Origin: Mycobacterium marseillense
GTDB taxonomy: Bacteria; Actinomycetota; Actinomycetes; Mycobacteriales; Mycobacteriaceae
Assembly: GCF_010731675.1 (NCBI RefSeq)
Contig: NZ_AP022584.1
Coordinates: 806,001 to 870,000 of the forward strand
Length of the DNA stretch: 64,000 bases
Direction: 5' to 3'
In this document: in pieces, positions 1-64,000 of the stretch
Layout of the letters: each line of letters begins with the position of its first letter
Position numbering within the stretch: position 1 is the first letter of the stretch
The notes under the pieces: generated by a model
What the model was told of the DNA's origin: nothing
Database searches by the model: none
What the model saw: the letters and a program-made list of their open reading frames with translations, nothing else
Program-made: the position numbers and the translations under genes

Positions 1-2162
1 CTGATGATGAAGCGCACGGCGTGCCCGTCGGGGGAGATGAAGTTCTTCATGCCCTTCTTGAACTCTTTGTTGTTGAAGGTCTCCGGGGGCAGATAGAACG
101 AGTCGTCGTTCTTGGAGGCATCGAACGCCTTACCCATGGCGCTGGAGTTCTTCTGCGCCTCCTTCTGCTGATCCTGCAGACCCTTCTGGGTCGAATACAT
201 GGTCAGCATCGTCGTTTTCATGGCCTTCATGTTTTCGATCATGGATGGCATCAGCGCCACCATCTGCGGCATCAGCGTGTCGAGATGATCCATGACCGGC
301 AGCAGGCTCTGGATGTCATCGGTCATCGTGTCGATGCCGTCGAGGCCGTCGAAGACCGAGCGAAGCGACCAGCACACCGGGATGTCATAGCAGTGCTTTT
401 CCCAGTAGAAGTAGCTGCGGACCGGGCGGAAGAAGTCCTCGAAATCGGCCATGTGGTCGCGCAATTCGTTGATGTCGATGGTCATGTCGTGCATCTTCTT
501 GACCATGACGTGCATGTCGTTGGCCATCTGCACGGTGATGCTGGACATCTTTTCCATGCTGTCGATGGTCGTCTGCATCATGTCGGCCTGGTGCAGCATG
601 TCGGCCATCTGATCTTCTTGATACTTCTGGCTCATCTGCTGGCTGACGCCCTGCATGCTGATCTGGAAGGGAATCGACGTGTGCTCGATCGGCGTGCCCT
701 GCGGACGGGTGATGGCCTGCACGCGGCTGATGCCGGGCACCCGGAAGACCGTCTTGGCGATCTTGTCGATCACCAGAAAGTCCGCCGAATTCCGCAAATC
801 GTGGTCGCTTTCGATCATCAGCACCTCGGGGTTCATCCGCGCCTGCGAGAAGTGCCGATCCGCGGCCGCATACCCTTCGTTGGCAGGCAGATCCGTCGGT
901 AGATAGTTGCGGTCGTTGTAGTTGGTCCGGTATCCGGGCAGCGTCAGCAGACCCACCAGCGCCACCCCGATGGTGACGACCAGGATCGGGCCGGGCCAGC
1001 GCACGACGAGCGCACCGACCTTGCGCCACCCGCGAATCCGTTGCGTGCGCTTGGGTTCGAGCGTCTTCCCGAAACGCACCACCACCGAGATGACCGCGGG
1101 CCCCAACGTCAACGCCGCCGCGACGACGACCACCATCCCGATCGCCAGGGGGATACCCAGCGTCTGGAAGTACGGCAGGTTGGTGAAGTGCAGGCAGAAG
1201 GTGGCGCCGGCGATGGTCAAGCCCGACCCGAGCACCACGTGCGCGGTGCCCTTGTACATCGTGTAGTACGCATCTTCGCGGGACTCGCCGATAGAGCGGG
1301 CTTCCTGATACCGGCCGATCAAGAAGATCGCGTAGTCGGTGGCGGCCGCGATCCCCAACGTGACCAACAAGTTCGTCGCGAACGTCGAGAGCCCGATGAG
1401 CTTGAAATAGCCGAGGAATGCGACCATTCCGCGCGCGGCCGACAGCTCGAGCACCACCATCACGAGTGTGAGCAACACCGTGATGATCGACCGATAGACC
1501 AACAGCAGCATCGCGATGATGACGGTGAACGTTGCCCCCGTGATGAGCTGCATGCTGCGGTCGCCGGCCTCGTGCTGGTCCGCCGACAACGCCGCGGGAC
1601 CGGTGACGTAGGCCTTGACCCCCTTGGGCGGCTGCACACTCTTGACGATCTTCTGGACGGATTCCACCGACTCGTTGGCCAGCGCCTCGCCCTGGTTACC
1701 GGCGAGGTAGACCTGGACGTAGGCGGCCTTGCCGTCGTTGCTCTGCGCGCCGGCCCCGGTCAGAGGATCGCTCCACATGTCCTGAACGTGCTCAACGTGT
1801 TTGGTGTCGGCGTCGAGCTTCTTGACGACCTCGTCGTAGTAGGCGTGCGCGTCCGCGCCCAGCGGATTCTGGCCCTCGAGGACGATCATCACCGAGCTGT
1901 TGGACTTGTACTCGTCGAACACCGCGCCCATGCGCTTGGTCGCGACCACCGACTGCGCATCGTCCGGTGCCATGGACACCGAACGCATCTTGCCGACCTC
2001 CTCGAGCTGGGGGACGGAGACGTTGAGCACCGCGATGATCGCGATCCAGCCCAGGATGATCGGCACGGCGAACGTCCGGATGAGCCGGGGGATCTTGTCC
2101 CGCACGGGTTCGTTGACGACGGGGATGGTGTCGGTGCGGGTGTCGTTGAACGTTGTGCTCAT
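1..2162 (-). CDS. mmpL: MmpL family RND transporter (C-terminus beyond window)
   Basis: Inner-membrane RND-superfamily exporter of the mycobacterial MmpL family, which moves lipids, siderophores or drugs to the cell envelope. About 720 residues are visible and the C-terminal membrane half runs off the left edge. A first membrane segment lies at about residues 30-50, followed by a periplasmic porter domain, then a cluster of membrane helices from about 205. Within these the family signature [15 protein letters not shown] carries Asp276-Tyr277, the proton-relay Asp-Tyr pair. The large loop near residues 460-640 is Met/Gln-rich and predicted helical, with two Cys in CYDIPVCW, as in the MmpL4/5 subgroup. 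The ATG overlaps the mmpS stop codon (ATGA), so the pair is translationally coupled. The cargo cannot be read from sequence. Confidence 0.93.
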
Positions 2163-2593
2163 GCGGATTTCACCATGCAGAAGGTCAGGGCGTGTACGCC
2201 GTGGGTGATGTTCTCGTCCTTGACTTCGTCATCGATGGTGATGCGGCAACCGAGAGAGTTGCCGTCGCTTTGTGCCGAAAGGTTCGGGAAGACGGAAGGG
2301 GCTGTGGTGGACAGCACCAGCGTCCACGGCAGCGGTGCGCCATCGATCCGCTTCGGGTCGGCGGACAGATCCAGGTAGTTCACGTTGGCCTGGCTAGCCG
2401 AGCCGAAGACCTCGTATTTGACGACCTTGGGCTTGAACGGCTTGGACTCATCGAGCCGCGGACTGGTCATGACGCCGGTGTCGTGGGCGCCGAAGAACGA
2501 CTTGACCCGGGTGACGGCGAACCCTCCGACCAGCACCACCGCCACGATCAACAGCGGCAGCCAGGCGTTGCGCACAAGTCTCGATATCTGCAC
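2159..2593 (-). CDS. mmpS: MmpS family accessory protein
   Basis: Small membrane-anchored partner of MmpL. The 144-residue length matches the family. Residues 1-9 form a basic cytoplasmic tail, about 10-28 form one membrane helix ([16 protein letters not shown]), and the rest is the periplasmic beta-sandwich with the typical KVVKYEVFG and [22 protein letters not shown] regions. The start is GTG at 2593, preceded by GGAAGGG with about 9 nt spacing. Its TGA overlaps the mmpL ATG. It follows a TetR gene on the same strand after a 301-bp gap that holds a candidate operator, so the pair is probably transcribed from its own regulated promoter. Confidence 0.93.
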
Positions 2594-2894
2594 CTAGGTG
2601 ATCCCTTCCTCATCACGCGGACGTGACGCGGATCAGCGTTTGCGCGACTGGAGGTCGTGGACAGGCGAGTGCCCACAAGTCGCACCGATCAACAACGAGT
2701 TACGTCGATTGCTTTGGTTCGCGCGCGCGGGACCGCCGAACACGGTGAAAGTTGCCTAACCCCACTGCTGACGTCCCCGGCACCGACACCCGGCTCACCT
2801 TGTTGCTGAAGCCTCCCCGGGTACCGCCACCAGCGCATAGTACATGATGTGCATATCTTGCAGTGTATGCAACATTTGCTGGTGGTGTTTCAGG
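2594..2894 (-). promoter_or_regulatory. mmpS-mmpL upstream region with candidate TetR operator
   Basis: This 301-bp gap between the tetR gene and mmpS has no convincing gene. At 2847-2875 it holds an imperfect inverted repeat: ATGTGCATA (2847-2855) faces TATGCAACAT (2866-2875), whose reverse complement is ATGTTGCATA, so the arms differ by one inserted base. TTGCA lies in the centre. The GTGCA/TGCAC-type core resembles the TGCAC-GTT-GTGCA palindrome in front of the tetR gene, so both may be bound by the same regulator. The role is inferred. Confidence 0.45.
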
Positions 2895-3509
2895 TCACTT
2901 CGAGAAGATGCTGTTCACCAGCGCGGCGGCACGCTCAACATAGGGCATCGGCGTGTCGGCGGTTTCACTCGCCTCGCCGCTGGCCCACCGTTCGAGGCCC
3001 GACCGCACCGCCGTCAACGCCAGCGCGGAAATCAGCGCGGCCATCTCGTCGTCGGGCTTCATGGCCTGCCGTCGGACGATGATGTCGGTCAGCTGATTCT
3101 GGAACCGTTCCAAATCGGCGAGGAACGCCGCCAGGACCGCGGGGGAAGTCTTGGCGAGTTCGAGCATGTGGGCGGCGTGTTCGCGCTGCGGGGGAACGTC
3201 GCGCAGGTGATGGGCCGCCAGGGTGATCAGCTCTGCCAGAACGACCGAGTACGGGGCGGGCCCGGCGGCGACGAAATCCTCGGCCAGCTCGGCGGGTATG
3301 TCCGAGGGGCCGTAGGCGAGCGCGGACTCCTTGTTGGGGAAGTAGTTGAAGAACGTGCGGGTCGAGACGCCGGCTTCGGCGCAGATTTCGTCGACCGTGA
3401 CCTTGTCGAATCCCCGTTCCAACGTGAGGCGCACGGCGGCGTCGCGGATGTCGGCGCTCGTCTGGCGGCGACGGCGCTCGCGCAGCCCTAAGGGATTGGC
3501 CATACCCAT
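2895..3509 (-). CDS. TetR/AcrR family regulator, probably of mmpS-mmpL
   Basis: DNA-binding repressor of 204 residues. The N-terminal helix-turn-helix spans about residues 15-60, with RRRRQTSADIRDAAVRL leading into VTVDEICAEAGVSTRTFFNYFPNKESAL, the recognition helix typical of the family. The C-terminal part is the ligand-binding helical domain. It is transcribed toward mmpS/mmpL and is the nearest regulator, a common arrangement for mycobacterial MmpL loci, so local control is likely. Two in-frame starts exist (3509 and 3503). A perfect TGCAC-N3-GTGCA palindrome lies 5 bp upstream, consistent with autorepression. The inducer is unknown. Confidence 0.9.
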   Translation of the reverse strand: MGMANPLGLRERRRRQTSADIRDAAVRLTLERGFDKVTVDEICAEAGVSTRTFFNYFPNKESALAYGPSDIPAELAEDFVAAGPAPYSVVLAELITLAAHHLRDVPPQREHAAHMLELAKTSPAVLAAFLADLERFQNQLTDIIVRRQAMKPDDEMAALISALALTAVRSGLERWASGEASETADTPMPYVERAAALVNSIFSK

Positions 3510-3514
3510 ATAGT

Positions 3515-3527
3515 TGCACGTTGTGCA
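3515..3527. promoter_or_regulatory. candidate TetR autoregulatory operator
   Basis: TGCAC (3515-3519), spacer GTT, GTGCA (3523-3527) form a perfect inverted repeat immediately upstream of the TetR start codon. The position suits repression of the gene itself. A related imperfect repeat precedes mmpS. Confidence 0.5.
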
Positions 3528-3694
3528 CAGTTTGCAGTCAAAAGGTGCGATGTTGGCGGTCGGGGAGCAAGGCCGGCCGGGGCTGTCCGGTGCGAGGGGG
3601 CTGTGTTTCTGGCTGTCGGCGGATCGCGCTATAACTGTTTTGGCACAACATCATTCATCCAGCCAGGGGATTGCAAAGACCGGATGCCGGGGGG

Positions 3695-4621
3695 TCATCC
3701 GCTGGGGGTCAGGGCGCCCCGCAAATAGTCGCATTGACTTTCGAAGAACTTCGCCGATATAGGCGCCTTGTCGGCGATCTGGTCGAACGCGTGAAACGCA
3801 CCCGGCACGATCTCCTCCTGCACCGGAACGCCCGCCTCTCGCAGCCGTCGCGCGTACTCCAGACTCTCGGAGTAAAAGAGATCCAGCGTTCCCACGCCGA
3901 TCCACGCCGGCGGCAAGCCCGACAGATCCTTCCGGCGAGCCGGTGCGGCCTCTGCGGGGTCGGCCCCGTTGAGGTACCACTGCCAGGCCAGTTGGTTGTC
4001 GGATTCGGTCCACATGATCCGCCTGGGGCCGTCGCGCCGGGCGCCGGTACGGTCGTCGAGCTGCGGATATACCAGCATTTGGAAGGTAATTTTGACGTCG
4101 GCACGGTCGTGTGCCCGCTGCGCCACCGCGGCGGCGAAATGGCCGCCGGCGCTGGCGCCGCCGATGGCGACTCGATCCGGATCCACCCATGGCTGGCGCG
4201 CCAGCCAGAGCAGGGCCGCGTAGCAGTCCTCGACCGGTATCGGGTAGGGGTGTTCGGGCGCCAGCCGGTGTTCCACTGCCGCGATCGCGACACCGGTGCG
4301 CTGAGACAGCTGGCGCAGGTACTTGTCGTCCTGCGCGGCGTGGCCCATGATCGTGCCGCCGCCGTGGATCCACAGCAACGCCGGTGCGGGGTCGGGAAGG
4401 CCGGCCGGACGGTGCAGACGGACGCTGACGTGTTCGTTGACCGCGGCCACCGGCACGGTGCGGATGCGGCCGGCATTGCCCATCAGGTTCATGATGGCGC
4501 GCTGCAGCTTCAGGCCCCGGTGTAAGGCGTAGCCCCGGGGCACGAATCGCGCCACCTTGCGAAGACCGGGATCCAAGACGTGGGGGGACGTGAAGGCGTT
4601 GTCGGGGAGCCTATTTGCCAT
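3695..4621 (-). CDS. alpha/beta hydrolase of the hormone-sensitive lipase (Lip) family
   Basis: Esterase/lipase of about 308 residues. The oxyanion-hole motif HGGG occurs in LLWIHGGGTIMGHA, and the nucleophile elbow is GASAGG (IGGASAGGHFAA). The acid and histidine are likely in VGTLDLFYSESLEYA and PGAFHAFD. This architecture matches the HSL-type Lip esterases of mycobacteria (LipN/LipH/LipU group). The start at 4621 is chosen because AGAGG lies 6 nt upstream; an ATG at 4663 would add 14 residues. It lies downstream of the enoyl-CoA isomerase-like gene on the same strand with a 120-bp gap. Substrate is unknown. Confidence 0.88.
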   Translation of the reverse strand: MANRLPDNAFTSPHVLDPGLRKVARFVPRGYALHRGLKLQRAIMNLMGNAGRIRTVPVAAVNEHVSVRLHRPAGLPDPAPALLWIHGGGTIMGHAAQDDKYLRQLSQRTGVAIAAVEHRLAPEHPYPIPVEDCYAALLWLARQPWVDPDRVAIGGASAGGHFAAAVAQRAHDRADVKITFQMLVYPQLDDRTGARRDGPRRIMWTESDNQLAWQWYLNGADPAEAAPARRKDLSGLPPAWIGVGTLDLFYSESLEYARRLREAGVPVQEEIVPGAFHAFDQIADKAPISAKFFESQCDYLRGALTPSG

Positions 4622-4741
4622 CGAAGCCCTCTGTTCCCTTGCGCCGGCAGACATGCTGACCATACAGGACGGACGTAGTGTCTCGCGTTAATCACGCTGG
4701 CATCGGACTGCCGGTGCATTAGCCAAGTGGCGCAGCCCGTT

Positions 4742-5413
4742 TCAGAGCGTCTCGTCCTCGCCGTCGGTCAGTGCGTGCACGACGTGTCCGAACATCGTTT
4801 GTTTGATCGCTCCGAGCGTGCCCGGATCCTTGCCGCCCAATGGGCGCAGCTGGTCGACGGCCGTGTCGGTGACCGCGTCCGCCGGACAGGCGACGTCGAC
4901 GATGCCGAACTGTTCTGCCTCGGGGCCGCTGAAGCGCCGGCCCGTCGTCATCGAGGCCACCGCCGCGCGAGGAGTGAGTTTGGCTTGGATGAGCGCGGCC
5001 ATGCCGGGGTTGAAGGGGATGCGGATGTCGACCTCGGGAAAGCAGAAGTACCCGCGATCGTCGCGCATCGCCCGGAAGTCGTGCGCAATCGCCAGCATTG
5101 CTCCGGCGCCGAACGCGTGGCCGACCACCGCGGCGGCTGTGGGCATCGACAGGGTCAGCACGCGCGCCAGCAGTTGGTGCACCCGATTGATGTACCACTG
5201 GCCCTGGTCGGTGTGGGAGCTCAGCCAGTCCAAATCCAGCCCGTTGGAGTAGAACTTTCCGCCGGCGGTGGTGACGAGTCCCTGGGCGCCGTCCGAGATG
5301 GTTTGGTCGAGCGCATCATCAATGTCATCCAGAAATGCAGGGGAGAAACGGTTCTCGGCGTCGCCCAGGCGGATGATGGCGATCTTGTCATCGTAGTCCA
5401 GTTTCACAGCCAT
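4742..5413 (-). CDS. enoyl-CoA hydratase/isomerase family protein
   Basis: Crotonase-fold protein of 223 residues, shorter than typical 257-residue hydratases. The oxyanion-hole segments are GKFYSNGLDLDWL and VVGHAFGAGAMLAIAHDF. The segment FCFPEVDIRIPFNPGM resembles delta3-delta2-enoyl-CoA isomerases rather than classical hydratases, and the second catalytic Glu of hydratases is not evident. It probably isomerises unsaturated acyl-CoA in fatty-acid oxidation. The start at 5413 follows AAGGAAACAC. The TetR gene upstream ends 28 bp away on the same strand, so the two may be cotranscribed and the regulator may control this step. Confidence 0.85.
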   Translation of the reverse strand: MAVKLDYDDKIAIIRLGDAENRFSPAFLDDIDDALDQTISDGAQGLVTTAGGKFYSNGLDLDWLSSHTDQGQWYINRVHQLLARVLTLSMPTAAAVVGHAFGAGAMLAIAHDFRAMRDDRGYFCFPEVDIRIPFNPGMAALIQAKLTPRAAVASMTTGRRFSGPEAEQFGIVDVACPADAVTDTAVDQLRPLGGKDPGTLGAIKQTMFGHVVHALTDGEDETL

Positions 5414-5441
5414 GTGTTTCCTTAACTCCATTCGTATTTCG

Positions 5442-6080
5442 TCAGCGCGGTGAGCCGCGTCGTTGCCGCTGAGGGGGAGGCCCGATCTCCAGCACGGCGC
5501 GAACGGCCGCGCGTAGATGCGCTCGCGCCGTGGTGCTTCCGAGGCGGTCTCGCCGGAGCAGCAGCGCGGTGGGCAGGTCGACGACGCAGCTGGTTATCGT
5601 GTCCACCGCTGCCGCGTCCTTGCGCTCCCACACCGTGATCGCAAGCCGCACCATCAAATCGACGAGAAGTTTGTCGAGGCGGCGCAATTGATCGGCGACA
5701 TCGTCGGGAACATCGTTGGCGAGCACTTCCTCGCGGCGCACGCGCAACAGCAGCGTCGATGAGCTGGGATATCGCTCAGTGAAGACCACGGGCGCGTCGG
5801 CGGCGGCCACCACGGCTTCGACGGGACCGCCCGGGTTGGTACCGGCCCCGGCGTCGTCGACGAGCGCCGTCTGCACCGCCAGAAATCGCCGGCCCGCCCG
5901 CAACCACGCCTGGCCCATTAGCCCGCCGCGGGATGTGAACGTGTGGTAGACAGCGCCGTTGGAGACGCCCACGGCCGCGCCGACCGCCCGGATGGTCACC
6001 GCGCTCGGACCCGACCGCGCCACCAGGTCCTCGACGGCGTCGAGCACGGCGTCGGGATCGTGCACACGGGGCCGCGGCAT
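5442..6080 (-). CDS. TetR family regulator
   Basis: TetR-type repressor of 212 residues. The HTH covers roughly residues 5-50: a first helix in DAVLDAVEDLVARSGPSAV, then IRAVGAAVGVSNGAVYHTFTSRGGL as the turn and recognition helix. The start at 6080 lies 6 nt after a TATAGT -10 element (6092-6087), which predicts a leaderless transcript. A large palindrome centred on 6101 overlaps this promoter, giving strong evidence of autoregulation. The downstream enoyl-CoA isomerase-like gene, 28 bp away, is the likely co-regulated target. The ligand is probably an acyl-CoA or similar lipid, by inference from context only. Confidence 0.9.
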   Translation of the reverse strand: MPRPRVHDPDAVLDAVEDLVARSGPSAVTIRAVGAAVGVSNGAVYHTFTSRGGLMGQAWLRAGRRFLAVQTALVDDAGAGTNPGGPVEAVVAAADAPVVFTERYPSSSTLLLRVRREEVLANDVPDDVADQLRRLDKLLVDLMVRLAITVWERKDAAAVDTITSCVVDLPTALLLRRDRLGSTTARAHLRAAVRAVLEIGPPPQRQRRGSPR

Positions 6081-6086
6081 GCGGTC

Positions 6087-6112
6087 ACTATAACAGAGCA
6101 TATGCTCTATTA
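6087..6112 (-). promoter_or_regulatory. TetR promoter with palindromic operator
   Basis: AGAGCATATGCTCT (6095-6108) is a perfect 14-bp palindrome. Extending it to 6091-6112 keeps three more pairs on each side with one mismatch pair. The -10 hexamer TATAGT on the minus strand occupies 6092-6087 and the start codon begins at 6080, so a bound repressor would block the promoter directly. Confidence 0.75.
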
Positions 6113-6134
6113 GCGGCCGACGGGTGCCGGGACG

Positions 6135-7769
6135 TCAGTCGGTGCTGAGCCGCCAGTTGCTGGGCGTCATGGGCGCGGTGAGCGCGCCGCCGTACGTGTC
6201 ATCGGCCAACCTCGTCAATCCCGCTGCCCGCTGCGTAGTGCCCGTTGCCGTGGTGGCGCCCAGCGAACCGGCTGTCAGATCAGAGCCCATCGCCGAATTT
6301 GTCTGTCCAGGAACACTTGACGAGGCCACACCCACCAATTCGGCATCTAACTCCGGATCTAGGAATTCGTAGCGGTAGCCGCGGTCGATACGAGTCGAAG
6401 TTTTCCGTCGGCGTCGCTGAGCGCCTTGCTTTTTCCCGGCGGGTGCCGTCGCGGTCGTGCCGGCTGCGGCGTCAGCTCCGGCGGGCTTTTGCGCTCTGGC
6501 GGCCTGCTTCGATTCGGCTGGCGTGCCAAGCGCACCGACCAAGTATGGGGAAATGAAATTCTGTGCGGCCATTGTGGTTTCGGGACCCATGACCGGCGGC
6601 GGCGGCGCAGGCCCCGCCGGGGACGCAGGAGCTGCCGGTGTGGCCACGGGCGCCGGGCTGGGAGCCGAGGTGGATAAGGGCGCAGAGCTGATGGTCGGCG
6701 CGACGCCCGCGGCCGGCACCGTGGGCACGTTGACGACGGGTATCGGCGCACCCGCGACCGGGACGGGAGCAACCGGTGTGGGAATTGCCGCCAGCCCCGC
6801 CAACCCGGCTAGTCCGCCCGCCGCTCCCATGGGCACGGCCACCAAGGGCGCGGTCAACGCCAGGGTATAGATCGGGTTGCTGAGGGCAAATCCGATCAAC
6901 CCCACCGGATTGAACAGAATGAGCCAGATCAAGTACAGGGTTCGGTGAACGACAAACTGGGTGCCGAGCAGGATGACCGCCTGGAGGAACTGCACCGGGT
7001 TGCTCGCGTAACCGGCCAGCATGGCCTCTGCCCGCGGTAAGAAGGTTGCCAAACTGGGCACCATGTTCTGAAAAGAGTTGGGTGAAAAGGGATTAAATAT
7101 CCCCGGAAAGATAGCCTGCCACCACTGCTCGGGGGTGGTGGGCAAGGTGGTCCCCATGCCGGGCATGTTGCCCATGCCGCCACCGTTCACGCCGCCCCCA
7201 CCGTTCATGCCGCCGCCGTTCCCCATGTCCCCGTTCATGATTTGCGGAGCCACGGTGGTCTGCGGGGATGCGGCAACCGCCGTCGTCGAGACGGACTCAT
7301 AGATAGTCATGGTGGTAGCGGCTTGGACCCACATGCGCGAGTAGTCGGCCTCGTTGAGGGCGATCGGGATCGTGTTGACGCCGAAGAAGTTCGTCGACAC
7401 CAGCACCGCATGCATGGCGTGGTTGGCGGCCAGCTCACCGAGGGTCGGCATCGCGGCCAGCGCCGCCGCATACGCGGTCGCGGTGGTCTCCTGCGCGGTC
7501 GCGATTGTGGCGCTGTCGGCGCTGGCCTGCAGCATCCAGGCGACGTACGGCGCGTGGGCGGCCACATATTGAGCGGAGCTGGGCCCCTCCCATGCGCCGG
7601 ACTGAACCCGTCCGAGTAGGGCAGCGAGCTCGTCAGCTGATGATGCGTATTCGGCGCTCAACGAGTTCCATGCGGCCGCCGCGGCGAGTAGCGGGCCGGG
7701 TCCCGGCCCGCTGGACAGCAGCGCCGAGTGAATCTCCGGAGGGAAAGCCATCCAGACCGGCGCGGTCAT
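6135..7769 (-). CDS. PPE family protein, PPE-PPW subfamily
   Basis: PPE protein of 544 residues, probably exported by an ESX type VII system. The PPE domain starts [15 protein letters not shown] with the Pro-Pro-Glu motif and a WEGPSS WxG turn near residue 60. A Gly/Asn/Met-rich stretch ([12 protein letters not shown] and following) lies near residue 185, and a hydrophobic segment follows at about 250-310. The C-terminal region has [15 protein letters not shown] and the subfamily motif PxxPxxW in PMTPSNW. The ORF stays open to 8084, but the start at 7769 matches the usual MTAPVWMA start of this group. No PE partner is adjacent. It is transcribed toward the TetR gene 54 bp away. Confidence 0.88.
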
Positions 7770-8190
7770 CGCCGGTCTGTCCGGTCGGGCGAACCTTTCG
7801 GCCAAATCTCGTCGCGGAGGGGAAGCACCGCTGGCTCCTTTCGACTGGAGCCCACCGCCACACCGAAGCTGCATGAACAATGCGGACACAGGGCTGAGAG
7901 GTGAGCCGCAACCCAAGTCTAGGACGACATCGTCCGCAAATGCGGATAAAATGCTGGCAAATTGCTGTAAATACGGAAAGTGACCCCAGCTGGCGACGGG
8001 CTCCAGCGGGTCGTGAGGTCGGATGGCGTCGCGCGCATCCGACACACATCCCGGCAAAGCGAACCGGGAATCCAGCTGCGCCACAACAGCATCCGCAACC
8101 GTGATGAATCGTGACAGCGGTTAGCTGTGTGGAGGGAGCGGGGCTGCGATGGGCCGATGCCCACGCGCGGGCTGTGAATGCTGTGCCGGT

Positions 8191-8196
8191 TAGCAT
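8191..8196 (+). promoter_or_regulatory. -10 element for the CobW-type gene
   Basis: TAGCAT fits the mycobacterial TANNNT -10 consensus and lies 12 nt before the ATG at 8209, so the leader would be very short. I saw no clear Zur-type box in the upstream 100 bp. Confidence 0.35.
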
Positions 8197-8208
8197 CGAG
8201 CGGTCCGG

Positions 8209-9261
8209 ATGTCGATGAGCGGAGGGGCTAGGGCGTTGGCTGCGATACCCGTCATCGCGCTCACCGGCCACCTCGGAGCCGGCAAGACGACGCTCCTCAA
8301 CCACCTGCTACGCCATCCCGGCACACGAATCGGCGTCGTGGTCAACGACTTCGGTGACATCAACATCGATGCCGGTTTGGTGGCCGGCCAGGTCGACGAG
8401 CCGGCCTCGATCGCCGGCGGATGCATCTGCTGTCTGCCCGACGGAGGTGGGCTCGATGAGGCGCTGACCAAGCTCGCGGACCCGGCTCGGCGCCTAGATG
8501 CCATCGTCGTCGAAGCCAGCGGCCTGGCCGACCCCGTGGCGATCGCGCGCATCATCGGCTTCAGCGAGATCCGCGGGGTCCGCGCCGGCGGGCTTGTCGA
8601 TGTCGTCGACGCGGTGAACCACTTCGACACCGTCGACTGCGGCACACTGCCGCCGGTGCGTTATGGCGCGGCGTCCCTGATTGTGGTCAACAAGCTTGAT
8701 CAGGTGCCCGAGGAGGAGCGCTCTGCTGTGGTGCAGCGCGTCATCCAGCGTGCGGGGCAACGTAACCCGCGCATACACGTCGTGGGCACATCGGGTGGCC
8801 GGATCGACCCGGGGTTACTTTTCGACGCGGCGGCCCCGTCCGCACAAGTTGGGCAGCTCTCGTTTCTGGATTTGGTACCCGAGCATGATCACGACCACGA
8901 CCACGATCACGACCACGACCACGCCGATGCCGTCACCGTGACCGGCGCTGGTTGTGTCGATCCCGATGCCCTGCTCGACCTTCTCGAACAGCCGCCCCCG
9001 CAGGTGTTCAGGATGAAAGGCATTGTGGCCGTGCGGGACCGCGCGACCGTCCGCGACTACGTCATCAACCTGGTGGGTAACGCCATCCACATCGCGAAGG
9101 CACCGTCGGGGGCCATGGCCAACTGCCTCGTGGCGATCGGGATGCATCTCGACATCCCCGCCGTACGCACGCGGCTCGATGACGCGCTGCAGCCTGCCTC
9201 GGGATCGGCGTCGGCGCCGGCATTGCGGCGGCTTCAGCGGTACCGGCGTCTCAGCGTGTGA
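8209..9261 (+). CDS. CobW/G3E family GTPase, putative metal chaperone
   Basis: G3E GTPase of 350 residues, a family that hands zinc, cobalt or nickel to client enzymes. The P-loop GHLGAGKTT lies at residues 20-28. The metal-binding CxCC motif is C72-I-C74-C75 in [11 protein letters not shown], and the guanine-specificity motif NKLD is at 161-164. A His-Asp repeat (about residues 225-238) forms a metal-binding linker, and a CobW C-terminal domain follows. The COG0523 set in actinobacteria is often zinc-responsive, but no operator was recognised here. The thioesterase gene follows almost immediately and may be cotranscribed. Not the cobalamin biosynthesis gene, since no cob genes are near. Confidence 0.9.
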
Positions 9262-9287
9262 GCGGTCATCCGGCAAGATACGTCGTG

Positions 9288-10115
9288 ATGTCATCTTCGC
9301 TCGGCGACGTGCTCGCCACCTTGGAGCTCGACCGAGTCGACCAGTGGCTCTTCGTCGGGCAGCAACTTCCCGCGCCCGCCAACCATATTCTCGGTGGGCA
9401 TATCTCGGCTCAGGCGTTGTTGGCGGCGAGCCACACCGCGCCGGGCCGAGTACCGCACAGTGTCCACACGTATTTTTTGCGGCCCGGCGACTCGCGTCGG
9501 CCAGTTGATTTCGACGTTGTCGACCTCCAAGAAGGACGGACGTTTTCGGCTCGACGGGTCACGGCACGCCAAGACGGCAAGATTCTGATGGAAGCCATGT
9601 CGTCGTTCAAAATCGCCGATTCCGCGCCCGCCCCGGGCGTCTACCAGCCGCCGATGCCAGAGGCTTCCAGCCCAGAATCCCTGCCGTGGGTTGCCCCGCA
9701 TTTCGCGGAGTCCGACGAGAGCGCCCAGGGTCAGTGGGCGAGCCTACGTTGGTTCGAGCGCCGGATCATCGACACCGAGGTTGCCCCACCCGCACGCGCG
9801 TCCATGTGGTGGCGACCTGACGGGCAAGTTCCCGATGACCCGGCGCTGGCTGCCAGCCTGGTGGCCTACCTGTCGGCGGTGACGTTGACCGAACCGGCAT
9901 ATGCCGCGCGCGGCGGTGTCGGGGCTTCGGCGCAGCGTGACCATTCGGTATGGTTCCACGCTCCGGCGGTGTTGTCGGATTGGCTTCTCTACGACCGGTC
10001 CTCGCCGAGTAGCGCCGGTTCGCTGGCGCTGGCGAGTGGGACGATGTTCAACCGCACGGGCGAACTGGTGTGCACGGTGAAACAAGAGATGTACTTCCCG
10101 CCGCAGACAGCCTGA
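9288..10115 (+). CDS. acyl-CoA thioesterase, TesB-like
   Basis: Double hot-dog thioesterase of 275 residues hydrolysing acyl-CoA to free acid and CoA. The N-terminal hot-dog has ANHILGGHISAQALLAA, matching the TesB/ACOT8 pattern (GGxxxAQAL), followed by VHTYFLRPGDSRRPVDFDV and GRTFSARRVTARQDGKIL. The C-terminal domain contains ASGTMFNRTGELVCTVKQE. The chosen start is ATG 9288; a GTG at 9258 overlapping the preceding stop would add ten residues. It is likely in an operon with the CobW-type gene, although the functional link is not obvious. Confidence 0.9.
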   Translation: MSSSLGDVLATLELDRVDQWLFVGQQLPAPANHILGGHISAQALLAASHTAPGRVPHSVHTYFLRPGDSRRPVDFDVVDLQEGRTFSARRVTARQDGKILMEAMSSFKIADSAPAPGVYQPPMPEASSPESLPWVAPHFAESDESAQGQWASLRWFERRIIDTEVAPPARASMWWRPDGQVPDDPALAASLVAYLSAVTLTEPAYAARGGVGASAQRDHSVWFHAPAVLSDWLLYDRSSPSSAGSLALASGTMFNRTGELVCTVKQEMYFPPQTA

Positions 10116-10152
10116 TGCCGGATCGGATTCAATATCCGTGCGCAGCAAGGAT

Positions 10153-10172
10153 ATTCGTCACGGTGACGTTTC
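10153..10172. repeat. palindromic repeat copy 1 (CGTCAC-G-GTGACG)
   Basis: ATTCGTCACGGTGACGTTTC, with a perfect 6-bp inverted repeat at 10156-10168. It is the first of three related sites; the others are at 10864 and 11096. It lies 41 bp after the thioesterase stop codon. Confidence 0.7.
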
Positions 10173-10355
10173 AGTCGCGGTAAGGTCGGCCGGGAGGAGC
10201 AAGGGGGCGCGCCGGGTCGGGGCATGCGGCAGTCCACCGCGTAGGCGCCAAGTGTGACGAACGTTAATCGGCAACAGTGACGGCGGTCATAGCATGGGTG
10301 ACGGCAGAAGGGTCATCCTAACCGTTCGTTTGCGTATCTAATGGCTGGGAGTGCG

Positions 10356-10586
10356 ATGGCCAACCTCGACTTTGCCTATGACCTGACCCTCGACGAGGCG
10401 CGTAGGCGCAGCGCAGTGCTCGACGCGATCGGAGACGACTGGGATCCCATCGCGGTGCTCGGCGAAGAACAAAAGGCCTACGACATGCTGTACTCGAATC
10501 TGAATGAGGAGCAGCAACGGGTCTACGACGAGTTGGTGCGCGCCGGCGTTCTGCCCGAACGGACGGCCGATCGTGCTGCCGATTGA
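10356..10586 (+). CDS. small conserved protein, DUF6400-like
   Basis: Acidic 76-residue protein. LDFAYDLTLDEARRRSAVLDAIG, then DWDPIAVLGEE and NEEQQRVYDELVRAGVLP resemble a family of short actinobacterial proteins annotated as DUF6400; the family name is from memory. No function is known to me. The start at 10356 has GGGAG 5 nt upstream. Its stop overlaps the start of the zinc-ribbon gene, which makes the two an operon. The pair is bracketed by copies of the CGTCAC-N-GTGACG repeat. Confidence 0.75.
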   Translation: MANLDFAYDLTLDEARRRSAVLDAIGDDWDPIAVLGEEQKAYDMLYSNLNEEQQRVYDELVRAGVLPERTADRAAD

Positions 10587-10815
10587 TCCGAGCGCCGACC
10601 GCGGTCGCCGTGCATGGCTACCTTGCCCATGCTGCGATCACGGCGCCACATGTGGCGATTGCCGAAGCAGTCGGAACTGCGATACACACTGGCAGTATCT
10701 CCTGAGCAACAAGGGCACGCTCGTGCACCTGCAGTGCTCAGATTGCGGCCATCTCTGGTCGACCGACACCCATCGGCGTACCCGCCCGACGCGGTGGGGG
10801 TTCAAAGCGAACTAG
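10573..10815 (+). CDS. small zinc-ribbon protein
   Basis: An 80-residue protein starting at GTG 10573, overlapping the end of the preceding gene by 14 bp in another frame. It contains CPCCDHGATCGDC and then CSDCGHLW after HWQYLLSNKGTLVHLQ, a set of Cys pairs able to bind zinc, with the terminal tryptophan typical of zinc ribbons. The overlap suggests translational coupling with the DUF6400-like gene. A role in nucleic-acid or protein binding is possible but not shown. The upstream in-frame codons to 10504 overlap the previous gene and are not used. Confidence 0.65.
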   Translation: MLPIDPSADRGRRAWLPCPCCDHGATCGDCRSSRNCDTHWQYLLSNKGTLVHLQCSDCGHLWSTDTHRRTRPTRWGFKAN

Positions 10816-10860
10816 TGCCTGGGGTGCGCCTGCATCTCAATAGCCCTGTGCCGCAGTGTG

Positions 10861-10882
10861 ATTCGTCACAGTGACGTATTCG
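10861..10882. repeat. palindromic repeat copy 2 (CGTCAC-A-GTGACG)
   Basis: ATTCGTCACAGTGACGTATTCG: perfect arms at 10864-10869 and 10871-10876. Apart from the central base it is identical to copy 3 over the 22 bp ATT...TATTCG. Confidence 0.75.
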
Positions 10883-11092
10883 CGGCGATAGGCGGGAAGG
10901 CGGGGGATGGGGTTCGCGGGGCCCGGCTCGGGTTATTCGCCGGGGCGCAGTCAGGTAAGTCGTCTTGCTGGCGAAGTGGATCGGTGAAGCACGGCGTGCT
11001 CGACGCGTGGACGTGGGTGGCCCTCGGCGACAGGGAACGGCGGCAGGGGTTGGGCCCGTACGGCAGACCGAAAGCGGCAGTGCTCCATATCA

Positions 11093-11114
11093 ATTCGTCA
11101 CTGTGACGTATTCG
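11093..11114. repeat. palindromic repeat copy 3 (CGTCAC-T-GTGACG)
   Basis: ATTCGTCACTGTGACGTATTCG, arms at 11096-11101 and 11103-11108, 232 bp after copy 2. The GC hairpin at 11124-11144 follows 10 bp later. Confidence 0.75.
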
Positions 11115-11337
11115 TGCTTGCGTCCGCCCGTGAAAGGCGGGCGGGTAAGCGACGGCCCGTTGCGCGCACCCGGCCCATGTGATGAGGGGTGCCACGTCGA
11201 TCGCGTGCCACCGGCATGGCGCCGTGTTGTCCGGACGGTGGGTATCCGCGCGATCGTAGGGCGGGGCTGAGCCGAGGTGCCGCCGACGGCATAGACCCTG
11301 TTGTCACTGCTCAGTGGCTCGAACTCGGTATTAGCGT

Positions 11338-12393
11338 TTGCCGATAAGCAACATTATGTCAGATAAGGTACGCCGTTTTCATCTGATGAATCACGGCCGT
11401 TCCGAGCGGCCCTCACCCGCAGCTCTGGGTCGAGTCGCCCAAAGCGCCTCGACGCCAACGGGTTTAGTGGATTGCGCCACGTGGTCGTGGACGCCGGCCA
11501 TCGTCGAGGAATTCTTCGCCGACCTCCGCGGCATCAAAGGGCGCGCGCAGTCGACGATCCGCGGGTATCAGAACGGCCTGAGGCTGTTCTGCTCCTACAT
11601 CGCCGACCCCGACTACGGCTGGGACCGAGTCTGCGAGCAACGTTTCGGCACACACCCAGCGCAGGTGTTCTTCGCCTGGAACACCGCCCCCCACGTTCAG
11701 GACAACGAACAGAGTCCTGAGAAGCGCCCGTTCACCAAACAAGAGCTTCAGGACTTCTTCGACCACGCCGACGATCAGGTGACGCTGATCGCCAACACCA
11801 AGAAGAAGGGCTGGCTGCCGGCCTACCGCGATGCCGTGATGTTCAAGGTCGCCTACTCCTACGGAGTGCGATTCAACGAGCTGCGGCACCTGCAGACCGT
11901 CGACTTCTCCCGCAACCCGCACGCACCGGAGTTCGGCCGCTACGGCGTGGTGAAGGTCCGCTACGGCAAGGCCAAGAAGGGCTCCCCACCCAAACGCCGC
12001 ACCGTGCTCACGGTCTTCGACTGGACACCAGACATCATCAGTGACTGGCTCACTCACGGGCAGCCCTACCTCGACGACGGCATCGACCTGTTCCCCAGTG
12101 AGCGCGGCGCCCTGGTCGCAGAACGAACCCTGCTGCGCAGATTCCGGCGGTACTGCAACGACCTCGAGCTGTCTTCAGGCCTGGATCTGCACTCGTTCCG
12201 GCGTTCCTACATCACCCACCTCATCGAAGACGGCTGGGACGCCAAGTTCGTCCAAGACCAGGCCGGCCACGAATACGCCAGCACCACATCGCTCTATACC
12301 GGCGTCTCGAGCGACTTCCGCACCCGCACCCTGCGCCGCGTCCTGGACCGGACCATCAAAGATGCCCTCTCCTTCGGAGAGGAGACCTCGTGA
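11338..12393 (+). CDS. tyrosine recombinase/integrase (module gene 1)
   Basis: Phage-type site-specific recombinase of up to 351 residues. The N-terminal SAM-like DNA-binding domain covers about residues 50-115 (TPAIVEEFFADLRG, STIRGYQNGLRLFCSYI). The catalytic set is complete: R178 in SYGVRFNELRHL, Lys near 213, H285-x-x-R288 in DLHSFRRSYITH, H311 in AGHEYASTT and Y320 in SLYTG. The start is uncertain: TTG 11338, ATG 11356 or ATG 11386 are in frame. A candidate attachment site (11378-11400) overlaps this 5' end. The stop overlaps the GTG of the HTH gene, so the three genes form one operon. It probably mobilises the downstream island. Confidence 0.9.
   Translation: MPISNIMSDKVRRFHLMNHGRSERPSPAALGRVAQSASTPTGLVDCATWSWTPAIVEEFFADLRGIKGRAQSTIRGYQNGLRLFCSYIADPDYGWDRVCEQRFGTHPAQVFFAWNTAPHVQDNEQSPEKRPFTKQELQDFFDHADDQVTLIANTKKKGWLPAYRDAVMFKVAYSYGVRFNELRHLQTVDFSRNPHAPEFGRYGVVKVRYGKAKKGSPPKRRTVLTVFDWTPDIISDWLTHGQPYLDDGIDLFPSERGALVAERTLLRRFRRYCNDLELSSGLDLHSFRRSYITHLIEDGWDAKFVQDQAGHEYASTTSLYTGVSSDFRTRTLRRVLDRTIKDALSFGEETS
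11378..11400. repeat. candidate left attachment repeat of the island
   Basis: TTCATC-T-GATGAA (11378-11390) is a perfect palindrome followed by TCACGGCCGT. The 21 bp from 11380 match 21060-21080 in 18 positions, in direct orientation, 9.7 kb away. A short inverted repeat around a central base resembles a tyrosine-recombinase core site; the attachment role is inferred. Confidence 0.35.
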
Positions 12394-12737
12394 AACGCGA
12401 CGTCGACTACACCTGGCGCCTCGCCGAGCTGATGGCCGCGCACGGCATGCACAACAGCACCGACCTCATCCCCCGTCTTGCTGAACGCGGAATACAGCTG
12501 TCCCGGCCCCAGGTCTACCGCATCGTGCACCAACGCCCCGAACGCGTCGCCCTGCAGTTGATGGCGGCACTGTGCGACATCCTCGGCTGCGGCGTCGAAG
12601 ACCTAGTCACCGTCACGGCCACCGACGCTCGCAAGAAGAAGACCGCGTCGGGCACAACTGCACCACCCAACGTCGTCGAACTCAACAAGTCCATCCGACC
12701 CCGACGAGCACGAGTCATCACCGATGGCAACGATTAA
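12390..12737 (+). CDS. HTH (XRE-like) protein of the recombinase module
   Basis: A 115-residue protein. The N-terminal 70 residues form an XRE/Cro-type helix-turn-helix: YTWRLAELMAAHGMHNSTDLIPRL, then ERGIQLSRPQVYRIVHQRP as turn and recognition helix, then LQLMAALCDILGCGVEDLVTV. The tail is basic (RKKKTAS, RPRRARV). GTG 12390 overlaps the recombinase stop, and its 3' end overlaps the next gene by 14 bp. It probably regulates the module or serves as a recombination directionality factor. This order of recombinase, HTH protein and zinc-finger recombinase recurs in actinobacterial genomes (established in general terms). Confidence 0.8.
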   Translation: MKRDVDYTWRLAELMAAHGMHNSTDLIPRLAERGIQLSRPQVYRIVHQRPERVALQLMAALCDILGCGVEDLVTVTATDARKKKTASGTTAPPNVVELNKSIRPRRARVITDGND

Positions 12738-14220
12738 CCCCACACCGCGATCCATCACCCGCGGGCGACCACGCGTCACTACCGGCGCCCTCGAATGCAG
12801 CCGATGCCACCGCATGGCCAACAAGCTGCGGGTCTACTGGCCCGGAGATCAGCTCTGCCACAGCTGCTTCTACACCGCGATGCGCACCCACGGCATCTGT
12901 CCCATCTGTGGACACGATGGCGTCTTACCCGGCCGCTGCGACCGGATCGACTCTCGCCCGGTCTGCCTGACTTGCGCCGGTATCCCTGGCAACTTCACTT
13001 GCAAAACGTGCCAGGGCGAAGGCGAGATCTACCGCTCCGGCCAGTGCGCCCGCTGCGCCCTGCGCGAGGACCTGTGCAAAATTCTGCTGCACCATCCCGC
13101 CGACCTCGCCGCCATGCAAACGCTGATCGAAGTGCTCTGTGGCGTTGACCGACCCGAAAGCATCCTGACCTGGAAACGCAATATCCAAGTACTGGAGTTG
13201 CTCGGCGGGATCACCTCCGGCGCAATACCGCTGACCCACGACGGCCTGACCGCTGCAGGATCCGGCCGCCATATCGATCACCTGCGCAGCCTGCTGCAAC
13301 ACCACGGACTGCTCCCACAACGCGACGAACACCTGGCCCGCTTCGAAATCTGGCTAGCCGACAAACTCGAAACTATCGACTCCCCCGCTGTTCGCGCCCC
13401 GGTCGAACAGTTCGCGACCTGGCACCATCTCCGACGGCTCCGCAGCGAATCGAAACCCGGCCAATCCTCGGATGGGCCAAAGCGTTCCGCGAAACAAGAA
13501 ATCACCGAGACCATTAAGTTTCTCACCTGGCTAGAACAGACCCACCTGCGCACCATCGCCAACTGCACACAACAAGACGTCGATGAATACCTCGCATCAG
13601 GCCCGACCACCCGCCACCTGATCCGAACATTCTTCATCTGGGCCAAGAAAAGCAAGCTCAACGTCGCGGTGCAGGTCGGCTTCCGAGAGGCGAGAACGAC
13701 CCACACAATCACGCAGGATCAACGACTGGCCTGGCTCAAAGAACTGCTCACCGGCGACTCCGAAAGTCTGCCCTACCGCGTCGCCGGCGTGCTGCTCCTG
13801 CTCTACGCCCAACCACTCACCAAGGTCGCCGCGCTGCAGACCACGGCGATCTCCCAAGCTGACGGAGAGACCCGCATCGCGTTGGGCAAAGACCCCGTCC
13901 CCGTCCCGGAACCATTCGCCTCCCAGCTCAACTACCACCTTCGCCACCGCCCCAACCTGCGCACCGGCGGTGGAGCCATCGGATCGCCCTGGCTCTTCAC
14001 CAGCAGCCGACCCGGCCGACACATTGACCCGCAGGCCATCATGCAGCGGCTGCGACGGCTCGGCATCAACCTGCAGGGGGCACGAAACACTGCCCTGCAG
14101 ATGCTTGTTTCCGAAATCCCCGCACCGCTTGTCGCTGAAATGCTCGGCTATAGTGACCAAGTCACCCAGAAACACGCGGCCGAAGCCGGCAACACCTGGG
14201 CCAAATACGTTCAGCCCTAA
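12724..14220 (+). CDS. zinc-finger protein with degenerate tyrosine-recombinase domain (module gene 3)
   Basis: A 498-residue partner recombinase. The N-terminal part has several Cys pairs able to form zinc ribbons: CSRCHRM, CHSCF, CPICGHDG, CLTCAG, CKTCQGEG and CARC within residues 24-116. The C-terminal half resembles a recombinase fold (ITETIKFLTWLEQTHLR; YRVAGVLLLLYAQPLTKV), but the catalytic signature is eroded: ARNTALQML stands where HxxR is expected and LGYSDQVTQKHAAEAG replaces the LGH...Y box. It is therefore likely a structural or targeting subunit. It overlaps the HTH gene by 14 bp. The element probably ends shortly after its stop codon or after the cargo genes. Confidence 0.8.
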   Translation: MATINPTPRSITRGRPRVTTGALECSRCHRMANKLRVYWPGDQLCHSCFYTAMRTHGICPICGHDGVLPGRCDRIDSRPVCLTCAGIPGNFTCKTCQGEGEIYRSGQCARCALREDLCKILLHHPADLAAMQTLIEVLCGVDRPESILTWKRNIQVLELLGGITSGAIPLTHDGLTAAGSGRHIDHLRSLLQHHGLLPQRDEHLARFEIWLADKLETIDSPAVRAPVEQFATWHHLRRLRSESKPGQSSDGPKRSAKQEITETIKFLTWLEQTHLRTIANCTQQDVDEYLASGPTTRHLIRTFFIWAKKSKLNVAVQVGFREARTTHTITQDQRLAWLKELLTGDSESLPYRVAGVLLLLYAQPLTKVAALQTTAISQADGETRIALGKDPVPVPEPFASQLNYHLRHRPNLRTGGGAIGSPWLFTSSRPGRHIDPQAIMQRLRRLGINLQGARNTALQMLVSEIPAPLVAEMLGYSDQVTQKHAAEAGNTWAKYVQP

Positions 14221-14242
14221 ACCTGTTATTTGCTAACAACAT

Positions 14243-14557
14243 TCACGGCGTTCGCTTACTCCTTGATCCCTGACGTTTCGGTTTGCGTTCGGGAAGCCCA
14301 TACCGCACGCGGAGCTCTTCCCCACTGATGGTCCGGCCCGCTGCATAATCTCTATCGGCCTGTGCCAGTTCCTCTACAAGCCCGGGCTGCGTCAACGCAT
14401 GCAACGTCTCTTGCAACGACTCGAGTTCGTCGACAGGCATCAGAATGGCCTTTGCCCCGCCCGGCGTCGAGATCATCACCGGCTCCCCCGAGTCTCGCAC
14501 CTGATCGACCAGCCGACCCAAGCTCTGCGCGGCGACGCGAACATCAATTGAGAGCAT
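14243..14557 (-). CDS. Phd/YefM-type antitoxin, no adjacent toxin
   Basis: A 104-residue antitoxin-like protein. The N-terminus MLSIDVRVAAQSLGRLVDQVRDSGEPVMIST and AILMPVDELESLQETLHALTQPGLVEEL match the Phd/YefM DNA-binding fold and linker. The basic C-terminal tail (ERKPKRQGSRSKRTP) is unusual. A strong GGAAGGGGAG lies before the ATG. A RelE- or Doc-type toxin would normally follow, but only 22 bp separate it from the convergent recombinase gene, and the upstream neighbour is the NACHT gene. It is thus an orphan antitoxin, either a relic or a regulator of the NACHT gene, or an anti-toxin decoy. Confidence 0.85.
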   Translation of the reverse strand: MLSIDVRVAAQSLGRLVDQVRDSGEPVMISTPGGAKAILMPVDELESLQETLHALTQPGLVEELAQADRDYAAGRTISGEELRVRYGLPERKPKRQGSRSKRTP

Positions 14558-14612
14558 TGCTCCCCTTCCTGCAGTCCGCTATCCCGTCTTCTGGGCGGTA
14601 CGCCCTGAGCAA

Positions 14613-14647
14613 TTGTCTAGCCATGGGAACTTGTCTGCAATGACAAG
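14613..14647. promoter_or_regulatory. candidate antitoxin operator
   Basis: CTTGTC (14630-14635), spacer TGCAAT, GACAAG (14642-14647) form a perfect inverted repeat 73 bp upstream of the antitoxin start. A further TTGTCT half site lies at 14613-14618. Phd-type antitoxins commonly bind such repeats; here this is inferred. Confidence 0.4.
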
Positions 14648-14666
14648 CCACGGGGCGTTACCTCGA

Positions 14667-17600
14667 TCAGCGGTAAGTGGCCGCCGTGTCCACCTTGAGC
14701 CACCGTTCTGAGCGGGCGACGCTGAGAAGCGAAGGCAAAGCTGTCTGACCACCCGTGCCTAAACTGTCTACTGGGTTCGACTGTGGTGCCTGCGCCCGAA
14801 GGCGATTGAGTGCATCCAGCGCGGCGTCGGTGGTATCGCCGGTCACTGGGCGCCTCTCCAGCCATCCGAAGCGTGCGATCTGCTCTGCCGCGCGTAGGAC
14901 AATCCGCCGCCGCAAGCCCGGGAGCTGTCCGAGGACCTCGGTGAGTTCGGGCAACAGCTCGGATACGACCGAGCCGGACGCGACGCACCACAGTGCCAAC
15001 GCCCATTCCGCTCGGCCGAGGTCATCGTCGATGGTCTCCAACTGCTCGCGCCACCAGCCGGCGTTCCCGCTACCTGCCCGTGTCCGAGCAAGAAGCTCGG
15101 ACGGGTGACCTGTGGACCCGAATGCCGTTGCCTCCGCGTGCTTGCTGTATGCGAGCCCGAACGGTGAGGCAGCGCCGATGATCGCGATCTCCGAGGAGAT
15201 CCAACACCGTCCGACGCGCTCGTGGATAGCGGCGGCGGTATCCGCCCACGGGAACGTGCTGTTTTTGTAGCCGGACCTGAACGCGCGTTTCTTAGCGACC
15301 TCCTCCCACGGTGAACGTGCCTTCCTGAGTTGGTTGACCGCCTCAGCTCGACGACGCTTCGGCCGGTCGTCGCCGGAGATGAACCCAGTCGTGGAACGGG
15401 TGAAGAACTCACCAGGCGCCAGAGCCACGGCGACTTGCGCCGGCATGGAGCAGGTCGAGGTGACGCACGGGCACTCGCCGTTCAATACCGCGGTGAGCAG
15501 CGCCTCCTCGAAGGAACCTCCGGGCTCCGGAGTCAGGCCCGTGCTGAGGAACAGTTCCGCGGCGCCGTCGGACAGGTCCATGTTGTTGAAGTCCGCGGTG
15601 GTCCCTGCGCCGGCCTCGCAGCAGGCCCCGATCGCCAGCCACGCGTTCTGCTGATCTGTGCCGATCGCTGCTGTGAGCTCCTCGTACCACCAGTTCCCGA
15701 ACTCACTGCGCTGGTTGAGAAGCTCTCGAAGCACCCGCACGCGCTGCGGGTTGGCGCTGTCACCGGGGTTCTTTCTGATCAATGTCGTCAGCCGCGACCA
15801 AGTCGGGTCGGCACCGGCGCCCGTCGGGTTGGGCAGCTCCGGCAGAGGCGTGATATCACGGCGGTCGAGCGCAGAAAGGAGGACGCCCACTCCCGGATCC
15901 GAGCAGAGTGCCGTCAGCACCTTGCGCGCCTCATGCGGCCGGCGCTGGAATACACCGTCGGTCAGCAGTGCCCACGCGGCGAGGTACGACGCGGAGGCCG
16001 ACGTGTGCGACAGCTCCTCTTCGACGCCAGCGGCCAGTACGTAGACGTCGCTGCCCTTCGCGTTGCCGCCGTAGAACCTGGCGGTGTTCAGCCAGTACGG
16101 GCGGCGTAGGAGCTCCCGCAAGACCGTTGTGCTGTCGAAGTGCGGGTTGTCCTCGCCGGCGTTGTGGTACAGGAATCGGGCGGCGAAGTACTCACGGAGC
16201 GAGAGCACCTCGAACTCGTAGGTGCCGTCCACCTGGCTGGTCAGGGCCCACAGGCGGTCGCTGACGCCCTCAAAGAGCTCGTCGACGATCGATTCTTGGT
16301 TGCCGTAGGTGCGCTGGAAGTGGCGCATCGCCGCCTTCAAGTCGTTGATGCTCATGCGACCGTTGATCTGCGACTCCTCGGTGTGCGCGTGCAGGTACCA
16401 GCCGAGGAACGGGATGATCTCGAGCAGCTCCTCCTTGTGGTCCTTCACGGCCTTGGGGTGCTTGTTCGCCTCGCGGGCGAGGAGGAGGTCGACGTACGTG
16501 TCGTAGAGGTCGGTCCGCTGCGTGGGTGTGGCTGCGCCCTGCTGGTGGAGAAGATCCAGCAAAATCGTCAGCTGCATCGGGTTCCCTGCAAGTTCGCGGA
16601 TGTACGGCTCGCGGCTCTTCTCTTGGAAGCTCCTGCGCAGCGCGCGGCCGTCCTTACTCCTGATCCCTCGGACGGCGCACCACTTGCGCAAGTAGTCGGC
16701 TCGTTGTTCGCCGGTGAGCTGGTTCAGCGTGATGATCTCGAACCTGTCCGGCGCAGGCTCCGGAAGCTCACCGGCACTGGGGCGCGTGGTGACGACCACC
16801 TTGAGTGGCTCGGTGTACGCCTTCCCCCGGCTGGCGAACGCGTTGATCTCGTTGACGATCCGACGCCGGATGTTGGCACTTCCAACCTCATCGAGTCCGT
16901 CGAGCACGACGAGACTGGGAACTCGCTCGAAGATCCCCTGCACCGTGTCGGCGGTGGCGGTGATACCGCCGCTCTCGTGCGTCATCAGGTCGGCGATGAA
17001 GCACTCGACGGTTGCCTTCTCGCCCTTGCGCGCCTTCTCCCTCTTGGGTTTGCGTTCGTCGGAGTTATCCCACACGTCATTGCCGGAGAGCCACAGCGCG
17101 TAGTCACTCAAGTCCAACCGGATCGGAAACCGCGGCTCTTCCAACGCAGGCAGCGTCTTCGGCCGCTCCGACTCGGGCACGAACGCGCTGCGGTGCACCT
17201 GGCAGATGTACTGGCTGAGGGTGGACTTGCCCTGCCCGGGGGCGCCTCGCACCAAGGTGAAGGGCGCTGGCGTTTGTAGCAGGTGATGCGCAGCGCCGCC
17301 GAGTTCGGTCGATGAGAGTGATCGCACTCGGGTTCTCTCCGGCGAGTGCACCAACTCCGCGGTGACATCGACGAAGAGGTCCACCATCCTCTTCCGGTCC
17401 ACCTCAGCTTGGCTGAACTTGACCCGCTGGTCGTCGTCCCACTGCGACGCGGCGACCTGCCGGATCAGCTTGCGGTCCGCCTGGTTCTTGGTGGCTCCGA
17501 CCTGTTCGGCGACGAGGAACCGGATGAGATCCCACCCGGCGAGCATGTCGGCGTAGGCCCACTTGATCGAGTCCTCGGAGTTGTCGAGCCATGAGTTGAG

Positions 17601-18023
17601 CGCCTCGCGCCAGATGCACGTGATCTCGTCGAAGCCGAGTTCCTTGGCGTACGCATCCAGCTTGTTGTTCAGTTGGGCGAAGGTACCGGTCCCGGGCTTG
17701 GCGGTGCTCGGCACGTTGGTCACCAGGACGTAGTGCCGCACACCTTCCTCCGACAGTCTCCGGAGGTTGTCCAGCTCCTTTTTCACGACGGCGTCCAGCC
17801 AGCTGACGGGGTTCTTTTCCGAGCCGGACACGGACCACTTGACCTGATAAATCAACACCGTCGACGGGTCGAGCTTGCGCTGCCCATCAATGCCGCCGTC
17901 GGCCTGGCGTAGCGCCATCGGGGTGAAGTTGGGGAACTGGGCGGCGAGCAGGGCGTTAACGAGCTGCTGGAAGTCGTGGTCGCCCAGGCGCTCGTAGAGG
18001 TAGCGGTGTCGGCTCTCGGGCAT
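14667..18023 (-). CDS. Mrr-like nuclease-NACHT STAND NTPase, candidate anti-phage protein
   Basis: A 1118-residue defence-type protein. Residues 1-150 hold an Mrr-like PD-(D/E)xK nuclease domain: FQQLVNALLAAQFP, D46 in ADGGIDG, and Q60-V-K62 in YQVKW. A NACHT ATPase follows: Walker A GAPGQGKST (260-268) and Walker B LVVLDGLDEV (371-380), with TTRPSAGE as a sensor-like arginine. Residues after about 550 form a long helical repeat-like sensor, including LSLREYFAARFL, which is typical after NACHT modules. This order is known from Avs and bNACHT anti-phage proteins, where ligand sensing triggers the effector. The start at 18023 has AGAGGAG 7 nt upstream; the ORF is open to 18086. It diverges from the HEPN gene. 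Confidence 0.85.
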   Translation of the reverse strand: MPESRHRYLYERLGDHDFQQLVNALLAAQFPNFTPMALRQADGGIDGQRKLDPSTVLIYQVKWSVSGSEKNPVSWLDAVVKKELDNLRRLSEEGVRHYVLVTNVPSTAKPGTGTFAQLNNKLDAYAKELGFDEITCIWREALNSWLDNSEDSIKWAYADMLAGWDLIRFLVAEQVGATKNQADRKLIRQVAASQWDDDQRVKFSQAEVDRKRMVDLFVDVTAELVHSPERTRVRSLSSTELGGAAHHLLQTPAPFTLVRGAPGQGKSTLSQYICQVHRSAFVPESERPKTLPALEEPRFPIRLDLSDYALWLSGNDVWDNSDERKPKREKARKGEKATVECFIADLMTHESGGITATADTVQGIFERVPSLVVLDGLDEVGSANIRRRIVNEINAFASRGKAYTEPLKVVVTTRPSAGELPEPAPDRFEIITLNQLTGEQRADYLRKWCAVRGIRSKDGRALRRSFQEKSREPYIRELAGNPMQLTILLDLLHQQGAATPTQRTDLYDTYVDLLLAREANKHPKAVKDHKEELLEIIPFLGWYLHAHTEESQINGRMSINDLKAAMRHFQRTYGNQESIVDELFEGVSDRLWALTSQVDGTYEFEVLSLREYFAARFLYHNAGEDNPHFDSTTVLRELLRRPYWLNTARFYGGNAKGSDVYVLAAGVEEELSHTSASASYLAAWALLTDGVFQRRPHEARKVLTALCSDPGVGVLLSALDRRDITPLPELPNPTGAGADPTWSRLTTLIRKNPGDSANPQRVRVLRELLNQRSEFGNWWYEELTAAIGTDQQNAWLAIGACCEAGAGTTADFNNMDLSDGAAELFLSTGLTPEPGGSFEEALLTAVLNGECPCVTSTCSMPAQVAVALAPGEFFTRSTTGFISGDDRPKRRRAEAVNQLRKARSPWEEVAKKRAFRSGYKNSTFPWADTAAAIHERVGRCWISSEIAIIGAASPFGLAYSKHAEATAFGSTGHPSELLARTRAGSGNAGWWREQLETIDDDLGRAEWALALWCVASGSVVSELLPELTEVLGQLPGLRRRIVLRAAEQIARFGWLERRPVTGDTTDAALDALNRLRAQAPQSNPVDSLGTGGQTALPSLLSVARSERWLKVDTAATYR

Positions 18024-18315
18024 GGGCTGACTCCTCTGCTTCACCCCGATCGTGCCGGTACTGCCGTCGGGACTCCGAACACTCAATGCCTATTGAACCC
18101 GGAGACACCGGTTCGATTCGGCAACTCAACGCGCGTGCATGTCGTACCGCAATTTGAGTGCCGAGATCGTCAGAGCCCAAGCTTCACCGTGCACGCGTCG
18201 TACCGTGCGGTCGCGACTGCTTCGAAAGCGCGACCAATACGGTCGTTGGCGGCTGAGAGCTCAAGACCACGGGGTGTGTCGGCTCGGTCATGTGTTGACG
18301 GCGCAAACTAAAGGG
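18024..18315. promoter_or_regulatory. divergent control region between NACHT and HEPN genes
   Basis: 292 bp separate the two divergent defence genes and should contain both promoters. The NACHT gene has a clear Shine-Dalgarno sequence; the HEPN start has only TAAAGGG directly before ATG. A TTGACG sits 24 bp before the HEPN start without a good -10 partner. No strong palindrome was seen. Confidence 0.35.
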
Positions 18316-19707
18316 ATGCAGTCAGCAAAGACGGGGCCTGTAGACGGGACGTTCTGGCAGATCGACACGCCCGAGCGCCAGGTTCGGGGCCAACTAACGA
18401 TTGCGCCGACACCCGTAATGGAGACGCTAGGACCGATCTTCCAAGAACGTGCTTACCGCGTCGAAGTGTCCCAGCACGGTGGAACCACCGTCATCCACAG
18501 CGGCGACTCGGACGATCACGTGGCCGACTGGTCCCCGCGCGACATTCACGGGGTGCTCGACAACGGGCAGCGGGTATCGCTGGTCGGCGCGCAGGGCGGG
18601 ATGAGAGATCCCAGTGGCACCTTTCCACCGCAGTACCGCCAACGGTTCGGCACAATCCGACACGCCATCCTCGACGTACACGTTGGCCGCGAGCAGGAAT
18701 TCTCTACCTGCAGATTTCGCCTCACCGGCCCTAATTGGCTGCGGCACCGCGACGGACGCGCCGAGACACTCGGAGGCGGCCATCTCATTTCCGTGACCGA
18801 GGGCAGCAATCACTGGATTGAGTTCATTCCCGCCGAGCCGATGAGCGTCCTGGACTACGACCGGTCGGTCCTGCACCCCATCGAGACGCTGGCGACTCTC
18901 GTCACCTCCAACCCTGCCGACACCGTGGAACTATCGGTTCGACAGTCCACCGACAGCCCCTGGCTCCGGGTGCACCGACACGAGGAGCCGACGCCAACCG
19001 GACACCATGAACTATTCGATGCCTCGTACCTCACCCCCGAGCGCGGCGCCCTCTGGATCGACTTTCGACAACGCAGCAACGGGCTCGACGCCGTCGTCGT
19101 CGACGACTTCAGCGGAGTGGCCGTACAGACCGCCGTGCTCACCCTCGCGTCCGTCGCCGAGGGCCTACACCGCCGAATCTATCGAGACAAACGACGCATA
19201 CCCGCACTGTCCAAATCCGACCTCAGAGCAGCACGAAAGGCAGCGCGCGCCGCAGCTCTAGAGTCGGTTCGTACCGCCGATCGCGGCGACCGTTTCGCGC
19301 TGACGGCGGCGGACCTCACGGCGTTCGGCGAAGCTATGGACAGCGCGTTCGGTCACATCAACGAGTCCACGTTTCGCACCATGATGGACGACCTGGTGGA
19401 CACCGCCGTCGCCGCGGTACCGGGCATCGTCGCCGAGTTCGCAGACTGGCCGGCCGCGATCCACTCCGTGCGCAACATCCTTGCCCACCGGGGCACCCAC
19501 GACGATCGTGACGCTCACGATCAATTCATCAACGCCCTGATAGCCGCGAGTTACTCGCTGCAATGGGTACTGCGCACCGTTCTACTCCTTCAAGCGCAAG
19601 TCGATGCGAGCGATATCGGCGAAGCCTATCGGCGGTCGTCGGCATACAACCACCATCAGACCAACGTCCGCGAATTCCTGAAGGGAACCGCATATGCACG
19701 ACGATAG
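18316..19707 (+). CDS. ApeA-like HEPN-domain protein, candidate anti-phage RNase
   Basis: A 463-residue protein with the layout of ApeA defence proteins: an N-terminal beta-rich domain of about 290 residues and a C-terminal HEPN domain. The start resembles ApeA N-termini (GTFWQIDTPERQVRGQLTI, then a segment on sugar-like TLGGGHLISVTEGSNHWIEF). The HEPN catalytic motif is R386-N-I-L-A-H391 in HSVRNILAHRGTH, fitting Rx4-6H, preceded by FRTMMDDLVDTAVAAVPGIV. The HEPN family cleaves RNA, commonly tRNA, so abortive infection is the likely outcome. It starts at ATG 18316; the upstream in-frame region has no good start. The SEC-C/HNH gene follows 51 bp later and is probably cotranscribed. Confidence 0.78.
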   Translation: MQSAKTGPVDGTFWQIDTPERQVRGQLTIAPTPVMETLGPIFQERAYRVEVSQHGGTTVIHSGDSDDHVADWSPRDIHGVLDNGQRVSLVGAQGGMRDPSGTFPPQYRQRFGTIRHAILDVHVGREQEFSTCRFRLTGPNWLRHRDGRAETLGGGHLISVTEGSNHWIEFIPAEPMSVLDYDRSVLHPIETLATLVTSNPADTVELSVRQSTDSPWLRVHRHEEPTPTGHHELFDASYLTPERGALWIDFRQRSNGLDAVVVDDFSGVAVQTAVLTLASVAEGLHRRIYRDKRRIPALSKSDLRAARKAARAAALESVRTADRGDRFALTAADLTAFGEAMDSAFGHINESTFRTMMDDLVDTAVAAVPGIVAEFADWPAAIHSVRNILAHRGTHDDRDAHDQFINALIAASYSLQWVLRTVLLLQAQVDASDIGEAYRRSSAYNHHQTNVREFLKGTAYARR

Positions 19708-19758
19708 GCGCGCGCCACTAACGGCCGCACCGCCCGCTAACAAGGGCACGATTCGCCC

Positions 19759-20724
19759 GTGGTGAAGCCTTTCACTCCCGCGGTGCGACCAGTGCCGTTC
19801 CATCACGATGGAAGTACCGCCGCATGGTGTAACGCACTGTGTCCCTGCGAATCTGGCCTGCCATCGGAAGACTGTCACCTCCACCGACCGACTGGAAAGT
19901 GGCGCCTACCCTCCTATCAGCCACGCCTGTCCGGACCCGTGACCGGATTCGGCCATCGCCGCTGCTATGCCGCCAGCACCAACGACTGCGACGCCAGACT
20001 GACCCTTGAGCACCCGCTAAGTAAGGGCATTCTCAAAGACATCGGCGACGGCACTACCGTGACAGCCAGCAATACCTACTGGCAACAGGGCTCTCCGACG
20101 CCAACTAGCCTTCCGATCACCACGATGGGCTCGAAGATGTTGTGTAACAGACACAATAACGCCCTGCATAAGTTCGACGACGCCGCGCTCGAGGTCTATC
20201 GGACGCTTGAGCGCTTCCAACTCGCACAGATTCGTCCCCCCGACCCTCACGGCAACGAATTCAACCTCGTCAGCGGCGAGCTCTTCGAACGATGGATGCT
20301 CAAGGCTCTGTGGGGCATGACCACCGGGGCCAAGACTGCACCCACCAGCATGCGAGACAAGCGCGAACAAAAGATGTTCATGCATTATCTCTTTCGGGAC
20401 GGACTACTACCTCGGGGGTGGGGCCTGTACATTCGGAGCCTCACGAAAAGCTTCGTACGTCAGTACACGACGGCCATGGAAACCAAAATCGAGGTTCGAG
20501 ACGACACCTTCCTCACCGGAGACATGACGCTCGGAGCATTTACATTCACGTTCGCTGCCGGAAAACTTGAAGCGGGCAACGGCGCGGTGGCCCACCACCG
20601 ACCCGATGGAATACGGATGTTCTCCCAGTTCGAGAATACCTGCAAGACTCTCGCATTCGCGTGGGACCACCAACGCCACGCGCCGGCAAACTTCGTCGAT
20701 ATCAATTTTCGCGGCAACCGATAG
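19759..20724 (+). CDS. SEC-C motif plus HNH-like nuclease protein
   Basis: A 321-residue protein. Near the N-terminus, C28-P-C30-ESG...DC39-H40 matches the SEC-C zinc motif (CPCxSG...CC/H). An HNH-like zinc nuclease site follows: C69, C77, E84-H85 in TLEHPLSKGIL and C129-x2-H132-N133 in LCNRHNNALHKFD. The remaining 180 residues (FERWMLKALWGM; RDKREQKMFMHYLF; NRxD-type loop RPDGIRMFSQFENT) match no domain I recognise. GTG 19759 is used; the first codon is followed by another GTG. Its position 51 bp after the HEPN gene and at the end of the island suggests a partner effector or modulator. Function is not established. Confidence 0.65.
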   Translation: MVKPFTPAVRPVPFHHDGSTAAWCNALCPCESGLPSEDCHLHRPTGKWRLPSYQPRLSGPVTGFGHRRCYAASTNDCDARLTLEHPLSKGILKDIGDGTTVTASNTYWQQGSPTPTSLPITTMGSKMLCNRHNNALHKFDDAALEVYRTLERFQLAQIRPPDPHGNEFNLVSGELFERWMLKALWGMTTGAKTAPTSMRDKREQKMFMHYLFRDGLLPRGWGLYIRSLTKSFVRQYTTAMETKIEVRDDTFLTGDMTLGAFTFTFAAGKLEAGNGAVAHHRPDGIRMFSQFENTCKTLAFAWDHQRHAPANFVDINFRGNR

Positions 20725-21274
20725 CCCAGCAGTTCAGGGCCAGCCGCGAAGCCACCAGTAGTTCTGTACCAATCGCCCCGTGCCCATGCAAGACCTGTGC
20801 GAACCTTTCAGAAGCCGCGGATCTATGCGGTATCCCGACCAAGTTTCTAAAAATGATGGCGCCTGACGGCCTAATCCCCGATGCCCATTCAGGCCGCATA
20901 GCGGGAGGACACGACGGGACGGAAATGGCGGGTATACCAGTACGCGCCTAGTACGGTGTTCAACACGCATTGCGCTCATTTCGAGCAACCCTCCCCTGGT
21001 GCGCCCGATCTCTCGACGCCAACGTCTTACGGCACTTTCGATAGTCCACCGTCGCTTCTCATCAGATGAATCACGACGGTGCCGTGCGACTCTCGCCTAA
21101 CGCCTCGGCAAGTTTGGGCGAAAATCCCTCGGCAGCAGCAGCTTTGGGTGGATGGCACCCAATGTACTCAAACCCATCCTTGTCAGGTGCCGGTTCAATC
21201 GAGTGTCTTTCGACGTTTCGGCTGCTTGGTTGCCCGCCGCCACTACCCATTACCCGTGGGCGGGAACCCAAAGG
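20725..21274. other. 550-bp gap at the right end of the island
   Basis: No well-supported gene. A reading frame at about 20780-20951 encodes SEAADLCGIPTKFLKMM and GLIPDAHSGRI, faintly like an excisionase or HTH fragment, but it lacks a start and any further domain. The candidate right attachment repeat lies at 21059-21080. Confidence 0.4.
21059..21080. repeat. candidate right attachment repeat of the island
   Basis: TCATC-A-GATGA palindrome (21059-21069) followed by ATCACGACGGT; 18 of 21 bases match the left copy at 11380-11400 in the same orientation. It lies after the last defence gene. Confidence 0.35.
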
Positions 21275-21958
21275 TCAATCGGCGATAAGCTCCCGGAACA
21301 GGGTGCATTCGACCGCGTGCCACTCACGGACCAGGATCTCGTTGGTCTGCGGGTCGGTGACCACTTCGGCACGCCAGGGAAGGCATTCCGGGCAGGCCAC
21401 GATCTCATATGCCTCGCCGACTTCGTTGAAGGCGCGCAGGTCGACCGGCGCAATCGGCGCGTGAAAGGTTATGTCTGGCCGCGGAGGTCGCGGGTGTTCT
21501 CGTCTTTGTCGTAGTCGGGGCGACGTCGGACGGCGGGCCTGTTCGGCGCGTTCGTCGTCGGCGAAGTCGTCGGGAGTCAGGGCCCGGCCCAGTCGCCCCT
21601 CGAGGCAACCGATGCACAGAAACCCGCTGGGGTGCCCGGCAGTGGCCCACAAAACCTCGTCGACCTTGTAGGTCTCGTCCCAGGTATCTGCGCCGCAGTC
21701 TTCGCAACGGCATTCGAGCGCGACGACGACCCACGTGAAGGACAGCGCCGCCCCATGGGTCATGGTGACGTCACGCCGGCCGTCGCCGCCACGAACCAGC
21801 GACACGGTCACGCCATGCTCACGGCAGTAGCCGTCGACCGCGTCGTCGACAGCGTCTTCTACTTCGCTCAGCGTCTGGAGTTCGTCGTCGAGGACGGCGC
21901 CGTCCCGACTGAGCTGCCACACGTGGTGCACACCTGCCGTCAGCCGGTATTCGAACAC
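21275..21958 (-). CDS. hypothetical Cys-pair protein
   Basis: A 227-residue protein that I do not recognise. It has three Cys pairs, CRCEDCGADTWD, CIGCLEG and CPECLPW, which could bind one or two zinc ions, on acidic surrounding sequence (TLSEVEDAVDDAVDG). A basic Arg-Pro stretch at about residues 140-165 (RPTSPRLRQRREHPRPPRPD) is likely disordered. Start ATG 21958 is followed by FEYRLTAGVHHVWQLSRDG. The next gene upstream on the same strand starts at 22797 and ends 38 bp away, so both may be cotranscribed. It lies just outside the right island repeat and may be host or cargo. Confidence 0.6.
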   Translation of the reverse strand: MFEYRLTAGVHHVWQLSRDGAVLDDELQTLSEVEDAVDDAVDGYCREHGVTVSLVRGGDGRRDVTMTHGAALSFTWVVVALECRCEDCGADTWDETYKVDEVLWATAGHPSGFLCIGCLEGRLGRALTPDDFADDERAEQARRPTSPRLRQRREHPRPPRPDITFHAPIAPVDLRAFNEVGEAYEIVACPECLPWRAEVVTDPQTNEILVREWHAVECTLFRELIAD

Positions 21959-21996
21959 CTGATCCTCCCCGGGTCACGAGAAAATACAATGCTGCG

Positions 21997-22797
21997 CTAC
22001 GCGCCAGCGGCTTTCAGATTGTCCAGCGTCTCGATCACGTGGTCCACCAAAATCGGCATGACCACAGTGACCGACTTCTGCTCGGCCACTGTGGGGAGTT
22101 CGATGTTTTCGGTGTACCCGAACTCAACGTTCAGAGGCACCGATACATCGGCGGGTGAATCGCCCGGCTTCCGCAAGGGACGGCGGAGGGTCACAGAAGC
22201 GACCAGCGCCCCATCCGTCATCTCGCGCGGCTTGTTATCGACCCTTTCGACGTCGCCAGTCGTGCTAGTGATGTCGAAAGCTTCGTTGCTGTAGCTGACC
22301 ACACGCACTTGGCGGTGCTTGTCACGGTTGACCAGTCCGTTGAGCAGAGCGAACGAATGCCAATCGGGTTTCTGCGCCTTAAATGGTTGGGAGTCTTCGA
22401 TGACCTGCAGCACAGCCGGTTCCGTGAGCGGTGCGAGCTTGGCCTGAGCACCTGCCCATTCGGAAGCCTTCGCGATCAGTGGATACTGCAGCGCACGCTC
22501 CTGCGCCGCGGTCAACGTTTGCCTGGCTGATGCGTGGCCAAACAGGGCGTGGTCGAGCGCTGCTCGAAGGTTGGTCAGGATGTCGCCAACAATGAGTCCC
22601 CAGTTCTCCGGGGGTGGCTGCTTGACTTTCACCCGAAAGTTGACGACCACCAGCTCAGGCTGAAACATGTGATCGACAACCTCCCGCACGAATTCGTGGG
22701 GTTCGGACGCTCGGTACTCGTCTACCGACGCTCGCAGTATGGCGAGGTGTTCCTGCGCCCGTCTCGCCTTTGCATACGCACTATCCAGTGATCCCAC
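21997..22797 (-). CDS. conserved hypothetical actinobacterial protein
   Basis: A 266-residue protein beginning at GTG 22797 (VGSLDSAYAKARRAQEHLAILRASVDEY). A helical N-terminal region is followed by HMFQPELVVVNFRVKVKQPPPENWGLIVGDILTNLRAALDHALF, and later NGLVNRDKHRQVRVV, which together look like a helix-hairpin structure with conserved RxxxDH and RDKHR elements. The pattern recurs in actinobacterial hypothetical proteins; no function is known to me. The ORF is open further upstream to 22935, but that part is basic and compositionally different. It may form an operon with the Cys-pair gene. Confidence 0.65.
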   Translation of the reverse strand: MGSLDSAYAKARRAQEHLAILRASVDEYRASEPHEFVREVVDHMFQPELVVVNFRVKVKQPPPENWGLIVGDILTNLRAALDHALFGHASARQTLTAAQERALQYPLIAKASEWAGAQAKLAPLTEPAVLQVIEDSQPFKAQKPDWHSFALLNGLVNRDKHRQVRVVSYSNEAFDITSTTGDVERVDNKPREMTDGALVASVTLRRPLRKPGDSPADVSVPLNVEFGYTENIELPTVAEQKSVTVVMPILVDHVIETLDNLKAAGA

Positions 22798-23161
22798 GCG
22801 AATATGCTGCAGAACCCACCGAGTCGGGTCAAGGGATCTCGCGGGCCGGTGGTAGCAAACATTCCCCAGTCCCGATCTAGAGTGGCCGTGGCGGCATCTG
22901 CACTGCAAACGGGGCCCGAACCTCCCTCGGTGCATCCGGAGCGATTGCGGCCGGCATCGGTGCTGAATACGACGGAATCGAATACGGCGGGTTACCAGTA
23001 AAAAGGACCGCGCATTGGATCGATGATCTGATCGCTCCTCCGTTTCGCCTGCGGCCGAGATGGTCGCCGCGGAGCTCGCAGGAAAAAACGTGTGGTTTGC
23101 GGTTGACTGTCATTCGACGCGAGCAGCGCTCGCGAGGGGGCCAACCGCGAGAGGAACGACT
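22798..23161. other. 364-bp intergenic region before the chloroperoxidase-like gene
   Basis: No gene supported. Perfect inverted repeat CGCGAGC-AGC-GCTCGCG at 23118-23134 lies 27 bp upstream of the start codon at 23162 and could form a leader hairpin. The ribosome-binding site GAGAGGA is 6 nt before the ATG. Confidence 0.4.
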
Positions 23162-23980
23162 ATGCCTGCCATCACTACGTCGGATGGTGCCGAGATCTTC
23201 TACAAGGACTGGGGCTCTGGTCAGCCGATCGTTTTCAGTCATGGCTGGCCGCTGACGGCCGACGACTGGGACGCGCAGATGATGTTCTTCTTGCACCACG
23301 GCTATCGGGTGATCGCTCACGACCGGCGCGGTCACGGCCGATCCGAGCAGACCGGGAACGGCAATGACATGGAGCACTGGGTAGCCGACCTGGCCTCGTT
23401 GACCGAGCAGCTCGACCTGCACGACGCCATCCATATAGGGCACTCCACCGGCGGCGCTGAGGTGGCCTGCTACGTGGCGCGCCACCAGGAGCGGGTCGCC
23501 AAGGCGGTGTTGGTGTCCTCCCCTACACCGAGCATGGCGCAGACCGAGAACAATCCGGGCGGCCAACCCCAGGAGTGGTTCGAAGCGGTGCAGGCCGGTG
23601 TCTTGGGAAATCGATCGGAGTTCTTCCGCGCCGTGCCGGAGGGCCCGTTCTACGGATTCAACCGATCAGGGGTGGAGCCGTCTGAGGCGGTGATCGCGAA
23701 CTGGTGGCGACAGGGCATGTCCGGTAGCGCCCACGCTCACTACGAGACAGTGTTTTCCTGGCTGCACGATTACACCGAGGATCTGCGCGCGATCACCGTT
23801 CCGGTCCTGGTGATGCACGGTGACGACGATCAAATCGTTCCGTTTGCCAGTTCGGTCCCCCGAGCGGTCGACCTACTCCAGAATGGCGCGTTGAAGACCT
23901 ATGCCGGCTACCCGCACGGCATGCTGACCACGCACGCGGATGTCCTCAACCCGGATCTGCTCGCATTCATCGCGCCTTGA
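23162..23980 (+). CDS. alpha/beta hydrolase, non-heme chloroperoxidase-like
   Basis: A 272-residue hydrolase of the cofactor-free haloperoxidase/esterase group. It has the oxyanion motif FSHGWPL, the substrate-pocket segment AHDRRGHGRSEQ, and the nucleophile elbow GHSTGG (IHIGHSTGGAEVACYVARHQ). The catalytic Asp is in VMHGDDDQIVPF and His in YPGYPHG-type YAGYPHGMLTTH. These match chloroperoxidase annotations, though the physiological reaction is usually ester or peroxy-acid hydrolysis. The start at 23162 has a clear Shine-Dalgarno sequence, so the open frame up to 23060 is not used. It stands alone between unrelated genes. Confidence 0.9.
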   Translation: MPAITTSDGAEIFYKDWGSGQPIVFSHGWPLTADDWDAQMMFFLHHGYRVIAHDRRGHGRSEQTGNGNDMEHWVADLASLTEQLDLHDAIHIGHSTGGAEVACYVARHQERVAKAVLVSSPTPSMAQTENNPGGQPQEWFEAVQAGVLGNRSEFFRAVPEGPFYGFNRSGVEPSEAVIANWWRQGMSGSAHAHYETVFSWLHDYTEDLRAITVPVLVMHGDDDQIVPFASSVPRAVDLLQNGALKTYAGYPHGMLTTHADVLNPDLLAFIAP

Positions 23981-24068
23981 CGGTGCCCCGACGCTCTCCT
24001 TGACGGAATCCACCGACTGTCTTTGTCGTTCGACGAGTTCGGCAGATTGAGTCGATTCCTGATTCGGG

Positions 24069-24677
24069 CTATAGCCCGGACGGGACGACCTTGCCGTTCA
24101 CCGTCACATTGACCTGGTCGGTCGTCGGGTTGTACTCGATCTTGCCGTGCTCGAAGGTCGACACCTGCAAATCGCCGACGGCGTTCACGTCGCTGGTGGG
24201 AAAGCCCAGCGGACCCGCCGAACCGTTACTGCCGGTGACCGCGGGCGTGCCGTCGGGGGCGCGCGGGATATTCCAGGCATCACGGATCTTGCCCAGGGTG
24301 ATATACGCAGGCGTGCCGGCCGCGTCGTTCTTGGCGGTGCTCACGCCGCCCTGAAACTGCTGGAACACTAGGCCGCTGTCCCGCTTTCCCGCGTTACGGT
24401 CACCCGTCAACGGTTTGCCGAGAGCCTGCCGCTGCTCCTCGGTCGCCGACGAGTACTTGGCAGCGATCGGGCCGGTCAGAGTCACCTCGACGTCGCGCTC
24501 CCCTCTGAGCTTCACCTCGGGGGGCTGCGCCGGCGTGTTAGACACGGAGCTGGCGTTCACGCTGGTCTGAGGTGGCGACGACGCGTCGACGCTCTTGCCA
24601 TTGCTGCAGCCCGCAGCGAACAGCGCGACTGCGGCCAGGCCGACGAATGCCGCGTGACGGTATGCGATCGTTCTCAT
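24069..24677 (-). CDS. lipoprotein with LGFP repeats
   Basis: A 202-residue exported lipoprotein. The signal peptide MRTIAYRHAAFVGLAAVALF ends in the lipobox AAGC, with Cys as the acylated residue. A Ser/Pro/Asn-rich linker follows, then LGFP-type repeats: ALGKPLTGDRNAG...GLVFQQFQGG, AYITLGKIRDAW and GPLGFPTSDVNAVGDLQVSTFEHGKIEYNP. LGFP repeats in mycobacteria and corynebacteria are linked with cell-wall arabinogalactan or mycolyl anchoring. The start at 24677 places the signal peptide at the N-terminus; upstream codons to 24746 are non-signal and disregarded. It is monocistronic on the minus strand. Confidence 0.88.
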   Translation of the reverse strand: MRTIAYRHAAFVGLAAVALFAAGCSNGKSVDASSPPQTSVNASSVSNTPAQPPEVKLRGERDVEVTLTGPIAAKYSSATEEQRQALGKPLTGDRNAGKRDSGLVFQQFQGGVSTAKNDAAGTPAYITLGKIRDAWNIPRAPDGTPAVTGSNGSAGPLGFPTSDVNAVGDLQVSTFEHGKIEYNPTTDQVNVTVNGKVVPSGL

Positions 24678-25122
24678 GCGTTCCTCTCGCGTCTCCCTAT
24701 GGTGTCGGTCAAGATGCCGCGGACCTCCTCGCCGGGCCGGGACCATAACCCAACTACTCGAGTGGCGCAGGCGATCGCGGTCTAGGTAGCTTCGAACGAA
24801 CTTACGCCTCGGTCATAGACCGCGAGCCAAAGCACCTGAGTAACGATCACCGGTGCTCGATGAAATCCACCATGGGCTTGGCGGGCGAGTTCCATGACAT
24901 CCCATCGATGTCCGGCACGGCGCAGTACGCAGAAGTTGAATCTGCAGAGTTACCAGTAATCCGAAGGATTCTGCTATCGCACGCTGCGGCCCTTGGCCGC
25001 TACGACCAAAGTGCGTACATCTACGACGAAACTGGGTATTGTCGATAGCCGGGCAGATCGATCTGTAATATCAACGCGCCCAGCAAATTTCGCGGTATCG
25101 AGAGCTGCGGTATTGTCTAGTC
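24678..25122. other. 445-bp intergenic region
   Basis: No supportable gene; a 62-codon frame at 24860-25048 has no recognisable features. GGTATTGTC occurs twice, at 25035-25043 and 25109-25117. The second copy forms the -10 element of the SRPBCC gene. Confidence 0.35.
25111..25116 (+). promoter_or_regulatory. -10 element, probable leaderless start
   Basis: TATTGT matches TANNNT, and six bases separate it from the ATG at 25123. Transcription should start at or next to the first codon. Confidence 0.55.
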
Positions 25123-25605
25123 ATGCACGGCTTTGCGACGATCGATATGAACGCTTCACCGCAGGCCGTGTGGTCGTTGATCAGTGACGTAACACAGATT
25201 GGGCGGTTTAGCCCAGAGACGTTCGAGGCCCAGTGGCTTAACGGGGCTGTCGGTCCTGCAGTGGGTGCGAAGTTCCGCGGGCACGTGAAGCGCAACGAGA
25301 AGGGCCCGACCTACTGGACTGCCTGCACCGTGACTGAGTGTGATCCGGGACGGGTATTCGCGTTCGCCGTGCGGTCACGACCGTTGGGGCTTCCGATTGC
25401 GCCGAGCAACACGGTACAGGTCACGTGGCGCTTCAGTCTGAGCCCGACCAGCGGCGGAGGTACCTCGGTAACCGAGTCGTTTGAGTTGAGAGACATCCCG
25501 GCGATGCGGCTCTACTGGCGGGCTCTCGGCTGGTTGCGCGGTCCACGGTTGATGGAGGACATGAAGCGGACACTGCGCGCGATCAAAGACGCGGTCGAAC
25601 AGTAG
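25123..25605 (+). CDS. SRPBCC (START-like) family protein
   Basis: A 160-residue helix-grip protein. It opens FATIDMNASPQAVWSLISDVTQIGRFSPETFEAQWL, the classic SRPBCC start in which the first strand is followed by a conserved Asp-aromatic turn. GAKFRGHVKRNEKGPTYWTACTVTECDPGRVFAFAV and FSLSPTSGGGTSVTESFELRD continue the fold. The C-terminal helix is MEDMKRTLRAIKDAVEQ. The fold binds hydrophobic ligands; enzyme or carrier role is unknown. The promoter predicts a leaderless mRNA. It faces the alpha/beta hydrolase gene convergently, 48 bp apart. Confidence 0.88.
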   Translation: MHGFATIDMNASPQAVWSLISDVTQIGRFSPETFEAQWLNGAVGPAVGAKFRGHVKRNEKGPTYWTACTVTECDPGRVFAFAVRSRPLGLPIAPSNTVQVTWRFSLSPTSGGGTSVTESFELRDIPAMRLYWRALGWLRGPRLMEDMKRTLRAIKDAVEQ

Positions 25606-25653
25606 CAGCACTGCCTGTTTTCTCGCAGTGTGTACGCCTGTCACGTCCTCGGA

Positions 25654-26556
25654 TCAAGAGCTGTGCTGCGCCCAATGTTGTTGCAGTGCTGGGATGAATT
25701 CATCGGCGCGATAGTCCGGGAAATGCATCCGCGCGCCGTGGACGGTGGTGATTCCTACGGTGCCGGGGATTAGATCGGCAAGGCGTCGAGCCCATTTCAG
25801 CCGAAAGAACACGTCACCGGTCCCCCACACGATCAGGGTTGGCACCATTAGCGCGCCGAGTTCGGACCGTACCGCGGCCAGATCGGTTGAGGATATGGCC
25901 GTGACCAGACGTGCGAAGGCGCGCGAGGATTCTGGTGTCCCGAAGACGGGGTCGTAGTAGGCATCGACGACTTCCGCGGGGAGTCGGCCCGGGTGCGGAC
26001 AGCCTGCGGTCAGCCCGCTCAGCTTGAGCCGGCGACTTGCGGCAACACGGGGTCCGATCCGGGCAAGCAGCCCCAGGCGGGCAGCGACGGCAACGGGTTT
26101 GAACAACGTCGGCGGGGTGTTTCCCTCGGTGTCGCAATTGGTCAGCGTGAACGTCGATAATCGCCGGCCCACATGTGCGGCGACGATTTGTGCCACTGCC
26201 CCGCCAGTATCGTTGCCCACCAAGTCAAACCGATCCAAGCCCAAGTGCTCGCAAAGCTCGACGACGCGACGCGCCAGCCCCGTCAAGGTCACGTCGGCGT
26301 TGGCCGGCGCCGGTGGTGTGTGCCCATGACCGGGAAGGTCCACCACGATGCAGCGCCGCCGGTCGCCGGCCATTGCGGCGATGACGTGCCGCCACAGCAA
26401 GCTGTTGGCGAGGATGCCATGAATGAACACCGCGGGACGACCGGAGCCGACGTCGAGGTAGCTGATGGGACCGGAAGGGGTGCTGGCGTAACGGCGATGG
26501 TCTTCTAGCGTGCAAATGTTCATGCCCGTGCCTTCAAATTTGGATACTGCCGCCAT
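25654..26556 (-). CDS. alpha/beta hydrolase with Asp nucleophile (dehalogenase-like)
   Basis: A 300-residue hydrolase. The HG motif is AVFIHGILANSLLW, and the nucleophile elbow is GNDTGG (DLVGNDTGGAVAQIV), where Asp replaces Ser, as in haloalkane dehalogenases and epoxide hydrolases. The acid is in LIVWGTGDVFF and the base is His in GARMHFPDY. Substrate is unknown: dehalogenase or epoxide hydrolase chemistry both need this Asp. The start at 26556 lies just after a CATACCT-T-AGGTATG operator and the divergent TetR gene, so it is almost certainly repressed by that regulator and induced by its substrate or a related molecule. Confidence 0.85.
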   Translation of the reverse strand: MAAVSKFEGTGMNICTLEDHRRYASTPSGPISYLDVGSGRPAVFIHGILANSLLWRHVIAAMAGDRRRCIVVDLPGHGHTPPAPANADVTLTGLARRVVELCEHLGLDRFDLVGNDTGGAVAQIVAAHVGRRLSTFTLTNCDTEGNTPPTLFKPVAVAARLGLLARIGPRVAASRRLKLSGLTAGCPHPGRLPAEVVDAYYDPVFGTPESSRAFARLVTAISSTDLAAVRSELGALMVPTLIVWGTGDVFFRLKWARRLADLIPGTVGITTVHGARMHFPDYRADEFIPALQQHWAQHSS

Positions 26557-26560
26557 GTCG

Positions 26561-26601
26561 CATACCTTAGGTATGTCAGGCCACGTAAGGGCGACTATTC
26601 T
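26561..26601. promoter_or_regulatory. shared operator and divergent promoters
   Basis: CATACCT (26561-26567), T, AGGTATG (26569-26575) form a perfect inverted repeat. On the minus strand it contains TAAGGT, a possible -10 for the hydrolase, whose ATG is at 26556. On the plus strand TATTCT (26596-26601) is a likely -10 for the TetR gene with GTG 26610. One repressor dimer could thus control both. Confidence 0.65.
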
Positions 26602-26609
26602 CTTTGGGT

Positions 26610-27224
26610 GTGGAGGGTGTCAAGAGCCGCCGTGCCGAGTACGCCGAGCAGACGCGCGCGGCGATACTCGCTGCCGCGGCTGGCGCGTTCGCCGAGCAGG
26701 GATTCACCGCCACATCGATCACGCGAATCGCCGAGGTGGCACGCGTCACCAAAGGCGCTGTCTATCACCACTTTGCCGGCAAGCAAAGCCTTTTCGAAGC
26801 GGTGATCAACCACTACAACGAGGTCGCACAACAGAAGGTCTACCAAGCGATCGCGGGTCACGTCGATGATATCTGGGGTGCCGCGACCGCGGCTCTGGAC
26901 GCAACCCTGGATGTGTGCGCTGACCCCATCGCAGGCCGCCTGATCTACCTGGAAGGGCCAATAGGCCTGGGCTGGAAACGCTGGCGAGAATCCGAACGGC
27001 AATACACCCACCGCAACGTGCACTACCTGCTGTTACAGGGGATCCAAGCCGGAATCTTTCCCGCCGACGCCCCCACCGCCGCGATGACCGACATTTTGGC
27101 CGGCATGATCACTCACGCCGGAATCGCGCTCGCCGAAGCCCCCGCGCACCGTCGCAAACGCATCCGGCGCGATCTCCAACTGGCCATACACCGAGTCCTT
27201 CAAGGTCTCAGAACCGACTCCTAA
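26610..27224 (+). CDS. TetR family regulator, divergent from hydrolase
   Basis: A 204-residue TetR protein. RRAEYAEQTRAAILAAAAGAFAEQGFTATSI and ITRIAEVARVTKGAVYHHFAGKQSLFEAV are a textbook TetR HTH (about residues 3-60). The rest is the helical ligand-binding domain (YLEGPIGLGWKRWRESERQYTH). GTG 26610 is preferred over TTG 26604 because the TATTCT -10 lies 8 nt upstream, predicting a leaderless or near-leaderless transcript. It is transcribed away from the hydrolase gene across a 53-bp region holding a palindrome, so local repression is the simplest reading. Confidence 0.92.
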   Translation: MEGVKSRRAEYAEQTRAAILAAAAGAFAEQGFTATSITRIAEVARVTKGAVYHHFAGKQSLFEAVINHYNEVAQQKVYQAIAGHVDDIWGAATAALDATLDVCADPIAGRLIYLEGPIGLGWKRWRESERQYTHRNVHYLLLQGIQAGIFPADAPTAAMTDILAGMITHAGIALAEAPAHRRKRIRRDLQLAIHRVLQGLRTDS

Positions 27225-27289
27225 CTCGAGACTGCGGCCTGGGGAGCACCCCGAGCTTTGGTGATTTGTTATAGCCGTTTTGTACCGAG

Positions 27290-27890
27290 CAATTGTCACG
27301 TCTCGCGTGGGGCGCGAGCGCCGCCGACCCAGCCGATGCCGTGTCCACAACTCGAGGCCGATGGTCGCTGCGCGCTCGCAAGTCTCGATATCCAGGCGGT
27401 CTTCGACCAGTCGGATGCCCTCGCCGCGTGCTACGGCGGATGCCCTCTCGCGCGCCATATCGAAGTCGCCGTCCACCAATTCCAACCTGGCATTTAACGC
27501 GCGAATGCGATCAAGCTTGACTGCCGGTGTGAAGCGCGATGCCACGACGGTAACGTCGATCCCCCTGCCGTGGCAGGACCAAGCGAGGGCTTGGCCAAGG
27601 CTGCCGGCACTGGCGCAAACCACGGTACGAGAACCGTTGTCGGCGAGGAGACTTGCAACTACTTCGGCACGGCGGGCCCTAAAGCTGCGGACCGGATTCG
27701 CCGTTTCGAGCTTAATGCTCGCGATGCACACCCCAAAGCCGTCTCGAGCGCCGCGCAGCGATACAGCGGGGTGTCGAGGAAATCGGGTCGATTAGCCCGC
27801 CAGCCGCTACGACCCGAGTCATGTCAAGGCGCGTCCCCTGCATAATAAGCAGCGTAGCGGTGCCTGCTCGCCCCTCACCGCAACGTTGAT
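27290..27890 (-). pseudogene. remnant of PLP-dependent threonine dehydratase-like gene
   Basis: Decayed fold-type II PLP enzyme. In one minus-strand frame (27731 downward) SIKLETANPVRSFRARRAE carries the PLP-lysine region (SFKARGA in intact enzymes, here with R-R changes), then CASAGSLGQALAWSCHGRGIDVTVVA and RALNARLELVDGDFDMARERA. The expected N-terminal part appears in a different frame upstream, with GGLIDP followed by LDTPLYRCAALETALG in a third frame, so at least two frameshifts are present. Homology stops near 27290 and the C-terminal glycine-loop part is missing. The gene is therefore broken at both ends. The replacement of the lysine context suggests no activity. Confidence 0.7.
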
Positions 27891-27948
27891 GCAACAAATG
27901 AATCAGCTCAATGTCGACGTGTCACTGCGTAATCCAACGGCAGCCCCG

Positions 27949-28377
27949 CTAGGTGCAAGGATATTGGCGGTTGAGCACACAATTCGACGGTGGCGAGTAG
28001 GTACCACTCAGCACACCCCTTAGACCGCCGGTGGCCGAACCGCCGGGGGCAATGACGCGATTCCAATTCGCGGGCGTGAGCACATAGTGCGTGCCGGATT
28101 GGGTGATGGTGCTATTCCACGTGTGCGAGACGGATTGCCCCGCCGGCATGTCGAATTCAAGCTTCCAATCGGAGAGCGGTGCCATGCTCGAGTTGGTAAC
28201 GGTGAAGTTGGCAATGAAACCCGTCTGCCACGTATGTGCGACCGACAACGTCGCCGTGGCCGCAGCCGCATGAGCTACGGGGCTGATGGCCAGTCCGATG
28301 ATCGCAACCATCAATGCCGACACGGCTACGTGAAGCGCTGTGCGCCAGCGCTTCACGTAATCATTCAGTCGGGCCAT
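27949..28377 (-). CDS. secreted CBM2 cellulose-binding protein, Rv1987-like
   Basis: A 142-residue exported protein. The N-terminus has a long signal peptide, MARLNDYVKRWRTALHVAVS followed by ALMVAIIGLAISPVAHA, with cleavage after AHA. The mature part is a family 2 carbohydrate-binding module with conserved Trp residues: SVAHTWQTGFIANFTVTNSS, DWKLEFDMPAGQSVSHTWNS, and ANWNRVIAPGGSATGG. The length matches M. tuberculosis Rv1987, a secreted CBM2 protein. No catalytic domain is present. Codons for residues 7-17 form a perfect 14-bp hairpin that might affect translation. The gene stands alone after the PLP remnant. Confidence 0.88.
   Translation of the reverse strand: MARLNDYVKRWRTALHVAVSALMVAIIGLAISPVAHAAAATATLSVAHTWQTGFIANFTVTNSSMAPLSDWKLEFDMPAGQSVSHTWNSTITQSGTHYVLTPANWNRVIAPGGSATGGLRGVLSGTYSPPSNCVLNRQYPCT
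28327..28359 (-). other. 14-bp perfect hairpin in the CBM2 coding sequence
   Basis: TACGTGAAGCGCTG (28327-28340), loop TGCGC, CAGCGCTTCACGTA (28346-28359). It lies 18-50 nt inside the gene, over the signal peptide codons. It is strong enough to slow ribosome loading or protect the mRNA; a role is inferred. Confidence 0.6.
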
Positions 28378-28508
28378 GGTGCCGACATTAGATCCAAACA
28401 GGCAATGGCGGTCGTCGCCTCGCGGGTGGGCTGCAGTACCTTTGCTCAACTGAAACCGTTCTGAAATGAATCAACTAGCAGCCGCATCGGATTGCGAACT
28501 CACTGGAC

Positions 28509-29294
28509 TCATTCGAACGACAAGCGGACCGAGCCGAGACCCGAGAACTCGGCCACGAACTCGTCGCCGGGGCGCGCGTCAATCGCCCGCGTGCACGATC
28601 CGGGTAAGACGATGTCCCCCTTCCGCAGTCGCACGCCGAAACTTTCGACCTTGCGGGCCAACCACGCCACCGCCGTGACCGGGTTGCCCAGTACGGCGTC
28701 GCCACGGCCCTCGGCGACCACCTCGCCGTTGCGCGTCAACACCGCATCGATAGCTTTGGCGTCGAGATCGCGCGGCGGCACCCGCGCCTCCCCCAGCACG
28801 AAGCCCGCGGAGGAGGCGTTGTCGGCGATGGTGTCGCATAGGGCGATCTTCCAGTCGGTGATGCGTGTGTCAATCAACTCGATAGACGGGGCCAGGGCCG
28901 CGGTGGCCGCCACGACGTCGTCCTCGGTGCAGCCGGCGCCGGGTAGGTCCTCGGACAGGATGAAACCCACCTCAACCTCGACCCGCGGATACAGGTAATG
29001 CGCCGCCTCGACCGGGACATCCTCGAACACCTGCATCTCGTCGAGTAAATGGCCGTAGTCCGGCTCGTCGACCGCCATCATCTGCTGCATCGCCAGCGAC
29101 GAGAGTCCCACCTTGTGGCCCACCACCCGCGCACCTTCGGCCACCCGCTGGCGGATGTTGATCAGCTGGATCTCGTAGGCGTCGACGACGTCGATGTCCG
29201 GGTAGGCGACGATCAAAGGAGCGATTGGCGCTCGACTGCGTTCGGCGTGGGCGAGGTCGGCCGCCAACTCGTCTCGGATCGCAACACTGAGCAT
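28509..29294 (-). CDS. 2-keto-4-pentenoate hydratase, HsaE-like
   Basis: A 261-residue hydratase of the MhpD/HsaE family, which adds water to 2-hydroxypentadienoate-type dienols during aromatic or steroid ring breakdown. Seen motifs: YPDIDVVDAYEIQLINI, VVGHKVGLSSLAMQQMM, EVEVGFILSEDLPG (metal-binding Glu-x-Glu), the KxA-type IELIDTRITDWK and a GNPVTAVAWLARKVES substrate loop. Length fits the family. The start at 29294 is preceded by GGGGGA. HsaF/HsaG (aldolase and dehydrogenase) partners are not adjacent here, so this is a lone copy, possibly a paralogue acting in another degradation pathway. Confidence 0.88.
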   Translation of the reverse strand: MLSVAIRDELAADLAHAERSRAPIAPLIVAYPDIDVVDAYEIQLINIRQRVAEGARVVGHKVGLSSLAMQQMMAVDEPDYGHLLDEMQVFEDVPVEAAHYLYPRVEVEVGFILSEDLPGAGCTEDDVVAATAALAPSIELIDTRITDWKIALCDTIADNASSAGFVLGEARVPPRDLDAKAIDAVLTRNGEVVAEGRGDAVLGNPVTAVAWLARKVESFGVRLRKGDIVLPGSCTRAIDARPGDEFVAEFSGLGSVRLSFE

Positions 29295-29476
29295 GGCGTA
29301 GTCCCCCATCCGTCTGACCGGGCAGACACGTCGTCATAAGACCAAGGCCGCGCGAAGCTCAGATGCGCGAATACCAACCGAGCACCACAACCGTCAACAC
29401 GATCCTTGGTCCCCGAGGGTTCAACGGTCGTCCCGCTCGGGCGCCCGACGCGGTGGCTTGGACCCACCTGCCGAAC

Positions 29477-30058
29477 TCAGAAGTGCAGCGTCGGCCGGTA
29501 GACAAGCTCTTGGATATTGCGGTCCAGCGTCCGGGTTTCGATCAGCTCGAGGTCGAAGTCCGCCGCACCGTCGAAGATCCGGTCGTCGCCGGTCTGACCG
29601 GTGATCACCGGGAAGATCGTCACCTGGACGCGGTCGACCAGACCCACGGCCATCAGCGCTCGATTCATCGACAGGCTGCCGTGCGACCGCAACGGCACCT
29701 CAGACTCCTCCTTGAGCCGCGCGACGATGTCGACGGCGTCGCCGCACGCGACGGTCGCGGCAGGCCAGTCGAGAGGTCCGTCCAGCGTGCTTGACACCAC
29801 CGTCGCCGGCAGGTGCCTCATCCGGGTAACCCACGGATCGTGCACCTCGGAATCCTCGGTGCTCTGGGCCAGCATTTGCGCGAATAGCCGATATGTGTTG
29901 GCACCGAGCACCATTCGCTGCTTCTTGCCGTACAGCGCGAGGCGGTGGTCGAGTAGTTCCGGGCCTTGCTTGCCCCAGTAGCCGCCCCAGTCGCCGCCGC
30001 TGACCCCGCCGAAGCCGTCGAGGCTGGAAAAGATGTCGAAGGTATAGGTGGTAGTCAT
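29477..30058 (-). CDS. RibD C-terminal/dihydrofolate reductase-like oxidoreductase
   Basis: A 193-residue protein of the RibD-C/DHFR-like fold that binds NADPH. Features: YTFDIFSSLDGFGG at the N-terminus, MVLGANTYRLFAQML, LPATVVSS, and VPLRSHGSLSMNRALMAVGLVDRVQVTIFPVITGQTG, the family core with the conserved G-S loop and Pro-Val-Ile. Such stand-alone proteins are common in actinobacteria and usually of unknown substrate. It is not the bifunctional riboflavin enzyme, since the deaminase half is absent. It is divergent from the cutinase gene, across a region with an 8-bp tandem repeat. Confidence 0.87.
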   Translation of the reverse strand: MTTTYTFDIFSSLDGFGGVSGGDWGGYWGKQGPELLDHRLALYGKKQRMVLGANTYRLFAQMLAQSTEDSEVHDPWVTRMRHLPATVVSSTLDGPLDWPAATVACGDAVDIVARLKEESEVPLRSHGSLSMNRALMAVGLVDRVQVTIFPVITGQTGDDRIFDGAADFDLELIETRTLDRNIQELVYRPTLHF

Positions 30059-30129
30059 TGATGTTGTCCTCCAGCGCGTTGATCCGTGTTGGAGATACAG
30101 ACTCGAAGCGATGGCGGAACTGATCGTCC

Positions 30130-30161
30130 TTGGACTCTTGGACTCCTAGACTCCTGGACTG
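30130..30161. repeat. 8-bp tandem repeat, four copies
   Basis: TTGGACTC, TTGGACTC, CTAGACTC, CTGGACTG lie head to tail without gaps. The array is in the 258-bp divergent gap between the RibD-C gene and the cutinase gene, 156 bp upstream of the cutinase start. Slippage there could change promoter spacing. Confidence 0.7.
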
Positions 30162-30316
30162 CAGCCGCCCGGCTTCGGCCCGTGCTCAAGAACTGGGCGA
30201 GTGCGAAGAAAGCGCCACGCTCATCGACACGTCGTAGTACTGGTCCCAGACGGGCTCCATCGGCCACGGCCAAAAACCTCGGTTTCGACTAGCTGACGGC
30301 TGGGCATTCGCAGGCA

Positions 30317-31027
30317 ATGAGCTTACGAACATTTGCCCGTATTGTCGCTACCGCCGCGGTGGTGGCCGGGGCGTCGATGGGAACCATGCCCGCGCCGCCG
30401 GCCTCCGCCGAGCCGTGTCCCGACGTCGACGTGGTCTTTGCCCGCGGTACCGGCGAACCACCCGGGGTCGGCGGGGTCGGGCAGGCGTTCGTTGATGCGC
30501 TCAGGTCACGAGTCGGCGGCAAGTCGGTGGGCGTCTATCCGGTCAACTACGAGGCGAGCGGCGATTTCAACGGAGGCATCGAGTTCGCCAGAACTTTCGT
30601 CGACGGAATTAGGGACGCCGGGAGTCACGTCGAGTCCACGGCGTCGAACTGCCCCAACACCAAAGTGGTGCTCGGTGGGTATTCCCAAGGCGCCGCCGTG
30701 GCCGGCTTCGTCACCTCCCCGGTGGTGCCCAAGGAAGTGCCACAGGAATTCGTGTCCTACGTGCCGCAGCCGCTGCCGCAGTCGGTCGCCAATCACGTGG
30801 CCGCGGTGGTCCTGTTCGGGACCCCGTCCAATGAGTTCCTGCGCGGTGCCGGTGCGCCGCCCATTACGATCGGTCCGTTGTACGCGCCCAAGACTATTCA
30901 GTTGTGCGCCTCCGACGACACGATTTGCAATGGCGCTCCCCCGGGGCCGCCCGGGATCGCTCACACCCTGTACGCGGCGAACGGCATGGTTGACCAGGGT
31001 GCTGATTTCGCTGCGAGTCACCTTTAA
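30317..31027 (+). CDS. cutinase family esterase
   Basis: A 236-residue secreted serine esterase. A signal peptide (MSLRTFARIVATAAVVAGAS... ending near PASA) precedes CPDVDVVFARGTGEPPG. The nucleophile motif is GGYSQG (KVVLGGYSQGAAVAGF), and the acid-base part lies in LCASDDTICNG and HTLYAANG, with the Asp-His pair expected there. Cysteine pairs at CP/CPN and C-AS-D-D-TIC support the cutinase disulfides. Mycobacterial Cfp21/Culp enzymes act on lipid esters or cutin-like polymers. A short hairpin after the stop codon (31036-31051) could terminate transcription. The start ATG 30317 is used. Confidence 0.92.
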   Translation: MSLRTFARIVATAAVVAGASMGTMPAPPASAEPCPDVDVVFARGTGEPPGVGGVGQAFVDALRSRVGGKSVGVYPVNYEASGDFNGGIEFARTFVDGIRDAGSHVESTASNCPNTKVVLGGYSQGAAVAGFVTSPVVPKEVPQEFVSYVPQPLPQSVANHVAAVVLFGTPSNEFLRGAGAPPITIGPLYAPKTIQLCASDDTICNGAPPGPPGIAHTLYAANGMVDQGADFAASHL

Positions 31028-31035
31028 CCGCCGCG

Positions 31036-31051
31036 AGATCGCCCGCGATCT
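31036..31051. terminator. possible terminator hairpin after cutinase gene
   Basis: AGATCGC-CC-GCGATCT is a perfect inverted repeat 9 bp after the cutinase stop. No T-tract follows, so it is only a weak terminator candidate. Confidence 0.3.
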
Positions 31052-31161
31052 GCTGTCAATGAAGCGTGCGTCATTGTCCTAGCCTGTGCACCAGAAGTTT
31101 TCATACATGAGCGATCCGATCGGGTCGAATACGGAGGGCCGGCCGGTCTTCCTCCGTCGAG

Positions 31162-31986
31162 TCACTCAGGCTCTGTAGCAAGGGGACCAGAGCACGGGAT
31201 CAGCTCGGCATGGATGGTGCGGCCGTACTTGGATCGCATGGCGCGATGTGCCAACGGTACCAACACGCCGTGGAGCAACGGATACTTCTGCCGCAGCAGA
31301 TATCCCGCCTTGGAATACTCGGCCCCGTCAAGTAGCCGCACGGTGCCAGACAGTGTCGATCCCGTCGGTTTGCCCGACGCCGTCGCCGCCCCGAATTCGA
31401 CGTTCGGGTTGCGCCGAATCCGGCGCACTTTGACGGCCCGCTCGAAACTCCGAACGTAGGCGCGATCCCCCTCCACCACGATGCTGACCGGGCTGGAACC
31501 TGGAGTGCCATCCTTACGAAAGGTGGTGAGCGAGATCGTTTTCTGCCGCACGAAAGGGGCCAATGCCGAATTCGTCGCCGTGCCAATGGCGCCCAGCACA
31601 TAGCCGAGTTGACGCAACCGCAAGGCGAACGCCACAACCAGTACCACTGACACCGCACCGAGCACCCACGCTTGCTCGGGCGAACCACCAACGTCGAGGT
31701 CGATCACGTGGTTCACCGTGTGCACCGTATTCGCCACGATGAATCCGGCGAGCGCGGTAGCCAACGCGTCGGCCCATATGAGCGCGAGAAGCACTGTGAC
31801 ACCTAGACTTAGCTGGAAAGCGCCGACGTCGTGCAAGAAGTGCCGATGCGCTTCGAATCCGACGGAACCGGCGAAGGAATTCGGATCGATCAGGCACCAG
31901 ATCCCAATCCCAGCGGTGACGATCCCGACTACCGCTGCCGTGGTGACTACGAAGATCCGCGCCGGCGTACTTAAGCGATTCATCAT
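31162..31986 (-). CDS. four-helix membrane domain fused to PPOX/F420-type oxidoreductase domain
   Basis: A 274-residue fusion. Residues 1-130 hold four hydrophobic helices (ARIFVVTTAAVVGIVTAGI; FQLSLGVTVLLALIW; LATALAGFIVANTV; VLGAVSVVLVVAFAL). From about 145 the protein is a split beta-barrel of the PPOX/F420-dependent class, with LTTFRKDGTPGSSPVSIVVEGDRAYVRSFERAVKVRRIRRNPNV and GSTLSGTVRLLDG, which match Rv1155-type flavin or F420 proteins. The domain pairing ties a cytosolic redox domain to the membrane. The physiological reaction is unknown. The window shows no F420 genes nearby. Confidence 0.8.
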   Translation of the reverse strand: MMNRLSTPARIFVVTTAAVVGIVTAGIGIWCLIDPNSFAGSVGFEAHRHFLHDVGAFQLSLGVTVLLALIWADALATALAGFIVANTVHTVNHVIDLDVGGSPEQAWVLGAVSVVLVVAFALRLRQLGYVLGAIGTATNSALAPFVRQKTISLTTFRKDGTPGSSPVSIVVEGDRAYVRSFERAVKVRRIRRNPNVEFGAATASGKPTGSTLSGTVRLLDGAEYSKAGYLLRQKYPLLHGVLVPLAHRAMRSKYGRTIHAELIPCSGPLATEPE

Positions 31987-32167
31987 GCTGCCCTTTCGAC
32001 AAAACCCTTTTCTCGTCCTTGATCGCTAGACGGAATTGGGCGTCGATACGTGACAGCGGCTCCACAGCACCGGCGTGTCCATGCGGCAGACATCTACCGA
32101 AGCCCCGTGCCGTACTGCGCTTCCCGATCGGATGAATGACCGCACTGCCCCGAAGCCGATGTTGCTA

Positions 32168-32476
32168 TCAGCCGGCCGGCGGGCGGCATTCGTTGGCGCC
32201 CGGGTCCCACCACCAGCCGTTGTCGCATGCCAGCGGCTGTGGGCCGACGCCGAGCGGTCGGCAGACGTTGGCGGTTGGATCCCACCACTGGCCCGGGTCG
32301 CATGCCAGCGGTTGTGGGCCGACGCCGAGCGGTCGGCAGACCTTGCCCGTCGGATCCCACCACTCGCCGTCGGCACAGTCGGCCTTGCTGACCGCGGGCG
32401 TCGCGATCGTCACGGTTGCCATCGACGCCAACGCCACCAAGATGGCGGGACCAAGACGGCGAACGAATCCCTTCAT
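32168..32476 (-). CDS. small secreted protein of tandem WWDP repeats
   Basis: A 102-residue exported protein. MKGFVRRLGPAILVALASMA and the following hydrophobic residues form a signal peptide ending near SKA. The mature part is three repeats of about 25 residues, each CxxGxWWDPxxxxCRP, with LGVGPQPLA joining them. Two Cys per repeat probably form a disulfide in the oxidising envelope. The repeats are 75 bp long in DNA and nearly identical between copies one and two, which points to recent duplication. Similar WWDP-type proteins occur in mycobacteria, but no function is known to me. Confidence 0.75.
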   Translation of the reverse strand: MKGFVRRLGPAILVALASMATVTIATPAVSKADCADGEWWDPTGKVCRPLGVGPQPLACDPGQWWDPTANVCRPLGVGPQPLACDNGWWWDPGANECRPPAG

Positions 32477-32589
32477 TTGCGGACCCTTCCCTCGTGGGTA
32501 TGAGCATTATCGAACCGAGCCGGGAGGCGGGGGTCAAGACCGTCCTGGCAAATCGCGAACAGTTAGCGGTCCGAAATCCAGGTTCCCGC

Positions 32590-33243
32590 TCACGATCTCC
32601 GCGCGAGGTCCAAGGCCGCCGCGACGACGGGCTTGGCCCAAGCGGGCGTGGAGCTCAAATCAGGCGGTCCGACGATGCGGCCGCGGTCCATGTGCAACAC
32701 CAAGACGGGCCTCGGTGCCTGCCCAATGGCGGGATCGGCGCTCGCGGAGTTGTCATACACCCGCAACCCGGTGAGCACCGGTAGCAATTTCACGAGATTG
32801 ATCAGGCTGTGGCGGTAGCGGCGACGAATGTCGGCATCGGAAATGTCATGCCCGCCGGCGCGGACCCGTTGTCGCACTCGCTCGATGCAGGTGTCGGCGC
32901 TGTCGAGCCCCACATAGAAAACGTGGACCTGGAGGCCGCGCTTGGCGGCCTCGGCCAGCAGTGCCGGCATCGTGTTGCCGCCGAGTGTGGTTTCAAAGGT
33001 GAAGTCGAGGCCTTCATCGATCGCGCGCTGCAGCAGCCGTCGGCCCTGTTCCCATGCGGCGGCGTTGGCCTCGGCCTGGCCCAAGCCAGGGTTGGCCGCG
33101 ACGATGTCTCGCGCGGCCTCGTCGGGGTTGTAGTACTGGCCGCCCTTATCGCGGATCGTCGCGCCGACGACGCTGCTCTTGCCGGCGCCGTTGACGCCCG
33201 CCAATACGTGGATCTGCGCCGGTTGCGTTTTCGTGCGAGCCAT
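32590..33243 (-). CDS. zeta-toxin-like kinase (TA toxin)
   Basis: A 217-residue P-loop protein of the zeta toxin family. Walker A GVNGAGKSS (16-24) is followed by YYNPDEAARDIVAANPG, with the Asp of the zeta active site, and AAWEQGRRLLQRAIDEGLDFTFETTLGGNTM, matching the zeta substrate-binding segment. VHVFYVGLDSADTCIERVRQRVRAGGHDI completes the core. Zeta toxins phosphorylate UDP-N-acetylglucosamine in peptidoglycan synthesis. The antitoxin-like gene ends 13 bp upstream on the same strand, an order in which antitoxin precedes toxin. This is a compact TA operon. The partner is not the classic epsilon antitoxin. Confidence 0.85.
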   Translation of the reverse strand: MARTKTQPAQIHVLAGVNGAGKSSVVGATIRDKGGQYYNPDEAARDIVAANPGLGQAEANAAAWEQGRRLLQRAIDEGLDFTFETTLGGNTMPALLAEAAKRGLQVHVFYVGLDSADTCIERVRQRVRAGGHDISDADIRRRYRHSLINLVKLLPVLTGLRVYDNSASADPAIGQAPRPVLVLHMDRGRIVGPPDLSSTPAWAKPVVAAALDLARRS

Positions 33244-33256
33244 GGGCCGCGCGGGA

Positions 33257-33613
33257 TCAGCGCGACGGCGCAGTGCGTGCCGCCTTCACCGCGGCGGCGC
33301 CCAGTTCCTCCGGCGTGGCGTCGAACGCCGCGGCGACGCCGGCTTTGGCCTTCGACCTCTGCATGGTCGCCAACAGCTCGTCGAAGCGCTCACTGAGCTC
33401 GTCGAGCGCGGGTGCTGCCGTTGCGGCCAACGCCTCGAATTCGGCGTACGAGAGCAGCACGGCCCTGGGCGTGTTGTGCTTGGTGATCACCACCGCCCCG
33501 CTGACCGCGGCCTCGTCGAAGACGGTGCCGAACTCGTTTTTGAGGCGGCTGGCGGTCACCGAGGGAACATCGACAAGCTTGCCGTCGCGGTTGCGGAACG
33601 AGACGGTGGACAT
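33257..33613 (-). CDS. Phd/YefM-like antitoxin of the zeta toxin pair
   Basis: A 118-residue antitoxin. It opens MSTVSFRNRDGKLVDVPSV and TASRLKNEFGTVFDEAAVSGAVVITKHNTPRAVLLSYAEFEALAA, a Phd/YefM-type fold (TKHNTPRAVLLSYAE). The C-terminal helix (DELSERFDELLATMQRSKAKAGV) should neutralise the toxin. ATG 33613 is used because AGGGAAG lies upstream; ATG 33646 would add 11 residues. Pairing Phd-like antitoxin with a zeta toxin is seen in actinobacteria. It probably autoregulates from repeats just upstream. Confidence 0.8.
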   Translation of the reverse strand: MSTVSFRNRDGKLVDVPSVTASRLKNEFGTVFDEAAVSGAVVITKHNTPRAVLLSYAEFEALAATAAPALDELSERFDELLATMQRSKAKAGVAAAFDATPEELGAAAVKAARTAPSR

Positions 33614-33651
33614 GACGCTTCCCTGCTTGGTCTGCACGTCCGCCATTTTAG

Positions 33652-33690
33652 CGATTTTGTCTATTTTGTGCGAACAAGACATTTTGTGCA
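33652..33690. promoter_or_regulatory. candidate TA operator with ATTTTGT repeats
   Basis: ATTTTGT recurs three times between about 33654 and 33687, twice as ATTTTGTGC, and TGTCT (33658) faces AGACA (33676). The AT-rich patch lies just upstream of the antitoxin and stands out from the GC-rich surroundings. An autoregulatory site is inferred. Confidence 0.4.
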
Positions 33691-33812
33691 GGCCTACGCG
33701 CCGCCGTGCCCGAGGCGCGTCCCCGCTACAACAACGACGGCAGCCGTCATGACGGGCCGGCCAACCCGGGCTACGGGCGAGGGGCGCGATCGGTCGCTGT
33801 AGCGTGACCGCC

Positions 33813-34370
33813 GTGAACTCGTTTCGGATGTATTCGTCTGTGGCGCTCGCGGCCTGCGCCGCGGCAACCGTTCTCCTGCTCGCTGGATCGGGCACGGCAA
33901 ACGCGGCCGGCTCGTGCCCAACCGCGGCACCGCAAAATGGTGGAGCGCCCGACTGGACCCTGGCCGGGAACACGGGGAGCGTCGCGGTCACCGGGTCCAC
34001 CGATACGACGGCCCCGCGGGTGACTGTGACGGCACCGTTTGCCGTGACCCAGACCCAGGTGCATACGCTGCACGCCGGAGATGGGCCCGTAGTGTCGAGC
34101 ACCGCCAAGGTCTCGGTCTGCTATATGGGCGTCAATGGACGTGACGGGTCGGTGTTCGACAGCAGCTACGAACGCGGCGCCGCCGTTGACTTCCCGCTCA
34201 CCGGAGTCGTGCCGGGCTTCCAGAAGGCCATCGCGGGACAAAAGGTCGGATCCACGGTCGCCGTCGCGATGGTCCCCGCGGACGGCTACCCGCAAGGTCA
34301 GCCCAGCGCCGGGATCCGGCCGGGCGACACGCTGGTTTTCGCGATCAAGATCCTCAGCGCATCGGGCTAG
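33813..34370 (+). CDS. secreted FKBP-type peptidyl-prolyl isomerase
   Basis: A 185-residue exported prolyl isomerase. The signal peptide MNSFRMYSSVALAACAAATV precedes LLLAGSGTANA. After an Ala/Thr linker the FKBP core has VHTLHAGDGPVVSSTAKVSVCYMGV, GSVFDSSYERG (the conserved xFDSS), FPLTGVVPGFQKAIAGQKVGS and ADGYPQGQPSAGIRPGDTLVFAIKIL, the typical FKBP active-site strands. GTG 33813 is chosen because TAGCGT (33800-33805) is a -10 placed 7 nt before it, predicting a leaderless mRNA. A GTG at 33804 is an alternative. It catalyses folding of exported proteins in the envelope. Confidence 0.9.
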   Translation: MNSFRMYSSVALAACAAATVLLLAGSGTANAAGSCPTAAPQNGGAPDWTLAGNTGSVAVTGSTDTTAPRVTVTAPFAVTQTQVHTLHAGDGPVVSSTAKVSVCYMGVNGRDGSVFDSSYERGAAVDFPLTGVVPGFQKAIAGQKVGSTVAVAMVPADGYPQGQPSAGIRPGDTLVFAIKILSASG

Positions 34371-34399
34371 CCGGCCCGCCAAATACCCTGCGCCGCCGA

Positions 34400-34843
34400 T
34401 TAATTACCCAACGGCGCGAACATCAGCGCGGGATCGATGCCGAGTTGCTGCGCGACGTGGGCGGTGTCCCAATACTCCCGCCAATGGGTGATCGCACCGT
34501 CGCGAACCTCGAAAATCGCTGTGACATAGAACGTGACGGTCACGCCATTCATCGAGTTCACGTCGACTCGCTCGACGATGACGGTGTCGCCGTCCGACAC
34601 GATCGTGCGGATCTCACTGCCCTCGACCATGCCGGTTGACAGCGTGTTGTGCTTCTCGAGTTCCGCGCGCGCCGCGTTACGCCCCCGGACGACCGGAGAC
34701 AGCGGAACGTGGAGTTGCCACGCGAAGTCGTCGGCCATGAGCGCGGTCATCGCGTCGATGTCCATGCTCTCGCCGTAAGCAGCATGTATAAAATCGACCA
34801 CGATCTTCTCGTTGTCATTCTTGGTTGCAACACTTTTCGTCAT
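34400..34843 (-). CDS. SnoaL-like / limonene-epoxide hydrolase-like protein
   Basis: A 147-residue NTF2-fold protein. KIVVDFIHAAYGESMDIDAMTALMADDFAWQLHVPLSPVVRGR and ALITHWREYWDTAHVAQQLG fit the SnoaL/limonene-1,2-epoxide hydrolase group; length is like mycobacterial EphG. The Asp-Arg-Asp catalytic set of the hydrolase is not fully certain in this read. It is either a small epoxide hydrolase or a steroid-isomerase-like protein. The gene lies convergent with the secreted FKBP gene 29 bp away and divergent from the Tat-signal protein gene. No other pathway genes are near. Confidence 0.75.
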   Translation of the reverse strand: MTKSVATKNDNEKIVVDFIHAAYGESMDIDAMTALMADDFAWQLHVPLSPVVRGRNAARAELEKHNTLSTGMVEGSEIRTIVSDGDTVIVERVDVNSMNGVTVTFYVTAIFEVRDGAITHWREYWDTAHVAQQLGIDPALMFAPLGN

Positions 34844-35017
34844 CTCATCGTCCTTTAGGGGGGATTGCAGTTCGCTATTGGTCGAACTGTAGATGGCCGC
34901 GCCCGTCGGCGTTCCCGCTTCGCGCGATTCGCGAAGGTATACGAAGCGCTTAACGCGCCGACTCGTCGCCGTCCCGTAACGCGCCGCTGCGGGCTACGCT
35001 GCGGTGAGTACCTATCG

Positions 35018-35677
35018 ATGAAGGCGCTCGCCTGGCATCGACTGCCAGAAAGGACAGATCCTTTGGCGGAGATCTTCAACAGGACCGTTTCCCGCCGCGC
35101 ATTCGTGCGTGGTGTTGGTTTGTCGGTGCCCGTCGTCGGTATCGTTGCGTTCGCCGCACCGCAGGCGCTGGCGTCGCCTCCGGGCTGCGACGATCCGTCC
35201 GGAATGGTCGACAATTGCGCGGTCCAACTGCCGGAAGAGTTCACTTCGACCAGTTTCAGCACGACGGCCATAGCCGGTGGGACAAACTACTCGATTCTGT
35301 TCAGCACGAAGATCTCGTCCGGGCCGCTGGTGCCGAAGGGCGCCACTGGGTACAGGATTCGCAGCACCAGCGTGGCGGGCCAAAAGCAGGATGGCACCCC
35401 GTTCTCCCTCAAGCCGGCGATCGGTGAGGCAGGACCGCGGGTCCTCGGCGCCCGCTCCGCCTCTTCTTTGGGGTTTAGCCTGGATGTGGTGTGGAGCGGG
35501 GGTCAGTTGGTGCGGAGCTTCGATTACACCTACGACGTCGCTTTCCTGAACGGTCTCACCGAGATCCAGACGTGCACGTACATGACGACGATGACGCTCG
35601 CCGACAACGGCCTGACGCTGGGCGGCGTCGGCTCGGTCACGTTCTCCCCGCCGAGGCTCACCGTCTGCGCCGGCTGA
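35018..35677 (+). CDS. secreted Tat-type protein of unknown function
   Basis: A 219-residue exported protein. It has a twin-arginine signal, SRRAFVRGVGLSVPVVGIV, and cleavage near ALA in the APQALASP stretch. The mature part is beta-rich: ITKISSGPLVPKGATGYRIRSTS-like strands, then GGQLVRSFDYTYDVAFLNGLTEIQTCTYMTTMTLADNG. I know no function. The start at ATG 35018 puts the RR motif near the N-terminus; the open frame extends upstream to 34865 with no good start. No obvious partner sits beside it. Confidence 0.75.
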   Translation: MKALAWHRLPERTDPLAEIFNRTVSRRAFVRGVGLSVPVVGIVAFAAPQALASPPGCDDPSGMVDNCAVQLPEEFTSTSFSTTAIAGGTNYSILFSTKISSGPLVPKGATGYRIRSTSVAGQKQDGTPFSLKPAIGEAGPRVLGARSASSLGFSLDVVWSGGQLVRSFDYTYDVAFLNGLTEIQTCTYMTTMTLADNGLTLGGVGSVTFSPPRLTVCAG

Positions 35678-35707
35678 GCGGGGCGCTGGCCGCGGGCCGG
35701 GGCGCGT

Positions 35708-36469
35708 TCAGACCTGGTTGAATCCGCCGTCGGCGGTCAGCGTGGACCCGGTGGTGAAGCTGGACAGATCGCTCGCCAAAAAGACTGCGGCATTGGCGAT
35801 CTCGACGGGATCGGCGAAGCGGCCCAACGGGATGGTGGCGATGCGGCCGGCGCGGAACTCGTCGATCGAGGCGTCTGGGTCGGTTTGCGCGGCCAGCGTA
35901 TCGCTTCCCGGCGTGGCGGTGGAGCCGGCGACGATGACGTTGACCCGGATGTTGCGGCCGGCAAGCTCGTTGGCCCAGGCGCGGGCCAGCGACCGGACGG
36001 CGGCCTTGGTGGCGGCGTAGATGCTCAGTCCGGCGCGGCCGCGGTCGGCGGTGGTGGAGCCCGTCAGGATGACGGAGGCGCCGTCGTTGAGCAGCGGCAG
36101 CGCCTTCTGGACGGTGTACACGACCCCCTTGACGTTGGTGGTCAGCAGTGCGTCGAGGTCATCGTCGGTAATCTCCCCCAGCGGCGCCACCCTGGTCGAC
36201 CCGGCGTTGGCCATGACGATGTCGAGGCCCTGACCGGCGGACGCGACTCGCGCGTAGAGCCGATCCAGGTCCTTCGGCGTCCCGACGTCGCCGGCCACGG
36301 CGATTGCCCTCGACCCCAATTCCCTTGCCGCGGTGTCCAGTTCGGCTTGACGACGGCCGGTGATGAACACCCGTTCGGCGCCTTCGGCGAGGAAGCGCTC
36401 GGCGATGGCCAGCCCGATCCCGGAATTGGCGCCGGTGATGACCGCGGTCTTGTGGTCGAGTAGTCCCAT
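35708..36469 (-). CDS. short-chain dehydrogenase/reductase
   Basis: A 253-residue NAD(P)-dependent SDR. The cofactor motif TGANSGIG opens the Rossmann fold, followed by VMANAG and the catalytic set: Ser in LTGSTTADRG and Tyr-x3-Lys in YAATKAAVRSL. The C-terminal AVFLASDLSSFTTGSTLTADGGF is the classical SDR end. Substrate is unknown. It lies next to a lipocalin-like gene and a sulfolipid-addressing-type membrane gene, which are unrelated. The start ATG 36469 gives a normal length; an upstream in-frame region to 36507 exists in another frame only. Confidence 0.93.
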   Translation of the reverse strand: MGLLDHKTAVITGANSGIGLAIAERFLAEGAERVFITGRRQAELDTAARELGSRAIAVAGDVGTPKDLDRLYARVASAGQGLDIVMANAGSTRVAPLGEITDDDLDALLTTNVKGVVYTVQKALPLLNDGASVILTGSTTADRGRAGLSIYAATKAAVRSLARAWANELAGRNIRVNVIVAGSTATPGSDTLAAQTDPDASIDEFRAGRIATIPLGRFADPVEIANAAVFLASDLSSFTTGSTLTADGGFNQV

Positions 36470-36533
36470 TCAGTTCTCCTGATATCGGCGAGGCGTCGGT
36501 GGGCCAAGCGCTCGAGTTCTTTTGGGAGTCATG

Positions 36534-37001
36534 TCATTCGGGGTTCTTGGCTCGCTGCCAGAGCAAGCGGCCGTGGCGCGGTCTTCCCTTGATGACGACG
36601 GGCTCGGCGGGGCTCAGTTCCAGGCGCCCGTCGCCGGCCTTGGCGGCGCGGTATTGCGTCCCGCCGACCCAGTTCGGCAAGAGGCTGACGTCGACGTGGT
36701 GCGCGATCACCCCGTTGTCGAGCACGCTGTACGGTCCGGCGTATGCCAGATATCCCTTAGCCGCCGCGACCAATTCGCTGGCGTCGGCTATCTGGAGGTC
36801 ACCACGCGTGAACGGCGCGCGGTCCGCGCGCATGATCTGGGCGGACATGTATCCGTCGGCGGTGTACATGATGATGCCGCGGGCGTCGGGACCCAACGGG
36901 TAGCGCGGGTTCGAGCCGTCCGGATCAGAGCTTTGGTAAGACTCCAACGCCCAAGCCCCGACGAGGTATTCGCGAAGCTCCTGCGGTGTCAGCGTGGTCA
37001 T
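36534..37001 (-). CDS. lipocalin-like domain protein
   Basis: A 155-residue protein matching the lipocalin-like family (PF13924 pattern). It has VGAWALESYQSSDPDGSNPRYPLGPDARGIIMYTADGYMSAQIM, a typical Trp-containing strand, then AKGYLAYAGPYSVLDNGVIAHHVDVSLLPNWVG and RLELSPAEPVVIKG. Function is generally ligand binding or cyclase-like; the exact role is unknown. The start at ATG 37001 begins MTTLTPQELREYLVG; the frame is open to 37244 but lacks homology there. It is followed 64 bp later on the same strand by the SDR gene, possibly in one operon. Confidence 0.8.
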   Translation of the reverse strand: MTTLTPQELREYLVGAWALESYQSSDPDGSNPRYPLGPDARGIIMYTADGYMSAQIMRADRAPFTRGDLQIADASELVAAAKGYLAYAGPYSVLDNGVIAHHVDVSLLPNWVGGTQYRAAKAGDGRLELSPAEPVVIKGRPRHGRLLWQRAKNPE

Positions 37002-37264
37002 CGGTGGCGCACCTCCGGATTCGATGTCTGAATGCGTCAGCCGCATCGCCGACACCTCGATAATGCCTCTCATCCCACGCGCTGAGGCCATCGCCCCTGC
37101 GTGATCATGGCTCAGCGCGCGCAACGGCGGCCTCGGCCGACCCCCGCTTCCGTCTGACTCGTATTGTCTGCAGCATGATCGCCGCTTTGATCGTGTCGTC
37201 CTGGTCAGTGCCCAGACGCTTCCAAGCACCCGGCGATTCCGCACGCTAGGCCCGGTACAGCCGC

Positions 37265-37948
37265 GTGGCAGCCCTGATACTTGCCCTTGCGGGCCTGGCG
37301 TTCCTCGATTCGCTCAACGTGCTCAACGTGGGTGTTGTCTCGGCGGTCATCTTCGACAGTCGACTCGGCCGCCGCTCCCCCATCCCGGGCGCCTTGAGCT
37401 TCGTCGCGGGCGTGTTTGCCGTGACGACCACCTTCGGCCTGTGCACGGTGCTGGGCATCAGCTTCATCACCCAGGCACTCGATTTCCACATCACGCCGGC
37501 CATCCGGTTTCGTGGCGAACTGCTCCTGGGAATCGTGCTGATCGGCTTGGCGTATTTCCCGCTGACCGCGCAATCGTCGGCTCCCGGCTGGGCGATGGCG
37601 GCCATGCGCAAACGCCCGTGGCTACTCGGATTCCTCGGGCTGGCGGTGGGAAGCGGACAAGCGCCGACGGCGGTGCCCTACCTCACCGGCCTGGCCATGC
37701 TGGCCGCCCTGCATCCGCGGCCACCGCTGTGGCCGCTGATCATCATCGCCTACTGCGCCATCGCGATAACGCCGCCGCTGGCGATCCTGGCGCTGTCGAT
37801 GCGACGAACGGTGCGGGCCATGCGCATTCAGCGGGGACTGGTACGCGTGCTCACCCGCTACGGTCCGATGTCGGTGCGGCTGTTGTTTCTCGTTTTCGGA
37901 GTCGGCCTCATCGCCGACGCGTTCGTCAATCACAGCGCCCTCTGGTGA
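37265..37948 (+). CDS. GAP/Sap family membrane protein
   Basis: A 227-residue polytopic membrane protein. It has six hydrophobic segments: ALILALAGLAFLDSLNVLNVG, LSFVAGVFAVTTTFGLCTV, LLGIVLIGLAYFPL, WLLGFLGLAVGSGQAPTAV, LWPLIIIAYCAIAITPPLAIL and LLFLVFGVGLIADAF. The DSLNVLNVG and GSGQAPTAVPY parts match the GAP/Sap (sulfolipid-1-addressing) group of the LysE superfamily, which transports polar lipids or lipid intermediates. Substrate is unknown here. GTG 37265 is the start. The methyltransferase gene follows on the same strand after 51 bp. Confidence 0.85.
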   Translation: MAALILALAGLAFLDSLNVLNVGVVSAVIFDSRLGRRSPIPGALSFVAGVFAVTTTFGLCTVLGISFITQALDFHITPAIRFRGELLLGIVLIGLAYFPLTAQSSAPGWAMAAMRKRPWLLGFLGLAVGSGQAPTAVPYLTGLAMLAALHPRPPLWPLIIIAYCAIAITPPLAILALSMRRTVRAMRIQRGLVRVLTRYGPMSVRLLFLVFGVGLIADAFVNHSALW

Positions 37949-37986
37949 GTGCAGTCCTTTCTCACGTTCTGCATAGCGAGCTGGAT

Positions 37987-37992
37987 TACCTT
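37987..37992 (+). promoter_or_regulatory. -10 element for methyltransferase gene
   Basis: TACCTT fits TANNNT and lies 7 nt before GTG 38000, so the transcript is predicted to be leaderless. Confidence 0.4.
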
Positions 37993-37999
37993 GTCGCGT

Positions 38000-38767
38000 G
38001 TGACTGATCGTCAAGCGCGCGCAATGTCGTTCGGATCGATCGCCGAGGACTACGACAGCCTGCGGCCGCAGGCGCCGCAGCAGGCGGTGGACTGGTTGAT
38101 GCCGTCTGGGTGTGAGGTGGCCGTCGACCTGGGCGCGGGCACGGGCCTGTTCACTCGCACACTCGTCGGCAGGGCGGCGCACGTCATCGCCGTCGAGCCC
38201 GACGCCCGGATGCGCGCTGTCCTGGCCGACCGGTCCCCCGGCGTCCGCGTCCTGGAGGGCAGCGGTGAGTCGATCCCACTCCCCGACCGTGCCGCGGATG
38301 CGGTGTTCGTCTCGGCGGCGTGGCACTGGATGGACCCCGAGCGGGCGGTTCCGGAAATCGGGCGGGTGCTTCGCGACGGCGGACGGTTCGGGCTCATTTG
38401 GACCAGCCGAGATCGCGACGTGGACTGGATCCGCGACCTCGACCTGTTGCCCGGCGACGATGCGACCGAGGCGGATGCTCCCGCCCGGTTCCGCCGGCTC
38501 CACGAAGACGTCGCGCTGCCCGATCCGCAGATCTTTCACCACGTTGCCCGCGAGGCGTTCAGGTTCGTGCGCACGATGCGGGTCGACGACGTCGTCGCGA
38601 TGCTGGGCACCTACAGCAGGATCATCACCGCATCTCCCGATGACCGCGAACGCCGGCTCGCCAATGCCCGCGCCGCGCTGCGCGAGCGCTTCGGAGCGGC
38701 GGACGCGATCGACGTCCCCATGCAGTCCCGCTGCTGGCGCGCCGACCGGATGGCCCGCGGCTCTTAG
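38000..38767 (+). CDS. class I SAM-dependent methyltransferase
   Basis: A 255-residue methyltransferase. Motif I is VAVDLGAGTGLFTRTL; motif II is in VIAVEPDARM; motif III lies in ADAVFVSAAWHWMDPERAVPEIGRVLRDGGRFGLIW, the AWHWM type common in small-molecule enzymes. The N-terminal AMSFGSIAEDYDSLRP is typical. Substrate is unknown. GTG 38000 is used and is supported by a leaderless-type -10. The stop overlaps the end of the M42 peptidase gene (convergent pair), so no room is left for a terminator between them. Confidence 0.9.
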   Translation: MTDRQARAMSFGSIAEDYDSLRPQAPQQAVDWLMPSGCEVAVDLGAGTGLFTRTLVGRAAHVIAVEPDARMRAVLADRSPGVRVLEGSGESIPLPDRAADAVFVSAAWHWMDPERAVPEIGRVLRDGGRFGLIWTSRDRDVDWIRDLDLLPGDDATEADAPARFRRLHEDVALPDPQIFHHVAREAFRFVRTMRVDDVVAMLGTYSRIITASPDDRERRLANARAALRERFGAADAIDVPMQSRCWRADRMARGS

Positions 38768-39981
38768 GCCTGGGGTCCCTCCGAGGGTGGCCAGGGTGTC
38801 CCGGGTGACGCCTCGCCGGGGCTTTCGTAATCGCCGCGAGACAGCGGCACCCACCGCTCGCTGGGTGCGGGCTGCTTCGACGAGGGAAAGTCGCGCAGAC
38901 GGCCCGTCGGCTTGGCGTCCCACTTGGCGAACGTCAACGGCGTCTGCAGCCAGCAGTGCAAGAGGTTGTAGGCGGCTTCCAGCGAATCGATGTGGGTGCG
39001 TTCCCAGCCGTGGCTGCCGTCGAGCCCGAAGCCGACGAGTGCCGCGCGGGTGTTCGCGCCCGCCTCGATCGCCGCGGCGGCATCGGAGCGGTAGTAGCGA
39101 AAGATGTCGCGGGCGAACGGGATTCCCTGCTCCTGGGCGAGCCGGCAGAGCTTCCGGGTCAGGTGGTAGTCGAACGGCCCGTGCATGTCGGCCATGGGGA
39201 TCGTCACGCCGTCCTCGAGCGAGTGCTGCCCGGGTGCGCACACCGCGTTGTCCACCGACACCAACTCGGCGACATCGGCGGGCAGCCCGTGGCTCGCCCC
39301 GTGGCCGACCTCCTCGGTGATGGTGACCAGGATCGTGGTGCGGTGCGGCAGCACCACCTTGTTCTCGGAGAAGTTCTTGGCCAGTGCCAGTGCGATCGCT
39401 ACACCCGCCTTTCCGTCCAGATGACGGGAGACGATGAAGCCGTCGGCGGTGAGTTCGGGGCTGGTGATCAACGCCACGAAATCACCGACCTGCAGGCCGA
39501 GCCGAACCAGGTCGTCGCGCGTCGACACCCTGCGGTCGATGCGAACCTCGACGTGTTCCCAGTCGGTGGGTTGGGTGTCGATCTCGTCGCCGAACGCATG
39601 ACCGCTGGACTTGAGCGGCATGACCGTGCCGGTGATGAACTCGTCGGGGTCGTCGATGAAGATGCGAACGCGCGCCCCCGCGGCGAACCGGGCCGAGAAG
39701 GTGCCGACCGGGACCAGTTCCAGGCGGCCATTGTCCTTGAGGTTGCGGATCATGCAGCCGATGGTGTCCGAGTGAACCACCAGCGCCCGGTCGGTGGTCG
39801 CCGACTCCCCCGGCAGTTCCGCGGTCAGTGCCCCGCGCCGGGTCAGCGTAAATGGCACGCCGAAGTCGTCGAGGATGTCGCCGATCACCTGCATCACCGC
39901 GTCCGTGCGCCCCGACGGACTCGGGGTCTGCAGCAGCGCGAGCAACGTGTCGATCATCCACGTGCGGTCGGCCTCGGCCAT
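38764..39981 (-). CDS. M42 family metallopeptidase, similar to osmoprotectant NAGGN-system peptidases
   Basis: A 405-residue aminopeptidase-like zinc enzyme. H in VVHSDTIGCM, D in RHLDGKAGVAIALA, the EE pair in TILVTITEEVGHGASHG, and D in VSVDNAVC fit the M42 metal set, with H near the end in GSHGWERTH. It resembles the peptidases that accompany N-acetylglutaminylglutamine synthesis genes in other bacteria, but no ngg-type genes lie near, so that assignment is weak. Start ATG 39981 begins MAEADRTWMIDTLLALLQTP. The gene is convergent with the methyltransferase and downstream of the CitE-like gene. Confidence 0.8.
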   Translation of the reverse strand: MAEADRTWMIDTLLALLQTPSPSGRTDAVMQVIGDILDDFGVPFTLTRRGALTAELPGESATTDRALVVHSDTIGCMIRNLKDNGRLELVPVGTFSARFAAGARVRIFIDDPDEFITGTVMPLKSSGHAFGDEIDTQPTDWEHVEVRIDRRVSTRDDLVRLGLQVGDFVALITSPELTADGFIVSRHLDGKAGVAIALALAKNFSENKVVLPHRTTILVTITEEVGHGASHGLPADVAELVSVDNAVCAPGQHSLEDGVTIPMADMHGPFDYHLTRKLCRLAQEQGIPFARDIFRYYRSDAAAAIEAGANTRAALVGFGLDGSHGWERTHIDSLEAAYNLLHCWLQTPLTFAKWDAKPTGRLRDFPSSKQPAPSERWVPLSRGDYESPGEASPGTPWPPSEGPQA

Positions 39982-40081
39982 GGCCGCGGTCTGGCCCACC
40001 TGGTCTCCTCTCGAGTCGTCGGGAATCGCGTACAACCTACCGTGTGGCCCACCCCGATCGTCCGGCCCGGGCTAATCCGAG

Positions 40082-40975
40082 CTAGGAAGCGGTTTCCATC
40101 TTCGCGATCAAATCGGCCAGGGCGAGAATGCGCTGGGCGTCGCGCACGTGCAGGCTCTCGATCATCCGGCCGTCGACCGTGATGACGCTGGTGCCCGCGG
40201 CCTGCGCCTCCTCGTAGGCCGACACGACCTTGCGGGCGTCGTCCAGCTCCCTCTGCGACGGGCCGAACAGCTCGTTCGCCGGCGCGATCTGGGACGGGTG
40301 GATCAGGGTCTTGCCGTCGAATCCCATTTCGCGGCCGTGCTGGGCCTCGGCCCGGAAGCCGCCCTCATCGGTGATGTCGTTGAACACGCCATCCAAGATG
40401 ACCTTTCCGGCCGCCCTCGCGCCCAGCAGGGCCATGCCTAGCGCGGGGACGACGGGCGCGCGGCCGGGGACGTGCAGGCCGTGCAGCTCGTTGACGAGGT
40501 CGTTGGTGCCGACCACCAGTCCGGCCAGCCGATCGCTGGCCGACGCGACCTCCTCGGCCCGCAGAAATGCTCGCGGCGTTTCGATCATCACCCACAGCTG
40601 CAACGACTTCGGCGCCCCCAGCGTGTCGAGCGCGCCGGCCAGCGCCTGAACTTGTTGGCCCGTCTCGACTTTCGGCACCAGCACCCCGTCGGCGGCCGAT
40701 CCGGCCACCGCGGCCAAATCGTCGCCGTGCCATTCGGTGTCCAACCCGTTGATGCGCACCACGACCTCACGCGGCCGGTAGCTCTCCGACGAGATGGCCT
40801 CGCACACCGTCGCGCGCGATTCGGCCTTCGCGTCCGGACCGACGGCGTCTTCGAGGTCGAAGATCAGTACGTCCGCGGGTAGCGATTTACCCTTTTCCAG
40901 CGCTCGGGGCTTGTTGCCGGGCAGGTACAGGGCGGATCGGCGTGGGCGCAGGGTCGGTGCCATCAGGCGATTCAC
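40082..40975 (-). CDS. CitE/HpcH-type lyase
   Basis: A 297-residue TIM-barrel enzyme of the HpcH/HpaI-CitE family. Signature segments: RSALYLPGNKPRALEKGKSLPADVLIFDLEDAV at the N-terminus (R and EDAV metal site), VVVRINGLDTEWHGDDLAAV, WVMIETPRAFLRAEEVA (catalytic Glu), VVGTNDL and GFDGKTLIHPSQI. It acts on malyl-CoA, citramalyl-CoA or similar CoA esters in mycobacteria. GTG 40975 is used; ATG 40963 is an alternative. Upstream, the M42 gene begins 101 bp beyond. The C-terminus ends KMETAS. Confidence 0.88.
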   Translation of the reverse strand: MNRLMAPTLRPRRSALYLPGNKPRALEKGKSLPADVLIFDLEDAVGPDAKAESRATVCEAISSESYRPREVVVRINGLDTEWHGDDLAAVAGSAADGVLVPKVETGQQVQALAGALDTLGAPKSLQLWVMIETPRAFLRAEEVASASDRLAGLVVGTNDLVNELHGLHVPGRAPVVPALGMALLGARAAGKVILDGVFNDITDEGGFRAEAQHGREMGFDGKTLIHPSQIAPANELFGPSQRELDDARKVVSAYEEAQAAGTSVITVDGRMIESLHVRDAQRILALADLIAKMETAS

Positions 40976-41142
40976 TTCCTGTCGTCGAGTCGTGCGGGAA
41001 ACGGGGTCACCCGCATGTGGCGCGTGGTGACCGCGGCATAGCAGAAAGTACTCTTCGGTAGCGGTGGTCTAGTCGCGGGTGGCGGCCGCCCCGAGGGCCC
41101 GATCGGCCGGCGCGGCGGCCGAATCTTGGAAGGGGAAAGCGG

Positions 41143-42066
41143 ATGTCATCGATTGATTCGGCGCGGAGCGAGGGCGATAGCTGGGACCTGGCCTCCAGCG
41201 TGGGGGCGACCGCGACGATGGTGGCGGCCTCCCGGGCGCTTGCTTCCCGCGAGCCGGAGCCGCTACTCGACGATCGGTTCGCCGAGCCGCTGGTGCGGGC
41301 GGTCGGGCATCCTTTCTTCGTCCGGATGTTGGACGGCCAAATCCCGCTCGACACCGATGACTCGCCGATGACACTGCAACAGCGGCGCGAGCAGATGACG
41401 GTGCGGACCAGGTTCTTCGACGATTTCTTGCGCGCGGCGACGGCGGCCGGCGCACGCCAAGCCGTCATCCTGGCCGCCGGGCTCGATGCCCGGGCCTACC
41501 GGTTGTCGTGGCCCGCGGGCACCGTGGTTTTCGAGGTCGACCAGCCCGAGGTCATCGCCTTCAAGACCGACACGCTCGCCCAAATCGGTGCGGAACCTAC
41601 CGCCGAGCGCCGCACCGTCGCTATCGATTTACGCGATGATTGGCCAACCGCCCTGCGCGGCAGCGGGTTTGACACCGACACCCCCACCGCCTGGATCGCC
41701 GAAGGCCTACTGCCCTATCTGCCGCCGGAAGCCCAAGACAGGTTGCTGGACAACATCACCGCGCTCAGCGCCCCGGGCAGCCGGTTGGCCACCGAGAACA
41801 TCACCGACATGAGCGTGTTCACCGACGAGCGGGCCCGGGCGATGCGCAACAACTGGCGTCAGCACGGGCTCGACATCGACGTCGCCGAACTTGTCTGGCT
41901 CGGGGAGCGCCGTCCGGCCGCCGAGCACCTGTCCGCCACCGGGTGGAACGTCACCCGCCACCCCACCGAACAGGTTTATGCCGACTACGGTTTCGTGCTG
42001 CCCGACAACGAAATCCTCAAGCAATTCCGCCACGCCATCAGTTACCTCAGCGCCGAGCTGAGGTGA
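41143..42066 (+). CDS. LCM-type class I SAM methyltransferase (mycobacterial family)
   Basis: A 307-residue putative S-adenosylmethionine methyltransferase of the large mycobacterial family (PF04072). It has [39 protein letters not shown]-x-RFFDDFL, and the SAM site [33 protein letters not shown], followed by [20 protein letters not shown]. Acceptor is unknown; the family is usually linked to cell-wall or polyketide products. The start at ATG 41143 has GGAAGGGGAAAG upstream. It is transcribed toward the glucose-6-phosphate dehydrogenase gene, which is convergent 8 bp away. Confidence 0.92.
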
Positions 42067-42074
42067 GCCCTGTG

Positions 42075-43574
42075 TCAGGGTCGGGCGTCGCGCCACTCCC
42101 GCTCGAACGGCAACCGCCAGGCATTGGGCGCGATCAACTGGTGAATGGCGTTGGGCCCCCACGTCCCCGGCTGGTACAGCTTGGCCGTGGGCGGATCGGT
42201 GAGCAGCTCTTCCGAACGCTCCCATAGGGATTCGATGCCTTCGGCGGTGTTGAACAGCGTGTGATCGCCCCGCATCGCGTCGAGGATAAGTCGCTCGTAG
42301 GCCTCCAGCACGTCCACGACCGTCTCGATCTCCTGCGAGGAAAATTGCATGGACAGCTTGTCCAGCTTCATGCCGGGGCCGGGCCGCTTGCCGTAGAACG
42401 ACAGCGACACCTTCGAGTTGTCGGCGAGGTCGAACGTGAGGTGGTCGGGACCCTGGGTTCCCACCCCGGATCCGGGCGGGAACATCGTGCGCGGGGCCTC
42501 CTTGAACGCGATCGAGATGATGCGGATGCCCTCGGCCATCTTCTTGCCGGTCCGCAAATAGATGGGCACCCCGGCCCACCTCCAGTTGTCGATGCCGACC
42601 TTGAGGGCGATGAACGTCTCGGTGTCGGAATCCCTTGCCACCCCGGCTTCGTCGCGGTAGCCGTGGTACTGACCGCGAACCACGTTCGAGGGCTTGACCG
42701 GAAGCATGGAGCGGAACACCTTGTTCTTCTCTTCGCTGATGGCAAACGGTTCGAGTGCCGTCGGCGGCTCCATCACCACGAACGCCATCACCTGGAACAG
42801 GTGGGTGACCACCATGTCCTTGTACGCGCCGGTTTCTTCGTAGAAACTCGCCCGTTGATCCAGGCCCAGGGCTTCGGGGATATCGATCTGGATGTGGTCG
42901 ATGAAATTGCGGTTCCAGATCGGTTCGAACAGACCGTTGGCGAAGCGGAACGCCAAGATGTTCTGGGCGGCTTCTTTGCCCAGGAAGTGGTCGATACGGA
43001 AAATCTGGGATTCCTCGAAGGTTTCGTGCACGAAGTCGTTGAGCGCCACCGCACTGGCCAGATCGGTGCCGAACGGTTTCTCCATCACCACCCGTGAACG
43101 TTCGACGAGTTTCGCGTCGCGCAACATGGTGATCACCGCGCGCGCGGCCTTGGGCGGCACCGACAGGTAATGCAATCGCCGGGTGTTGGTGCCCAGGTTG
43201 GCCTCCGCCTCGGCCACGGCGGCGGCCAGCGCTTCGGGTCCGGCCCCCTGCGGGACGTAGGTGAGGAGGTTCGCGAAGTTCGCCCATTGGTCGGGCGTGA
43301 GCTTGTGCGTCCCGAACGAGTCGATCGCGGTCTTGGCGAGGTCGCGAAATTCGTCGTCGGTCAAATCTTCCAGCGACGTGGCGACGATGTGAATGTTGGG
43401 CGCCAGTTCGGACTGGTCCAGGTACGCCAGGCCGGGCAGCAGCTTTCGCTTGGCCAGATCTCCCGTCGCCCCGAACAGGACGATGACATGGGGGTCCAGC
43501 GCATCGGAGTGGTGACGACGCGGGCGTGCGTCGGGCGCCGGGTACGAGATCGTCTGAGGTTTCGCGGTGGCCAC
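42075..43574 (-). CDS. zwf: glucose-6-phosphate 1-dehydrogenase
   Basis: A 499-residue enzyme converting glucose-6-phosphate and NADP to 6-phosphogluconolactone, the entry of the oxidative pentose phosphate pathway. The NADP motif is VLFGATGDLAKRKLLPGLA; the active-site segment is RIDHFLGKE near residue 200, followed by FANGLFEPIWNRNFID. VMEKPFGTDLASA lies upstream in the typical order. The GTG at 43574 gives normal length, and the frame is open further without homology. No gnd, tal or opcA lies alongside, so this is a lone zwf. The small acidic gene starts divergently 143 bp upstream. Confidence 0.95.
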   Translation of the reverse strand: MATAKPQTISYPAPDARPRRHHSDALDPHVIVLFGATGDLAKRKLLPGLAYLDQSELAPNIHIVATSLEDLTDDEFRDLAKTAIDSFGTHKLTPDQWANFANLLTYVPQGAGPEALAAAVAEAEANLGTNTRRLHYLSVPPKAARAVITMLRDAKLVERSRVVMEKPFGTDLASAVALNDFVHETFEESQIFRIDHFLGKEAAQNILAFRFANGLFEPIWNRNFIDHIQIDIPEALGLDQRASFYEETGAYKDMVVTHLFQVMAFVVMEPPTALEPFAISEEKNKVFRSMLPVKPSNVVRGQYHGYRDEAGVARDSDTETFIALKVGIDNWRWAGVPIYLRTGKKMAEGIRIISIAFKEAPRTMFPPGSGVGTQGPDHLTFDLADNSKVSLSFYGKRPGPGMKLDKLSMQFSSQEIETVVDVLEAYERLILDAMRGDHTLFNTAEGIESLWERSEELLTDPPTAKLYQPGTWGPNAIHQLIAPNAWRLPFEREWRDARP

Positions 43575-43717
43575 TCCTGCGATACTTCCACCGCCGCGGC
43601 GCTGTGTCGCCCCTGTTCTCCGGTTGCGACCGGTTAGCGATCGCACGATCGGGTATGGAATAGCGGCGGGCTCCCGCCATCGGGGTTCGCCTCCCCACCA
43701 AGCCAACGGAAAGCGAC

Positions 43718-43888
43718 ATGACAAGACCCGACAAAGACCCCCTGAGCCGCGCTCAGGAGCTGGAGAACATCGTCGATCGGCTCGAGGAGAAGGTCGCCGA
43801 GGACCGCGAAGCCGAAGACGTCCCGGGCAAGCCCAGCGACCGGGAGCATGCCGCTGTCCGAGGATCGGACAACGAGCCGCCGGACTAG
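43718..43888 (+). CDS. small acidic hypothetical protein
   Basis: A 56-residue highly charged protein: MTRPDKDPLSRAQELENIVD, then RLEEKVAEDREAEDVPGKPS and a DNEPPD end. The middle may form a short coiled coil. It begins at ATG 43718 with AAGCGAC upstream, and its TAG sits 4 bp before the convergent hypothetical gene's end. It is too short for most ORF calls but has regular codon use. Function is unknown. Confidence 0.5.
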   Translation: MTRPDKDPLSRAQELENIVDRLEEKVAEDREAEDVPGKPSDREHAAVRGSDNEPPD

Positions 43889-43892
43889 CGAG

Positions 43893-44864
43893 TCATCCGC
43901 TTGGCAGATCGACGGAGTGAGCTTTCAGCGTCGCCAGCGCCTCCGGTGCCGGCCAGTCGTTGGCGCGGTAGCGCGCCGGGGTGATCCCCGAGACGGGAAG
44001 GATGCCCACCACGTCGACCACCGTGGCGAACGGCACGGTGAACTTGTCCGACACGTTCGACGGGTCGCCGACAAGAAACGTCACGTAATCGGTGTGCGGC
44101 AGTTCCCAGGCCGGGCCCTGCCCCCACACCGTTGTGGTGCGCCGCCCCCACGGGGTGTCGATCACCTGCGCGTCGCCGACGAACTGCGGGAATAGTTCGC
44201 GCTCGTAATGCGCCCGCAGATAGTCGGTCTGATGTTGGTATTCCCTTGCGGCCAAAAGGCTTCGAGCCGCGAGGCCAAACCCGCGCAGCGGGTGCGGTCC
44301 GGCCTGATCGAACGGCACGATGACGGCACCCGCAACGGTGTAGCCCTGCGGGGAGACGGGTTGTTCGGCTTCGAGGTACAGCTGCTCGGCGACCTCGAAG
44401 AGTTCGGCCACCTGGTCGGGGTCGTCGGTGCCCAGCACCAGCGCGCCGTCGCCGGGGAAGAACACCAGCGGTCGCGGGCCGCCCGCTACCGCCAGCGAAC
44501 CCAGCCACCCGGTGGCCAAGATCATCGAGTCGACGTAGCTGGCGCCGTCGGCGTCCTTCAACAGATATTTCTCACCCGGCGTGAAGGACTGCTGACGTGC
44601 GGTCAGATTCTCCCGGGCCACCGCGAACGCCTGGTCGCCGGTGATGCCCCACGCGCCGGTTTCGGCCGGTGTCACCATGGCCCGCACCGTGGGCAGGTCG
44701 ACCACGACCATCTCGTTGATGTATGGGAACACCGGGCGGACCCAGGGCTGCGCCCCCGTGTTGACCAGCTGATTGGCGTAGCTCTGCGGCCGCAGCACCG
44801 GCCTCAGCAAGGGTTGGGCTTCGCCCCAATCCAGCGACGGTGTCGACGCTTGGTCGCTTGCCAT
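43893..44864 (-). CDS. conserved hypothetical protein
   Basis: A 323-residue protein I do not recognise. It has TPSLDWGEAQPLLRPVLRPQSYANQLVNTGAQPWVRPVFPYINEMVVVDLP near the start, ITGDQAFAVARENL, and the hydrophobic-run LATGWLGSLAVAGGPRPLVFFPGDGAL. HTDYVTFLVGDPSNVSDKFTVPFATVVDVVGILPVSGITPARY near the end is unusual. No catalytic motif or signal is clear. It starts at ATG 44864, just after a stretch shared with the FAD gene's leader. The gene is convergent with the small acidic gene and lies downstream of the FAD monooxygenase, 101 bp apart. Confidence 0.65.
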   Translation of the reverse strand: MASDQASTPSLDWGEAQPLLRPVLRPQSYANQLVNTGAQPWVRPVFPYINEMVVVDLPTVRAMVTPAETGAWGITGDQAFAVARENLTARQQSFTPGEKYLLKDADGASYVDSMILATGWLGSLAVAGGPRPLVFFPGDGALVLGTDDPDQVAELFEVAEQLYLEAEQPVSPQGYTVAGAVIVPFDQAGPHPLRGFGLAARSLLAAREYQHQTDYLRAHYERELFPQFVGDAQVIDTPWGRRTTTVWGQGPAWELPHTDYVTFLVGDPSNVSDKFTVPFATVVDVVGILPVSGITPARYRANDWPAPEALATLKAHSVDLPSG

Positions 44865-44965
44865 GTCCACGGTGCGTGCTTCCTGCTCATGATCAGGGAA
44901 CACGCACGATACACCGTGCGCCCGGCAACACAAGTCACCCATTTGTCGGCTCGCGACCCCGCCTA

Positions 44966-46476
44966 TCACCCGTCTGGTGGCCCGAACCACGCGCCGAGGG
45001 CGTTACGCAGTGCCGGGTCGGCGCCTTCACCGGCCCAGGCCACATGTCCGTCCGGCCGGATCAACACCGCGTCCGGCGCGCTCACCGCCCCCAGCGCCGG
45101 AAGTTCCCAATCCCCATCGTGTTTCGCGTCGACCACCCGCACCCGTCCGGCCCAGGACCCGATGTCGATGCACCCGGCCCGGCCGAAATTGAGCAGAACC
45201 GGCCGGCCGCCGCGCAACAGGGCAAACACCCGCAGCGGGCCGTCAGCGGTGATCAGGTCCAGATCGGGCATGCGGCGCCCCAGCAGCGGGTGCCCCTCCC
45301 CTAGGTCGTAGCGGATGTCCAGCCCGGACATCATCGCTGCGAACCGCTTCCGCGGTTCCTCCATGCCCAGCAGCTCGCCCACGGCGTCGCGCAGGGCCTC
45401 GGTGCCGTCGTCCGCGCGAAGAAGCGCCAGCTGCGCGATCGAGTTGCGCAGCACCCGCGCGGCGATCGGGTGCCGTTCGGTGTGATAGGTGTCCAGGAGG
45501 CTGTCGGATGACGTCTTGTTGACCACTTGGGCCAGCTTCCACCCCAGATTCACCGCATCCTGGACGCCGGTGTTCAGCCCCTGCCCGCCCACCGGGTGAT
45601 GGACGTGCGCGGCGTCGCCGGCCACCAGCACCCGTCGGTTCCGATAGGACGCGGCCTGCCGGGCGGCATCGGTGAAGCGGGAAAGCCAACGAGGACTGTG
45701 GATTCCGTAATCCGTCCCGTAGACGGTGACGAGCGCCCGGCTCAGCTCGTCCACCGTGGGTTCGCCGGCGGTCCGAAGGTGCTCTTCGGTGACCATGATC
45801 CGCACGGGCCCGCCCTCCTCGGCGGTGGACAGGGCGTGGACGCCCAGCGCGTCCCGGCGGATGCCCCACGGCGGCGGTTGGTCGTCGCCGTAGTCCATCT
45901 CGGCCTCGGCCAGCAGATAACTTGTCGTGGCATTCCACCCCGGAAATTCGATGCCGGCCGCTTTGCGGACCGCACTGCGCCCGCCGTCGCATCCGACGAG
46001 ATATCCCGCCCGCATCACCCGGCCATCGGACAGGGCGACGTCGACGCCCGTGTCGTCCTGGGTGAAGGTCGCCACCTCGCGGCCGCGGTGGATGCGCACA
46101 CCGAGCTCGCCGACCCACTCAGCCAGAAGGCGTTCGATCTGGTTCTGCCACAGCGCCAGTCCGTACGGGTGGCGGGTGGGAAAGTCGCTGATGTCCAGCC
46201 GGATCTGGGCGAAACCCGCGACCTGCGCCACCTGCCCCTGCGCCAAGAACCGGTCGGCGATGCCGCGCTGATCGAGTAGTTCGATGGTGCGGGCGTGCAG
46301 ACCGCCCGCGCGCGCACCGATCAAGTCCTGATTGGCACGCCGCTCGACAATCGCGACGTCGACCCCGCCACACCCAGTTCACCCGCCAACATCAACCCCG
46401 TGGGGCCGCCGCCAGCGATGAGCACCGCATGCTCGCCCTTGCCGCGCGACTGTTCTGACCGCCGCGAAACACCCAC
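44966..46476 (-). pseudogene. FAD-dependent aromatic-type monooxygenase with a frameshift
   Basis: A gene of the PheA/TetX-MhpA FAD monooxygenase group split by a single-base indel. The first frame (from about 46476) has EHAVLIAGGGPTGLMLAGEL, the FAD GxGxxG start. After CCCC at 46363-46366 the frame shifts to GVDVAIVERRANQDLIGARAGGLHARTIELLD and continues for about 450 residues with DGGRSAVRKAAG and RVLVAGDAAHVHHPVGGQGLNTGVQDAVNLGWKLA, the second FAD motif. One extra G in the run would restore a full-length protein. The defect may be real or a sequencing error in a homopolymer. The C-terminal part has the thioredoxin-like fold domain usual in the class. Confidence 0.8.
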
Positions 46477-46591
46477 GTCGCCACCCCCGATCTCCCGAAT
46501 TTCGGTTTCGGACAGCGATTTTGCGCCACTACCCGGGCCTTGCGGCAAGCCCCCGGGTGCGCTATAGGTTGAAAGTGGCGGGGAAAAACAC

Positions 46592-49500
46592 TCAGCGACG
46601 ATCGCGCACCGCGTCGATGGCGCGGTAGATCCGCTGCTCGCTGACCGGCCGTGGCGTGCCGAGTTGCTGGGCCCACAGGCTCACCCTGAGTTCCTCGAGC
46701 TGGCGGGCGATATCGCGGACGTCGGCCGCCGCCGTTGCCGCTCGTGGCAGCTCGCGTAGCAGTTCGTCGTAGGCGTCCTGCACGCTGTGCACCCGGGCCA
46801 TCCGCTCCCGGTCGGCCTGCACGCCGTGTGCCAGCCCGTCGAGGCGGCGACGGATCGCGACCAGATAGCGGGTGAGATCGGCGAGGTGCGCTCGGCCGGT
46901 TGCGGTGACGAAGCCCGGTGGCAACAGCCGGTCCAGCTGGCCGCGCACGTCGGCGACGGCCTCGGACTGCGCGGGCGATGGGGTGGCGGGCAGCAGGAGC
47001 TGCACCTCCTGGGCGGTGGCCAGCACCCGCTCGACCCCGCGCACAATCTCGGTGGTCATGGGCCCCAAGGTCTTTCCCAGCCGTTCTCGCAGCGCGACGA
47101 ACTCCCCGCGCGTCCACACCGGCGCCGGGATGAGCGCGTCGGCTGCGGCGTCGGCACAGTCCTCCAGCAACGCGGGCAGGTCGCCGTCGGGGTTGGCGCC
47201 GAGTGTCAGACGGGTGTGCGGATCAAGTTGACGTGCAATGGCTTTCACCGGGGACGCGACGCCGAACCGCACCAGCCGCCGCAGGCCGGGGCCGATCGCC
47301 TGGCTCTGCTCGTCCGGCGTCGCGAACACGCGTAGGTCGACGGCGCTGCCGGTGTCGACGAACGCGGGGAACCCCCGCACGGTGCGCCCCTGCACGGTGC
47401 GTTCGACGATGCGCGGCAATTCGTCGAGATCGCCGGGCCAGTCGCGCAGCCCGGTGCGTTCGAGCTCGGCCGCGACCGTGTGCGCGACCGCTTGCCGGGC
47501 CGGCGCCGTGAGGCGCTCTTGCAGCGCCTGCAGGTCCTTGCCGCGGGCAAGCTCGGCGCCGTCGGCGGATTCCACCGCGAAGGTCACCCGCAGGTGCGGC
47601 GGCAGCTTCTCCAGGCCGAACGCCTCGACCGGCACTAAAACCCCGGTGCGGCGGCGTAATTCGCGCTGCAACGCGGGCAGCAGCGGCTCGCCGGCCGGGT
47701 CGATGGCGGCCAGCACCGCGCGGGCCGTGTCGGGGGCGGGAACGAAGTTGCGGCGCAGGTCTTTCGGCAGCGAACGGATGAGCGCGGTCACCAGCTCCTC
47801 GCGCAGCGCGGGGACCTGCCAGGCGAACTCGTCGCCCCCCAGGCGCGCCAGCACGTCGATCGGCACGTGCACCGTGACCCCGTCGTCGGCGGCCCCCGGC
47901 TCGAACCGGTAGGTCAGCGGCAGCGCGGCATCGCCCGTCCGCCAGGTGGTCGGGCGATCGGCGCCGGCGTGGTCGTCGGTGCGCAGCAGGTCAGCGCGGC
48001 TGAAGGTCAGCAGCTCGGGTGTCTTGTGCCGCTGGCGTTTCCACCACGCATCGAAATGCCGCGCCGAGACGACCTCGGCGGGGACACGGGCGTCGTAGAG
48101 CGCGTAGACGTCGTCGTCGCCGACCAGCAGGTCGCGGCGGCGGGCGCGCTCCTCGAGCTCCTCGAGTTCTTCCCGCAGCCGGGCGTTGTCGCGGAAGAAG
48201 TGATGCCGGGTCTGCCACTCCCCTTCGACCAGGGCGTGGCGGATGAACAGCTCGCGCGCCACCCCTGGCTCGATGCGGGCGTACCCGACGCGGCGGTGCG
48301 CCACCAGTGGAAGGCCGTACAGCGTCACCCGCTCGTAGGCCAGCACCTCGCCGCGCGTGGCGTCCCAATGCGGCTCGCTGTAGGTGCGCTGCACCAGGTC
48401 GCCGGCGACCTGCTCGACGACCTCCGGCCGGATGCGCGCAGCCGTGCGGCCGTACAGCCGGCTGGTCTCGACCAGCTCCGCCACGACGACCCAGCGCGGC
48501 AGCCGTTTGGTGAGCGCCGAGCCGGGCGCCAGCACGAAGTTCGCGTTACGCGCGCCCAGATACTCGCGGGTGTCCTCGCGGCGCATGCCCAGATGAGACA
48601 GCAACCCGGCGACCAGCGCCGCGTGCACGCGGGCCGGATCGGCGGGCTCGCCGGACTCGGTGTCCTCGACGATGCCCAGGTCGCGGGCGATGCTGCGGAG
48701 TTGGCCGACCAGGTCCTGCCATTCGCGGATGCGCAGATAGTGTAGGAATTCTAAGCGGCACATCCGCCGAAACGCACTGCCGGACAACGTCTTACGTTGT
48801 TCGCGAAGGTAGCGCCACAGCTTGAGGTACGACATGAAGTCGGAGTGCTCGTCAGCGAACCGGGCATGCTTTGCGCGGGCGGCCTCCTCGCGGTCGCTCG
48901 GGCGCTCCCGCGGGTCCGGGATGGTGAGCGCCGCGGCCAGCACCAGCATCTCCCGCACGCAGCCCTCGGTCTCGGACTGCAAGATCATCCGGCCCAGCCG
49001 CGGGTCCACGGGCAGCCGGGCGAGGCGGCGGCCGAGGTCGGTGATCGCGCCCTGCCCGTCGAACGCGCCGAGTTCCTGCAGCAGCGCGACGCCGTCACGG
49101 ACGCTGCGCCGGTCCGGCGGATCCAGGAACGGGAACTTTTCGATGTCGCCGAGCTGCAGCGCCGCCATCTGCAGCAGCACGGCGGCGAGGTTGGTCCGCA
49201 GGATCTCCGGCTCGGTGTAGCGCGGCCGGGCCGCGAAGTCCTGCTCGGAGTACAACCGGATGCACACGCCGGGGGCGACCCGGCCGCACCGGCCGGCTCG
49301 CTGCGCGGCGGAGGCCTGCGAGATCGGCTCGATCGGCAGGCGCTGCACCTTCAGGCGGCGGCTGTAGCGCGAAATCCGGGCATTGCCCGGGTCGATGACG
49401 TAGCGGATTCCCGGCACGGTCAACGACGTCTCGGCGACGTTGGTCGCCAGCACGACGCGCCGGCCGGTATGCGGGGCGAACACCTTCTGTTGCTCGGCGG

Positions 49501-50512
49501 TGGGCAGCCGGGCGTACAGCGGGAGCACCTCGGTGTAGCTTGGACCGCCCGCCAAAGATGTCAAAGCTTCTGCGGTGTCGCGGATTTCGCGTTCGCCCGA
49601 GAGGAAGACGAGGACGTCGCCGGGCGGCTCGGCCTCGAGTTCACCGACGGCGTCGACGATCGCCTCGACCTCGTCGCGGGTCTCGGTGCGGACGATCTCG
49701 TGATCCGGGTCGTCGGGATCGTCACCGCATGCGGAAGCCACGGCGACCTCTAGCGGCCGGTAGCGGACCTCGACCGGATAGGTCCGCCCCGACACTTCGA
49801 CGATCGGCGCACCCCCGAAGTGCGCGGCGAAGCGCTGCGGCTCGATGGTCGCCGAAGTGATGATCACCTTCAGGTCGGGCCGGCGCGGCAGCAATTCGCG
49901 CAGATAGCCGAGCAGGAAATCGATGTTCAGGCTCCGCTCGTGGGCCTCGTCCAGGATCAGGGTGTCGTAGCGCAGCAGGCGGCGATCGCGCTGGATCTCG
50001 GCGAGCAGGATGCCGTCGGTCATCAGCTTGATCAGCGTCTGGTCGCTGACCCGGTCGGTGAACCGCACGCTGTAGCCGACGGCCTCCCCGAGCGGGCTGC
50101 CCAGCTCGTCGGCGATGCGCTGGGCGACGGTGCGCGCGGCCAGCCGGCGGGGCTGCGTGTGCCCGATGGTTCCGCGGATGCCACGGCCGGTTTCGAGGCA
50201 GATCTTGGGCAGCTGGGTGGTTTTGCCCGACCCGGTCTCCCCCGCGATCACCACCACCTGATGCGCCCGGATCGCGTCGGCGATCTCCTGCCGCCGTTCG
50301 CTGACCGGCAGGTCGGGATAGGCGATGGAAGGCACGGCGGCCCGCCGGGCCGCGACGATCGGCTGCGCGGCCGCGATCTCGTCGGCGAGGCGCCGCAGCT
50401 TCTCGGGCGTGGCGGAGCGGAGGTTCTTCAGGCGCCTGCCCAGGCGGGCGGCGTCGCGCAACGTCAGGCCGTCGAGCTGTCTGCGCAACTGCGCTGCGGA
50501 TGGTTCGGCCAC
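46592..50512 (-). CDS. hrpA: ATP-dependent RNA helicase HrpA
   Basis: A 1306-residue DEAH-box helicase. Walker A is GETGSGKTTQLPK; the DEAH box is in LILDEAHERSLNIDFLLGYL; motif III is TSATIE; motif VI appears as QRAGRCGRVAPG. After the helicase come the HA2 and OB-fold domains and a long C-terminal region (DUF3418) to RAIDAVRDR. The size and order match bacterial HrpA, which processes mRNA and ribosome-linked RNAs. GTG 50512 is used; upstream residues are non-conserved. It is transcribed alone and is the longest gene in the window apart from the NACHT protein's rival size. Confidence 0.96.
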   Translation of the reverse strand: MAEPSAAQLRRQLDGLTLRDAARLGRRLKNLRSATPEKLRRLADEIAAAQPIVAARRAAVPSIAYPDLPVSERRQEIADAIRAHQVVVIAGETGSGKTTQLPKICLETGRGIRGTIGHTQPRRLAARTVAQRIADELGSPLGEAVGYSVRFTDRVSDQTLIKLMTDGILLAEIQRDRRLLRYDTLILDEAHERSLNIDFLLGYLRELLPRRPDLKVIITSATIEPQRFAAHFGGAPIVEVSGRTYPVEVRYRPLEVAVASACGDDPDDPDHEIVRTETRDEVEAIVDAVGELEAEPPGDVLVFLSGEREIRDTAEALTSLAGGPSYTEVLPLYARLPTAEQQKVFAPHTGRRVVLATNVAETSLTVPGIRYVIDPGNARISRYSRRLKVQRLPIEPISQASAAQRAGRCGRVAPGVCIRLYSEQDFAARPRYTEPEILRTNLAAVLLQMAALQLGDIEKFPFLDPPDRRSVRDGVALLQELGAFDGQGAITDLGRRLARLPVDPRLGRMILQSETEGCVREMLVLAAALTIPDPRERPSDREEAARAKHARFADEHSDFMSYLKLWRYLREQRKTLSGSAFRRMCRLEFLHYLRIREWQDLVGQLRSIARDLGIVEDTESGEPADPARVHAALVAGLLSHLGMRREDTREYLGARNANFVLAPGSALTKRLPRWVVVAELVETSRLYGRTAARIRPEVVEQVAGDLVQRTYSEPHWDATRGEVLAYERVTLYGLPLVAHRRVGYARIEPGVARELFIRHALVEGEWQTRHHFFRDNARLREELEELEERARRRDLLVGDDDVYALYDARVPAEVVSARHFDAWWKRQRHKTPELLTFSRADLLRTDDHAGADRPTTWRTGDAALPLTYRFEPGAADDGVTVHVPIDVLARLGGDEFAWQVPALREELVTALIRSLPKDLRRNFVPAPDTARAVLAAIDPAGEPLLPALQRELRRRTGVLVPVEAFGLEKLPPHLRVTFAVESADGAELARGKDLQALQERLTAPARQAVAHTVAAELERTGLRDWPGDLDELPRIVERTVQGRTVRGFPAFVDTGSAVDLRVFATPDEQSQAIGPGLRRLVRFGVASPVKAIARQLDPHTRLTLGANPDGDLPALLEDCADAAADALIPAPVWTRGEFVALRERLGKTLGPMTTEIVRGVERVLATAQEVQLLLPATPSPAQSEAVADVRGQLDRLLPPGFVTATGRAHLADLTRYLVAIRRRLDGLAHGVQADRERMARVHSVQDAYDELLRELPRAATAAADVRDIARQLEELRVSLWAQQLGTPRPVSEQRIYRAIDAVRDRR

Positions 50513-50650
50513 CCCGCACAGAATAGGCACCCGGTCGGGCGGCGCCCCAAAGCCCCGCAGCGCCCGCGCGATTGACGCCAGCCGAATTCGGGTATGACCT
50601 CGCGAACGCATCGACTTGGATGTGAGCTTGTGCGGGGGACGTGATCGGCG

Positions 50651-51673
50651 ATGGTCGGTTGGTTAGACGGGCTGCAGCGACGGAATCGGACCGTGGGCGT
50701 GATCGTCGCCGTCATCTACAAATACAACGACGACCAAGGCGGGTACCTCGCCGCCCTGATCACCTACTACGCGCTGGTGTCCGTGTTTCCGCTGCTGCTG
50801 CTGCTGACCACCGCGCTGGGAGTGGTGCTGGCCGGCCGGCCCGATCTGCAGGCGCAGGTGCTGCACAGCACGCTGAGCCAGTTCCCGGTCCTCGGCAGCC
50901 AGTTGCATCACCCCGAGGGGCTCAGCGGAGGCACGGTGGGCGTGGTCGTGGGTCTGCTCGGAGCGCTCTACGGCGGTCTGGGCGTGGGACAGGCGCTGCA
51001 GAACGCGATGGATTCCATCTGGGCGGTGCCGAAGCACAACCGGCCCAACCCCATTCGGTCACGGCTGCGGAGCTTGCTGTTGCTCTTGGTGCTGGGCTCG
51101 GCGGCCATCGCGGCCACCGTGCTGGCCGCGATCGGACACGCCGCCGGTGCGATCGGCATCGTCGAAACAGTCGGCCTCGCGCTCGCCGCCGTCGCGATCA
51201 ACGCGCTGATCTGCTTGGTGGCGTTCCGCGTGACGACCGCGCGTGCCCTGACGTACCGGCAGGTGTTGCCGGGGGCGGTCGCCGCGGCCTTCATTTGGCA
51301 GATGCTGCAGTGGTTCGGGGCGGGCTACGTTGCGCACATCGTGAAGCGGGCCAGCGCCACCAACAGTGTGTTCGCACTGGTGTTAGGCGCGTTGGCCTTT
51401 CTCTTCCTCGCGTCGGTGGCGCTGGTGATGTGCGCCGAGATCAACGTCGTCCTCGTGGAAAAGCTGTACCCCCGCGCGCTGCTCGGCGCGTTCACCGACG
51501 ACGCAGAACTCACGACGGCCGACCGCAGGACCTACACCAAGAAAGTCAAAGCAGAACGCGTCAAGGCCTTCGAGCGTGTCAGCGTGCGCTTCGACGACGT
51601 CCGGCGGCTGCCCGCGAAAGCCATTGGGCGCCTTGGTATTTTCGACGATTCCCGCCGCTCCCGCATGCCATGA
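50651..51673 (+). CDS. YihY/BrkB family membrane protein
   Basis: A 340-residue polytopic protein. Six hydrophobic segments are visible, including GGYLAALITYYALVSVFPLLLLLTTALGVVLAG, TVGVVVGLLGALYGGLGVGQALQNAMDSIW, LRSLLLLLVLGSAAIAATVLAAIG, and FALVLGALAFLFLASVALVMCAEINVVLVEKLYPRAL. These match the YihY/virulence factor BrkB family (YhjD-type) of the inner membrane. A role in transport of polar lipids or peptides has been suggested. The cytosolic C-terminal tail is basic and 80 residues long. It is divergent from hrpA 138 bp away. Confidence 0.93.
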   Translation: MVGWLDGLQRRNRTVGVIVAVIYKYNDDQGGYLAALITYYALVSVFPLLLLLTTALGVVLAGRPDLQAQVLHSTLSQFPVLGSQLHHPEGLSGGTVGVVVGLLGALYGGLGVGQALQNAMDSIWAVPKHNRPNPIRSRLRSLLLLLVLGSAAIAATVLAAIGHAAGAIGIVETVGLALAAVAINALICLVAFRVTTARALTYRQVLPGAVAAAFIWQMLQWFGAGYVAHIVKRASATNSVFALVLGALAFLFLASVALVMCAEINVVLVEKLYPRALLGAFTDDAELTTADRRTYTKKVKAERVKAFERVSVRFDDVRRLPAKAIGRLGIFDDSRRSRMP

Positions 51674-51731
51674 GGAAGGTCCGCCCCGGCTTATGGGACG
51701 GTGGTCGGGCCCGGCGCAATAGTCTGCACTC

Positions 51732-52505
51732 ATGAGTCTGGTCACCTATGAGCTGCACGATCACGTCGCCACCATCACTTTGAATCGCCCGGAAGCACGC
51801 AACGCCATCAACGGCGCGCTGCGCCAGGACCTCAACGCCGCCTGGGATCGTTTCCGCGACGACCTGGACGCCTGGGTCGGGATCCTGACCGCCAACGGCA
51901 GCGTGTTCTGCGCCGGAGGCGACCTCAAGGACGGCGAAGGCTCCGTCGGCACGTTCGGCGGCACGTTCTGGGAGAAACCGACCATCAACTCGTTCGAGAG
52001 CGGCATGGAGCTGTTCAAGCCGACCATCGCGGCCGTGCACGGACCCTGCATCGGCTACGGGGTGACCGGGATTTTGTTCTGCGACTTCGTCATCGCCAGC
52101 ACCGAGGCCACGTTCTGTTTCCCCGAGGTCTCCATCGGGGTGCCCACGATCGTCGGGGCGATCCGGCTGCCGCAGCGGGTGGGCTGGGCCAACGCCATGG
52201 AACTGCTGTTGACCGGCAAGCCGATGAGCGCGGAGCGGGCCAAAGAGGTCGGCCTGGTGTGGAAGCTCGTCGAGCCCGACCAACTGCAGGCCGAGGCCCA
52301 GGCCTGGGCACGCACTCTCACCGAGGCCGCCCCGTTGGCCCAGCGGGCGACCAAGGAGGTGGCGTGGCGGACCGCGGACATGGGCTGGGTCGAGTCGGTG
52401 CGCTTCGGCGAGACGATGCGCAAGGTGGCCGGCGCGACCGAGGACGTGGCCGAAGGTCTTCGGGCGTGGGGGGAGAAACGCAAGCCGCAGTGGCGTGGCC
52501 GCTGA
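51732..52505 (+). CDS. enoyl-CoA hydratase/isomerase family protein
   Basis: A 257-residue crotonase. Oxyanion-hole segments are GSVFCAGGDLKDG and GPCIGYGVTGILFCDFVIAS. The helix TEATFCFPEVSIGVPTIVG replaces the usual Glu with Val/Gly, so hydratase activity is uncertain. It may act as an isomerase or other crotonase. ATG 51732 gives normal family length. It is upstream of the second cutinase on the same strand, 67 bp apart, but the link is unclear. Beta-oxidation genes are not adjacent. Confidence 0.9.
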   Translation: MSLVTYELHDHVATITLNRPEARNAINGALRQDLNAAWDRFRDDLDAWVGILTANGSVFCAGGDLKDGEGSVGTFGGTFWEKPTINSFESGMELFKPTIAAVHGPCIGYGVTGILFCDFVIASTEATFCFPEVSIGVPTIVGAIRLPQRVGWANAMELLLTGKPMSAERAKEVGLVWKLVEPDQLQAEAQAWARTLTEAAPLAQRATKEVAWRTADMGWVESVRFGETMRKVAGATEDVAEGLRAWGEKRKPQWRGR

Positions 52506-52572
52506 GGTGTCACGGTTGACGCAGAATCGGCCACCGCCACCGTCGCGGGAGAGCATGTGTCAGGATTCGGGG

Positions 52573-53235
52573 ATGAATGCACGCAGACTTGCTCGCTTCG
52601 TTGGTATCTCGGTCGTGACGGCGTGGGCGCTGCTCAGTGCACCCATCGGTGCTCCCACCGCGGCCGCCGATCCCTGCTCGGACGTCTCGGTGGTGTTCGC
52701 CCGCGGAACCCATCAGGAGCCCGGCCTCGGCAACATCGGTCAGGCTTTCGTCGACTCGCTCACGTCGCAGCTCGGCGGGCGATCCGTCGACGTCTACGCC
52801 GTCAACTACCCGGCCAACGACGACTACCACAACAGCGCGAACGCCGGGTCCGCTGACGCGGCCGCCCACATCCAGGACACGGTGGCCAGCTGCCCGAACT
52901 CGCGGATCGTGCTCGGCGGGTATTCGCAGGGTTCGACGGTGATCGACCTCGCCACCAACGCACTGCCCGCCTCGGCGGCCGACCATGTCTCCGCCGTCGC
53001 GCTCTTCGGCGAGCCGTCCAGCGGCTTCTCCACCATGCTGTGGGGCGGCCAACCGCTCCCGACGATCAACGGGGCCTATGGCGCCAAGACCATCAGCCTG
53101 TGCGCCCCCGACGACCCGATCTGCTCGGGTGGCGGCAACATCATGGCGCACGTGTCCTACATCGACGCCGGGATGACCGCCCAGGCCGCGACGTTCGCGG
53201 CCGACAAAATCAACCAAGCCGCGCCCCGCGCCTGA
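52573..53235 (+). CDS. cutinase family esterase
   Basis: A 220-residue secreted esterase, second of two cutinases in the window. The signal peptide MNARRLARFVGISVVTAWAL runs to about APTAAA. Then CSDVSVVFARGTHQEPGLG, the nucleophile GGYSQG (IVLGGYSQGSTVIDLA), and LCAPDDPICSGGGNIMAHVSYIDAG with Asp and His. The 52573 ATG is chosen because the signal peptide starts there; the frame upstream to 52495 overlaps the previous gene. Cell-wall esters are likely substrates. Confidence 0.93.
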   Translation: MNARRLARFVGISVVTAWALLSAPIGAPTAAADPCSDVSVVFARGTHQEPGLGNIGQAFVDSLTSQLGGRSVDVYAVNYPANDDYHNSANAGSADAAAHIQDTVASCPNSRIVLGGYSQGSTVIDLATNALPASAADHVSAVALFGEPSSGFSTMLWGGQPLPTINGAYGAKTISLCAPDDPICSGGGNIMAHVSYIDAGMTAQAATFAADKINQAAPRA

Positions 53236-53241
53236 GCTGCG

Positions 53242-53916
53242 TCAGTCGTTCGCTCGACGCTCTTGCCGTTGCCGCTTTTCGGCGGCCGCCAGCTCCGCAA
53301 TCCGGTCGGCTTCGGCGCGCTTGCGGGCAGCCTCGCTCAGCTTGTCTTCGGCGTCGTCGATTTTGGCTGCGGAAGCCTTGGATGCGGCGCGCTCAGCGGC
53401 TTGAGTCCGGTCCTGCACTCGCCGGTTTGCCGTCTTGACCGCTTCCTTCTGCTGCGCCGCCACGTCGTCGATGCGCCGCTTCGCCGAGGCGCTCTTCTGC
53501 TGTGCCGACTGTGCTGCTTGCCGCTTGCGGTCCTCGGCGGCGTTGCGTGCCTCCGCGACCTCCCGCGCTGTCGCCGCCTGCGCTTCCTGCCGCTCCTCGA
53601 TCGCCGCGTCTTGAGCGCCTGTCAACTTTGCGTCGGCCTGTTTCTTCCTGGCCGCAGCGGTCGCGTCCAGCTGTGCGGCGCGTCCTAAGGCGTCGCTGCG
53701 CTCGACCAGCGCAGCCCCGCGCTCGGCCAGCTGAGGGTCGCCCAACGCATTCCCGACGGTGCTGTCAAGCATGCCGAGCGAGCGCTCATAGAGCAGTCGC
53801 GCACGCGCTTCCGCCGGAATGCGGGTGACAACCCGGTCCTCGATCAACTGCAGTGGGAATCGGGCGAGCTGGTAGTGAAACCGCAGTACCACCAATGGGG
53901 CGTCGGATATCTTCAT
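53242..53916 (-). CDS. coiled-coil protein, stress-type conserved hypothetical
   Basis: A 224-residue protein. Residues 1-50 are MKISDAPLVVLRFHYQLARF and following, a compact domain. From about 90 to the end it is Ala/Lys/Arg/Glu-rich, with long coiled-coil helices (REVAEARNAAEDRKRQAAQS; RTQAAERAASKASAAKIDDAEDKLSEAARKRAEADRI). Mycobacterial annotations call such proteins IF2-like, but this is only the helical similarity, not a translation factor. It lies 26 bp after the CsbD-like gene on the same strand, and both are helix-rich, so they are likely one stress operon. Confidence 0.8.
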   Translation of the reverse strand: MKISDAPLVVLRFHYQLARFPLQLIEDRVVTRIPAEARARLLYERSLGMLDSTVGNALGDPQLAERGAALVERSDALGRAAQLDATAAARKKQADAKLTGAQDAAIEERQEAQAATAREVAEARNAAEDRKRQAAQSAQQKSASAKRRIDDVAAQQKEAVKTANRRVQDRTQAAERAASKASAAKIDDAEDKLSEAARKRAEADRIAELAAAEKRQRQERRAND

Positions 53917-53942
53917 CGTCTTCTCCTGTACGCGGCCCGCCC

Positions 53943-54500
53943 TCAGGGCAGGTCGCCTTCGTCGGTCGCGTTGCGGGCCTGCTGGCGCAGGCGGTCAGCC
54001 TCCGCCTTTTCGTTGGCGGCCACTTGCACCGAGGTTTGATGCTGGGCAACGGCATCGACGACTTCCTCCGTCGCACTACCGATTTCCTCGCGTTCATCGG
54101 CCTTGGCCCGCTGGACCTGGTTTTGGGCGTCGAGCTCGGCGCGAGTCTGTTCCGCCGCGGCGGTCTGCCGTGCGGCCTGCTCGGTCGCGCGCTTTCGGGC
54201 GGACCGTTGAGCTTCGATCGAATCCTCCTCGGCCACCGCGTGGGAATTCGCCGCCAGGCGTTGTTGGGCCCCTTTGACCTTGGCTTCAGTCGCGTCGTCG
54301 CGCGCCTGGTCGGCCTGGGCCTCGGCGACGGCCTCGGTTGCGTTCGCTTCTTTTCGCGCATGTGCCTGGGTTTGCTCGAGCTGGCCCTCGGCGGTGAGCG
54401 AATCCTTGCCCGTAATGGCGCCAACGACTTCTTTGGCCTTGCCCTTGACCGCATCGATCAGGCCTCGGCGCGCTTCCCGAGCCTTGTTTTGCTCACTCAT
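53943..54500 (-). CDS. CsbD-like helical stress protein
   Basis: A 185-residue protein. The N-terminal LIDAVKGKAKEVVGAITGKDSLTAEGQLEQ is the CsbD-like motif known from stress-induced proteins. The remainder is Ala/Glu-rich helical sequence (AEAQADQARDDATEAKVKGAQQRL; NEKAEADRLRQQARNATDEG). ATG 54500 is used with GAGGAG upstream. It is followed in the same operon by the coiled-coil protein. Function is unknown, but the motif links it to general stress. No SigF or SigB promoter was recognised. Confidence 0.85.
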   Translation of the reverse strand: MSEQNKAREARRGLIDAVKGKAKEVVGAITGKDSLTAEGQLEQTQAHARKEANATEAVAEAQADQARDDATEAKVKGAQQRLAANSHAVAEEDSIEAQRSARKRATEQAARQTAAAEQTRAELDAQNQVQRAKADEREEIGSATEEVVDAVAQHQTSVQVAANEKAEADRLRQQARNATDEGDLP

Positions 54501-54806
54501 TGAAATACTCCTCGATGCATTGGCCACAAACGTTCGTTGGTGTCATGTCCGGGGGTTCCACGGACTCGGCCGATCAAACACGGACGTGAACTGCGTCACC
54601 GACTACACTGACACACTGTTGCGTTCGTTGGACATGAATTGGCAACGGCCTCAATGTATTTCGCTCAGCCGGCCCGTACCGTAGGCGAAAACGACTGATG
54701 GGGCTATACCCTGGGAGCCGAGTCCGAAGTTCCTGGATAAAGGGCGTTGCGGCACGGTTGAAATCCCCGATTCGGGGTAGCGGCCTACCGTGGGAGGGAA
54801 GGCATC
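54501..54806. other. 306-bp divergent region between the CsbD-like operon and the alcohol dehydrogenase
   Basis: No gene is supported. It must hold two promoters. I saw only the GAGGAG site before 54500 and GGGAGGGAAGG before 54807. No strong inverted repeat was found. Confidence 0.35.
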
Positions 54807-55823
54807 ATGCGAGGAGCTGTCATTTACGGCGCCGGCGATGTCCGTTTCGAGGACATTCCGGACCCCGAGATCGTCGCCCCCACCGATGCGATCGTCCGCA
54901 CCACCGCCACGTGCGTGTGCGGTTCAGATCTTTGGGATTACCGCGGCATCAACCCCGTTCCCGAGCCCAAGCCGTTCGGTCACGAATACTGCGGTGTCGT
55001 CGAAGCCGTTGGCAGTGAGGTCACCTCGGTCAAGCCCGGCCAGTTCGTCATCGGATCCTTTTTCGCTTCCGACGGCACATGTCCCAACTGCCGCAACGGA
55101 GTTCAGACCTCGTGTGTACACGGGGTGCTGATGAACGGCTGCCAAGCGGAGGTCATCCGCATTCCGTGGGCAGACGGCAGCCTGGTGGCGCTCCCCGACC
55201 AACCCGACAGCGAATCGATTCCGGATCTGCTGACCCTGTCGGACGTGATGGGGACCGGGTGGTTCGCCGCGGAGGCGGCCAACGTCGTTCCCGGCATGAC
55301 GGTGGCCGTCGTGGGCGACGGCGCGGTCGGTCTGTGCGCGGTGCTGGCCGCCCGCGAGAAGGGCGCCGAGCGGATCATCGCGATGAGCCGCCACGAACCC
55401 CGGCAAAAGCTGGCGCGCGAGTTCGGCGCCACCGACATCGTCACCGAGCGCGGCGACGACGGCGTCGCCGTCATCAAGGACATGACCGAAGGCGTCGGTG
55501 CCGACGCCGTGCTCGAGTGTGTGGGCACCGGACAATCCATGCAACAAGCAATCAAATCCGCCCGCCCCGGCGCGTTCGTCGGGTTCGTGGGTGTCCCCCA
55601 CGACGTCAGCATCACCGGCGAGCAACTCTTCAGGACCCAGGTCGGGCTCCGCGGTGGACCCGCCCCGGTCCGGCACTTCCTGCCCGATCTGATCGAGTCG
55701 GTGCTCGACGGGCGAATCAATCCCGGCAAGGTGTTCGACCTGCACCTGCCGCTCGACGAAGTCGCCGAGGCCTATCGGGCCATGGATGAGCGACGCGCCA
55801 TCAAGGCGTTCCTGCAGCCCTGA
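54807..55823 (+). CDS. zinc-dependent alcohol dehydrogenase (MDR family)
   Basis: A 338-residue medium-chain dehydrogenase. The catalytic zinc ligands are C in TCVCGSDLW, H-E in FGHEYCG, and the structural site CPNCRNGVQTSC has three of four Cys in the usual spacing. The NAD motif is VAVVGDGAVGLCAVLAA. Substrate is unknown; it belongs to the group of threonine/formaldehyde-type dehydrogenases. ATG 54807 has GGGAGGGAAGG upstream. It is monocistronic, with the small 84-residue gene following 44 bp later, possibly on its own transcript. Confidence 0.93.
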   Translation: MRGAVIYGAGDVRFEDIPDPEIVAPTDAIVRTTATCVCGSDLWDYRGINPVPEPKPFGHEYCGVVEAVGSEVTSVKPGQFVIGSFFASDGTCPNCRNGVQTSCVHGVLMNGCQAEVIRIPWADGSLVALPDQPDSESIPDLLTLSDVMGTGWFAAEAANVVPGMTVAVVGDGAVGLCAVLAAREKGAERIIAMSRHEPRQKLAREFGATDIVTERGDDGVAVIKDMTEGVGADAVLECVGTGQSMQQAIKSARPGAFVGFVGVPHDVSITGEQLFRTQVGLRGGPAPVRHFLPDLIESVLDGRINPGKVFDLHLPLDEVAEAYRAMDERRAIKAFLQP

Positions 55824-55867
55824 CCGGCCTCGGCGGCGACGGGCGTGCATCGGCTACGGTCGACGGT

Positions 55868-56122
55868 ATGTCCAAAGCCTCCGGTAACGACCTCATCGAC
55901 GACGTCACCCCTGGCGACATCATCGCCGTCGACCGCGGCTCCGGCGCCCAGCCCTACAAGGTCGTGTTCAAAGACCCCACCGATGCGGGATATCTCGTCA
56001 CGCTGGAAAGCGACGGCGGGGAGACCTTTCAGCTCGACCTGGCCGCCGGCACCACGGTGGAGAGGTCGCTCGAGGCGAAGTGGGAATCCGCGCAAAGCCC
56101 CACCCCCAACTCGGAGAACTAA
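55868..56122 (+). CDS. small hypothetical protein
   Basis: An 84-residue protein. NDLIDDVTPGDIIAVDRGSGAQPYKVVFKDPTDAGYLVTLESDGG suggests an SH3-like beta-barrel, followed by ETFQLDLAAGTTVERSLEAKWE. No function is known to me. ATG 55868 has weak upstream purines. It sits between the alcohol dehydrogenase and the DUF3072-type pair. Confidence 0.65.
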   Translation: MSKASGNDLIDDVTPGDIIAVDRGSGAQPYKVVFKDPTDAGYLVTLESDGGETFQLDLAAGTTVERSLEAKWESAQSPTPNSEN

Positions 56123-56325
56123 GGGCGCCGGCGACTTCGACCCCGTGAACGCGGCGGCCCGATCGGAAAGTGTTGGCCCGCCGCCCATTCAGTGACCCAC
56201 GCAGCCGACAAGGTCCCGACGCGCGCGTTCCGACCACTGCCTCCGGGTGGCGATGCGGCCGGTCGGCTAGCGGACCGCGAGTCCGACCTGATTACATCGC
56301 CCCGATAGCGGGCATAGCCACATGC

Positions 56326-56541
56326 ATGGTCGACGATGCCGCGCAGGCGCCACGGGAGAATCCGGAGAAAGATCGGTCGCAATGGGTGACCGGCGACGAG
56401 CCCATGACCGGTCCGCAGCGCAGCTACCTGAGCACTTTGGCGCAAGAAGCGGGCGAAGAGATCCCGGAGAAGCTCACCAAGGCGGAGGCCTCAAACTTGA
56501 TCGATCAGCTGCAGCAGCGCACCGGGCGGGGCAGCTCATGA
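56326..56541 (+). CDS. DUF3072-type small protein
   Basis: A 71-residue acidic protein. EKDRSQWVTGDEPMTGPQRSYLSTLAQEAGEEIPEKLTKAEASNLIDQLQQRTG matches DUF3072, a short actinobacterial family with a helix-strand structure similar to SAP-like motifs. ATG 56326 is used; an earlier frame extends to 56170 without similarity. Its stop codon overlaps the ATG of the next gene (ATGA), so the two are translationally coupled. Confidence 0.8.
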   Translation: MVDDAAQAPRENPEKDRSQWVTGDEPMTGPQRSYLSTLAQEAGEEIPEKLTKAEASNLIDQLQQRTGRGSS

Positions 56542-56786
56542 CGATCGGTGCCGATGACGTTCGTCGACTGCTCGCCAGCCAAGAAGATGCTGCGCTCGTG
56601 GTGGTCGAGGGGCGCGCCGCGGTCGTCACACCTGAAGAGCTGAACTCTGCCGAATATCGGGGTGCGCTGCAGATCGCCACGCGCCAGGAATTGGTGCAGC
56701 GAATCGGGCGGACGGAGTTATCCGATCGCGAGCTGGCCGAGCAGGCCGAAGACCTCGACACGGCCGTGCGCAACCTGGGCGGCTGA
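56538..56786 (+). CDS. small hypothetical protein coupled to DUF3072 gene
   Basis: An 82-residue protein: MTIGADDVRRLLASQEDAAL, then VVVEGRAAVVTPEELNSAEYRGALQIATRQELVQRIGRTELSDREL. It is acidic and helical near the C-terminus. I know no function. ATG 56538 overlaps the previous stop codon. It is convergent with the MOSC gene, which ends 8 bp away. Confidence 0.7.
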   Translation: MTIGADDVRRLLASQEDAALVVVEGRAAVVTPEELNSAEYRGALQIATRQELVQRIGRTELSDRELAEQAEDLDTAVRNLGG

Positions 56787-56794
56787 CGCCACGG

Positions 56795-57598
56795 CTAGGA
56801 TCCGATGCTGACCGGATCGCCCACGCGGATAACGCCTTTGGTCACCACGGAGAGGTAGGCCCCCGCACAGGCCTGCGCCCCGTGACCGCCGGTGTTCAAC
56901 CGGTTTTCCGCCGCGGGGATGCGAAGCGCTTGCGGGGCGCGCGGCAGCGGACCGTGCTCGAGGGTCGGAACCACGCACCGTGACGTGGCGGTCAGCACAC
57001 GCAGCCGCGCCTCGCCGACGGTGATTTCGCTTCCGACCCAGTCGTTTTCGGCGTACGGCGGATAGTCCGGCGGTGTGGAGATCACCAGATTCGGCCGGTA
57101 GCGCAGCGCCTCCACCCCGATGTGCTCGAGGGTTGCCGTCGTGATCGCGTGCAGCGGGGCTTCGTCGGTGAACGAGTCGCCCGGGGTGGCCTGGGCGATC
57201 CGCAGAATGCGCCCGTCAACCTCGGCGTCGAGGCCGAGCTCGAGCAGTTTCTCCGGATCGGGGCGGACCAGCGTCGCCCCGTCGGGGCGCTGCGCCACGA
57301 GTTGGACCGGTCGTCCGGTCAATTTGGAGATCAGGTCGTCGACACCGGGGTCGTCGAAGGCCACGTTCGTCCCGTCGGGCAGCCTGATGCTGACGCCCTC
57401 GGCGCCCGCGTGGGCGGTGCAGGTCAAAAGGTTCCGCCACAGCCGTGGATTCTTGGCACTGGCCACGTGGCCGGTTTCGCCGTCTACGAGTGCCAGCCGT
57501 CGATCGCCCTCGGCGCCACGCTCGTCGACCGACAGGACATCCAGGGTTTCGCCGAGCATGGACTTGACCGGGTAGCGAAGCAACGCCGCCACCCGCAT
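56795..57598 (-). CDS. MOSC domain protein
   Basis: A 267-residue protein with a MOSC N-terminal beta-barrel (RVAALLRYPVKSMLGETLDVLSVDERGAEGDRRLALVDGETGHVASAK) and MOSC core (NLVISTPPDYPPYAENDWVGSEITVGEARLRVLTATSRCVVPTLEHG, with the catalytic Cys in RCV). The family binds molybdenum cofactor sulfur, as in moco sulfurase or mARC-like reduction of N-hydroxylated compounds. ATG 57598 is used, as it begins the conserved RYPVKS region; an upstream in-frame extension to 57670 is basic and not conserved. It is downstream of the PPE-SVP gene on the same strand. Confidence 0.9.
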   Translation of the reverse strand: MRVAALLRYPVKSMLGETLDVLSVDERGAEGDRRLALVDGETGHVASAKNPRLWRNLLTCTAHAGAEGVSIRLPDGTNVAFDDPGVDDLISKLTGRPVQLVAQRPDGATLVRPDPEKLLELGLDAEVDGRILRIAQATPGDSFTDEAPLHAITTATLEHIGVEALRYRPNLVISTPPDYPPYAENDWVGSEITVGEARLRVLTATSRCVVPTLEHGPLPRAPQALRIPAAENRLNTGGHGAQACAGAYLSVVTKGVIRVGDPVSIGS

Positions 57599-57741
57599 CT
57601 GCACGGCACCGGGGCCGCGGCCCGCCGACGACTTCTCCATAGGCACTTTCACTCGAGCGTCACTGCCCACTGTGCCCCAAACCGGAACGCGTCACCACTG
57701 GTCTACAAGCGCGGGGGCGGCAGGGGCGATGGTCGGCTGGA

Positions 57742-59127
57742 TCAGCCGGGAAGCAGGCGCTTTTTCTGCTCTTCGAATTCCTGCTGCGTCAGGATTCCGG
57801 CGTCGCGCAACGATGCCAGCTCGCGCAGCTCGGCGGCGATGCTCGTGATCGGTCCCCCCGGCGGAGCCGGTGGGGTCGTTGCGGACTCGTCCGTCTTGTC
57901 CTTCTTGTTCGGGTCGCGCGGGGACTTCGCCGTCTCGGCCCGGCTTCGCTCCCGACCCAACGCGCTCGTGCCGGCCATCGCGCGCCCGGCCATGCTCGCC
58001 ACCGCCATCTCGCCGAACAGACTCCCAGTGCCGCTGGGTGCGGCTGCGGCAGCGGCTTCCGCGGCGGCGCCGACGCTGGTCGCCGGCAACGCCAAGGCGG
58101 CCGGTCTGATCGCCGGGGCGGCGGCCGTCCACCCAGGCGGCACCGACAGGCTGCCGACGGTGTTGGCCTCCCCCAGCCCCGCTGACGCCAAAGTTCCGAA
58201 TCCACCCGCCGGGTTCGTGATGACCGGGAAAGGCGACGGCGGCACCGCGCCCGTCCCCGGAAAGGACTGCACCCCTGCCCAGCCGCTGACGATGTCATCG
58301 GTGTGGAAACCGGTCAGGGCACCGGCGATGTCGTAGGGAAGGGCAATCGTTGCCGCGGGTGCGTCGACAAAAAACGTGACCAAGCTGCCCGGTGCGTCCA
58401 GAAAATACGTGATGAGGTCGGCACCCAAGTCCAGCCCGTCCAGCGCCGAAGGGTCAACGGCATCCAAGGCGGTCGGGTTCACTGCGGCTCTGGTCAGCGT
58501 GTTGGGGACCGCCGAGAGTGATTGCTGCGTAACGGCATTGCGCGTGCTACCGGCGGCGGTGCCGGTGGCCTGTGCGACGGCTCCGGATTGATCGGCACCG
58601 GAGTCGGTGGTCTGATCCGGCTCGACAAACGGTGTCAGCGTGGTCGCCGACGCCGTAGCACCCGCGTAGCCGAACATCGCCCCGGTGTCACGCGCCCACA
58701 TCTCGGCATACTCGGTCTCGGTCGTGGCGATCGCCGGCGTGTTCTGCCCGAGAAAGTTGGTCGCGACGAGGGAGGCCAGCAGGGTGCGGTTAGCCGTGAT
58801 CACCGGGGGCGGCACCGTCTCCGCAAAGGCCGTCTCGTAGGCGAAGGCCGCGGCCCGGGCCTTGGTGGCGGCTTCCTCGGCCTGGGCTCCGGTGGTCCGC
58901 ATCCACTCGAGATAGGGGGCGATCGCCGCGGTCATGGCCGCGGCCGACGGGCCAACCCACGGCCCGGAAGTCAGGGCGGTGATCTCCGCCTGGTAGGAGT
59001 CCGCCGTCGACTGCAGCGCGGCGGCCAATTCGTCCCAGGCCATGGCGGCGGCCAGCATCGGTCCCGAGCCCGGACCGGCGTACATCCGCGCGGAGTTAAT
59101 CTCCGGCGGTAGTACTGCGAAGTCCAC
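57742..59127 (-). CDS. PPE-SVP protein with C-terminal SHOCT-like tail
   Basis: A 461-residue PPE protein. The N-terminus MDFAVLPPEINSARMYAGPG holds PPE, and WVGPSAAAMTAAIAPYLEWM the WxG turn. GSLSVPPGW near residue 335 is the SVP subfamily motif. The last 30 residues, ELRELASLRDAGILTQQEFEEQKKRLLPG, form a SHOCT-like short helix pair, an uncommon end for PPE proteins. It is probably secreted by an ESX system. It has no adjacent PE gene. It ends 144 bp before the MOSC gene on the same strand. The start ATG 59127 matches the family start. Confidence 0.9.
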   Translation of the reverse strand: MDFAVLPPEINSARMYAGPGSGPMLAAAMAWDELAAALQSTADSYQAEITALTSGPWVGPSAAAMTAAIAPYLEWMRTTGAQAEEAATKARAAAFAYETAFAETVPPPVITANRTLLASLVATNFLGQNTPAIATTETEYAEMWARDTGAMFGYAGATASATTLTPFVEPDQTTDSGADQSGAVAQATGTAAGSTRNAVTQQSLSAVPNTLTRAAVNPTALDAVDPSALDGLDLGADLITYFLDAPGSLVTFFVDAPAATIALPYDIAGALTGFHTDDIVSGWAGVQSFPGTGAVPPSPFPVITNPAGGFGTLASAGLGEANTVGSLSVPPGWTAAAPAIRPAALALPATSVGAAAEAAAAAAPSGTGSLFGEMAVASMAGRAMAGTSALGRERSRAETAKSPRDPNKKDKTDESATTPPAPPGGPITSIAAELRELASLRDAGILTQQEFEEQKKRLLPG

Positions 59128-59617
59128 GTTCTCCTCCGATCGCTTTCATGGCCGCGAGGGCATCGACGGCTCCGGTGCGCGTCGTATGGGATAGCCAGCC
59201 GAGCAGCAAACAAATCGCGATCCTTCGGGCAGTGCCGGTACCACGAAGGAAGGCGACCTAATGAGACCGTCCCGACTGCTGGGGGGACGGCCTCACACGT
59301 TTGCAGGTGTGGCCCAACGTTAACGAATACAGCGAAATTGTTGCGATGGGTTAACGATAGGTTACCGGCACATGACACAGGAAACTCACAAGGGTTTGGC
59401 GCGTGCCGCGCAAATCTTGTTCAGCCCGTTCTCAGCGGGACGCTGAGGGTTCCGTCCGTCGACCCGGGGGCGGTCGGTATCGCCGAGCGGTGTCAAAAGC
59501 GGTGATCAGGTCCGCGCGATCGCCCATCACAGCGGTGCGGGCCGACCGTGGCGGGACTGATCCGCGGCAGCCGGCGAGGTGGTGGTGCAAAGCCGGGCGG
59601 TCGTGTAGAAGGTTCTG
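59128..59617. other. 490-bp divergent region between PPE-SVP and methyltransferase
   Basis: No gene is supported. Two GTTAAC words (59319 and 59350 areas) lie in a locally AT-richer stretch about 200 bp before the PPE start, and CTGTATTCGTT reads as a possible minus-strand -10. If used, the PPE mRNA would have a long leader. Confidence 0.35.
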
Positions 59618-60664
59618 GTGCAGGAACCGCCGAATGGATCAGCCGATCCGTCGATGCTGCGCGAAGCGCTCATCAGGCGGATGTATCGGCGTTCGGCGGC
59701 CGAGGGTCAGATCAGGGTGCCGGCGGTGCCGGGCCTGATCGACGAGTACGTGCAGCTGTGCGGCAACGTCTGTGCCACCCTGGGCGTCTGGCACACCCCG
59801 GAGCAGTCCGCGCAGCTACGGGCCGCGCTGGAAGTCGAGTTGGCCAAGGCGTTCAAGGCCTCGCCGCGCTCCGACGTGGTCATCGCGTATCACTCCCCGT
59901 TCGGGTCGGCCGGGGTGAACTTCCGCGTCCAGGCCGACGCGCGGACTATCGAGGCCGACTACGAGCAGTGGGTTGCCGTGCGCCCCCCACCGCTATTCGG
60001 TACCGAGCCGGACGCGCGCGTGCTGGATCTCGCCGCGCAAGCGACCGACCCGGCCGCGTTCCGGGTGCTCGATGTCGGAGCGGGAACCGGGCGCAACGCC
60101 CTGGCCCTGGCCCGGCGCGGCCATCCGGTCGACGCGGTGGAGATGACCGCGAAGTTCGCCGAAGTCATGCGCGCCGAAGCTGACAACGAAGCGCTGCGCG
60201 TGAACGTCATCCAAAGCGATGTGTTCACGGCGATGGAGGGTGCGCACGCGCAGTACCAGCTGATGGTGCTCTCGGAGGTGGTGCCCGACTTCCGGACCCC
60301 GCACGAGTTGCGCGGCATGTTCGAGCTCGCGGCGCAGTGTCTGGCCCCGGGCGGGCGCCTGGTCTTCAACATCTTTCTGGCCCGCGACGGCTACGTGCCC
60401 GACGACGCCGCGGTTCAACTCAGTCAGCAGTGCAACAGCATGATCTTCACCCGCGAAGAGGTGACGGGCGCGGCGGCCGGCCTGCCGCTCGAGCCCGTCG
60501 CCGACGACTCCGCCTACGACTACGAGAAGGCGCGGTTGCCCGCCGAGGCGTGGCCGCCCACCGCGTGGTTCGAGGGGTGGGCCACCGGCATCGACGTGTT
60601 CGACGTCGAGCGCGAGGATTGCCCGATCGAGTTGCGCTGGCTCGTGTTCGAGAAGACGGGCTGA
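59618..60664 (+). CDS. class I SAM-dependent methyltransferase
   Basis: A 348-residue methyltransferase. Motif I is FRVLDVGAGTGRNALALARRG, followed by VDAVEMTAKFAEVMRAEA, VLSEVVPDF and LAPGGRLVFNIFLA. The N-terminal 130 residues form a separate helical domain (MLREALIRRMYRRSAAEG; LIDEYVQLCGNVCATLG), unlike the small methyltransferase at 38000. Substrate is unknown. GTG 59618 is used and is upstream of MLREAL. It is convergent with the Rieske FAD gene, 16 bp away. Confidence 0.88.
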   Translation: MQEPPNGSADPSMLREALIRRMYRRSAAEGQIRVPAVPGLIDEYVQLCGNVCATLGVWHTPEQSAQLRAALEVELAKAFKASPRSDVVIAYHSPFGSAGVNFRVQADARTIEADYEQWVAVRPPPLFGTEPDARVLDLAAQATDPAAFRVLDVGAGTGRNALALARRGHPVDAVEMTAKFAEVMRAEADNEALRVNVIQSDVFTAMEGAHAQYQLMVLSEVVPDFRTPHELRGMFELAAQCLAPGGRLVFNIFLARDGYVPDDAAVQLSQQCNSMIFTREEVTGAAAGLPLEPVADDSAYDYEKARLPAEAWPPTAWFEGWATGIDVFDVEREDCPIELRWLVFEKTG

Positions 60665-60680
60665 ACCCGTCTCGGCCCGC

Positions 60681-62171
60681 CTAGGCGGTCAGATCGCGGG
60701 TAGCCGGCCCTTCCAACAGGGTGCCGTCGGGCGCGAAGCGCGACCCGTGCAGCGGGCATTCCCACGCCTTGTCGGCGTCGTTCCAGTTCACGATCCCGCC
60801 GAGGTGCGGGCACACCGGTGAGACGCGGTGCTCGACGCCGTCGACGCGGCAGCGCGCCTCCAGGTGCCACGGCGGACCGCTCACCACGCCGCCCTCCCCG
60901 TCGACGGGGTTGCGACGGCCGATGCGGGCCGCCGGGGTGATCCAGCCCTTGGTCAAATTGACGCCGACCTCGAGGTTGGCCTGCAGGGCCGTCGCCAAAC
61001 CCGTCAGCTCGTGCGGACTCCAGCTGGCGAACGCGCGGGCCCAGTCCATCCGCCCGCCCAGCATCCGGCTCGACAGCGCCAAGGCCGCCGCGGCGCCGTT
61101 GGTCATGCCCCATTTGTTGAAACCCGTTGCGACGAAGATGCTTTCGTTGTTCGGCAGGATGGGGCCCACGTAGGGCAGGTGGTCGATGGGCGTGTAGTCC
61201 TGCGCGGACCAGAAATGCGTTTGCTCGGCGCCCGGATAGTGCTTGCGCGTCCACGTCGCCAGCTCGTCCAGCGCTTCCGACGGGCTCTTCTCGCGACCCA
61301 CGGTGTGGCCCGCTCCGCCCACGATCAGCCTCTCGCCGTCCGCGACCGGCGCGTAGCGCACCGAACGTGTCGGCGAGTCGCTGCTGATCATCATCGGCCG
61401 AGTGATGGTGCCGGGCACCTTGAAGGCCAGGCAGTACGACCGGCTGGGCTTGACCCGCGCGAAGTAGCCGCCGCGATCCAGGATCGGGATGCCGGTGGCG
61501 AGCACCAGCTGATCAGCCGCAAGTTCGACGTCCTGCTGGGCGGCGTCGTTGACGTGCACGCGCACGCCCTTGCCGCGCGAGGAGACTCGTCGCACCCGGC
61601 TGTGCTCGGCCAGTCGCCCACCGCGGTCGAGCAGCTCGACGGCCAACGAGTCGAGGAAGGGCATCGGGTCGAACTGGGCCTGGTCGGCCAGCCGCACGCC
61701 GCCGTGATACTCGAACGGCACGTCGGCGTCGTCTTCCCAGACCGCCGGCAGGCCGGCCGCCTGACACGCCTTGAGTTCGGCCCGCGCCGATGGCACGCCC
61801 CGCGCCGACTGGGCGTATGTGTAGGCATCCTCGCGCTGCACCGCCACCCCGTGTGCCTCGCAGTGGCCCAACACCCATTCCTGTCCCTCGCGATTGCCGT
61901 CGACGTACGCGCGGGCCACGTCCTTGCCGTGCCGCGGCAACACCTTCGAAAGCTGGCTACCTTGCAGCAGGCTGATTTTGGCGGTCGTGTTTCCCGTCGC
62001 GCAGGCACCCACCGTGCGCGCCTCCAGCACCAGCACGTCCTTTCCCGCGCGGGCCAGCAGAACCGCCGTCATCAGGCCGGTGATGCCGGCGCCCACGACG
62101 ATGACATCGGCGGATGCGGGGCCCTGGTCAAGGGGGGTTGCAGCCCAAGGCCGTTCGGTTCGGTCGGTCAT
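60681..62171 (-). CDS. FAD-dependent oxidoreductase with C-terminal Rieske [2Fe-2S] domain
   Basis: A 496-residue fusion. The DAO-type FAD domain starts with DVIVVGAGITGLMTAVLLA and VLEARTVGACATGNTTAKIS, continuing to FVATGFNKWGMTNGAAAALALS. The last 85 residues form a Rieske domain: C-P-H-L in VSPVCPHLGG and CPLHGSRF, the C-x-H and C-x2-H cluster ligands. The same design occurs in YhfW-type proteins of Bacillus and in actinobacteria; the substrate is unknown. ATG 62171 is used (MTDRTERPW); the frame is open to 62213. Confidence 0.9.
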   Translation of the reverse strand: MTDRTERPWAATPLDQGPASADVIVVGAGITGLMTAVLLARAGKDVLVLEARTVGACATGNTTAKISLLQGSQLSKVLPRHGKDVARAYVDGNREGQEWVLGHCEAHGVAVQREDAYTYAQSARGVPSARAELKACQAAGLPAVWEDDADVPFEYHGGVRLADQAQFDPMPFLDSLAVELLDRGGRLAEHSRVRRVSSRGKGVRVHVNDAAQQDVELAADQLVLATGIPILDRGGYFARVKPSRSYCLAFKVPGTITRPMMISSDSPTRSVRYAPVADGERLIVGGAGHTVGREKSPSEALDELATWTRKHYPGAEQTHFWSAQDYTPIDHLPYVGPILPNNESIFVATGFNKWGMTNGAAAALALSSRMLGGRMDWARAFASWSPHELTGLATALQANLEVGVNLTKGWITPAARIGRRNPVDGEGGVVSGPPWHLEARCRVDGVEHRVSPVCPHLGGIVNWNDADKAWECPLHGSRFAPDGTLLEGPATRDLTA

Positions 62172-62232
62172 CCACAAAGAAGTCACGGCTGTGCTGATAC
62201 CCCAACCGGGCACGCGGAAACGCCGCGCGGGT

Positions 62233-62985
62233 TCACCCCCGCTTCAACCGGGCTTTCGCCTCCTTGAGCGAGTCGGCGGCGGCTCGGCTGGCTTCCTTGG
62301 CCCGGTCGTAGTCCCGTTCGGCGCTGCCGAGTTCGCGCTCGGCCGCCCGCACCGCCCTCGCCGTCTCGTCGCGGCGCCGCCGGGCCTCGTCGCGTTCGGC
62401 TTCCCGCTCGGACAACCGGTCGTCGGCGTCGGCTTTGGCCTGCTCGGCGGCGGCGACGGCCGCGCTGAGCTTCTCGCCGCGCCGGCTCGGCGGTTTCTCG
62501 GGCGCCGACTCCGGCGCGGTCTCACCGAAGGCCCCGAAACCCGACCACTGCTCGGGCCTGCTCAGTCGGCCCAGCCGCGCCCTCACCTGCGGGTCGGCGA
62601 TCGCGGCTTGCAGCGTGCTGGTCAGATCTTCGCGCACGGACGCCGACGGCTGTTTGACATCGGCGGCTTTCAGCGCGTCCCGAGTGAGTTCGTCGATGAG
62701 CTTGTGTTGTTCGGCCGACAAGTCGCGGATGCGTGCGCCGTCCATCGCGGCGTGCGCGGCGCGCAGCCGCTCACCGAGGTCGGTCAACCGTGCGCGGGTG
62801 TCCTTGCGCCGCAGGGCCAGCCGGTTGACGATCCATGCCGCCGTCGTCGGTTTGGTAGCCGCCGAGATACGTTTGGCGGTGTCGTCGTCACCGCGCTTCT
62901 TGGCCGCGGCGACCAACCTGGCGCGTTCGGCGGTGAACTCCTTGGGCGCCACGCCATACAGGTCGTCAAGTTCGTCGTCGGCCAT
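62233..62985 (-). CDS. coiled-coil conserved hypothetical protein
   Basis: A 250-residue actinobacterial protein. The N-terminal half has DDELDDLYGVAPKEFTAERARLVAAAKKRGD, AKRISAATKPTTAAWIVNRLALRRKD and ARLTDLGERLRAAH, a conserved helical domain. The C-terminal half, from about 170, is a charged coiled coil (AEQAKADADDRLSEREAERDEARRRRDET and beyond) ending ARLKRG. I know no function. ATG 62985 is the start. It is upstream of the Rieske oxidoreductase, 61 bp away on the same strand. Confidence 0.8.
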   Translation of the reverse strand: MADDELDDLYGVAPKEFTAERARLVAAAKKRGDDDTAKRISAATKPTTAAWIVNRLALRRKDTRARLTDLGERLRAAHAAMDGARIRDLSAEQHKLIDELTRDALKAADVKQPSASVREDLTSTLQAAIADPQVRARLGRLSRPEQWSGFGAFGETAPESAPEKPPSRRGEKLSAAVAAAEQAKADADDRLSEREAERDEARRRRDETARAVRAAERELGSAERDYDRAKEASRAAADSLKEAKARLKRG

Positions 62986-63123
62986 GAAGCCATGATCCCT
63001 CGCGGGTCCCGGCGACGGCCTGAATTCTTTGCGCGGAGCGGGCACTCACGGCGAGGATTCGCGCGTTCGGCGCAGGGCACGCCACGTTTACGGGGGTGCG
63101 CGGCGGGTTATCAGGTGTGCAAC

Positions 63124-64000
63124 ATGACAATCAGTTGGTCCCGCCCGGTTTTGCTGGCCGTGTTCGTTGTCGTCGGCGTGGTCGGCGCGATCCAGATCGC
63201 ATCGCAGGGGCATCACCCCGGCACCGTTGCGACGTCGCCGCCCGGGCCGGCGCACGTGACGTTCACCCCCGGACCCGGCGCGCATGACGTCGACCCAGTC
63301 GCCCCGGTGATGGTCAAAGCCGAGGTGGGCACCCTGGCCGGTGTTGACATGGTCAACGAGGCCGGCACTTCGGTCCAGGGCGTCCTGACCCCGGACAACC
63401 TGGTGTGGAAGCCCACCGTCCCGTTGGGCTACGGGCGCACCTACACGTTGACGGTCACCAGTCGCGGCACCAATGGCGTTGCAGCCAAACAAGTCTCGAC
63501 GTTCACGACGTTGCGGCCGTCCAATCAGACCAAGGTGTCGTTCACTACGACGGCGGAGGCCCCGCTGCGCGACGGCGGCACCTACGGCGTCGGAACGGTC
63601 ATCGTCGCGCACTTCGACGAGCAGATCGCCGACCGGGCCGCCGCCGAGCGGCGCCTGGCCGTGACCACCACCCCGCAGGTCCAGGGCTCATGGTTCTGGG
63701 TCGACGGCCAAAACGCGCATTGGCGCCCGGAGCACTACTACGCCCCGGGCACGCAGGTCACCGCCGAGGCGCAGATCTACGGAATCGCGTTGGGCGACGG
63801 GCTATTCGGGCAAGACGACACCCGGGTCGCGTTCCGGATCGGGGACGCGCACGTCTCCATCGCCGACGACGCCACCAAACAGGTCAGCGTCTTCGACAAC
63901 GGAGCGCTGGTGCGCACGATGCCCACCAGCATGGGGATGGGCGGCACCGAAGACGTCGGCGGGCGCAAGATCTCGCTGTGGACCCCGCCGGGCGTCTACA
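63124..64000 (+). CDS. L,D-transpeptidase, LdtMt2-like (cut by window end)
   Basis: The first 292 residues of a peptidoglycan 3-3 cross-linking enzyme. A membrane anchor (LLAVFVVVGVVGAIQIA) precedes two Ig-like domains: VAPVMVKAEVGTLAGVDMVNEAGTSVQGVLTPDNLVWKPTVPLGYGRTYTLTV, then FDEQIADRAAAERRLAVTTTPQVQGSWFWVDGQNAHWRPEHYY. The YkuD catalytic domain begins at VSIADDATKQVSVFDNGALVRTMPTSMGMGG. The Cys-containing active site is past the window. The layout is that of M. tuberculosis LdtMt2, but it has a plain anchor, not a lipobox. ATG 63124 is used. Confidence 0.92.
   Translation, partial: MTISWSRPVLLAVFVVVGVVGAIQIASQGHHPGTVATSPPGPAHVTFTPGPGAHDVDPVAPVMVKAEVGTLAGVDMVNEAGTSVQGVLTPDNLVWKPTVPLGYGRTYTLTVTSRGTNGVAAKQVSTFTTLRPSNQTKVSFTTTAEAPLRDGGTYGVGTVIVAHFDEQIADRAAAERRLAVTTTPQVQGSWFWVDGQNAHWRPEHYYAPGTQVTAEAQIYGIALGDGLFGQDDTRVAFRIGDAHVSIADDATKQVSVFDNGALVRTMPTSMGMGGTEDVGGRKISLWTPPGVY

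Follow-up and report, generated by a model that had tools for sequence, protein, structure and literature searches.

An ApeA-type HEPN gene of Mycobacterium marseillense beside a gene for a SEC-C/HNH-like zinc protein: a recurrent, optional pairing and a possible two-gene defence unit

Does the ApeA-type gene of Mycobacterium marseillense act together with the gene that follows it, or do the two merely lie side by side? ApeA is listed in the literature, as far as its accessible text goes, as a HEPN defence protein, and an earlier reading of this DNA, made from the sequence alone, had proposed a candidate two-gene defence system. The locus was analysed in a window of 64,000 nucleotides (contig NZ_AP022584.1, positions 806,001 to 870,000), to which all coordinates below refer unless another locus is named. 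Both frames were open on the + strand where that reading had placed them: the ApeA-type gene at 18316..19707 and its partner at 19759..20724, separated by an intergenic gap of 51 nt (19708..19758, +) between the ApeA stop, which ends at 19707, and the GTG start of the partner at 19759.

The first gene encodes a protein of 463 amino acids. Its frame is open already from 18139; the ATG at 18316, a candidate start, fits the frame of the related gene on the M. rufum plasmid NZ_CP092428.2, the annotation of which begins 8 codons further in. The ApeA layout with a C-terminal HEPN domain and an R386-x4-H391 motif, as described in the sequence-only reading, was confirmed. The protein exceeded the Pfam cut-offs for both ApeA_NTD1 (PF18862; 2.7e-10, 40.6 bits, cut-off 25.5) and HEPN_Apea (PF18739; 4.4e-9, 37.3 bits, cut-off 24.4). 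Residues 386-391 (19471..19488, +) read RNILAH, in the R-x4-H form, and R386, N387, A390 and H391 were each at least 90% conserved in an alignment of 45 proteins (the window protein and 44 of the 47 relatives found). The AF2 model (pLDDT 88.6, pTM 0.85) consisted mainly of strands to residue 220 and of helices after it, and the HEPN assignment was weakly backed by a Csm6 alignment. No PADLOC model matched the window ApeA at E<=1.

The partner gene encodes 321 amino acids with a SEC-C-like zinc motif, an HNH-like site and a beta-rich C-terminal part, and was modelled with AF2 at a pLDDT of 89.3 and a pTM of 0.91. It belongs to a true family, with 24 relatives at E<=1e-3 in a protein database search and 85 proteins at E<=1e-5 in a search with profile A2. 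The SEC-C motif has the form C-x-C-x-S-G ... C-H and is represented here by C28-P-C30 ... C39-H40 (19840..19878, +). The earlier assignment to SEC-C held for the motif, which SEC-C matched at E<=1 in 46 of 69 aligned members, but only as a borderline case for the window protein itself, whose sole Pfam match this is (PF02810; 0.0024, 18.1 bits, below the cut-off of 20.4). The relative in phage Mao1 passed the cut-off with 24.9 bits, and profile A3 matched SecA zinc-motif peptides at E 0.008-0.012.

In the M. rufum annotation the partner starts approximately 100 codons later and lacks the zinc motif. Between the window and the M. rufum plasmid copy, residues 1-100 taken alone gave a dN/dS of 0.12/1.25, a value that shows this part, zinc motif included, to be coding. 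Over the whole partner dN/dS was 0.11/1.17; for ApeA, at 74% protein identity, it was 0.15/0.84. By this sequence comparison, both genes show purifying selection between the window and the M. rufum plasmid. The ApeA of genome G236 differed from that of the window by too few changes to show constraint (dN/dS 0.0068/0.0086).

An HNH signature comprises cysteines, D/E-H and then C-x2-C/H-N/H, in this order. The HNH-like site named in the sequence-only reading spans C69 to N133 (19963..20157, +) and follows that order with C69, C77, E84-H85 and C129-x2-H132-N133. All of these residues, together with D76 and D140, were invariant in 20 rows: the window and 19 relatives from metagenomes, mycobacteria, Streptomyces, Pseudonocardia and phage Mao1, two of which (P0021 and L036) are almost one protein. 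Across 69 rows C129, H132 and N133 remained invariant and C69, C77, E84 and H85 were conserved at 90% or more. In the AF2 model a strand at 81-84 (EH), a strand at 125-129 (LC) and a helix at 130-135 (HN) succeed one another as fits an HNH site. Assignment to a known HNH family, on the other hand, was not obtained: at E<=1 the Pfam matches of the 69 members include no HNH family; residues 60-160, compared by hhalign with 33 HNH segments that had been chosen by pattern, gave 4.7% over 9 columns (controls: C-terminal part 0.1%, N-terminal part 0.6%); and a PDB fold search with the whole model returned no match. On the motif and the predicted order of strands and helix, the site is called HNH-like and is not filed as HNH.

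How often the two genes are neighbours was examined across 396 genomes of the genus. The partner was matched in 34 of them (40 rows, which make 36 loci once pieces are joined) and ApeA in 32 (37 rows). All 36 partner loci, the window and 35 others, were viewed with up to 8 kb on each side, shorter at contig ends. An ApeA gene adjoined the partner at six of them: the window, G236, G342, G238, G272 and G212. They fall into two lineages, whose ApeA genes belong to distant subfamilies and whose gene orders are opposite. In the first, the G236 ApeA is 98% identical to that of the window, and the G342 locus corresponds to the M. rufum plasmid. The second comprises G238, G272 and G212, which share one common locus. 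There the partner comes first, and a GTG start of the ApeA gene would overlap the partner stop by 14 nt. This ApeA is only 28% identical to that of the window over residues 174-450; it passed both Pfam cut-offs and matched the PADLOC Cas13-ApeA models at 6e-7.

A seventh partner locus, G367, carries an N-terminal ApeA fragment of the second subfamily: a short frame 39 nt after the partner, with ApeA_NTD1 at 0.03, under the cut-off, and our own ApeA profile at 0.017. The fragment is 51% identical to the G238 ApeA over 39 residues, after which the match stops (blastp 7e-11, from a comparison of two sequences only), and it gave no useful match to the window subfamily; a gene for a Mutator-family transposase lies 587 nt beyond it. 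In the partner tree, the G367 partner falls in the clade of the window. Since its fragment resembles the G238 ApeA, a partner of the window type has at one time stood beside the other ApeA subfamily. The two families are thus adjacent in three combinations (14-nt overlap, 39 nt and 51 nt), and in the trees both the paired partners and the paired ApeAs fall in two clades each, with a long-branch warning at the deepest ApeA join.

The remaining 29 of the 36 partner loci had neither an ApeA gene nor a fragment. Conversely, 30 of 31 other ApeA matches were fetched with up to 7 kb on each side (some contigs end early, two loci had no ApeA frame in the scan and some are fragments), and none had the partner. 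When the genus was searched again with the L040 partner as query, 22 of 385 genomes matched at E<=1e-20, and none of the 26 loci (flanks of up to 1.5 kb) was a new pair: ApeA turned up at the five fetched places already known, as the fragment in G367, and nowhere else. Both genes were present in 10 of 396 genomes against 2.7 expected (hypergeometric P ~1e-4, a value that is too small because near relatives and common loci, G000/G236 and G212/G238/G272, inflate the co-occurrence), and in four of the ten (G239, G281, G384, G392) they lie apart. Adjacency, then, recurs but is optional. The pairing proposed from sequence was found in more than one lineage, so that the genes do co-occur as neighbours in other genomes; it is nevertheless a minority arrangement, and because of this neither gene needs the other.

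At some partner loci other neighbours were noted. In G279 a gene for a 348-aa protein (L047:6796-7842, -) lies 5 nt after the partner gene; its product has the motif RNAALH and a C-terminal CxxC...CxxC, and has relatives on 18 plasmid records, 16 of them of Streptomyces. By its sequence it is possibly another HEPN type; it matched no Pfam, NCBIfam, PADLOC or PDB entry and stays a lead. The same holds for neighbours at L053 with RGENAH and RWRKEH, likewise considered as other HEPN proteins and without a Pfam, NCBIfam or PADLOC family.

The pair lies in an island with mobile-element genes. Upstream of it is a set of three genes on the + strand (11338..14220): a tyrosine recombinase (11338-12393; Pfam Phage_integrase 1.7e-17), a small gene (12390-12737) and a zinc-motif recombinase-like gene (12724-14220; Phage_integrase 0.0095, under the cut-off). 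A Phd/YefM-type antitoxin gene (14243-14557, -; Pfam 6.5e-13) follows, and then a divergent NACHT gene (14667..18086, -; Pfam NACHT 5.9e-7), possibly with a nuclease-like N-terminus, an island member outside the pair with weak PADLOC matches of 3e-4 and 7e-4, one of them to a REase-bearing model. The NACHT gene has close DNA relatives, annotated as 'large ATP-binding protein', on plasmids from Mycobacterium gordonae (86.7%) and from Rhodococcus fascians (76.8%). G236 shares a block of at least 11.2 kb (11759-23002, where the fetched sequence ends) at 98% identity. Ahead of the pair, the M. rufum plasmid has genes for a tyrosine recombinase and an HTH protein as well as a small gene; a remnant of this small gene, which is whole there, lies after the pair in the window (20784..20912, +; tblastn 53% over 43 aa, E 4e-7). 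In these surroundings the pair looks like mobile-element cargo. Relatives of the three genes of the recombinase set were also seen in G315 (L119:9603-11684, -) near an ApeA without partner, the last gene at 62% identity, and for this reason ApeA genes may be recurrent cargo of such elements.

The recurrence of the two genes side by side in several relatives suggests an optional two-gene defence unit, as a prediction. We tentatively read the pair as an anti-phage module of two genes, facultative and borne on a mobile defence island, a reading to which we give somewhat less than an even chance. By analogy with the family, the beta-rich N-terminal domain of ApeA would sense infection and its C-terminal HEPN domain would cut RNA and stop the cell. 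The zinc protein, with its SEC-C-like finger and HNH-like site, would bind and probably nick DNA, and, when present, may widen or trigger the response in a joint action.

The foremost alternative, somewhat improbable in our estimate yet a serious one, is that two independent single-gene cargo genes have come to lie side by side in islands, with no joint function. The unpaired state of most partner loci and of all 30 other ApeA loci speaks for it, as do the position of the pair beside recombinases and, once, on a plasmid, and the difference in gene order between lineages. Against it stand the three combinations in which the two families adjoin and a random-placement figure of 0.001 per genome with both genes, which is rough (3 kb on either side, 6 Mb assumed) and is raised by island clustering. 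The pair has moreover been kept between the window and the M. rufum plasmid although the ApeAs are only 74% identical.

The search for relatives was extended beyond the genus. Profile A1, run over 397 genomes of the order with five candidates scored per genome, found 4, all in the genus, which is a weak negative outside it; PF18739 was present in 24 of the 397. Among plasmid records 16 matched the partner, 15 of them at <60% identity, and 7 matched ApeA, M. rufum alone being in both lists; four plasmid partner relatives other than that of M. rufum had no annotated HEPN neighbour. Scans of genome contigs for relatives gave none in one and 4 loci in another, and a scan of viral contigs gave 2 loci. 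A pair in a metagenome is possible, P0005 and P0031 both listing a longest contig of 23,484 bases.

In phage Mao1, gene 3 (L130:1727-2920, +) belongs to the partner family and shares 1 nt with the end of the terminase gene. Partner matches lie at almost identical coordinates in phages Mask and Sejanus, where they span two annotated genes. Relatives of ApeA were sought in phages and none was found. Because the Mao1 copy directly follows the terminase, the partner is able to exist without ApeA, and this position together with the lack of phage ApeA relatives suggests a role for it without ApeA. Across all these loci, ApeA and the partner are shown each to exist separately.

This separate existence bears on a toxin-antitoxin-like pair in which the zinc protein restrains the HEPN RNase, an explanation we regard as improbable. 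Two closely spaced genes on one strand would fit it, HEPN toxins paired with antitoxins have been described (HEPN/MNT; PMC7641770, accessible part), and in G279 the partner is followed after 5 nt by the RNAALH protein. However, 30 other ApeA loci have no partner, partner copies occur without ApeA, one of them in a phage beside terminase, and the invariant nuclease-like residues would not be needed by a mere inhibitor. That the partner is instead a phage protein of the homing or packaging type which islands have captured, with ApeA as a later neighbour, would agree with the phage copies, one seen beside terminase, and with the broken or truncated state of several unpaired copies (G228, G263, G281, G373, G384, G052, G233, G156, and G195, where a stop was seen only in the L040-partner search), but is hardly probable given that none of the six paired copies has a stop and that paired copies fall in two clades of the partner tree.

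Returning to the facultative two-gene module, a bolder form of it, which we offer as speculation and consider unlikely, would make the partner an exchangeable adaptor, SEC-C/HNH-like and acting on DNA, that is recruited by HEPN RNases from more than one family. These would be the two ApeA subfamilies, in three arrangements, and perhaps the protein in G279 as a third HEPN type. RNA cleavage would then be licensed once phage DNA is recognised or cut, which would amount to a modular DNA-to-RNA abortive-infection switch.

Comparison with known systems places the pair near several of them. The window protein resembles ApeA, the HEPN anti-phage protein, in carrying ApeA_NTD1 and HEPN_Apea over their cut-offs and the R-x4-H motif; it differs in the second gene that follows it and in having no PADLOC match at E<=1, unlike the second paired lineage. 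The combination of a HEPN RNase with a possible HNH-type DNase recalls the restriction systems in which HEPN proteins are coupled, by linkage or fusion, to DNases. In its accessible text, the 2013 survey of HEPN proteins (Anantharaman 2013, PMC3710099) differs in that it places ApeA within restriction-modification operons of epsilonproteobacteria, gives HNH links for other HEPN families and nowhere mentions SEC-C. Phage packaging machines are known to include HNH proteins (PMC5304195, accessible part), and the Mao1 gene directly after terminase is reminiscent of these; the partner differs from them in its SEC-C-like finger, its long C-terminal part and the lack of an HNH profile match. The earlier remark that no described ApeA partner with SEC-C and HNH parts is known agrees with the literature searched, mostly outside subscription journals, in which no SEC-C or HNH partner of ApeA, or of HEPN proteins, was recognised.

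ApeA is treated as a one-protein RNase defence, and the partly accessible sources of a limited literature survey contained no description of its trigger. A recurrent accessory gene would give a handle on the activator and, through the invariant nuclease-like site of its product, would equip HEPN defence with an arm that acts on DNA. The partner family, which is present in Pfam only through a borderline SEC-C motif, is put on a testable footing in mycobacteria.
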